NCBI GenBank assembly: GCA_019120475.1
Contig: DWVA01000159.1
Coordinates: forward strand, 1-37,032
Origin: Candidatus Blautia intestinipullorum
GTDB lineage: Bacteria > Bacillota > Clostridia > Lachnospirales > Lachnospiraceae
Length of the DNA stretch: 37,032 nt
Direction: 5' to 3'
In this document: in pieces, positions 1 to 37,032 of the stretch
Position numbering within the stretch: position 1 is the stretch's first letter
How the letters are laid out: the number at the start of each line of letters is the position of its first letter
Notes under the pieces: model-generated
Databases searched by the model: none
Seen by the model: only the letters and a program-made list of their open reading frames with translations
Told to the model about the DNA's origin: nothing
Program-made: the position numbers and the translations under genes

Positions 1-74
1 ATCTCTATTTTTGTCTATAATTTACAAAATCAAGGAAGGATATTCGTTGAAAAAAGAGAAAAGGAAATAAAGAG

Positions 75-103
75 TTGACTTTAGCAGAAAGAAGTATTAT
101 TGT
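75..103 (+). promoter_or_regulatory. Putative sigma-A promoter for the permease/fumarase genes (TTGACT-N17-TATTGT)
   Basis: TTGACT at 75-80 and an imperfect -10 TATTGT at 98-103, about 50 bp upstream of the permease ATG. Confidence 0.45.
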
Positions 104-154
104 AAAATCAACAAATGGATACATTATCAAATATCAAAACAAGGAGGGGAAGAA

Positions 155-1423
155 ATGGATCCTATGGTAATCACCTTAATCCTTCTGGCCTTTGCCATCG
201 TGATGTTTGTGCTGGAGAAGATCCCCCTGGCCCTTACATCTATGATCGTGTGCATCGCCCTGGTTGTAACAGGAGTGCTGACTATCGAGGAAGCATTTGA
301 AGGATTTATTGACACGAATGTCATTCTTTTTGTAGCCATGTTTATCGTGGGAGGAGCGCTGTTTGAAACCGGAATGGCAAACAAACTTGGGGGAATCGTG
401 ACAAAATTTGCAAAAACAGAAAGACAGCTGATCGTTACCATTATGGTTGTGGTAGGCACAATGTCTGGGTTCCTGTCAAATACAGGAACGGCAGCAGTCC
501 TTATACCTGTGGTAATAGGAATCGCCGCCAAGTCAGGGTTCTCCCGGTCAAAACTGCTGATGCCATTAGTGTTTGCTGCAGCAATGGGAGGAAATATCTC
601 CCTGATCGGAGCCCCGGGAAATCTGATCGCCCAGGCAGCTCTTCAGGATATCGGCCTGAACTTTGCCTTTTTTGACTATGGAAAGATTGGTATTCCAATG
701 TTGATCGCAGGCATTCTCTTCTTCGCAACTATCGGGTATAAGCTTCTGCCGGACAAGCCCAGTGTAAAGACGGACACTACTTTTGATGAGGAAGTGGACT
801 ACAGTAACGTGCCTGCCTGGAAACAATATCTTGCGCTGATCATTTTAGTACTTACAATCCTGGCCATGATCTTTGAAGATGTGATCGGCATTAACCTGGC
901 AATCTCAGGAGCGATAGGAGCTATCCTTTTGATCCTGACGGGAGTTATTTCAGAAAAGCAGGCTATAAAATCTATTGATATGCAGACCATTTTTCTGTTT
1001 GGAGGAACCCTGTCTCTGGCTAAAGCTCTTGAAGTGACGGGAGCAGGTGAAAAGATAGCGGAAGTAGTGATCGGTCTGATCGGAGAAAATTCTTCACCTT
1101 TCCTGCTGCTGGTAGTGGTTTTTGTGCTGGCATGTGTAATGACAAACTTTATGTCCAATACAGCAACTACAGCCTTGCTGGTGCCCATCAGCATTTCTAT
1201 TGCCCAGGGAATGGGAGCAGATCCCAGCGCTGTTGTTATGGCCACTGTGATTGCCGGCTCCTGTGCATATGCCACCCCTATTGGAATGCCGGCCAATACT
1301 ATGGTGCTGGCGCCGGGGGGATATAAGTTTACCGACTATGCCAAAGCAGGATTACCTTTGATATTAGTATCCACTATTGTAAGTTTGATTTTATTGCCGA
1401 TCTTTTTCCCGTTTTATCCGTAG
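155..1423 (+). CDS. SLC13/DASS-family anion (dicarboxylate) permease
   Basis: 422-aa polytopic protein with two SNT motifs (SNTGTAAVLIP, SNTATTALLVP) typical of DASS/CitT transporters; AGGAGG upstream of ATG. Confidence 0.85.
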   Translation: MDPMVITLILLAFAIVMFVLEKIPLALTSMIVCIALVVTGVLTIEEAFEGFIDTNVILFVAMFIVGGALFETGMANKLGGIVTKFAKTERQLIVTIMVVVGTMSGFLSNTGTAAVLIPVVIGIAAKSGFSRSKLLMPLVFAAAMGGNISLIGAPGNLIAQAALQDIGLNFAFFDYGKIGIPMLIAGILFFATIGYKLLPDKPSVKTDTTFDEEVDYSNVPAWKQYLALIILVLTILAMIFEDVIGINLAISGAIGAILLILTGVISEKQAIKSIDMQTIFLFGGTLSLAKALEVTGAGEKIAEVVIGLIGENSSPFLLLVVVFVLACVMTNFMSNTATTALLVPISISIAQGMGADPSAVVMATVIAGSCAYATPIGMPANTMVLAPGGYKFTDYAKAGLPLILVSTIVSLILLPIFFPFYP

Positions 1424-1493
1424 AAGACAGGAAAATCCGGCAGGAAATAAATAATGCGCCGGGCGGCGCAAACGAAAAAGGAGGAAGTTAAAA

Positions 1494-2393
1494 ATGAGTA
1501 ATGAACAGGCAGTTCAAAAGATGACAGATATTATGGCGAAATTTGTGGCCTATACGGGAAAAGTCCTTCCCGATGACGTAAGAGAAAAATTAGCCCAGCT
1601 GCGGGAGAAGGAAACCAGTGAACTGGCAAAAACCATTTATGATGCGATGTTTAAGAATCAGGAGTTGGCAAAGAAACTGAATCGTCCCAGCTGCCAGGAT
1701 ACAGGAGTTCTCCAGTTTTTTGTAAAATGCGGTGTGAATTTCCCTCTGATCGGCCAGGTGGAAGCTCTTCTGAAAGAGGCGGTTATACAGGCAACTATAA
1801 AGGCTCCTCTCCGTCATAACAGTGTCGAAACCTTTGACGAATATAATACGGGAAAAAATGTGGGAAAGGGAACTCCTACTGTATTCTGGGAAATCGTGCC
1901 GGATAACGATCAGTGCGTAATAGATACCTACATGGCAGGAGGAGGATGTACCCTTCCGGGCAAAGCCATGGTATTGATGCCCGGTGAAGGCTACGAAGGT
2001 GTGACCAAATTTGTGATGGACGTTATGACCAGCTATGGCCTGAATGCATGTCCCCCTCTTTTAGTAGGCGTGGGAGTTGCGACTTCTGTTGAGACGGCTG
2101 CCCTTTTATCCAAGAAAGCGCTGATGCGTCCGTTAGGTTCTCATAACAGTAATGCAAGGGCTGCAGAAATGGAAAAGCTTTTAGAAGATGGAATAAACGC
2201 CATCGGACTGGGACCGCAGGGAATGTCCGGAAACTACTCTGTAATGGGCGTACATATCGAGAATACGGCAAGACATCCTTCTACAATCGGAGTAGCAGTA
2301 AATGTAGGCTGCTGGTCCCACAGAAGAGGACACATTGAATTTGATAAAGATCTGAATTACAAAATCACTTCACACAAGGAGGTAGAATTATAA
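1494..2393 (+). CDS. Class I fumarate hydratase / L(+)-tartrate dehydratase alpha subunit
   Basis: 299 aa; [32 protein letters not shown] and [28 protein letters not shown] are typical of Fe-S hydro-lyase alpha subunits; AGGAGG RBS. Confidence 0.92.
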
Positions 2394-3010
2394 TGGCAAA
2401 AAAAATTCTTACAACACCAATTAAAGCAGAAGATCTGGAAGACATTCATATCGGTGATATTATTTATCTGAACGGCCATATTACCACATGCCGTGATGTG
2501 GCACACAGACGTCTGATAGAGGGCAAAAGAGAATTGCCTGTGAATCTGGAAGGAGGAGCCATTTTTCATGCAGGTCCTATTGTCCGTCCGGTAGAAGGGG
2601 AGGAAGATAAGTATGAAATGGTATCTGTAGGTCCCACTACAAGTATGCGGATGGAGAAATTTGAATATGATTTTATCCGGGAAACAGGGGTAAAGCTTAT
2701 TGTGGGGAAAGGAGGAATGAAAGAAGGGACGATGAGAGGCTGTCAGGAGTATAAAGCTCTCCACTGTGTTTTCCCCGCAGGCTGTGCCGTTGTAGCAGCT
2801 GCTACAGTGGAAGAGATCGAAAGCGCAGACTGGAAGGATCTGGGCATGCCGGAAACACTCTGGACCTGCCGTGTCCATGAATTTGGTCCGTTGATCGTAT
2901 CCATTGATACCCACGGAAGAAATCTTTTTGAAGAAAATAAGGTGATCTTTAATGAAAAGAAAGACAAAGCTGTGGAAGAAATCTGTAAGCATGTAAGCTT
3001 TATCAAGTAA
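2393..3010 (+). CDS. Class I fumarate hydratase / L(+)-tartrate dehydratase beta subunit
   Basis: 205 aa; [42 protein letters not shown] motifs; overlaps the alpha subunit stop by 1 nt. Confidence 0.92.
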
Positions 3011-3054
3011 AAGGACCTGACGCTATACATAAATAAACCAAAAGTTATCAAGAA

Positions 3055-3095
3055 ACAGCCGCAAAAAGGTTTCTGCCATGACCTTTTGCGGCTGT
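3055..3095. terminator. Bidirectional-type hairpin between convergent fumarase and aldolase genes
   Basis: acagccgcaaaaaggt ... accttttgcggctgt inverted repeat between convergent genes. Confidence 0.75.
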
Positions 3096-3192
3096 CTTTA
3101 TACAGGCTTGCAACTTTTATAGTGTAATTTTAGTGGAAGTTATAGCTAAAATTCCCGTTTTTGATTTTTTGTGTATAAACAGGGTCCGGCTC

Positions 3193-4050
3193 TCATCCTT
3201 TGCCGACACTGTCGAATAAGCGCATTTTCTTTTCGGATTCCCGGCGTACTGCCTCTACGGCGGAGGGGATCAGATCGGTAAGCCCTTTGCCGGCATCTGT
3301 GTATCTTTCAGATACAGCCTTTGCCGCGGCCACATTGATATCAGTGAAAATATTTATTTTGCTGATACCTTCTCTGATAGCTGTCTTAAAATCCAGATCG
3401 GTAAGTCCGGAACCTCCGTGAAGCACGAGAGGCACGTCCACAGTTGCGGCGATTTCCCGGATCCTGGCGAAATCCAGTTTTGGAGGAAATTTATATGCTC
3501 CATGGGCGTTCCCCACAGCTACCGCCAGGGCGTCCACGCCGGTTTTCTGTACAAAGTCCAGAGCCATTTTCGGATCTGTATAGTACATGGAAGGATCCTT
3601 TGAAGACGTTCCGTCGTCGGTCATATCCTCATTGTCGCCGACATGTCCCAGCTCTCCTTCGATGGTCGCTCCGTAAGAATGGGCGATTTCCGCCATTTCC
3701 TTTACCTTGCGGACGTTTTCTTCATAGGAATCGGTGGAGCAGTCGTACATAATGGAACTGAAGCCCAGTTCAAGCGCCTTCAGGCAGGTTTCACGGTTAA
3801 GCCCGTGATCCAGGTGAACGACCACCGGCACCCCGGCTTTTTTCGCCATGGGAAGCAGGTAATAGGATACTTCCTCCAGCGGTCCGTAAGGAAACAGGAC
3901 TTCCGCAGTCCCCACGATCACAGGAGATTGTGTCTCTTCAGCGGCGCGGATGATTCCCCTTGCAAGTTCAAGATTCACTGCGTTAAATAAGCCTACCGCG
4001 TATTTTGCTTTTTTTGCGGGAAGCAGAACATCATTTAAATTTACCAGCAT
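3193..4050 (-). CDS. Class II fructose-bisphosphate (ketose-bisphosphate) aldolase family protein
   Basis: 285 aa; VVVHLDHGLNRETCLKALELGFSSIMYDCS, EGELGHVGDNED, VLHGGSGL, KINIFTDI class II aldolase signatures. Confidence 0.92.
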   Translation of the reverse strand: MLVNLNDVLLPAKKAKYAVGLFNAVNLELARGIIRAAEETQSPVIVGTAEVLFPYGPLEEVSYYLLPMAKKAGVPVVVHLDHGLNRETCLKALELGFSSIMYDCSTDSYEENVRKVKEMAEIAHSYGATIEGELGHVGDNEDMTDDGTSSKDPSMYYTDPKMALDFVQKTGVDALAVAVGNAHGAYKFPPKLDFARIREIAATVDVPLVLHGGSGLTDLDFKTAIREGISKINIFTDINVAAAKAVSERYTDAGKGLTDLIPSAVEAVRRESEKKMRLFDSVGKG

Positions 4051-4062
4051 GATTTTCCTCCT

Positions 4063-5181
4063 TTATATTTTTTTCCATCCTCTGTTTATTTTCTCTTCTA
4101 ATTCCCTGAGAGTTCCGATACCGCTTAAAGCGTCGTATTCCGCGACGCAGGACGCGCCGGCCGCAGCGGCGAGATGCAGGCACTCTTCCGGTCCGCAGCC
4201 TTTGAGAACCGCCGTGAGAAAAGCGGCGATACTGGTATCTCCGGCCCCGGTACCGGAAAGAATTCTTTCAGGGATATAACTGCGCTCGAAAATCTCCCTG
4301 CCGCCCCACAGTGCGGGATCCATCTCCAGACTGGAGCAGAGCGGTTCCAGATGACGGCTGTCCGCTGTTTTAAAGTACATTCCGGGAGCGCCGCATTTGA
4401 TCAGGAGAATCTGGCATCCCATATCCATGCACATTTCTGCCAGAGGCCGTATGTCTTCTTCGGGATCGAGGATCTGAGTAACGTCGCCGCCCCGGGCTCT
4501 CTCCTGCCATTGGTAAAACCGTTCCCGGTCCAGCATATAGCAGAGTTCCTCCGCACTCGGCACGAAGAAATCCACGAAGGGAAGCGTTTTCTCCAGTATG
4601 GTCTTCCAGTCCGCCCTTCCCGGTTCCGAACCCGGGTCAACTGCGGCCATATCCAGGGAAACCGCCGTCCCGGCACGTTTTACTTTCTGCAGAAGTTTCA
4701 CAAGTTCTTGCCCGTCGTTCTGATACATGGATCTCATTAACGGCGGATACCCGAAATGAAACAACGCGGCGTCTTTGAGAAGCTCATCCTGTATATCGTC
4801 TGCGCAGAAGGAATCGTTGGCTCCCGGATTGTGGAGAAAGATGCGGTCAATCCCCGGAACGGCCAGGATAACAGAATAAGAGGTGCTTTCCCCTTCGCTG
4901 ACAGTCATGCCTTCCTGGGCGTCATATTTTTTCAGTATATTCAGGATAAGCTCGCCAAAAGCGTCCTTTCCGATTTTACCGGCCAGCCGGACGTCGGCTC
5001 CCAGTTTTTTCATGGCCAGTCCGGTATTCGCCACCGCGCCCCCGGTGTGGACGTCGGCTCTATCCATCTGCAGCAGTTTTCCTGGGGATAATACCTGATC
5101 CAGTGACTCTGCTTTCATTTCAGGAAAAACAGGTGTGATGTCCAGACAGATATGCCCTGCGGCGATTACTTTCTTTTTCAA
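4063..5181 (-). CDS. PfkB-family carbohydrate kinase
   Basis: 372 aa; GGAVANTGLAMKKLGADVRLAGKIGKDAFG N-terminal motif and SGTGAGDTSIAAFLTAVLKG C-terminal PfkB motif. Confidence 0.9.
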   Translation of the reverse strand: MKKKVIAAGHICLDITPVFPEMKAESLDQVLSPGKLLQMDRADVHTGGAVANTGLAMKKLGADVRLAGKIGKDAFGELILNILKKYDAQEGMTVSEGESTSYSVILAVPGIDRIFLHNPGANDSFCADDIQDELLKDAALFHFGYPPLMRSMYQNDGQELVKLLQKVKRAGTAVSLDMAAVDPGSEPGRADWKTILEKTLPFVDFFVPSAEELCYMLDRERFYQWQERARGGDVTQILDPEEDIRPLAEMCMDMGCQILLIKCGAPGMYFKTADSRHLEPLCSSLEMDPALWGGREIFERSYIPERILSGTGAGDTSIAAFLTAVLKGCGPEECLHLAAAAGASCVAEYDALSGIGTLRELEEKINRGWKKI

Positions 5182-5337
5182 AGTATGTCACCTCCTTAAA
5201 CTAATGTTTTTTCTTTGTTTTCTGAAAATATTATAACAAAAGCCATTTTTTAAAAAATGATAATCTTGCGGTTTGCAGATGGCTTTATTGTGCGTTTGTG
5301 GTAAAATAAAGAAAAAACAGGCAGGAGGAGAAGCAGA

Positions 5338-6261
5338 ATGGAGGAGAAAAAAGAGTTTGAGATCGTAACCCATACGGTAATGAATTATCTGGAAATTTTT
5401 GTTGTGGAAATGACTTCCCGCTGTCCTCACGGCCATGACGATCTGGAAATAGGGATTCTTCTGAAGGGCGCGCTCTGCCTGTTCATGGACGGGAAGGAAT
5501 ATAAACTGCGGGAGGGGGATATCTATATTATCAATCGCTTCCAGATCCATTCTTTTTCCAGCGCCGGAGAGAAAAATCTTGTTCTAGCATTCCAGGTACA
5601 TTCGGATTTTTACCGCAGGATCTGTTATCAGCTTAATTTTCTGCATTTTGATAATCCTGTTATGCAGACGGGAAACCTGTATGAACAGACGAGGGACATG
5701 CTGGTTTCCTGCGCTTCGTTTTATTTCAGCGCGCTTCCTTTCCGTGAAGTAAAATGCGCGGGACTGATGCTGGAGGCCCTTTATCTTATCTTAAGCGGCG
5801 CAGACTGTTCTTTCAGAAACGAAAAGGAATATATGTCCGCCCAGAATAATACGCTCCGGTTAAACAGGATCACCGGTTATATAGCGGAGCATTATAAAGA
5901 AAAACTTTCGCTTAATGAAATAGCCAGGCTGGAAAATATTACAGTCTGTCACGCTTCGCATTTTATACGGAAAATGCTGGGTATTTCCTTTCAGGAATAT
6001 CTGAACAATATCCGTTTTGACAGAGCTCTGGGATATGTGCGGGATTCCGATCTCAGTATTCTTGATATATGCATGGAGACAGGTTTCTCCAGCAGCAGGT
6101 ATTTAAACCGGATGTTTATGGAGAAGTTCGGAATGACGGTGAAAGAATACCGGAAGTCCGGAAACAGGCCGGAGCCGTCCCGTCCGGTGCTTCCGGCGGA
6201 AAATATACAGAAGCGCTATGATTTTGAAATGTCATCTTTTCTGCTGAGACAGTGGCGCTGA
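5338..6261 (+). CDS. AraC-family transcriptional regulator
   Basis: 307 aa; N-terminal cupin-like region (GHDDLEIGILLKG..LREGDIYIIN) and C-terminal double HTH (LSLNEIARLENITVCHASHFIRKMLGISFQEYLNNIRFDRA..ILDICMETGFSSSRYLNRMFMEKFGMTVKEYR). Confidence 0.92.
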   Translation: MEEKKEFEIVTHTVMNYLEIFVVEMTSRCPHGHDDLEIGILLKGALCLFMDGKEYKLREGDIYIINRFQIHSFSSAGEKNLVLAFQVHSDFYRRICYQLNFLHFDNPVMQTGNLYEQTRDMLVSCASFYFSALPFREVKCAGLMLEALYLILSGADCSFRNEKEYMSAQNNTLRLNRITGYIAEHYKEKLSLNEIARLENITVCHASHFIRKMLGISFQEYLNNIRFDRALGYVRDSDLSILDICMETGFSSSRYLNRMFMEKFGMTVKEYRKSGNRPEPSRPVLPAENIQKRYDFEMSSFLLRQWR

Positions 6262-6276
6262 TCGGTTAAATTTTCA

Positions 6277-6305
6277 TTGACATGATCTGTGATACCCACT
6301 ATAAT
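6277..6305 (+). promoter_or_regulatory. Consensus sigma-A promoter driving the T-box/ilv transcript
   Basis: Exact TTGACA (6277-6282), 17-nt spacer, exact TATAAT (6300-6305). Confidence 0.85.
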
Positions 6306-6329
6306 ATATTTAATTTCATCTTTCAAATG

Positions 6330-6600
6330 CAGTGACAGGGAGGAGTACATAATTCTCAGATGCCCAGAGAGGAGACGGCAGGTGGAAGTCTTCGTGAAGG
6401 GATTATGGAAGTAGCCCTCGAGCAGTGGACTGAACGCATCCGGCGGATGCAAGTAGGCTTCAACGTTTCCCGCGTTACAGGGAAGCGGTATCGGACGGAA
6501 GTCCCGTACCGGCAGAGTGCAGAGATTTCTCTGAATTTAGGTGGTAACACGGATGTATCATTCGCCCTGAGCATTGGATGCTCAGGGCTTTCTTTTTTTA
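6330..6600 (+). ncRNA. T-box riboswitch leader upstream of ilvBN
   Basis: AGAGAGGAGACGGCAGGTGGAAG stem I-like segment, GGAAGTAGCCCTCGAG, and the conserved T-box AATTTAGGTGGTAACACGG (about 6534-6552), followed by a terminator hairpin; upstream of a branched-chain amino acid gene. Confidence 0.9.
6564..6598 (+). terminator. T-box intrinsic terminator
   Basis: gccctgagcat-tgg-atgctcagggc perfect 11-bp stem followed by tttcttttttt. Confidence 0.9.
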
Positions 6601-6617
6601 AAAAAGGAGGTAGAAGC

Positions 6618-8336
6618 GTGAGACAGATTACAGGAAACAAATTACTTGTAAGAGCTTTAAAGGAAGAAGGCGTAGATACGATTTTCGGTTATCCGGGAGC
6701 ATGTACCATTGATATCAGCGACGAGCTGTACAAGCAGGAGGATATCAGGATCATCGTTCCCCGGCATGAGCAGGCCCTTGTTCACGCGGCGGACGCTTAC
6801 GCCAGGACAACGGGAAAGGTGGGCGTATGTCTGGTGACCAGCGGTCCGGGCGCAACGAACCTTGTTACAGGTCTTGCCACAGCAAACTATGACAGCGTAC
6901 CGTTAGTCTGTTTCACAGGACAGGTGGCAAGGCACCTGATCGGAAACGACGCTTTCCAGGAAGTGGATATCGTAGGAATTACCAGGAGCATTACAAAATA
7001 CGGCGTAACAGTGCGCAACCGTGAGGAGCTGGGACGTATCGTCAAGGAAGCTTTTTATATAGCCAGAACAGGCCGTCCGGGACCGGTTCTTATCGACCTT
7101 CCCAAAGACGTTATGTGCGAGCTGGGAAGCGCGGAATATCCGGAAACTGTAAATATCCGGGGCTACAAGCCCAATACCAGCGTCCATATGGGACAGCTCA
7201 AGCGCGCTCTCAAGATGCTTAAAAAAGCGAAGAAGCCTCTGTTCCTTGCAGGCGGAGGCGTGAATATTGCCCGGGCAAACAAGGTATTTACAGAAGTAGT
7301 CAATAAGACAAAAGTACCGGTAGTGACTACGATCATGGGACGGGGAGCCGTTCCCACAGACCATCCTCTTTATATCGGAAATCTGGGTATGCACGGCCAG
7401 TACGCGGCCAATATGGCGGTAGGAGAATGTGATCTGCTGTTCTCTATCGGAACAAGATTTAACGACCGTATTACAGGAAAACTCCACGCTTTTGCGCCTA
7501 ACGCACAGATTATTCATATCGATATTGATACGGCGTCTATTTCCAGAAATATCCAGGTACATGTGCCGATCGTGGCGGACGCTCTTGAAGCGGTTACCAA
7601 GATGAATGAATATGTAGAAGAATGTGATACAAAGAAATGGCTGGAGCAGATCAGCGGATGGAAAGAGGAGCATCCTCTTGTGATGAAAAACCGGGGAAAT
7701 ATGACGCCGATGGATATTATCGAAGAGATAAACCGGCAGTTCGACGAGGCGATCATTACTACAGACGTAGGACAGCACCAGATGTTTGTTACCCAGTATA
7801 TTCAGATTAACGAGAAAAAACAGCTTGTAACCTCCGGCGGTCTGGGAACTATGGGATACGGTTTCCCGGCGGCAATCGGCGCGAAGCTGGGAAATCCGGA
7901 CAAAACAGTTATCGCGGTTTCCGGGGACGGCGGAATGCAGATGAATATCCAGGAATTTGCCACGGCGGTGCTGGAGGAACTTCCTTTGATCCTCTGCGTA
8001 TTTAACAATGAATATCTTGGTATGGTGCGTCAGTGGCAGAAGCTTTTTTACGGCAAACGATACAGCATGACAAATATGAGAGCAGGGGCGCTTTTCCGCA
8101 GAACCAACGGGGAGGAGATGCCGGAATATACGCCGGATTTTGTGAAGCTGGCGGAGAGCTACGGCGCAAAGGGAATCCGCGTTATGAAAAAAGAAGATAT
8201 CGCCGCGGCATTTGAGGAAGCAAAGAAAAATACAAAGACCCCGACTCTGATCGAGTTTATCATAGATCCGGAGGAAATGGTTTATCCGATGATCCGTCCG
8301 GGCGGAACTCTGGAAGATATGATTATGGATTGTTAG
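6618..8336 (+). CDS. ilvB: Acetolactate synthase large subunit
   Basis: VRQITGNKLLVRALKEEGVDTIFGYPGACTIDISDEL.. ThDP-enzyme; GDGGMQMNIQEFATAVLEELPLILCVFNNEYLGMVRQWQ. GTG start at 6618 preceded by AAAAAGGAGG; the ORF-track start at 6360 lies in the T-box leader. Confidence 0.96.
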   Translation: MRQITGNKLLVRALKEEGVDTIFGYPGACTIDISDELYKQEDIRIIVPRHEQALVHAADAYARTTGKVGVCLVTSGPGATNLVTGLATANYDSVPLVCFTGQVARHLIGNDAFQEVDIVGITRSITKYGVTVRNREELGRIVKEAFYIARTGRPGPVLIDLPKDVMCELGSAEYPETVNIRGYKPNTSVHMGQLKRALKMLKKAKKPLFLAGGGVNIARANKVFTEVVNKTKVPVVTTIMGRGAVPTDHPLYIGNLGMHGQYAANMAVGECDLLFSIGTRFNDRITGKLHAFAPNAQIIHIDIDTASISRNIQVHVPIVADALEAVTKMNEYVEECDTKKWLEQISGWKEEHPLVMKNRGNMTPMDIIEEINRQFDEAIITTDVGQHQMFVTQYIQINEKKQLVTSGGLGTMGYGFPAAIGAKLGNPDKTVIAVSGDGGMQMNIQEFATAVLEELPLILCVFNNEYLGMVRQWQKLFYGKRYSMTNMRAGALFRRTNGEEMPEYTPDFVKLAESYGAKGIRVMKKEDIAAAFEEAKKNTKTPTLIEFIIDPEEMVYPMIRPGGTLEDMIMDC

Positions 8337-8355
8337 CAGAAAGGAGAGCTGGAAT

Positions 8356-8865
8356 ATGGACAACAATATGAAAAAAAGATGGATTTCCCTTTATGTAGAG
8401 AATCAGGTAGGTGTGCTCTCCAAGATTTCGGGGCTTTTTTCCGGAAAATCCTACAATCTGGACAGCCTGACGGTAGGGACGACAGAAGATCCTACGGTAT
8501 CAAGAATGACCATCGCTACTGTCAGTGACGACGAGACTTTTGAGCAGATCAAAAAGCAGCTTAACCGTATGGTGGAGGTTATCAAGGTTATTGACTTTAC
8601 GGATATTTTTGTGAGGATGAAAGAGATCCTCTATGTAAAAGTGATGAAGTGTACCGCCGCGGATAAGGTGGAGGTATTCCAGATCGCGGAGACATTTAAA
8701 GCCAAGGTGATCGACTACGGAAGAGACAGCGTGCTTGTGGAATTTGTCCAGACGGCCACAAAAAACGACGCGGTTGTGAAGCTGATGAAGGAAGAATTTA
8801 AGACTATCGAGGTCGTCAGAGGAGGCAGCGTGGGAATCGAATCCATCAGTATGATGGAGAGGTGA
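8356..8865 (+). CDS. ilvN: Acetolactate synthase small (regulatory) subunit
   Basis: 169 aa ACT-domain protein; WISLYVENQVGVLSKISGLFSGKSYNLDSLTVGTTEDPTVSRMTI; directly after ilvB. Confidence 0.95.
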   Translation: MDNNMKKRWISLYVENQVGVLSKISGLFSGKSYNLDSLTVGTTEDPTVSRMTIATVSDDETFEQIKKQLNRMVEVIKVIDFTDIFVRMKEILYVKVMKCTAADKVEVFQIAETFKAKVIDYGRDSVLVEFVQTATKNDAVVKLMKEEFKTIEVVRGGSVGIESISMMER

Positions 8866-8890
8866 TGATTTCATATGCATCTGGCGTGCA

Positions 8891-8958
8891 AATAGGACAG
8901 GTTTCTCATGAATGAGGTATTCATGGAATTGAAGAAGATTTGTCCTGTTTGTTTTTAA
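8891..8958 (+). terminator. Probable terminator / imperfect nested hairpin after ilvN
   Basis: aaataggacaggtttctc ... gaagaagatttgtcctgtttgttttt imperfect inverted repeat with an inner atgaat..attcat hairpin and trailing T-rich tract. Confidence 0.55.
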
Positions 8959-8979
8959 GAGGAAAGAGGAGGAGATCAT

Positions 8980-9423
8980 ATGGGTTACAGATTCTGGGGA
9001 TGGGAACATGCGGACGCCCCGGCGGTAACAGACGAGTATAAGGGGATATGCACCCCGGTTGATCTGTATGACGCTCTGTCGGAGATCTGGTGCGCGGATA
9101 CCTGCGCGCCGAGGATGCGTCAGAACTGGACCAAGGAGAACAGAACACTGGGACAGTGTTCCATAACCGCTTTTCTGGCACAGGATATTTTCGGAGGGAA
9201 GGTGTACGGCGTACCCCGTCCTGACGGAAACTTTCACTGCTATAATGCAGCGGGGGACTGCCGTTTTGACCTGACAAGCGAACAGTTTGGAGATGAAGTT
9301 CTTGTGTATGAGAACAATCCGGAGCAGTTCCGGGAAGTGCACTTTGCCAAAGAAGAAAAAAGGCAGAGATACGAGTATCTGAAAAGAAAACTGAAAGAAT
9401 ACTGCGACAGAAGACAGCGCTAA
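8980..9423 (+). CDS. YunG-like family protein (function unknown)
   Basis: 147 aa; TLGQCSITAFLAQDIFGGKVYGVPRPDGNFHCYNAAGDCRFDLTSEQF resembles YunG proteins; GAGGAG RBS. Confidence 0.65.
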   Translation: MGYRFWGWEHADAPAVTDEYKGICTPVDLYDALSEIWCADTCAPRMRQNWTKENRTLGQCSITAFLAQDIFGGKVYGVPRPDGNFHCYNAAGDCRFDLTSEQFGDEVLVYENNPEQFREVHFAKEEKRQRYEYLKRKLKEYCDRRQR

Positions 9424-9455
9424 TGTACAAGGGGACAATAAGGTCGATAAATAAA

Positions 9456-9511
9456 GAAGGCTTCCGGCATCTGTGACTATAACAGTCATGGATGGGGAAG
9501 CCTTCTTAGAT
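9456..9511. terminator. Hairpin between convergent yunG-like and thioesterase genes
   Basis: agaaggcttcc ... ggaagccttct inverted repeat in the convergent intergenic region. Confidence 0.65.
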
Positions 9512-9940
9512 TTATGCAGGGGCGCTGCCGGCATATCCGCAAAGCGCTTCATAAAATTCCGGAAAGTCCTTTTTCAGACGGATGAGATTTCCGGAAGTAT
9601 CCAGAAAGCAGTGTTCGGAATGTGCCTGGCAGACAACTTTTCCTTCAGTATTTTTCATGGTATAGGCAAGTTTCAGCCGCACGCCCTTAAATTCTGCGAT
9701 AGAAACGGTAATCGTGATTTTTTCAGCAAAGGTGGTGCTGATCATATATTTGCAGTCCACGGCGGTAACAGGCGAAACGATGCCCAGTGATTCCAGCTTT
9801 GCGTAATCCCACCCCATTTGGGCAAGAAAATCGACGCGGGCCTCCTCCATCCAGCGGATGTAGTTGGAGTGATGAGTGATTCCCATTTTGTCTGTCTCGT
9901 AATATTGAACGGTATGTGTATATGGTAAGAATGTGTTCAT
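9512..9940 (-). CDS. Acyl-CoA thioesterase, 4HBT / YbgC-FadM-like hotdog fold
   Basis: 142 aa; YYETDKMGITHHSNYIRWMEEARVDFLAQMGWDYAKLE is the YbgC-type hotdog signature. Confidence 0.9.
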   Translation of the reverse strand: MNTFLPYTHTVQYYETDKMGITHHSNYIRWMEEARVDFLAQMGWDYAKLESLGIVSPVTAVDCKYMISTTFAEKITITVSIAEFKGVRLKLAYTMKNTEGKVVCQAHSEHCFLDTSGNLIRLKKDFPEFYEALCGYAGSAPA

Positions 9941-10210
9941 GCTGCTGCCTCCTGTATGAAATTGATGCCAGCGTGAGATAACCGGACGCTTTATTTTCTA
10001 TTAAAACACCAATAAAAGATAAAGACAATAGAGTTATTATGAATAAAAAAATCGTAAAAGGATTTTTTTGTTAAAAATGGAAAGATGTGCGGCGAAAAAA
10101 ACACAAGAATTAAAAAAATTCTTCAAAAACTATATATAAAAATACAGAAACTATGGTACAATTAGATTTGCTAAAGGGTTTGTAAAACAATGTGTAAGGA
10201 AGGTGAGCAA

Positions 10211-12172
10211 TTGGAAAACTATACCAAGTATAAGTTGAAAAGTAATGATGAACTGAAATCTTTGCTGGCCGACAAAGATCATCTGTTTGTCATTGCCTGC
10301 AACAAGTGCTTCAAGGAATTTGAAACCGTTGATGAACCGGATTGCGGGGAGTTTGAGAAAATTGCTGCGGAACAGGGAAAGACCATTACAGGCAGCGCCA
10401 AGGTGGACTTTCTGTGCAACAAAACGCTGACAGAAAAGAAACTTAAGGATATGATCCCGGAGGGTACGGAGAATGTGATCGTGATCTCCTGCGGCCTTGG
10501 TATCCAGACAACCGCGGAGTTAGCGGGAAAACCAGTATATGCGGCCAGCAATTCTCTGAATTACAGAGGACATCACGGAATGGCTCTTACGAAAAAGAGC
10601 TGCGATGCCTGCGCGCAGTGCTATCTGAATATTACCGGAGGAATCTGTCCTATCGTCGACTGTTCCAAGAGTCTGGTAAACGGTCAGTGCGGCGGCGCGA
10701 AAAACGGAAAATGTGAAGTGGACAGCAGCAAGGACTGCGCATGGGAAAAAATTTATTACAGACTGGAAAAACAGGGACGTCTTGAGGAGTTCTTAAACCA
10801 GCCGGTACAGATCAGAGATTACTCCAAGGTGAACGTCAAAGAGGTCAACGATTATGTAAAAGCTATCCGTGAAAATCGGCTTGACGGCTACTACGGCGGC
10901 GTTCATCCTTCAGAGCGCAAGGAATTCTCCGAGCATCTTGCCCTGGAAAGATTCCCTGAGCCGGAAGAGGTTGTGATCCCGCTTTCTATGCATGCGGGAG
11001 CTCCGGCGGAACCGACGGTAAAGGTAGGCGATACTGTAAAAGTAGGCCAGAAGATCGGCGAGGCGGCAGCCTTCATCAGCAGTCCGGTACACTCCAGCGT
11101 AAGCGGTACGGTTATTGCTATTGAACCACGTAAACATGCAACAAGAGGCGAGTGCATGTCTGTTGTCATCCGTTCAGACGGTAAAAACACTCTGCACGAA
11201 TCTGTACAGCCTCACAAGGATCTTGACAGCCTGACTCCTGACGAGATCGTAGATATCGTCCGCGAAGCCGGAATTGTGGGTATGGGCGGAGCCGGATTCC
11301 CGACTTCTGTTAAATTAAAGCCTGCGAAGCCGGTGGATACCATTCTTCTGAACGGCTGCGAGTGCGAGCCGCTTTTGACGGCGGACCACAGAGTGCTTCT
11401 GGAATATGCGGATGACGTGATCTATGGACTTAAAGCCATGATGAAGACTGTAAACGCGGAAAAGGGTATTATCGTAATTGAAGACAATAAACCGGACGCT
11501 ATTGAACTTCTGGAAGCGAAAACCGCAGAGTATGACAATATAGAAGTGGTGACAGCAAAAACGAAATATCCTCAGGGCGCTGAGAAGATGCTGATCAAGC
11601 GCGTTCTGAAAAGACAGGTTCCAAGCGGCGGTCTGCCGGCGGACGTAGGCTGTGTGGTAGCCAATGTCAGCACTACGAAAGCAATCTCCGACGCGATCCA
11701 GAAGGGTATGCCTCTGATCGAGCGTGTTGTAACAGTTACGGGAGAGAAACTGAAAAAGCCGGGCAACTATATTGTGAAGATCGGTACCAATACAAAAGAT
11801 CTGATCGATTACTGCGGCGGCACTACAGACGACGACTATATGATCAAGGCAGGCGGGCCGATGATGGGCTTTGACGTTCCGGATCCCAATGTGCCGATCA
11901 TGAAGGGTTCCAACGGAATCATCGTTATCGATACAGATGAGACAAAAGAGCAGCCGTGTATTAAGTGCGGACGCTGCGTGGACGTCTGTCCTATGGAACT
12001 TTCACCTCTCTATTTCTCCAAGTATGCCGATGAGGAGAACTGGCAGGGAATGAAGGAAAAGAACGTAATGGACTGCATCGAATGCAGATGCTGCGAATAT
12101 ATCTGTTCCTCCAAGATTCCGCTGGTCAGCAAGATCAAAGCCGGCAAAAATGCAGTAAGGGGGATGAAGTGA
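10211..12172 (+). CDS. Fusion of MetV-like (methylene-THF reductase C-terminal, Cys-rich) domain with RnfC-like NADH-binding/2x[4Fe-4S] domain (RnfC2-type subunit of acetogen methylene-THF reductase)
   Basis: Residues ~1-210 match the downstream MetV (CDACAQCYLNITGGICPIVDCSKSLVNGQCGGAKNGKCEVDSS); the C-terminal part has RnfC features (GIVGMGGAGFPTSVKL, CIKCGRCVDVCP, CIECRCCEYICSSKIPLVSKIKAGK). TTG at 10211 follows an AAGGAAGGTGAG SD; the ORF-track ATG at 10190 is an alternative start. Confidence 0.88.
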   Translation: MENYTKYKLKSNDELKSLLADKDHLFVIACNKCFKEFETVDEPDCGEFEKIAAEQGKTITGSAKVDFLCNKTLTEKKLKDMIPEGTENVIVISCGLGIQTTAELAGKPVYAASNSLNYRGHHGMALTKKSCDACAQCYLNITGGICPIVDCSKSLVNGQCGGAKNGKCEVDSSKDCAWEKIYYRLEKQGRLEEFLNQPVQIRDYSKVNVKEVNDYVKAIRENRLDGYYGGVHPSERKEFSEHLALERFPEPEEVVIPLSMHAGAPAEPTVKVGDTVKVGQKIGEAAAFISSPVHSSVSGTVIAIEPRKHATRGECMSVVIRSDGKNTLHESVQPHKDLDSLTPDEIVDIVREAGIVGMGGAGFPTSVKLKPAKPVDTILLNGCECEPLLTADHRVLLEYADDVIYGLKAMMKTVNAEKGIIVIEDNKPDAIELLEAKTAEYDNIEVVTAKTKYPQGAEKMLIKRVLKRQVPSGGLPADVGCVVANVSTTKAISDAIQKGMPLIERVVTVTGEKLKKPGNYIVKIGTNTKDLIDYCGGTTDDDYMIKAGGPMMGFDVPDPNVPIMKGSNGIIVIDTDETKEQPCIKCGRCVDVCPMELSPLYFSKYADEENWQGMKEKNVMDCIECRCCEYICSSKIPLVSKIKAGKNAVRGMK

Positions 12173-12173
12173 T

Positions 12174-12797
12174 ATGTTGATTACCCAGTTAAAAGAAAAA
12201 GAAACCATCGCGTCTCTGACAGAGGGCAAAAAAGTCTTTATCATTAACTGTCATGGATGCAAAGAGGTTCATTTCCCGGAAAAAGAAGCGGAAGCGATGG
12301 AGAAAGAAATGGCTGCCGAAGGAAAGGTAACAGGGGTCCTTACGACAGATTACATATGTAATCCGGATAATATGAAGCTCCGTCTCCAGAAACATATGGC
12401 GGAAATCGAAGCCGCTGACGCTGTGCTTGTACTTTCCTGCGGAGTGGGCGTTCAGACCATTTCAGAGTATCTGGAGGATAAACCGGTATATGCAGCCTGC
12501 GATACTTATCCGCTGCCCGGATATCAGGGAGTGACTCCTCTTGAATACGACTGCGATCAGTGCGGCGAATGCTATTTGAACCTGACCGGAGGGATCTGCC
12601 CCATCACCGCCTGTTCCAAGAGCCTTGTCAACGGCCAGTGCGGAGGTTCAAAAAACGGCAAATGCGAAGTGGACAGCAGTATGGAATGCGGATGGGAGCG
12701 CATTTACAGACGCCTGGCCCAGTTAGGCCGTCTCGATGTGCTGAAATGTCCCACTCAGATCCGTAATTTCGCCACTGACGAAGAAGTTTCCAAGTGA
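12174..12797 (+). CDS. metV: MetV-like methylenetetrahydrofolate reductase C-terminal domain protein (Cys-rich)
   Basis: 207 aa; CDQCGECYLNLTGGICPITACSKSLVNGQCGGSKNGKCEVDSSMECGWERIYRRL; starts immediately after the RnfC2-like gene and precedes metF. Confidence 0.85.
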   Translation: MLITQLKEKETIASLTEGKKVFIINCHGCKEVHFPEKEAEAMEKEMAAEGKVTGVLTTDYICNPDNMKLRLQKHMAEIEAADAVLVLSCGVGVQTISEYLEDKPVYAACDTYPLPGYQGVTPLEYDCDQCGECYLNLTGGICPITACSKSLVNGQCGGSKNGKCEVDSSMECGWERIYRRLAQLGRLDVLKCPTQIRNFATDEEVSK

Positions 12798-12832
12798 TGA
12801 GAAACGTGTGAAAGACCTTTCAGGAATCTCCT

Positions 12833-12855
12833 GTCTGCCGCGGCAGACGCGGCAG
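12833..12855. repeat. GC-rich palindrome/hairpin in the metV-metF intergenic region
   Basis: gtctgccgcggcagac (perfect 16-bp palindrome, 12833-12848) overlapping an alternative 8-bp stem ctgccgcg-gcaga-cgcggcag (12835-12855). Confidence 0.7.
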
Positions 12856-12895
12856 TCTGCGGGATATGATTTTAAGATGATTGGAGTAAAATAAA

Positions 12896-13777
12896 ATGAA
12901 AATTACAGAAGCATTTGAACGTGGAGAATTTGTAGTTACGGCGGAAGTAGGACCGCCGAAAGGATTTCATATTGAACATATGCTGGAGGAGGCAAAGACC
13001 TATCTCAGCGATATCACAGCAGTAAACGTAACAGATAATCAGTCTTCTGTTATGCGCCTTGGTTCCCTGGCAACCTGCAAAGCCTTAAAGGACGAGGGAC
13101 TGACTCCTATTTTCCAGATGACCTGCCGTGACAGGAACCGTATCGCTCTGGAATCCGACCTTTTAAGCGCAGCAATGTTCGGGATCGAGAACCTTCTGAT
13201 CTTAACAGGAGATCACACGAAGCTGGGAGATCATCCTCAGGCAAAACCTGTTTTTGACCTGGATTCCGTATCTCTTCTCCATACAGTGAAGCTGCTGGAA
13301 TCCGGCGTGGATCTGGGCGGAAACGAGCTGGTAGGCGAGCCGCCGAAGTTTGCCAAGGGCGCTGTCGTATCCCCCTGCAGCGATTCTGTAGATGTTCAGC
13401 TTGCGAAGATGGAGAGAAAAGTTGCCGCAGGCGCGGAGTACTTCCAGACACAGGCTGTTTATGAGCCGGAGAAATTTATCCAGTTTATGGAAAAAGCAAA
13501 ACAGTTTGGCAAACCTGTTCAGCTTGGAATCGTAATCCCGAAATCTGTGGGAATGTGCCGTTACATGAACGCAAACGTTGCCGGAATCCACATTCCGGAG
13601 GATATGATCAATGAGCTGAAAGCAGATAAAGAAAAGACAAAAGCCGGTATCACCGGAGTTGAGATCGCCGCGCGTATTATCAGAGAATGCAAGCCGTACT
13701 GCCAGGGCGTACATATCATGGCAATGGGCTGGGAGTCCAAAGTACCGTCTCTTCTGGAACAGGCAGGACTCAGATAA
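12896..13777 (+). CDS. metF: Methylenetetrahydrofolate reductase
   Basis: 293 aa; FVVTAEVGPPKGFHIEHMLEEA, QMTCRDRNRIALESDLLSAAMFGIENLLILTGDH, EYFQTQAVYEPEKF. Confidence 0.93.
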   Translation: MKITEAFERGEFVVTAEVGPPKGFHIEHMLEEAKTYLSDITAVNVTDNQSSVMRLGSLATCKALKDEGLTPIFQMTCRDRNRIALESDLLSAAMFGIENLLILTGDHTKLGDHPQAKPVFDLDSVSLLHTVKLLESGVDLGGNELVGEPPKFAKGAVVSPCSDSVDVQLAKMERKVAAGAEYFQTQAVYEPEKFIQFMEKAKQFGKPVQLGIVIPKSVGMCRYMNANVAGIHIPEDMINELKADKEKTKAGITGVEIAARIIRECKPYCQGVHIMAMGWESKVPSLLEQAGLR

Positions 13778-13805
13778 ACTGAATAGAAAAGATGCGTAAA
13801 CCAGG

Positions 13806-13845
13806 AGGAGCTGTTTGAAAGTTAGATTTCAGAACAGCTCCTTTT
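13806..13845 (+). terminator. Intrinsic terminator after metF
   Basis: aggagctgttTGAAA...TTTCAGaacagctcct followed by TTT. Confidence 0.75.
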
Positions 13846-13892
13846 AAAAAAACCGGGAAATTAAATTTTATTTTCAAAGGAGGCGAAACAAT

Positions 13893-15281
13893 ATGGCAAA
13901 GTACAGATGCAGTGTATGCGGCTACATTTACGATGAGGAGAAGGAAGGCGCTCCTTTTTCTGAACTGAAGGAATGTCCGGTATGTCATCAGTCCACGGAA
14001 AAGTTTATCGTTTATGAGGAAGACCATGGTATGGAGCCGCCCCGTGAAAAAGAGCTGAAGCTGGAGTATCCAAGAGAGTTTGTCCGTCAGGATGAATCCT
14101 GCAGATACATGAAAGAGATCCATGAGATGGCCGTGACAGGAAAAAGTATCTCCGCGTCTATGGGAACGGAGCTTCCTATGCCATCCTGGGACGATATTCT
14201 CATCCTGGGAGCGCAGCTTGATCCTATGCCCCTAGAGGAGGGCGCGCCTGTAAAAACGACAACAGTGATCGGAAAACATGCGGAAAAGCCGCTGGTTCTG
14301 GAGAATCCGGTGTATGTTTCCCATATGTCCTTTGGAGCTTTATCAAGAGAGGCGAAAATTTCACTGGCAAGAGGCTCCGCCATGGCAAAAAACGCCATGT
14401 GTTCCGGCGAAGGCGGAATTCTTCCGGAGGAGATGCAGGCGGCTGACAAGTATATTTTCGAGTATGTGGGAAATCTTTACAGTGTAACTCCTGAGAATCT
14501 CAGAAATGCCGACGCTATAGAGATCAAGATTGGCCAGGGTACAAAACCCGGTATGGGAGGCCATCTTCCGGGAGAAAAGGTTACCCGGGAGATCAGCGAG
14601 GTAAGAAATAAGCCTATGGGAAAAGATGTGATCGCTCCTTCCAGATTTCCCGGTATCAACACAAAAGAGGATCTGAAAAATCTCATCGCGCAGCTCAGAT
14701 ACGCCTCAGAAGGCCGTCCTATCGGCGTAAAGATCGCGGCGGGAAGGATAGAGAGAGATCTGGCCTTCTGCGTTTACGGAGAGCCGGACTTTATTACCAT
14801 AGACGGGCGCGGCGGGGCTACGGGCTCGTCTCCAAAACTCTTGAGAGATTCCTCCAGTGTTCCTACAGTTTATGCTCTTCACAGAGCAAGAAAATATCTG
14901 GACAGCATCCATTCCGACATCAGCCTGATCATTACAGGAGGCCTTAGGGTCTCTTCGGATTTTGCAAAGGCCATCGCCATGGGCGCGGATGCGGTGGCAG
15001 TTGCGTCTGCGGCCCTGATCGCAATGGCCTGTCAGCAGTATAAGATCTGCGGTACAGGAATGTGTCCTATGGGAATCGCCACGCAGGACGAGGATCTCAG
15101 AGCCCGTCTTCATGAAGACGCGGCTGCGGCGAGAGTTACGAACTTTCTGAACGTTTCGCTGGAAGAGCTGAAAATGTTTGCGAGGATCACGGGACACGAG
15201 AATCTGCATGATCTTTCCGTGGAAGATCTGTGTACGATAAGCAGGGAGATCAGCGAATATACAAACATACCTCACGCATGA
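13893..15281 (+). CDS. Rubredoxin-domain / FMN-binding glutamate synthase-like (GltB central domain) oxidoreductase
   Basis: 462 aa; N-terminal rubredoxin YRCSVCGYIYDEEKEGAPFSELKECPVCHQ, then GltS FMN domain (SFGALSREAKISLARG, GEGGI, IKIGQGTKPGMGGHLPGEKV, DGRGGATGSSP) and CQQYKICGTGMCPMGIATQD Fe-S motif; no glutamine amidotransferase domain. Confidence 0.88.
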   Translation: MAKYRCSVCGYIYDEEKEGAPFSELKECPVCHQSTEKFIVYEEDHGMEPPREKELKLEYPREFVRQDESCRYMKEIHEMAVTGKSISASMGTELPMPSWDDILILGAQLDPMPLEEGAPVKTTTVIGKHAEKPLVLENPVYVSHMSFGALSREAKISLARGSAMAKNAMCSGEGGILPEEMQAADKYIFEYVGNLYSVTPENLRNADAIEIKIGQGTKPGMGGHLPGEKVTREISEVRNKPMGKDVIAPSRFPGINTKEDLKNLIAQLRYASEGRPIGVKIAAGRIERDLAFCVYGEPDFITIDGRGGATGSSPKLLRDSSSVPTVYALHRARKYLDSIHSDISLIITGGLRVSSDFAKAIAMGADAVAVASAALIAMACQQYKICGTGMCPMGIATQDEDLRARLHEDAAAARVTNFLNVSLEELKMFARITGHENLHDLSVEDLCTISREISEYTNIPHA

Positions 15282-15347
15282 TCTTGGGTTTGCCTGTTGT
15301 TGGCTTGTTTTGAAACTATACTGCTAAGAAAAATAAGGAGGTTAGTC

Positions 15348-16427
15348 ATGGAAATAAAAGAAAAACAATTTTTGGGAATAGAAGCCGGATGCAGCGCTCT
15401 TTCCTGGGAAACACAGGATGGAAAGCATCTTTGGGGACGCAATTATGATTTTGACCGTCTGGCAGAGGGAAGCGGAATGATCTTTCTTCCGCGGGAAACG
15501 GCGTATTTTGGAGTAAATGGTCCGGAAGGAACAGATTTTTCATGCACCTCCAGATATGCCTGCGCCGGAGTGGGACTGCTTTTATCCCCAAGTCCGGTAC
15601 TTTATGAGGGAATGAATGAGAAAGGGCTTATGGGCGGACAGCTTTATTACCGCGGATTCGCCGGATATGGGAAAGAGTCCTGTCCGGGCACCGATCCCAT
15701 TCAGCCGCCTTTCCTTGTATATCATCTTCTGGCGCAGTGCGCTACTGTGGAAGAAGCGGTTCGCTGTCTGGAAGAAGAATTGACCCTGGTGGACGTGCCG
15801 ATGATGGGAACGGTATCTCCGCTGCATTGGGCCTTCCATGATAAAACCGGGGAAACCGTTGTAGTGGAGCCTGATAAAGAGGGGCTTCACATTTACCGGA
15901 ATACGCTGGGGATCATGACAAACAGTCCGGGATATCCATGGCACAGGCTGAATCTTTTGAATTACGCAGGCATCAGAGATCTGGACTATGCTTCGGTGGA
16001 TCTGGACGGAGAGTCCCTGGAACAGTGCTTTTCCGGCAGCGGATGCCAGGGACTTCCCGGAGACTGGAGTTCTCCGTCCCGGTTTGTGCGTCTTGCCTTT
16101 TTGAAAAAGTATGCTCTTCCCGGAAAAAACGAGGAAGAAGGGATCAGCCGGATGTTCCATCTTTTTCAGAGTGCAGCCTTCCCTCTGGGAATGGTCCGCG
16201 TAAGCCACAAAAGCCATGTGACAGAGCTTGATAAGGATGTGGTTCCTTACGATTATACAGTGTATACCAGCATTTACTGTGCGGAATCTCTCCGCGCGTA
16301 CTGGACGACTTATGAAAACCAGCAGATACAGTTTCTGGATCTGGCGGCTCTGCTGGAAAGCAAAAAGCCGTTTTCCATTCCGCTTAGCCGGGAGCCTGTA
16401 TTTAAAAACGCAACGCCGGAGCTGTAA
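15348..16427 (+). CDS. Linear amide C-N hydrolase, choloylglycine hydrolase / penicillin V acylase family (Ntn hydrolase)
   Basis: Start ATG 15348 after AAGGAGG. Ntn-type residues: Cys15 in GCSALSWETQDG, GRNYDFD, GMNEKGL, MTNSPGYPWH, SPSRFVRLAFL. Confidence 0.85.
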   Translation: MEIKEKQFLGIEAGCSALSWETQDGKHLWGRNYDFDRLAEGSGMIFLPRETAYFGVNGPEGTDFSCTSRYACAGVGLLLSPSPVLYEGMNEKGLMGGQLYYRGFAGYGKESCPGTDPIQPPFLVYHLLAQCATVEEAVRCLEEELTLVDVPMMGTVSPLHWAFHDKTGETVVVEPDKEGLHIYRNTLGIMTNSPGYPWHRLNLLNYAGIRDLDYASVDLDGESLEQCFSGSGCQGLPGDWSSPSRFVRLAFLKKYALPGKNEEEGISRMFHLFQSAAFPLGMVRVSHKSHVTELDKDVVPYDYTVYTSIYCAESLRAYWTTYENQQIQFLDLAALLESKKPFSIPLSREPVFKNATPEL

Positions 16428-16469
16428 AACTCCGGCTGTATAAAAACAGATATAAAAGGATAAAATATT

Positions 16470-17846
16470 ATGTTTCATATTATTCCGGGGAATTTTTTTG
16501 TTCCTCTGTCATCGCCAAATAAAACGGTATACTGGGACTGCATATGCAAATTGTATTCTGTGATGGAAAACCAGCTTTCCTTTGGCGTGGAAAGAGAAGT
16601 GCTGGCGGATGAACTGCAGTACTATTTTGAACAGTCGGCAGCGGCGGATATCGTGGATGAAGACTTTTCCGGGGCGGACAGCAGAGGGAAAGCAAACGGA
16701 ATCCTGAGGCGGCTGGAATTTTATGGCTGGATTGAAATTGAGACGGACAAAAGTTATGTACAGAGGGTGAATTTTAAAGAATACTCTGTGAAGCTGATCC
16801 GTACTCTTCTGGATATTTCGGAGGGAAAGCAGATCGAGTATCAGGGATATATCTATACAATCTACAGCCTGGTCCGGTCGAATACGGATCACCCGGGAAT
16901 CGTACTGATGCAGATTCTGGAAAATACAGACCTGCTTATCACGGGGCTGAAAAATCTGAATTCCAATATCAAACGTTATATCGACGATCTGACACGGCAT
17001 AAGACGGTGGCAGAGATCATGGACGCCCTGTTTAATGATTATATCACCAATATTGTGGACAAGGCATATCACCGGCTTCTGACTTCGGATAATGTGTCAA
17101 AATTCCGGCCGGAGATCATCGACAGGCTGGAGAGCAGGAGCAGAAGCCGGTCTTATCTGCAGATGGCAGCGGCGGAGCTTGCGGAGATGAAGGAGATTAC
17201 GGAAGAGGCAGCGAAGGAACTGGTATTTAAGTACCTGCACGAAATTATAGAAGCCTTCCGGAATATGGACGATATTCTCAATGAGATCAATCAGAAAAAT
17301 ACCCAGTATCAAAAGGCCGCGGTGAACAGGGCAAAGTTCCTGCTTTCCGGAGACGAGGATGTGCGGGGACAATTAAAGGAGATTCTTCTGGGAATTCACG
17401 AAAAGATCAATGAAGAAGAGATGAATTTGGGCGGTATTTACGAGATCAGTTTTCTGGAAGGGCTGGTACGCCTGTATTCCTGCAGTTTTCTTGACGAGAA
17501 ATCCTTCTATTCGCCTACAGAGGGACGGAAGGAATTTGTTCCTCAGAAACTGGAGGCACACGAGATAGACGAAGAGGCGCGGCGGCGAAAGCTTCAGAAA
17601 ATGATGGAGAAAATGAAAAGAGTTCTAAGCGCCGGAAAAATCGAAAGCTATGTTCTGGAGCAGATGGGAAACTACCGGGAAATGCAGGCTTCGAAGCTGC
17701 CTTTAGGCAGCAGTGAAGATTTTGTGAAGATCATATATGTCCGCCTGTATGGACAGAGAAAGAATCTGAAATATAAGGTGGAGCCGGGAGAGATGACGGA
17801 AGTAAACGGGTTCCGCTTCCGGGATTTTAAGATTAGGAGGAAATAG
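16470..17846 (+). CDS. jetA: Wadjet system protein JetA (kleisin/MukF-like subunit, DUF5716-type)
   Basis: 458 aa; MFHIIPGNFFVPLSSPNKTVYWDCICKLYS opening resembles the JetA family; first gene of a four-gene jetABCD block. Confidence 0.85.
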   Translation: MFHIIPGNFFVPLSSPNKTVYWDCICKLYSVMENQLSFGVEREVLADELQYYFEQSAAADIVDEDFSGADSRGKANGILRRLEFYGWIEIETDKSYVQRVNFKEYSVKLIRTLLDISEGKQIEYQGYIYTIYSLVRSNTDHPGIVLMQILENTDLLITGLKNLNSNIKRYIDDLTRHKTVAEIMDALFNDYITNIVDKAYHRLLTSDNVSKFRPEIIDRLESRSRSRSYLQMAAAELAEMKEITEEAAKELVFKYLHEIIEAFRNMDDILNEINQKNTQYQKAAVNRAKFLLSGDEDVRGQLKEILLGIHEKINEEEMNLGGIYEISFLEGLVRLYSCSFLDEKSFYSPTEGRKEFVPQKLEAHEIDEEARRRKLQKMMEKMKRVLSAGKIESYVLEQMGNYREMQASKLPLGSSEDFVKIIYVRLYGQRKNLKYKVEPGEMTEVNGFRFRDFKIRRK

Positions 17847-17848
17847 GT

Positions 17849-18478
17849 GTGGAACTGCTGGATAAAATGCTTCAAAGAGATAAAGAAAATTTTCGGAGAA
17901 TCTGCAGCCGCCTTCTTTCCTGCTGTTTTCTCTGCAAATCAAACGCATCAAATAAATCGGATTATTATTTTGTCCTGAAATACAGAAGTGAGTTTAAAAC
18001 ATATCTGGAGATTCTCGGTTATCGTCTGGAGATAAATGAGGAGCTGGGCGTGATCCAGCTTACCAATGCTTATAACTATAACCGGCTGAACCTGAAACTG
18101 TACGAGTCGGTAATCCTTTTGATACTCAGGATTCTTTATGATGAGAAAAAGCGGGAATTATCAGTCAGCGATGAGGTGATCGTTAATCTGGGGGATATCC
18201 AGGATAAATATCTGAGTCTTCAGATACGGGAAAAAATGATCGATAAAACCACAATGAGGAATGCTTTGAGCCTGTTCCGCAGATTTCAGCTTATTGAAAC
18301 GCTGGACAGAGATCTGGGAAACGAGGAGTCCAGGATTCTGATCTATGATTCTATTCTTATGGCTGTGCGTATTGACGATATCAGGAAAGCCTATGAGAAG
18401 CTGGAAATTTACAGAAAGGGAAAACAGACAGATGAAGAAACTGACGAGAATGAAGCTGATCAACTGGCATCGGTTTGA
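17849..18478 (+). CDS. jetB: Wadjet system protein JetB (MukE-like, DUF4194-type)
   Basis: 209 aa; GTG start 2 nt after jetA stop with AGGAGG RBS; YRLEINEELGVIQLTNAYNYNRLNLKLYESVILLILRILYDEKKRELS; position between jetA and the SMC gene. Confidence 0.85.
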   Translation: MELLDKMLQRDKENFRRICSRLLSCCFLCKSNASNKSDYYFVLKYRSEFKTYLEILGYRLEINEELGVIQLTNAYNYNRLNLKLYESVILLILRILYDEKKRELSVSDEVIVNLGDIQDKYLSLQIREKMIDKTTMRNALSLFRRFQLIETLDRDLGNEESRILIYDSILMAVRIDDIRKAYEKLEIYRKGKQTDEETDENEADQLASV

Positions 18479-21400
18479 AGACTGCATGATTGATTTTGGG
18501 GATTCCACGCTGCTTTCCGGAGAAAACGGAGCCGGAAAATCTACACTTCTGGACGCGATCCAATTTGTTGTCACCTGTTCCGCCAATTCCTTTAATAAGG
18601 CTGCCCATGAGAACGGCAAGAGAAAACTTACGGGATATATACGGTGCAAAACCGGGAAGGAAAACCGTCCTTATGAACGTACCGGAGAGGTGACTGCCCA
18701 TGTAGCTCTGGAGTTTTATGAAGAAAGCAGACAGAGATATTTTATTGTGGGAGCCGTTGTAGATTCCGCCTCTGAAGGTCAGGAGACTGTAGGCCGTTAT
18801 CTGATGGATAATATCAGACTGTCGGAAGATATGTTTTTTAAAAAGGATCATTCTCCCAGATCTATTTCTGAATTCCGGTCCTATAATAAGAAGATCAAAC
18901 AATGGATGAAAACCCAGGCAGAGGCAAAGAAGATGATCAAGTCCAGATTCGGCAGGATCGAGGATAAATTTTTCAGTCTCATTCCCAAGGCTCTGGCGTT
19001 TAAGCCTATTGATGACATTAAGGATTTTGTCTATTCTTATGTGCTGGACGAAAAAGAAGTGAATATTGACGTGCTCAGAGAGAATGTGCGAACCTATCAG
19101 GATCTGGAAAGAACGCTGGAATCTGTACGGAAGCGCATGGAAAAACTGGAACAGATTGAAAAATTTCATGATGAAGCTGTGGACCATATTCGCAAAGATG
19201 AAATGTATGTTTATTTTCTGGCGAGGGCGTCTCTGGATATTACGAAGAACAGGATTGAGAAGCTTCAGGCAGAGATGGGGGCGGAAGAATACCGCCTTCA
19301 GGAGACGGAAAGAGATCTGGAGGCTGCGGTAAGGGAAAAAGAACGGCAGCAGGAGATTGAGACGAATCTACGGGTGGAATTGAAGCAGAATAAAGATTAC
19401 CTGGCTCTGGAAGAGCAGGAAAAGGTCCTGGGGCGTCTGAAAGATGAGGAAAAAGCTTATCTGTCCGAAAAAAGAGAGCTTCTTGTCAGTGTGAAAAGAT
19501 CATTGAAGAGGACGGATCAGCTTCTGGAAATCACAGATGTGGACGAGTGCGTCGCAAAGTATAAAGATATTTTTGAAAAGGCGGAAACTATGCAGGATAC
19601 CGCTGCTGCAAGAGACGCGCTGGAACAGGTGATCCGGTATAAAAAGAAAATGTATGATAAGGTGCAGAGAAAACTGGCGGAAGAGCAGATTTATCTGCAC
19701 GCCCGCCGCCAGGAAATGCAGGAGCTGGACCATAAAATCGGCGATCTGGAAAGAAAGAAGCTTTCCTACCCGAAAGCAGTAACCAGGCTGTTGGAAGAAA
19801 TTGGAAAGGAATTTGCCAGACTGGGGAGAAAAGCGGAGCCCTGTATCCTCTGTGAAGCTTTGGAAATCCGCGATGAAAGCTGGCGGAACGCTGTGGAGGG
19901 TTATCTGAATACACAGCGTTTTTATGTACTTGTGGAGCCGGAAAATTTTGATATCGCTCTTGGCATTTATGATCGTCTGAGACGGGAGAAGAAGGCCTAC
20001 GGCGCAGGATTGATCAACGTTCAGAACATGGAGCAGTACGACAACGCTCCGGAGGGTACACTGGCGGAGATGGTCACATCAAAAAATAAATATGCCAGAC
20101 AGTTTATTAATATGGTTCTTGGAAAAGTACAGATGTGCGGGCGCTATGAGGATCTGAAGAAATATACGGTATCTATCACAAAAGAATGTATGAAATACCA
20201 GAACCGTGTAGCCAGCGCTATCCGTCCAGAGATTTTTAAAGTTCCGTTTATTGGGAAAAACGCTTTCAAAGTGCAGTTGGAACAGGCCAGGGCAGAGAAA
20301 AAACGTCTGGCCGGAGTCATCGAGGATAGGGAAAAGAACCTGAGAAATCTGGAACAGATTACAGAACCTTTGGAAACGGATGCCGAGATCGATATCCGCT
20401 ACCGCCTGGATGTGATCGGCAGACTGTCCAGAGTACGATCGGACATAAAGCAGTGCAAAGATAATATAAAAACATTGAAAGAGAATTCCACCCTGATCCA
20501 GAAACAGATCCAACTGGAAGCACTGGCGAAAATCCGTGGAGAATTGGAGCAGAAGGTAGGAAATCTGAATAAGGCCCAGGGAAGAATCCAGGAAAAAATC
20601 GATGAGAAGAAACGGCTGATCCTGGAAAGTACGGAAGAGGAGCGGGGAAAGCAGGCGGAGCTTAAAGAAATTGAAGAAAAAGCGGGGCAGGCTGCCGCTT
20701 CCTGGCAGAAAGATTATGAAAAGCAGACTGCGCAGAAATCCTATATACAGTTCCGGGAAAACTTTGAGCGGCGGCAGAAGGCCAACTGGACTCTGCGTGA
20801 CAAAGCCATTGAGCAGATGCGGAGCTATATGATCGAATACAAGACGGAATATAATTTCGGAGCGGCGCCTACTATGGAGGGATTTCCGGAATTTGAGAAA
20901 ATATATGAAAGACTGCGGACATCAGAGCTTCTGGAATACGAAGAGAAGGTGCAGTCCGCCAGACAGTCTGCGGAGGACGAATTCAGGGAACAGTTTCTTG
21001 CCAAGCTTCAGGAGAATATGAAGCAGGCGCAGAATGAATTTAAAGAGCTGAACAAGGCATTAAAGGACATTGTGTTCAGCAATGAAAAATACGAGTTTCT
21101 TTATATGCCAAGCCGCAGGCACCGCAGATATTACGACATGATCATGGACGATTTCAATATGGTGCAGGGAGAATCTATTTTCAGCGGGGTATTTCACGAG
21201 ACACATAAGGAAGTCATAGAAGAGCTTTTTGACCGTCTGACGATTGATAATGACAATAATGCAAAAACGCTGGATGAATTCACCGATTACCGCACTTATA
21301 TGGACTATGATATCAGGATCCTTCACACAGACGGAAGCTATTCCCTGTATTCCAAAGTCTGTGAGGAGAAGAGCGGAGGAGAAACACAGACGCCCTTCTA

Positions 21401-21674
21401 TGTAACGGTAGCGGCTTCTTTTGTCCAGCTTTACAGCAATAATATAGGCGGAGAAGCGGCCGGTCTGGTAATGTTTGACGAGGCGTTCAACAATATGGAC
21501 GACGAGAGGATAGGAGGCGTACTGGAGTTCCTGAACAGGCTTCCTCTGCAGATGATCATTGCCGCGCCGCCGGATAAAATCCAGTATATCAGTCCGTCTA
21601 TGCAGGAAACCTTACTTGTAATGACAGATGAAAAAGTAAGTTATGTGGAGGAATATTTCAATGGCGCGGTTTGA
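18432..21674 (+). CDS. jetC: Wadjet system protein JetC (MukB/SMC-like ATPase)
   Basis: 1080 aa from ATG 18432; Walker A GENGAGKSTLLDAIQF near the N-terminus, long coiled coil, signature EEKSGGETQTPFYVTVAASF, Walker B GLVMFDEAFNNMDDERI. Overlaps the jetB 3' end by 47 nt. Confidence 0.93.
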   Translation: MKKLTRMKLINWHRFEDCMIDFGDSTLLSGENGAGKSTLLDAIQFVVTCSANSFNKAAHENGKRKLTGYIRCKTGKENRPYERTGEVTAHVALEFYEESRQRYFIVGAVVDSASEGQETVGRYLMDNIRLSEDMFFKKDHSPRSISEFRSYNKKIKQWMKTQAEAKKMIKSRFGRIEDKFFSLIPKALAFKPIDDIKDFVYSYVLDEKEVNIDVLRENVRTYQDLERTLESVRKRMEKLEQIEKFHDEAVDHIRKDEMYVYFLARASLDITKNRIEKLQAEMGAEEYRLQETERDLEAAVREKERQQEIETNLRVELKQNKDYLALEEQEKVLGRLKDEEKAYLSEKRELLVSVKRSLKRTDQLLEITDVDECVAKYKDIFEKAETMQDTAAARDALEQVIRYKKKMYDKVQRKLAEEQIYLHARRQEMQELDHKIGDLERKKLSYPKAVTRLLEEIGKEFARLGRKAEPCILCEALEIRDESWRNAVEGYLNTQRFYVLVEPENFDIALGIYDRLRREKKAYGAGLINVQNMEQYDNAPEGTLAEMVTSKNKYARQFINMVLGKVQMCGRYEDLKKYTVSITKECMKYQNRVASAIRPEIFKVPFIGKNAFKVQLEQARAEKKRLAGVIEDREKNLRNLEQITEPLETDAEIDIRYRLDVIGRLSRVRSDIKQCKDNIKTLKENSTLIQKQIQLEALAKIRGELEQKVGNLNKAQGRIQEKIDEKKRLILESTEEERGKQAELKEIEEKAGQAAASWQKDYEKQTAQKSYIQFRENFERRQKANWTLRDKAIEQMRSYMIEYKTEYNFGAAPTMEGFPEFEKIYERLRTSELLEYEEKVQSARQSAEDEFREQFLAKLQENMKQAQNEFKELNKALKDIVFSNEKYEFLYMPSRRHRRYYDMIMDDFNMVQGESIFSGVFHETHKEVIEELFDRLTIDNDNNAKTLDEFTDYRTYMDYDIRILHTDGSYSLYSKVCEEKSGGETQTPFYVTVAASFVQLYSNNIGGEAAGLVMFDEAFNNMDDERIGGVLEFLNRLPLQMIIAAPPDKIQYISPSMQETLLVMTDEKVSYVEEYFNGAV

Positions 21675-22899
21675 CGTCAGAATTCTGAATAAGCTTTTAG
21701 ACTCCTATGAGCGCAGCAGTCTGGCAAAGGGAACAAATAAGGTTGCGGTACATATTGATTTCCGGTTCAATAAAAAGACGGTTCCGGAATACTTTGACGA
21801 AAGTTCTCTTGCCTATGAGGAGATCCATGACCGGGCCCATGAACTTGAGGAAAAAGGGTTTGTCCGGATTATATGGAAACGGGGAAAAGAAGATCATATT
21901 ATTGAAAAGCTGATCCTGAATGAAAAAAAAGTCACGGAAATATATCAGTATCTGGGAAGAACTTCTCATGGGGATTATGTCAGGAACACGCTGAAGCTGG
22001 TTGGATCCTTTCGGGAACAATGTACTGCTCCGGTTGCCGGAAAATTTCTTGACTGGCTGGAGGAACGGCTGCGGGGGGATCTTCCGGTAAAAGAATTTAT
22101 AGATCTGACTGATCCGGAAGAGACGGAACGACTGATCCGGGCAGTCCAGGCAGTGGAGGAGAACAGAGAGGAGCGCTATGTAAGAGAGTTTTCTATAAGT
22201 GTCTTTTCGGATAGTAAGATTTTTGAAGGACTGCACGGAAAGGTGGGGAAAATTTTTCGGAGATTTTCCCCGGAATTTCAGGAGGCGGATACGGATGAAA
22301 TCCTGGCGGAATATGGAATCTATCATACGCCGAACTACGTTTATTTGAAAGGCCAGGGAATATTGTATTTGGGAACGGACAGAAGGGAAAAAGTGAGCCT
22401 GTCACTTCTGAAACAGGGAATCGGGATTTCCGGCGATGATCTTTCCGATATCCGGATCGGAGGCACAGAAGCGGTAAAGAAAGTGATCACCATAGAGAAT
22501 CTTACCACCTTCTTCCGCTGGCAGGAGGAAAACGCCCTGATCATTTATCTGGGCGGTTATCATAATAAAGTAAGGAGAAGTCTGCTGAAAGAAATTTATG
22601 AAATTCTGCCGGATGCAGAGTACCTGCACTTCGGGGATATTGATGTGGGCGGTTTTGAAATCTACCGGGATCTTTGCCAAAAGACGGATATTCCGTTTCG
22701 CCTGTATCATATGGGAATAGAAGAACTGGAAAAGTACCGGGATTATGGGAAAAAACTGACAGAGAACGACAGGAAGCGCCTGAAGCTGCTGATAGATAAG
22801 ACAGAGAAAGAAAAGACAGAATATATTCAGACGCTGAAATATATGGAAGATCAGGGAATCAAACTGGAACAGGAGTGTATCGGTGATCATGAAACGTAG
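21661..22899 (+). CDS. jetD: Wadjet system protein JetD (Toprim-type nuclease, DUF3322/DUF2220)
   Basis: 412 aa from ATG 21661; Toprim-like TIENLTTFF, YLHFGDIDVGGFEIYRDL; overlaps the jetC stop by 14 nt. Confidence 0.9.
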   Translation: MARFDVRILNKLLDSYERSSLAKGTNKVAVHIDFRFNKKTVPEYFDESSLAYEEIHDRAHELEEKGFVRIIWKRGKEDHIIEKLILNEKKVTEIYQYLGRTSHGDYVRNTLKLVGSFREQCTAPVAGKFLDWLEERLRGDLPVKEFIDLTDPEETERLIRAVQAVEENREERYVREFSISVFSDSKIFEGLHGKVGKIFRRFSPEFQEADTDEILAEYGIYHTPNYVYLKGQGILYLGTDRREKVSLSLLKQGIGISGDDLSDIRIGGTEAVKKVITIENLTTFFRWQEENALIIYLGGYHNKVRRSLLKEIYEILPDAEYLHFGDIDVGGFEIYRDLCQKTDIPFRLYHMGIEELEKYRDYGKKLTENDRKRLKLLIDKTEKEKTEYIQTLKYMEDQGIKLEQECIGDHET

Positions 22900-22962
22900 A
22901 ACTGCTTATCTGGCGGAAGAGCTATAATCGGAAGACAACAGCGACAAAACAGGAGAGTTATT

Positions 22963-23838
22963 ATGTATGAACTAATACAGATTACGGAACAGAGTTACTA
23001 TATCCAGAGTCCGGCGAAGATCGGTCTGGTGAAGCTGAACGATACGGAAGTATGCCTGATCGACAGCGGCAACGACAAGGACGCAGGCCGAAGAGTAAGG
23101 AAGATCCTGGACGCCAACGGATGGACGCTGAAAGCGATATATAATACCCACTCAAACGCCGATCATATCGGCGGCAACAAATATCTCCAGGCACAGACAG
23201 GATGCAGGATCTACGCGCCGGGGATCGAGTATGATTTTACAAGGCATCCCATTCTGGAGCCGGCTTTTCTTTACGGAGGATATCCATGCAAAGACCTTCG
23301 GCACAAGTTTCTTCTGGCCCAGGAGAGCGGAGCGGAAGAACTGACGGAAGCGGCGCTGCCGGAAGGATTTGAGATCATAAAACTTCCGGGTCATTTTTTT
23401 GATATGGTTGGATTCCGTACTCCGGATGATGTGGTGTATCTGGCGGACTGCCTTTCCAGCAGGGAGACACTGGAAAAATACCGGATCGGATTTATCTATG
23501 ATATTGCCGCCTATCTGGAAACCCTGGAAATGGTAAAAAACATGAAAGCAAAGATGTTTGTGCCCGCACATGCCCCGGCAGCAGAGGATGTGTCTGAACT
23601 GGCCCGGTACAATATTGATACTGTGAAGGAAATCGGAGAGCGGATCACAGATATTTTAAAAGAGCAGCAGTGTTTTGAACAGCTTCTGCGGAGGCTCTTT
23701 AAAGAATATGGACTGACAATGAATTTTGAGCAGTATGTACTTGTGGGAAGCACTGTGCGTTCCTATCTTTCCTGGCTGAAGGATTCGGGAAGGATAGAAG
23801 CAGTGTTTGAAGACAGTATGCTGTACTGGAAAGCCTGA
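22963..23838 (+). CDS. Metallo-beta-lactamase (MBL)-fold hydrolase
   Basis: 291 aa; IYNTHSNADHIGGNKYLQ, IKLPGHFFDMVGF, VYLADCLS, FVPAHAP. Confidence 0.88.
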   Translation: MYELIQITEQSYYIQSPAKIGLVKLNDTEVCLIDSGNDKDAGRRVRKILDANGWTLKAIYNTHSNADHIGGNKYLQAQTGCRIYAPGIEYDFTRHPILEPAFLYGGYPCKDLRHKFLLAQESGAEELTEAALPEGFEIIKLPGHFFDMVGFRTPDDVVYLADCLSSRETLEKYRIGFIYDIAAYLETLEMVKNMKAKMFVPAHAPAAEDVSELARYNIDTVKEIGERITDILKEQQCFEQLLRRLFKEYGLTMNFEQYVLVGSTVRSYLSWLKDSGRIEAVFEDSMLYWKA

Positions 23839-24038
23839 CCGGAGACGGTTGAAAAGATATCCGTCATTACCAATGCCGGTATTGTTTCCTGCACACTGAC
23901 GCTGGCGTAAAGGATAATAAATTCCTTAAAATATCTGCGGTATTTGATTGCCGTTCCGTTCAAAACATGGTATATTAATGTTATCAGTTGTGATTTTTAC
24001 ACAAAAAAATATTATAAAACATGGTAGGAGTGGTAAAA

Positions 24039-25721
24039 ATGTATCAGGAAGATTATAAGCGCTGGCTGGAAGCAGACTTGGAGGATGCTGACCTGAAGCC
24101 GGAATTATCCAGAATCAACGGAAACGACGAGGAGATCAAGGAGCGCTTTGCTGTTGCTCTGAAGTTCGGAACAGCGGGACTTCGAGGCGTTCTGGGCGCA
24201 GGAACCAACCGTATGAACATTTATGTGGTTCGTCAGGCTACACAGGGACTTGCCAACTGGGTAAAGACACAGGGCGGCACACAGACAGTAGCCATCAGCT
24301 ACGACAGCCGTATCAAAAGCGATGTATTCGCCAAAAATGCGGCGTGTGTTCTGGCTGCAAACGGGATCAATGTAAGGATTTACGATTCACTGATGCCTGT
24401 TCCGGCTCTTTCCTTTGCTACACGTTATTATAACTGCAACGCTGGAGTTATGGTAACTGCTTCTCACAACCCTGCAAAATACAACGGCTACAAGGCTTAC
24501 GGTCCGGACGGCTGCCAGATGACGGACGACGCCGCTGCCATCGTATATGCGGAGATCCAGAAAACAGACGTTCTCACCGGGGCAAAATATATGTCTTTCG
24601 CGGAAGGCGTGGAAAAAGGTCTGATCCGCTTCGTAGGCGACGACTGCAAGAGAGCCCTTTATGATGCCATCGAATCCAGACAGGTTCGTCCGGGCCTCTG
24701 TAAAACAGCAGGTCTGAAGCTGGTTTACAGTCCTCTGAACGGTTCCGGACTTGTGCCGGTAACACAGGTATTAAAGGATATCGGAATTACAGATATTACA
24801 ATCGTACCGGATCAGGAATATCCCAACGGATACTTTACTACCTGCAGCTATCCGAATCCGGAAATTTTTGAGGCTCTTGAGCAGGGCCTGAAGCTGGCGG
24901 AAGAGACAGGCGCGGATCTGATGCTGGCAACGGACCCGGATGCGGACCGTGTAGGTATTGCCATGAAATGCCCGGATGGTTCCTACGAGCTGGTAAGCGG
25001 AAACGAAGTAGGCGTACTGCTTCTTGACTATATCTGTGCAGGACGTATTGAAAAGGGAACTATGCCGGAGAAGGCTGTGGCTGTGAAATCTATTGTTTCC
25101 ACACCACTTGCGGACGCTGTGGCTGAGCACTATGGTGTAGAACTCAGAAGCGTTCTTACCGGATTCAAGTGGATCGGCGACCAGATCGCTCAGCTTGAAG
25201 AAGCCGGCGAGGTTGACCGTTTCATCTTTGGCTTTGAGGAAAGCTACGGATATCTGGCAGGACCGTATGTACGCGATAAAGACGCGATCATCGGTTCCAT
25301 GCTGATCTGTGAGATGGCTGCGTACTACAGAAGTATCGGAAGCTCTCTGAAACAGAGAATGGAAGAGATCTACGCACAGTACGGACGTTATCTCAACAAG
25401 GTTGACAGCTTTGAATTCCCGGGCTTAAGCGGAATGGACAAGATGGCGGGCATCATGCAGGGACTTCGTGAAAATCCGCTTACGGAGATCGCGGGATACA
25501 AGGTTGTAAGCGTAACTGACTATACAAAACCGGAGGAGACAGGACTTCCTTCCGCAAACGTACTGATCTACAAACTGGATAATAATGAAACTGTGATCGT
25601 TCGTCCTTCCGGAACAGAGCCAAAGATCAAAATTTACTATACTACCCTTGGAAAAGATCTTGCAGAGGCTCAGGCGGAGAAAGATAAGCTGGCGGAAGCG
25701 TTGAAGCCGGTTCTGGCATAA
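24039..25721 (+). CDS. Phospho-sugar mutase (phosphoglucomutase/phosphomannomutase)
   Basis: FGTAGLRGVLGAGTNRMN, catalytic VTASHNPAKYNGYKAYGPDGCQ, ATDPDADRVGIA, FGFEESYGYL, RPSGTEPKIKIYY. ATG 24039 (MYQEDYKRWLE) has TAGGAG upstream. Confidence 0.93.
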   Translation: MYQEDYKRWLEADLEDADLKPELSRINGNDEEIKERFAVALKFGTAGLRGVLGAGTNRMNIYVVRQATQGLANWVKTQGGTQTVAISYDSRIKSDVFAKNAACVLAANGINVRIYDSLMPVPALSFATRYYNCNAGVMVTASHNPAKYNGYKAYGPDGCQMTDDAAAIVYAEIQKTDVLTGAKYMSFAEGVEKGLIRFVGDDCKRALYDAIESRQVRPGLCKTAGLKLVYSPLNGSGLVPVTQVLKDIGITDITIVPDQEYPNGYFTTCSYPNPEIFEALEQGLKLAEETGADLMLATDPDADRVGIAMKCPDGSYELVSGNEVGVLLLDYICAGRIEKGTMPEKAVAVKSIVSTPLADAVAEHYGVELRSVLTGFKWIGDQIAQLEEAGEVDRFIFGFEESYGYLAGPYVRDKDAIIGSMLICEMAAYYRSIGSSLKQRMEEIYAQYGRYLNKVDSFEFPGLSGMDKMAGIMQGLRENPLTEIAGYKVVSVTDYTKPEETGLPSANVLIYKLDNNETVIVRPSGTEPKIKIYYTTLGKDLAEAQAEKDKLAEALKPVLA

Positions 25722-25757
25722 GGCATTCTGAGAGATTAAATTAGCAAATGGATTTAT

Positions 25758-25799
25758 AACTGCCGTATCTGTGGTGTTTATCACGGATACGGCAGTTTT
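25758..25799 (+). terminator. Intrinsic terminator downstream of the phosphohexomutase
   Basis: aactgccgtatc ... gatacggcagttttt inverted repeat with T-run. Confidence 0.85.
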
Positions 25800-25807
25800 T
25801 AGCTAGT

Positions 25808-25859
25808 GTGATATCATCACGGAAAGATGAGAAAAAATCTGATATCCTTGATCCATCAA
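25808..25859. promoter_or_regulatory. Candidate Crp/Fnr-type operator pair upstream of the redox module
   Basis: gtgat-atc-atcac (25808-25820) and ttgat-cc-atcaa (25848-25859), 17-70 bp upstream of the small ferredoxin ORF. Confidence 0.4.
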
Positions 25860-25875
25860 TTTCAGGAGGCTGTAT

Positions 25876-26019
25876 ATGACAACAAAAACCGGAAAAATGA
25901 AAAAAAGGCGAAAAGCATTTGTGGAGGAGGAAAGCTGTGTCGCATGCGGCTGCTGCAGAAAAGTATGTTCCCGGGAGTGTCCGGCGTCGGTTATTGAGAT
26001 CCGGGAGGTGCAGGCATGA
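25876..26019 (+). CDS. Small (47 aa) 4Fe-4S ferredoxin-like protein (absent from the supplied ORF track)
   Basis: MTTKTGKMKKRRKAFVEEESCVACGCCRKVCSRECPASVIEIREVQA; CxxCxxCxxxC cluster motif; AGGAGG upstream; ATGA overlap with the next gene. Confidence 0.78.
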   Translation: MTTKTGKMKKRRKAFVEEESCVACGCCRKVCSRECPASVIEIREVQA

Positions 26020-26591
26020 AAAAGCATTGGTACGATTATCTGTGGATCTTGTCGCTGGCATATTTGATCCTGGGCTTTTTTAACATTATGTTTGCATGGC
26101 TGGGTCTGCTTTGCTTTTTTATTCCTTTGATAATTTCTGTAGTCTGGGGAACAAAAGGCTACTGTAACCGGTATTGCGGGCGGGGACAGTTGTTCGGTCT
26201 CCTGGGCGGGCGCTTTGGACTTTCCAGAAAAAAGGACATTCCGGGATGGATGAAAAGCAAATGGTTCAGATATGGATTTTTGATTTTTTTCTTTATCATG
26301 TTTTTCCAGATGCTGTGGAATACATACCTGGTATTTTCCGGTACAGAGAACTTAAAGCAGGTGGTGACTCTGCTGTGGACCTTTAAGCTTCCCTGGAACT
26401 GGGCTTATCATGGAACTGTTTTTCACCCGGGAGCCGTCCAGTTTGCTTTCGGCTTTTACAGCGTGATGCTGACATCTACTGTGCTGGGATTTGTTACGAT
26501 GATTCTGTTTAAGCCGCGAAGCTGGTGCGTATACTGCCCTATGGGAACAATGACGCAGCTTATCTGTAAAGTCAGAAACAGGGAACGCTGA
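26016..26591 (+). CDS. NapH/CcoG-like membrane 4Fe-4S-binding protein
   Basis: 191 aa polytopic; CNRYCGRGQLFGLLG and CVYCPMGTMTQL motifs of NapH/FixG-type polyferredoxins; ATGA overlap with the ferredoxin ORF. Confidence 0.8.
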   Translation: MKKHWYDYLWILSLAYLILGFFNIMFAWLGLLCFFIPLIISVVWGTKGYCNRYCGRGQLFGLLGGRFGLSRKKDIPGWMKSKWFRYGFLIFFFIMFFQMLWNTYLVFSGTENLKQVVTLLWTFKLPWNWAYHGTVFHPGAVQFAFGFYSVMLTSTVLGFVTMILFKPRSWCVYCPMGTMTQLICKVRNRER

Positions 26592-26710
26592 AGGCTTGGG
26601 TGATAATGTCACGGAAGAAATGAAAAAAGTTGGGTATGATAAGAACATCTCCCGAGAACAGTCTTATGGGAGCGGTTCATTTAAAAATACGGATAAAGGA
26701 GGACAATACA

Positions 26711-27016
26711 ATGTCTGCTGTAAATATTACAAAAAATAATTTTCATGAGGAAGTTTTAAATTCTGACAAACCGGTGCTGCTGGATTTCTGGGCGTCCTGG
26801 TGCGGCCCCTGCCGTATGGTCGGTCCTATTGTAGAAGAAATCGCCGGAGAAAGATCTGATATCAAAGTGGGAAAGGTAAATGTGGAGGAAGAGCCGGAAC
26901 TGGCGAGACAGTTCCGCATTATGAGCATCCCTACGCTGATGACTTTTAAAGACGGGAAGGTCGTAAACCAGTCTGCAGGCGCAAAGCCAAAAAGCCAGAT
27001 CCTGGCAATGCTGTAA
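26711..27016 (+). CDS. Thioredoxin
   Basis: MSAVNITKNNFHEEVLNSDKPVLLDFWASWCGPCRMVGP; CGPC active site, cis-Pro SIPT; AGGAGG upstream of ATG 26711. Confidence 0.93.
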   Translation: MSAVNITKNNFHEEVLNSDKPVLLDFWASWCGPCRMVGPIVEEIAGERSDIKVGKVNVEEEPELARQFRIMSIPTLMTFKDGKVVNQSAGAKPKSQILAML

Positions 27017-27029
27017 GGAGGAAAAACGG

Positions 27030-27350
27030 ATGGGATTTTTTGATTTCTTCACAGGACCGGACATCAATCAGGGATTAAAGGAGTATCATGCAGCTTCCGG
27101 GGCGGTGCTGCTGGACGTTCGTACTCCTGAAGAATACAGAGAGGGGCATATACCCGGAAGCAGGAACCTTCCTCTCCAGTCTCTTGAACAGGCGGGAAAA
27201 ATAATCCAAAATAGAAACACCCCGGTTTTTGTATACTGCCGTTCCGGCAGCAGAAGCAGTCAGGCGCGCAGCATACTTTCCAGAATGGGGTACAGTAATG
27301 TAAAAAATCTGGGAGGGATCATTTCCTATTCCGGACAAATTGAATATTAA
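27030..27350 (+). CDS. Rhodanese-like (single-domain) sulfurtransferase
   Basis: 106 aa; LLDVRTPEEYREGHIPGSRNLPLQSL and active-site loop VYCRSGSRSSQA. Confidence 0.92.
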   Translation: MGFFDFFTGPDINQGLKEYHAASGAVLLDVRTPEEYREGHIPGSRNLPLQSLEQAGKIIQNRNTPVFVYCRSGSRSSQARSILSRMGYSNVKNLGGIISYSGQIEY

Positions 27351-27388
27351 TGATCCGGACAAAGACAGGCCGCTGTAATCTGCAAGTT

Positions 27389-28051
27389 CTATTTTTCGCC
27401 GCAGATTTCACGAAGCCTGTCTTTATCTGTGATCTCCACAGTTCCCCGGGAAAGCTTTACAATATTTTCCTTCTGAAAATAGTGGAGCATCCGGGTGACT
27501 ACCTCTCTTGGATTCCCCAGATGGCTTCCGATGGCCTCATGGGTGATTTTTAATACATCTGTTCCTTCTATGGCGCTTTCTTCCAGCAGAAAATCCGCCA
27601 GTCTTTTATCAAAGCTTTTCCAGAGAATCTGTTCGATCAGCCACATTACTTCCGAAAAACGGTCAGCCATGATCTCATTGGTAAAGTTTGCCGCAGGAGC
27701 GGATTCCTCCATGACGCTTTTGTAGATCTCAGCGGGAATGATCCAGAATTCCGTATCCTTTTCCGCCTCTATTACAATGTCAAACTGTATAGAACGCATA
27801 ATGCAGGATGCGGAGAACAGACAGAGATCCCGGTCAAACAGACGGTACAGAGTGATCTGGCGGCCCTCGTCAGAGAGGATATACGCCCGGAGCTGGCCTG
27901 TTCTTATCAGCAGAAGCCCGGTGCAGTCCTGGCTTCCGTTATGCAGCACTGTTCCCTTAGGTACGGAGCGGATTCCGATATTCTCGGAGATCTTTTTCTG
28001 CTGAGAAGGGGTAAGATCCTTCCAGACAGGAAAAAAATCCTGAAATTCCAT
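27389..28051 (-). CDS. Crp/Fnr-family transcriptional regulator
   Basis: 220 aa from ATG at 28051; cyclic-nucleotide-binding-like N-domain and HTH ITHEAIGSHLGNPREVVTRMLHYFQKENIVKLSRGTVEITD; AGGAGG upstream. Confidence 0.9.
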   Translation of the reverse strand: MEFQDFFPVWKDLTPSQQKKISENIGIRSVPKGTVLHNGSQDCTGLLLIRTGQLRAYILSDEGRQITLYRLFDRDLCLFSASCIMRSIQFDIVIEAEKDTEFWIIPAEIYKSVMEESAPAANFTNEIMADRFSEVMWLIEQILWKSFDKRLADFLLEESAIEGTDVLKITHEAIGSHLGNPREVVTRMLHYFQKENIVKLSRGTVEITDKDRLREICGEK

Positions 28052-28122
28052 ATTTAAAATCCTCCTTTTGGAAAAAAATAGAAATAAAGCTGAAAGCATT
28101 TATTTTATTATATATGCGCTTT

Positions 28123-28135
28123 TTGAACAATTCAA
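28123..28135. promoter_or_regulatory. Candidate operator upstream of the Crp/Fnr gene
   Basis: ttgaa-caa-ttcaa inverted repeat, about 70 bp upstream of the regulator start. Confidence 0.3.
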
Positions 28136-28362
28136 TAAAAAGTCTTTTTATTTCCAGAAGATCAGGAGGGGTTCCTGGCGGTCTCCTTCTCTTTTGCAAA
28201 GGCATTTACAGACCATCAGAATTTCCGGTATATCTTGACTGTGGGAAGGAATGTCAGTAATATTAAGGAAAAGGATTCAAAAGGAAATCGCAGCTGTTTT
28301 GGAAAATGCTGCCGCAGGATAAGCGTTGGCAGCCGCACACAGGGAAAAAGGAGGAAGCTATC

Positions 28363-29010
28363 ATGGAAAGACATGCGTTTGCAATGAAGATCAAAAAAGG
28401 ACAGATGAATACATACCGGAGAAAACTGGGAGAAATCTGGCCGGAATTAACGGCACTGCTTGACAGGAATGAGATCACCAATTTCAGCATCTGGAATGCG
28501 GAGGATCTGATCTTCGGATATTATGAAAATAAAGAGGGGATGAAGCTCAGCGCGGAAGACGAGGCGGCAAAGAAAGCCATTACAGAGAAGATACAGGATA
28601 CCTTCACCTGGATCTCCACGCCGGGAGAGGATATGCGTCTGATGTATCATAACTTCGGAATCGTAAGAGAGAGCAAGGAGCTGATCCGTCACAGAGTATT
28701 TATGACAAAACTGAAAGACGGCTGCGAGGAAGAGTATAAGGCCCGTCATGACGGTCTGATTGCCCAGAGAGGCGGAGCGACAGATCCCGGTCCGGACAGC
28801 AATTTCAGTATCTGGAACGCAGGAGGATATATCTTCGGCTATGACGAGATCGATACCACCATGGAAGTGGAGGAAACGGTAGAGTCAAGAGAAGCTACGG
28901 TTTCCTGGGAAATGCGCCAGCTTGAGATCATGGACTGGATCACCAATGATGTGGACTGGATGACAGGGGATGTTCATGCGGATGTAAAACGTCTGGCATG
29001 GCATAATTGA
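28363..29010 (+). CDS. Tandem-domain L-rhamnose mutarotase-like (RhaM/DUF718) protein
   Basis: 215 aa with two homologous halves: HAFAMKIKKGQMNTYRRKLGEIWPEL..NFSIWNAEDLIFGYYE and HRVFMTKLKDGCEEEYKARHDGLI..NFSIWNAGGYIFGYDE. Confidence 0.78.
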   Translation: MERHAFAMKIKKGQMNTYRRKLGEIWPELTALLDRNEITNFSIWNAEDLIFGYYENKEGMKLSAEDEAAKKAITEKIQDTFTWISTPGEDMRLMYHNFGIVRESKELIRHRVFMTKLKDGCEEEYKARHDGLIAQRGGATDPGPDSNFSIWNAGGYIFGYDEIDTTMEVEETVESREATVSWEMRQLEIMDWITNDVDWMTGDVHADVKRLAWHN

Positions 29011-29023
29011 TGCAATGAATGTA

Positions 29024-29081
29024 GACTGCGGCTCTGTCCGGGGAAAACATCCCGGCTGCGGAGCCGCAGTCTTATTTTTTT
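29024..29081. terminator. Intrinsic terminator between the convergent mutarotase-like gene and birA
   Basis: gactgcggctc ... gagccgcagtc followed by ttatttttttta. Confidence 0.85.
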
Positions 29082-30079
29082 TATTCCGTCTGTATATGCG
29101 GACACTTCTCCTGTGTACGCACCTCTCCTGAGTCCAGCGCGGCGATGGTTCCATCTTCATACCGGACGATCAGCCGGCAGTCCTCGTCAACATCCAGAGC
29201 AGACGCTTTTTTTGTTCCTTCCGGAAGAAGGACCAGGATTTCCTTCCCGATAAGGAAACTGCGTTTCCGGTAATCTTCTTTATAGAAATGGTTTTCCGGA
29301 GACTGGCAAAGCGCCATAAAACAGTTGAGAAAGGCGGCGGCCAGCCTGTTTTTGCCGTCGTCTATAGCTTCTGAAAAAACGGCTCCGGCCCTATCCTTCA
29401 GTTCATCCGGAAAACCGCCCCGGGGAGAGTAAACATTGATCCCGATGCCAAGGATCACATAATCCAGAAAACCGTCCTCCAGACCGACAGAAGCTTCTGT
29501 CAGGATGCCGCTTACTTTTTTTCCATCCATATAGATATCGTTGACCCATTTGATCAGGGGCTTTTTGTCAGAGAAAGATTCTATGGCATGGCAGGCGGCC
29601 ACAGCCGCCATGACGGTATACTTTTTTGCCTTCTGCGCCGGACAGCGGGAAGGGCGGAGAAGAAGACTCATATAAAGACCCGTGTCCGGCGGAGAATAAA
29701 AGCTCCGTCCGGTCCGTCCTCTGCCGTTTGTCTGGGAACCTGCGATGAGCACACAGCCTTCCGGAGCTCCGGCAGCGGCTTCTTCCCGAAGGAGAGCGTT
29801 GGTGGAAGCAGCGGCGGGAAGAACGGTCAGTTTTATTTGTGAGCAGGCGGACTCCAGATATTTCTGAATGCCCTGGACAGAAAGAATGTCCGTATCGGAG
29901 GCAAGACAGTACCCTTTGTTCTGAACGGCATGAATTTTGTAGCCTTCCTTTCTCAGGCTGTTGACGGCCTTCCATACGGCGGTCCTGGAAACGGACAGCT
30001 TTTCCGCGATTTCTTCTCCGGAAAAATAGACGCCTTTATTTTTTTCAAAGAGAGTGAGGAGCTTTTCCTTTGTTTTCAT
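29081..30079 (-). CDS. birA: Biotin--[acetyl-CoA-carboxylase] ligase / biotin operon repressor
   Basis: MKTKEKLLTLFEKNKGVYFSGEEIAEKLSVSRTAVWKAVNSLRKEGY HTH; SQTNGRGRTGRSFYSPPDTGLYMSLLLRP and WVNDIYMDGKKVSGILTEA catalytic motifs. Start set at 30079; the ORF-track start overlaps tetR. Confidence 0.93.
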   Translation of the reverse strand: MKTKEKLLTLFEKNKGVYFSGEEIAEKLSVSRTAVWKAVNSLRKEGYKIHAVQNKGYCLASDTDILSVQGIQKYLESACSQIKLTVLPAAASTNALLREEAAAGAPEGCVLIAGSQTNGRGRTGRSFYSPPDTGLYMSLLLRPSRCPAQKAKKYTVMAAVAACHAIESFSDKKPLIKWVNDIYMDGKKVSGILTEASVGLEDGFLDYVILGIGINVYSPRGGFPDELKDRAGAVFSEAIDDGKNRLAAAFLNCFMALCQSPENHFYKEDYRKRSFLIGKEILVLLPEGTKKASALDVDEDCRLIVRYEDGTIAALDSGEVRTQEKCPHIQTE

Positions 30080-30774
30080 CTGATATCCACCTTTCTCCCG
30101 GATGATCCGGGCAGATCTGTCTGACACCCAAGCAGTTCTTTTTGACTGTGTCCGGGTTCCTGCCGGGTCGTTTCCGGTTTTGTCAGGGCAGGATAAACCT
30201 TCCCCATATATTTCTGAAAAATATCGTGGATCAGGGAATAGGTCAGCTTTGCCATGTGCTCCGGCGTTTCCTGGGCAGGGGAAGAAAGCCATGATCTGAT
30301 CATGCCGACACATCCGTTCAGAACAAAAGCGTAGGCGTGCGCGGCATCGGTGCCGCTGTTCAGCGAGTCCGCAGAAACAGGCGCAAGAATTCTGGCTGCC
30401 AGAAGGTTTTCTACCTTTTCTACAAAAGCCATGTCGCCCTTCGGTCCGAGAAAAGCCAGAAACAGCTCTTTGTTGCTGTCCAGGATAGAAAAGAAACGGG
30501 CGATAAAATTAATAACGCTGTCCCGGTCACTGTGATCGATAGGACAGACCTCCATTACCTGAACAATCTCCTCCATGACTTCTTCCTCTATTTTCTGGAG
30601 CATCTGATAAATATCCGTATAATGAAGATAAAAGGTGGAGCGGTTGATATCTACCTCATCTACAAGTTCTTTTACGGTGATCTCGTTGATGCTTTTCTCC
30701 TGCATCAGCCGGGCCAGGCCGCGGCGAAGCTGCGCCTTTGTCTTTCTGATCCTCCGGTCAACTTTTTCTGCCAT
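30076..30774 (-). CDS. TetR/AcrR-family transcriptional regulator
   Basis: 232 aa; INEITVKELVDEVDINRSTFYLHYTDIYQML HTH; ATGA overlap with birA. Confidence 0.9.
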   Translation of the reverse strand: MAEKVDRRIRKTKAQLRRGLARLMQEKSINEITVKELVDEVDINRSTFYLHYTDIYQMLQKIEEEVMEEIVQVMEVCPIDHSDRDSVINFIARFFSILDSNKELFLAFLGPKGDMAFVEKVENLLAARILAPVSADSLNSGTDAAHAYAFVLNGCVGMIRSWLSSPAQETPEHMAKLTYSLIHDIFQKYMGKVYPALTKPETTRQEPGHSQKELLGCQTDLPGSSGRKVDIR

Positions 30775-30795
30775 AATTTCCTCCTGAAAAATACA

Positions 30796-30810
30796 GTCTG
30801 TTCAACAGAC
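30796..30810. promoter_or_regulatory. Candidate TetR operator (inverted repeat)
   Basis: gtctgtt-c-aacagac in the tetR/yhgE divergent region. Confidence 0.4.
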
Positions 30811-30857
30811 TTCTCTTATTTTGTCTATTACTGGATAAAACCCTGCGTTTTTGCGGC

Positions 30858-30885
30858 TTGTATTTTTTCTTATGGATAGTATAAT
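30858..30885 (+). promoter_or_regulatory. Putative promoter of the YhgE/Pip gene
   Basis: TTGTAT-N16-TATAAT. Confidence 0.5.
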
Positions 30886-30913
30886 ACATCCCAAAACAAA
30901 AAACAACATAATG

Positions 30914-30925
30914 TCTATTAATAGA
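30914..30925. promoter_or_regulatory. Candidate operator palindrome
   Basis: tctattaataga, perfect 12-bp palindrome downstream of the putative -10; its left half tgtctatta recurs at 30822-30830. Confidence 0.4.
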
Positions 30926-30985
30926 AGTATGTTATAAGAATTCTGCTGTCTTTTGAACTGCAGAAAACAGGAGAGGAATACAGAT

Positions 30986-33900
30986 ATGCTGAAAAACGAA
31001 TGGAAAAGTCTTTTAAAAAATAAGATTCTGCTGATAGTGATCGCGGCGGTAATCCTGATCCCTGTGATTTACGCAGGACTGTTTCTGAAATCCATGTGGG
31101 ACCCATACGGAAATCTGGACAAACTTCCCGTGGCGGTAGTCAATCTTGATAAGAAGGCGGATTATGAAGGAACGACGCTGGATATAGGGAGGGAAATGAC
31201 AGAAGCCCTGAAAGAAAACGATTCCCTGGATTTTTATTTTGTGGACAGCGCAGAGGCCAGCCGGGGACTTGCCAATGGAACTTATTATATGGTCATTACC
31301 ATTCCAGAGGATTTTTCTTCCAATGCGGCGACACTTATGGACGCCCATCCGAAGAAAATGGAACTTCTCTGCGAAACAAATCCGGGAACGAATTATATTG
31401 CCTCTAAGATGGGAGAGAGCGCTCTGATAAAAATCCGGGATGAGATCGCAGGCGAGGTGACGGAGACTTACACAGAAGCGGTGTTCCGCCAGATCGCGGA
31501 AGCCGGAACCGGAATGCAGGAGGCGGCGGACGGAGCCGGAGAACTGAAAGACGGAATCCGGAAGGCAGGTCAGGGAAATGCGGCGGTCACCGCTAATCTG
31601 AAGAAGCTGGCGGACAGTGTTCTGACATTTCAAAATGGAGCAGAAACTCTTGAAAAGGGTCTGAAAGAATATACAGCAGGAGTGTCACAGGTGAACGATG
31701 GAGCGAAAACCCTGAATAACGGTACAGCTTCTCTCACTGCAAAGATCCCGGAACTGACAGGAGGGGTCAATAGCTTAAATGAAGGCGTGAAGCAATATAC
31801 AGACGGTGCGGCAAAGCTGAACGCGAACTCCGCGCAGCTTCTGGCCGGAGCAGAAAGTCTGAAATCAGGATCCGTAGATCTGACAGAGGGCCTGGATGCG
31901 CTGAAAGAAGGCGCCGCGCAGTACATAAGCGGCGCAAACACTCTCGCCGATGGAATAACACAGTATCTTGCGGGAACCGGGCAGCTTTCTGAAGGGGCAG
32001 AGAAATTATCGGCGCTGGAAAACCTGGGACAGGTGTCGGACGGGATCACAGAGTTGAATGACGCTGTTTCCCGGGGAGAAAATTCTCTGACAGCGGGAAC
32101 AGAAAATCTGGAAGCCGGACTGGGACAGCTTTATGAAAAAGTAAAAGCTGTGTCGGAGAGTTCTTCCGCCCAGGCGCTGGGACAGTTTGCATCCGGTATT
32201 GCCCGGGCAAAGGCAGACATGGAAAATGCGGGAAAGGGAATAGCGGGCGCAGAAAGCGGGATATCGGCGGCTTCTCTGGAGATCAGCCAGGCAGCGGACA
32301 GTATAAGCGGCGGCGCAGAGGAGATATCATCAGCCGCCGGTATGCTTCAGGGTGCTCTTGAACCTGTTTCCGAAGGTTTCAGCGCCGCGGCGGGAATAAC
32401 GGAACAGTGCGCTGCGGACGCGAACAGCAGGATCGAGGAGGCAAACCGTCAGATTGCTGCGGCGAACGCACAGATCGCACAAGACCAGTCGGTTATGGCG
32501 AACGCGGCGGCAGCACTGGCGTCGCTTCAGGCCGGAGCAGATGAAAATGGAAATATTCCTGCGGCCGGACTGGACGTGGTGACGGCTATGCTGGGAGCTT
32601 CTCCAAACAGCGCAGAGGGAGTGGAAGGAATAGACGCAGGGGCTTATACTTCGCAGATAAATGAAACAGCGGCTTCGGTATCCTCGCAGGCTGCTCAGAT
32701 ACAGTCGTCTTTAAACGGCATGGCGGATCAGATGAATCAGACAGCCGACGGATTAAATGCAAAAGCGGAAACTTTGAAAGGCAGAGCGTCGGAAACAGAA
32801 AACGGGGCGGAGACTATCCGCGCCGAAGCTGAAAAACTGGACGCGGCGGCAGGCTCTGTTCCGGATATTCCGGCGGATGCTCTGGCGGAGATCACCAGCG
32901 CGGTAAAAGCGCTTTATGACGGCGCGGGAGCGGTAAATCAGGGAGCGGAAACGGTTTCCGGCGGGCTTTGCGCTCTGGAATCCGCGGCAGAAGAATTCCC
33001 CGACGCAGCTCAGGGAATCAAAAAGCTGGGCGAAGGCCTTCGGGAAGTAACGGAGAAAAACAGTGTTCTTGAGGAAGGTGCAGAAAATCTTAAGGCTGCG
33101 GGAAGCGAAGTTCTTTCCGGAATCAGCCGTCTTTCTTCCGGCGGAAAGACTTTTGGCGAAGGTATAAACGCATTAAGCGAAGGAATTGCCGCCTACACGG
33201 AGGGAGCGGCTGCGCTGGATAAAAACAGCGCTCCTCTCAGAGAAGGAACCGAAAAGCTTGCAGAAGGAGCAAAGACACTGGCAGAGGGAGCAGTCCGGCT
33301 TTCACAGGGAACGTCTGCTCTTTATGACGGAACATCCAGACTGGAGCACAGCAGCCAGGCACTGAACAGCGGCGCCTCAAAGCTTTCCGAAGGGGCAGGA
33401 CAGATCCACGACGGAGCGGGACAGCTTTATGACGGATCAAAGGAGCTTGGAAGCGGTATAAAAGACCTTGGAAGCGGCTCTGAAACGCTGCAGTCCAGTC
33501 TGGGAAAAGGCGCCGGGCAGATCAGGGAGAAAAAGGCGGACAAGAATATGACAGAGATGTTTGCTTCTCCGGTACAGGAAAAAGAAACTCAGATGACGGC
33601 AGTGGAAAACAACGGTCACGCTATGGCGCCTTATATGATGTCTGTGGGGCTCTGGGTAGGCAGTCTGGCCTTCTGCCTGATGTATCCGCTGACAGAATAT
33701 AAAGGAAAACTGAAATCCGGTACGGCATGGTGGGCATCCAAAGCCTCTGTGCTGTATCCGGTGGCCCTGCTTCAGGGGATACTTTTGATCGTGCTTCTTC
33801 ATTTTATCGACGGATTTACTCCGGCGGAGATGACAAAGACCGTCCTTTTTGCCTGCCTTGCCTCGGCTGCCTTTACCTCGATCATGTACTTCTTTAACGT

Positions 33901-34222
33901 TGCTCTTGGAAAGGTCGGAAGTTTCCTGATGCTGATTTTTATGGTAGTGCAGCTTGCAGGTTCCGCAGGCACTTATCCGGTAGAAATCTCTCCCTCTTTT
34001 GTATCGAAGATCCATAGGTATCTTCCCTTCACCTATACGGTAGACGCGTTCCGTAGCACTATCGCAGGAGGAGAAAGCATATGGAAATCTGTTCTTGTTC
34101 TGGCAGTAATTACCGTATTCTTCACCGGGCTGACGATTCTTCAGTTTCAGTTTATGGCAAGAGAAAAGAAGAAGGGCAAAAAGATTCTTCTGGACTGGCT
34201 GGAAGAAAGAGGCGTGGCATAA
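30986..34222 (+). CDS. YhgE/Pip-domain membrane protein
   Basis: 1078 aa; N-terminal MLKNEWKSLLKNKILLIVIAAVILIPVIYAGLFLKSMWDPYGNLDKLPVAVVNLDK, long Leu/Gly heptad-like central region, C-terminal multi-TM ABC-2-like segment. Confidence 0.92.
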   Translation: MLKNEWKSLLKNKILLIVIAAVILIPVIYAGLFLKSMWDPYGNLDKLPVAVVNLDKKADYEGTTLDIGREMTEALKENDSLDFYFVDSAEASRGLANGTYYMVITIPEDFSSNAATLMDAHPKKMELLCETNPGTNYIASKMGESALIKIRDEIAGEVTETYTEAVFRQIAEAGTGMQEAADGAGELKDGIRKAGQGNAAVTANLKKLADSVLTFQNGAETLEKGLKEYTAGVSQVNDGAKTLNNGTASLTAKIPELTGGVNSLNEGVKQYTDGAAKLNANSAQLLAGAESLKSGSVDLTEGLDALKEGAAQYISGANTLADGITQYLAGTGQLSEGAEKLSALENLGQVSDGITELNDAVSRGENSLTAGTENLEAGLGQLYEKVKAVSESSSAQALGQFASGIARAKADMENAGKGIAGAESGISAASLEISQAADSISGGAEEISSAAGMLQGALEPVSEGFSAAAGITEQCAADANSRIEEANRQIAAANAQIAQDQSVMANAAAALASLQAGADENGNIPAAGLDVVTAMLGASPNSAEGVEGIDAGAYTSQINETAASVSSQAAQIQSSLNGMADQMNQTADGLNAKAETLKGRASETENGAETIRAEAEKLDAAAGSVPDIPADALAEITSAVKALYDGAGAVNQGAETVSGGLCALESAAEEFPDAAQGIKKLGEGLREVTEKNSVLEEGAENLKAAGSEVLSGISRLSSGGKTFGEGINALSEGIAAYTEGAAALDKNSAPLREGTEKLAEGAKTLAEGAVRLSQGTSALYDGTSRLEHSSQALNSGASKLSEGAGQIHDGAGQLYDGSKELGSGIKDLGSGSETLQSSLGKGAGQIREKKADKNMTEMFASPVQEKETQMTAVENNGHAMAPYMMSVGLWVGSLAFCLMYPLTEYKGKLKSGTAWWASKASVLYPVALLQGILLIVLLHFIDGFTPAEMTKTVLFACLASAAFTSIMYFFNVALGKVGSFLMLIFMVVQLAGSAGTYPVEISPSFVSKIHRYLPFTYTVDAFRSTIAGGESIWKSVLVLAVITVFFTGLTILQFQFMAREKKKGKKILLDWLEERGVA

Positions 34223-34226
34223 GAAA

Positions 34227-34252
34227 GGGAGGGGCTCATCCGAGCCCCTCCC
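34227..34252. terminator. Strong hairpin between convergent yhgE and ferritin genes
   Basis: gggaggggctc-atcc-gagcccctccc, 11-bp perfect stem; the T-rich tract lies on the minus strand side (tttctt). Confidence 0.7.
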
Positions 34253-34268
34253 CTGTGCGGATCGCTTC

Positions 34269-34781
34269 TTATAATACTAAAGACGGAGCGGCATAAACCC
34301 GCGCGCCCAGTTCGTTGTCCAGCATATAAAGGCTCTTCGGATCATCGCCGAAAAGCTCAAAACGCTTGATAAGATTGTCGGCGTTATTTTCCTCTTCGCC
34401 CTGTTCCTTAACAAACCAGTCAAGGAACTGCATGGTGCGGAAGTCCTTTACAGAGTATGCCGCGTCGTAGATATTGTGGATCAGAGAGGTTACATACTGC
34501 TCATGCTTTAAGGTTTCTTCAAGGACGGTCTTTGCGTCCGTAAGAGCAACGTCCGGTTTGTCTACGGCGTCAAGCACGATTTTCTCACCATTGTTCTGCA
34601 TATACTGGATAAACAGCATGGCATGATCCCGTTCTTCCTGAGCCTGAACTTTAAACCAGTTGCCGAAGCCGTCCAGACCCTGGTCATAATAATAATTGGA
34701 AAAGTCCAGATACAGATACGCGGAGTAGAATTCTTTGTTGATCTGGTTGTTTAAAAGTTCCGATACTTTTTTATCTAACAT
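34269..34781 (-). CDS. Ferritin
   Basis: 170 aa; LLNNQINKEFYSAYLYLDFSNYYYDQGLDGFGNWFKVQAQEERDHAMLFIQYM ferritin ferroxidase motifs. Confidence 0.95.
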   Translation of the reverse strand: MLDKKVSELLNNQINKEFYSAYLYLDFSNYYYDQGLDGFGNWFKVQAQEERDHAMLFIQYMQNNGEKIVLDAVDKPDVALTDAKTVLEETLKHEQYVTSLIHNIYDAAYSVKDFRTMQFLDWFVKEQGEEENNADNLIKRFELFGDDPKSLYMLDNELGARVYAAPSLVL

Positions 34782-34923
34782 AATGTGTCCTCCTTGTGAT
34801 TCCGCCTATTCCTTTCTGTACGGAGAGCAGATAGGCCAGTCTCCTGTGCTGTCTGTATTTTACACCTAACTTTCGGACACGTAAATACTTTGAGACAAAA
34901 AGCACCGTCTTATTTTGTATCTG

Positions 34924-35061
34924 TTATCGGGAAGACTCTGTTTCCTGCGCTTCCCGGCGTTCCAGCCAGGAATCCGCAAGCTGGTAGCCTATGGTGTAGC
35001 TGATCAGTATAATAGCGGCGGACAGAAATACTGCCAGCCAGATTTTTTGACGCTGGCTCAT
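34924..35061 (-). CDS. Small single-TM protein, 45 aa (absent from the supplied ORF track)
   Basis: MSQRQKIWLAVFLSAAIILISYTIGYQLADSWLERREAQETESSR; preceded by CACAGGAGGTTTCC RBS. Confidence 0.6.
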   Translation of the reverse strand: MSQRQKIWLAVFLSAAIILISYTIGYQLADSWLERREAQETESSR

Positions 35062-35279
35062 GGAAACCTCCTGTGTTTTTCTTGCGGCGGAAAAAGATAT
35101 CTGATAAAGTATATCTTAAAAGGGATTTTTTCCATCTGACGTCAAATTATGCGGCGTCTGTGGAAAATAACGAAGGAGATTTAACAAATTCCTCACAATT
35201 TTCCCACAAAGTCAACACAAATTTTTCCTATACTCTGAGCATAAAAAGAAAACAGAGATTTCCAAGGAGGGGATTTTTC

Positions 35280-36734
35280 ATGGAAGATATGAATACACAG
35301 TTAAATAACATGAACCAGAATAATAATGATGATAAAGAGAATAAGAAAAAAGGCAGAGTGAAACGTGCAGTGAAAAGAGGTACGGGAATCGCTATCTGCG
35401 CGGTACTTGCCGGAGGACTTGCGGCAGGAGCTTATGAAGGCGTAAACCGTCTGACAGGATGGAATGAAAGAGATGTGGTAGCCGCAACGAAGGAAGATAA
35501 TAAAGCGGAGCTTCTTCAGACTAAGAGCGACAAAGATTCATCCGGCAGCAAGGAAGAAAGCAGTTCCGACTCCGGAACAGAAGCAAAAGGAAGCCTTGAC
35601 GTTTCCGATATTGCGGAAGAAGCAATGAAATTTGTCGTTTCCATTACTACAAAGTCAGTGGAAGAAGTGCAGAACTATTATGGATACTTCGGTTTTGGCA
35701 ACGGCTTTACCACCCAGCAGGAGGTTGAGGGAAGCGGTTCCGGAATCATTGTAGGAAAGAATGACGACGAGCTTCTGATCGCAACGAACTATCATGTGAT
35801 CGAGGGTGCGGATAATGTATCTGTTACCTGTGTGGACGGAGAAGTATATGAAGCATCTGTAAAGGGCTATGATGCGGATCGGGATCTTGCAGTTGTATCC
35901 GTTGCCCTTGACGATATTTCCGATGACACAATGGACGCCATCACTATTGCTCCTATCGGAAGCTCTGATGATCTGAAGATCGGCGAGCAGGTCATCGCTA
36001 TCGGAAATGCTCTTGGATACGGACAGTCTGTTACAACCGGTATCGTCAGCGCAAAGAACCGTCAGTTGGATGATAACGGCCAGACGGAGGAAGACTCTGA
36101 CGGAGTGAATCTGATCCAGACCGATGCGGCGATCAACCCCGGCAACAGCGGCGGAGCTCTTCTGAATATGGATGGAGAAGTAGTAGGCATCAACTCCGCA
36201 AAGCTTGCGTCTACAGAAGTAGAAGGAATGGGTTATGCTATTGCGATCTCCGACGTATCTGATATTCTGGAAGATCTGATGAACGAAACGCCGAGAGATA
36301 TTGTGGAAAATCACGGAGTATTATCCATCACAGGAAGCTCCGTCAGCGAGGAAGGCCAGGCCTACGGTATTCCGGAAGGCGTATTTGTAAGAGATGTGAC
36401 AAAAGGCGGAGCTGCAGATAAGGCCGGAATTAAAGCAAACAATGTCATTACAGAGTTTGACGGCAAGAGAGTCCGCAGCATCGAGTCCTTGATAGATCTT
36501 CTTCAGTATTATGAACCAGGCGAAGAAGTTGAAGTAACGCTTCAGGTAATGGACGGCGACGGATATAAAGAAAAGACGGTAACAGTAACTCTGGATGAGG
36601 ATACCAGCAAGGATAAAGAAGACAGTGAAGACAGCAGCAGCCAGGATTCTTCTGATGAGGAAAGCATTCTCCGCGACTGGGAAAACGGAAACGACGACAG
36701 TATGGATTATGAAGAATTCTTTGGAATGTGGTAA
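35280..36734 (+). CDS. HtrA/DegP-like S1C serine protease with PDZ domain
   Basis: 484 aa from ATG 35280 (AAGGAGGGG RBS); N-terminal TM; His in ATNYHVIEG, Asp in DADRDLAVV, Ser in NPGNSGGALLN; C-terminal PDZ. Confidence 0.94.
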   Translation: MEDMNTQLNNMNQNNNDDKENKKKGRVKRAVKRGTGIAICAVLAGGLAAGAYEGVNRLTGWNERDVVAATKEDNKAELLQTKSDKDSSGSKEESSSDSGTEAKGSLDVSDIAEEAMKFVVSITTKSVEEVQNYYGYFGFGNGFTTQQEVEGSGSGIIVGKNDDELLIATNYHVIEGADNVSVTCVDGEVYEASVKGYDADRDLAVVSVALDDISDDTMDAITIAPIGSSDDLKIGEQVIAIGNALGYGQSVTTGIVSAKNRQLDDNGQTEEDSDGVNLIQTDAAINPGNSGGALLNMDGEVVGINSAKLASTEVEGMGYAIAISDVSDILEDLMNETPRDIVENHGVLSITGSSVSEEGQAYGIPEGVFVRDVTKGGAADKAGIKANNVITEFDGKRVRSIESLIDLLQYYEPGEEVEVTLQVMDGDGYKEKTVTVTLDEDTSKDKEDSEDSSSQDSSDEESILRDWENGNDDSMDYEEFFGMW

Positions 36735-36790
36735 TAAATAAAGGCTTTTTGCAGATCTGCCATGAAAATTTCAGAACTGTAATAAGAAAA

Positions 36791-36855
36791 GACGTCTGCT
36801 CCCCTGGCAGGCCCGGAATTTACCGGGATGCCGGAAGGGGCAGACGTTTTTTGCA
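36791..36855. terminator. Terminator hairpin downstream of htrA-like gene
   Basis: acgtctgctcccct ... aggggcagacgttttttg imperfect long stem. Confidence 0.75.
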
Positions 36856-36884
36856 TAAAACTATGTCCGTGAACGGGAAACCCG

Positions 36885-37031
36885 CTATAACGTTTCCGAT
36901 TCCGCAAGCACTCCGGAGCGGAGAAGATCTGTCAGGAGATTCCTGGCTTCTTTTTTTATCTGTTCCAGAGGGACTTTTTCGTTATGGGACTCGTTGAGAA
37001 AGCCGAACATGCCATAGCAGACAAAGCCGGC
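36885..37031 (-). CDS. C-terminal fragment of an unidentified CDS running off the window end
   Basis: Minus-strand open frame ...AGFVCYGMFGFLNESHNEKVPLEQIKKEARNLLTDLLRSGVLAESETL* truncated at the window edge. Confidence 0.4.
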   Translation of the reverse strand, partial: AGFVCYGMFGFLNESHNEKVPLEQIKKEARNLLTDLLRSGVLAESETL

Positions 37032-37032
37032 T

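Follow-up and report, generated by a model that had tools for sequence, protein, structure and literature searches.

The closest described counterpart of the locus examined here is the methylene-THF reductase of Acetobacterium woodii (Awo_c09290-09310). In PMC8760232, which summarizes Bertsch 2015, the purified complex is given as a 1:1:1 assembly with 2 FMN, 23.5 Fe and six predicted [4Fe-4S] clusters, and the enzyme as NADH-dependent, concluded to be soluble, and neither reducing ferredoxin nor being stimulated by it. For the RnfC2 subunit, Poehlein 2012 (PMC3315566) described an N-terminal extension of 220 residues that is "surprisingly similar (59%)" to MetV, and suggested docking to Rnf or substitution for MetV as its possible role. 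The identity of this MetV-like extension to MetV was later given as 41% (PMC8515935), and PMC8760232 repeated the fusion architecture and named Blautia schinkii and B. wexlerae as carriers of the type III enzyme. For B. luti, the use of a methylene-THF reductase that depends on NADH was reported (PMC12773636). The MetV-RnfC fusion is thus already known and not new, since it was reported by Poehlein 2012 and repeated in two 2021 papers.

Two further systems share parts with the type III enzyme. Type II MetVF reductases, as in Clostridium ljungdahlii and Eubacterium callanderi, have MetV and MetF in common with it but lack RnfC2, and in vitro they depend on ferredoxin (PMC8515935, PMC8760232). 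RnfC of the Rnf complex shares the FMN/NADH motif, the SLBB domain and two 4Fe-4S motifs, with 43-49% identity to RnfC2 in the aligned RnfC set; in contrast, it has no MetV domain and is a subunit of a membrane complex.

Organization and identity of the locus

The window, i.e., the whole stretch of 37,032 nt that was analyzed from Candidatus Blautia intestinipullorum, contains rnfC2, metV and metF in this order and on the same strand (Table 1). Direct reading of the open reading frames agreed with the layout given in the original prediction.

Table 1. Features of the rnfC2-metV-metF locus, in window coordinates
Feature	Position	Strand	Basis
Shine-Dalgarno sequence (AAGGAAGGTG) 5' of the conserved TTG	10196..10205	+	read directly; kept upstream of TTG in relatives
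rnfC2, MetV-RnfC fusion, putative NADH-oxidizing subunit of type III MTHFR, TTG start	10211..12172	+	Pfam/NCBIfam domains
N-terminal MetV-like domain of RnfC2, approx. residues 1-205	10211..10825	+	46% identity to MetV; Cys conservation in 86 RnfC2
Block common to RnfC2 N-domain and MetV (GGICPI..CSKSLVNGQCGG.KNGKCEVDSS)	10637..10738	+	29/34 residues identical; family-wide conservation
RnfC domain: barrel-sandwich, FMN/NADH motif (GMGGAGFPT), SLBB, two Cx2Cx2Cx3C 4Fe-4S motifs (C583-593, C622-632)	10889..12169	+	Pfam, invariant columns, model vs 9eri
metV, free-standing; begins 1 nt past rnfC2 stop	12174..12797	+	DUF5981; 1-nt gap in 76/76 loci
metV-metF spacer with strong hairpin in this genome	12798..12895	+	fold -30.6 kcal/mol, z -2.9
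metF, methylene-THF reductase catalytic subunit	12896..13777	+	Pfam MTHFR PF02219 1.2e-36

The rnfC2 gene comprises 654 codons including the stop (653 residues) in a single intact frame, in which Pfam matched DUF5981, RnfC_N, Complex1_51K, SLBB and a 4Fe-4S dicluster domain. DUF5981, the C-terminal domain of MetV, was also matched in the free-standing metV. The protein matched the NCBIfam model rnfC TIGR01945 at 521.8 bits, and both the FMN/NADH motif and the two 4Fe-4S motifs were found in its RnfC domain. The predicted fusion of two complete domains, MetV-like and RnfC, was therefore borne out by Pfam and alignment. Residue numbers of RnfC2 are counted from TTG 10211, and the domain searches began seven residues further upstream.

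The genome also encodes a separate RnfC, located with RnfD and RnfE in an rnf operon on another contig (C84). The rnfC2 gene lies outside this operon and its product has the N-terminal MetV domain, which sets it apart from the RnfC of an Rnf complex.

The same genes, order, fusion, 1-nt gap and TTG start were read in an A. woodii-like genome (G291, whose identity as A. woodii is inferred), and its proteins were 69%, 66% and 76% identical to those of the window for RnfC2, MetV and MetF, respectively. The A. woodii-like operon is situated directly 3' of fhs-fchA-folD, whereas the trio of the window stands alone between ilvBH/thioesterase genes and a rubredoxin-glutamate-synthase-like gene. In B. 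wexlerae, B. schinkii and B. luti (the latter with an rnfC2-metV-metF operon at locus L112) the same genus-level system was found with fusions 80-81% identical to that of the window, although the flanking genes differ. The nearest relatives were Candidatus Blautia excrementipullorum, with 94% across the query, and other Blautia. On the basis of domain content, gene order and likeness to A. woodii, the original reading of an acetogen-type MetF/MetV/RnfC2 system proved right, and the locus very probably encodes the type III enzyme of an acetogenic Blautia, i.e., a methylene-THF reductase with three subunits that depends on NADH.

The trio was kept together in 71/71 relatives with room around the locus. 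No conserved neighbors were found beyond it when the relatives' loci were compared, and the flanking genes of the window were almost never shared; a conserved neighborhood was consequently dropped as a functional clue. Directly 3' of metF, a rubredoxin-like domain is fused to a glutamate-synthase-type FMN domain (13893-15281), and this gene was near the trio in only 2/64 relatives. It is followed by a choloylglycine hydrolase gene (bile salt hydrolase-like, 15297-16427) and by a Wadjet-type defence operon with JetA, DUF4194, SbcC-like ATPase and JetD (16470-22899). On the other side, a T-box leader (6323-6572, Rfam RF00230, 112 bits) overlaps the acetolactate synthase ORF where it begins at 6360; translation of ilvB probably starts at a later position than the ORF suggests.

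In structure modeling, the RnfC part of the RnfC2 model matched A. woodii RnfC (9eri) with a TM of 0.89. The model was good only over this part and most of the first approx. 117 residues; residues 118-186 and 189-234 (the cysteine-rich part and the linker) had a pLDDT below 50, and for this reason the model does not place the N-terminal domain. The MetV model (pLDDT 76) gave no significant fold match in the PDB, and a search by sequence of the PDB copy used returned no structure of MetV, a MetV homologue or an RnfC2-MetV-MetF complex.

Distribution and genome context

The fusion was present in 31/60 genomes of the genus, and free MetV accompanied it in 31/31 carriers; the other 29 genomes had no MetV match at all. 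At the class level it was found in 7/391 genomes, with free MetV in 7/7, and 14 genomes had MetV only. In the phylum sample of 399 genomes, only the genome of the window carried the fusion. Free MetV is thus kept with every fusion, which indicates that the N-terminal domain of RnfC2 is no replacement for MetV.

The genome of the window is a MAG of 83% completeness. It contains two genes for anaerobic CODH catalytic subunits (C184, C145), each cut at a contig end, and formyl-THF ligase in two pieces (contigs C10 and C111, positions 1-204 and 180-556), so that the gene is either split or present as two partial copies. No AcsB was found in this assembly, which is 83% complete and breaks off within both CODH genes. 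Since AcsB was present in every sampled Blautia genome that has RnfC2 and is at least 90% complete, its absence here is most simply read as incompleteness of the MAG, and a loss of acetogenesis was not concluded.

Role of the N-terminal MetV-like domain

In the alignment, all 12 MetV cysteines were invariant in 86 RnfC2 N-domains (residues 30, 33, 69, 94, 131, 134, 137, 146, 151, 160, 168 and 176) and in 83 type III MetVs, and 11/12 were also invariant in 14 MetV-only (type II-like) relatives. Their complete invariance in the 86 N-domains indicates constraint on metal binding. Poehlein 2012 (PMC3315566) assigned eight conserved cysteines to two clusters. The remaining four (C26, C29, C62 and C89 in MetV) sit in the predicted alpha/beta half of the MetV model and could be ligands of the reported zinc. 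In addition, each paralogue has its own fixed residues, e.g., HGMALT in the RnfC2 N-domain versus QGVTPL in MetV.

Within the type III identification, the N-terminal domain is likely to be a diverged MetV paralogue that was fixed as an extra module for electron relay and docking, linking the RnfC domain to MetV-MetF. Earlier work has shown RnfC2 to be the entry point of NADH and MetF to be the subunit that reduces the substrate. In the proposed path, NADH would be oxidized by the RnfC-domain FMN and electrons would pass to the two 4Fe-4S clusters at the C-terminus of RnfC, then, in the presumed order, to the N-domain clusters. From there they would reach the clusters of free MetV and the FMN of MetF, which would reduce methylene-THF to methyl-THF. 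The N-domain would perhaps pair with MetV in the way that two MetV copies may meet in (MetVF)2 enzymes.

The strongest competing explanation is a purely structural domain, a dimerization or docking scaffold for MetV whose clusters lie off the electron path. The many positions that are fixed in both copies and differ between the RnfC2 N-domain and MetV are in its favor, as is the C. ljungdahlii MetVF enzyme, described in PMC8760232 as a dimer of MetVF heterodimers. However, the invariance of 12/12 cysteines in 86 sequences goes beyond the needs of a scaffold, and this explanation is considered unlikely.

Much less probable still is the proposal that RnfC2 replaces both MetV and RnfC, docking on membrane Rnf instead of RnfC1 and feeding MetF directly in an ion-motive step (model B of Poehlein 2012). 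It was put forward in PMC3315566 and discussed in PMC8760232, and the RnfC-like domain is 44% identical to the RnfC encoded in the rnf operon of the same genome. The constant retention of free MetV speaks against it, and so do the 1:1:1 stoichiometry, the concluded solubility and the missing ferredoxin reduction or stimulation recounted for the A. woodii complex in PMC8760232. RnfC2 departed from RnfC-fixed positions slightly more in the ferredoxin domain, a difference that was not significant (p=0.07). A related idea, in which the N-domain would let RnfC2 switch partners and dock MetV-MetF on the membrane Rnf machinery, is judged highly improbable.

Origin of the two MetV copies

Alignment of the RnfC2 N-terminus to free MetV of the window gave 46% identity across 201 residues (E=1e-48), far above chance. 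MetV of MetV-only relatives, which are type II-like, was approx. 36-41% identical to that of the window by local alignment. The "near-identical block" of the original prediction is real, but does not point to a recent copy: only 17 of the 29 identical residues use the same codons in both copies, and when the RnfC2 N-domain is compared with MetV from any two genomes, likeness is about 80% in the block and 35% in the rest of the domain. With the codons only partly shared and a similar likeness in any two genomes, the similarity of the block is attributed to family-wide constraint. Within and between genomes, respectively, block identity was 0.800 and 0.785, and identity outside the block was 0.347 and 0.346. 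These values suggest possible slight homogenization of the block, with little or no gene conversion.

In the MetV-domain tree, rooted at midpoint, the RnfC2 N-domain and MetV formed two sister clades (support 96/97 and 99/99) spanning several families, and type II MetV was separate from both type III clades (100/100). The tree thus places the RnfC2 N-domain and type III MetV as descendants of one old duplication, which would have taken place before type III spread across these families. A recent duplication in this lineage, to which the 34-residue block might point, has a negligible probability given the two clades across several families and the within-genome identity outside the block, which is no higher than that between genomes; strong gene conversion is ruled out by the same tree and identity tests. 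An artificial joining of two genes, by a frame error or in the assembly, is likewise ruled out, as the same full-length fusion occurred in 79/80 relatives from independent assemblies, including isolates of B. schinkii, B. wexlerae and B. luti and the A. woodii-like genome, and the contig of the 80th ends inside the gene.

Translation signals and spacing

The start codon of rnfC2 was TTG in 90/90 loci from at least three families, including the A. woodii-like genome; behind this count stand 86 collected RnfC2 sequences in 69 clusters at 95% identity. A Shine-Dalgarno-like sequence preceded the TTG in each of the relatives' rows that were read. The in-frame ATG at 10190 was rejected as a start because, unlike TTG 10211, it was not conserved. 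In contrast to rnfC2, metV started with ATG in 94/96 and metF in 72/72 cases. Exactly 1 nt lay between the rnfC2 stop and the metV ATG (window 12170-12174) in 76/76 loci, as it did in the A. woodii-like genome, and the metV-metF spacer was not conserved in length (13-289 nt in relatives).

The strictly kept rare TTG suggests tuned initiation of rnfC2. Together with ATG in metV and metF and the constant 1-nt gap, it also suggests that weak rnfC2 initiation followed by translational coupling may fix the subunit ratio.

Discussion

The presence of the MetV-like domain is no novelty, as it had been published for the one characterized RnfC2, that of A. woodii, and also occurs in 86/86 relatives. 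As for its functional explanation, only a docking hypothesis was found in the literature searched. To the published description are added here the 12 invariant cysteines, the old duplication seen in the tree, a fusion never found without free MetV, the TTG start in 90/90 loci and the 1-nt gap in 76/76.

It has long been asked how the reduction of methylene-THF in acetogens is tied to energy conservation, and RnfC2 is the NADH-entry subunit. If true, partner switching by RnfC2 would couple methylene-THF reduction to ion pumping in type III acetogens. The comparison narrows the choice: the extra MetV domain, which is old, retains every metal ligand and never takes the place of free MetV, would act either as a relay or in docking only.
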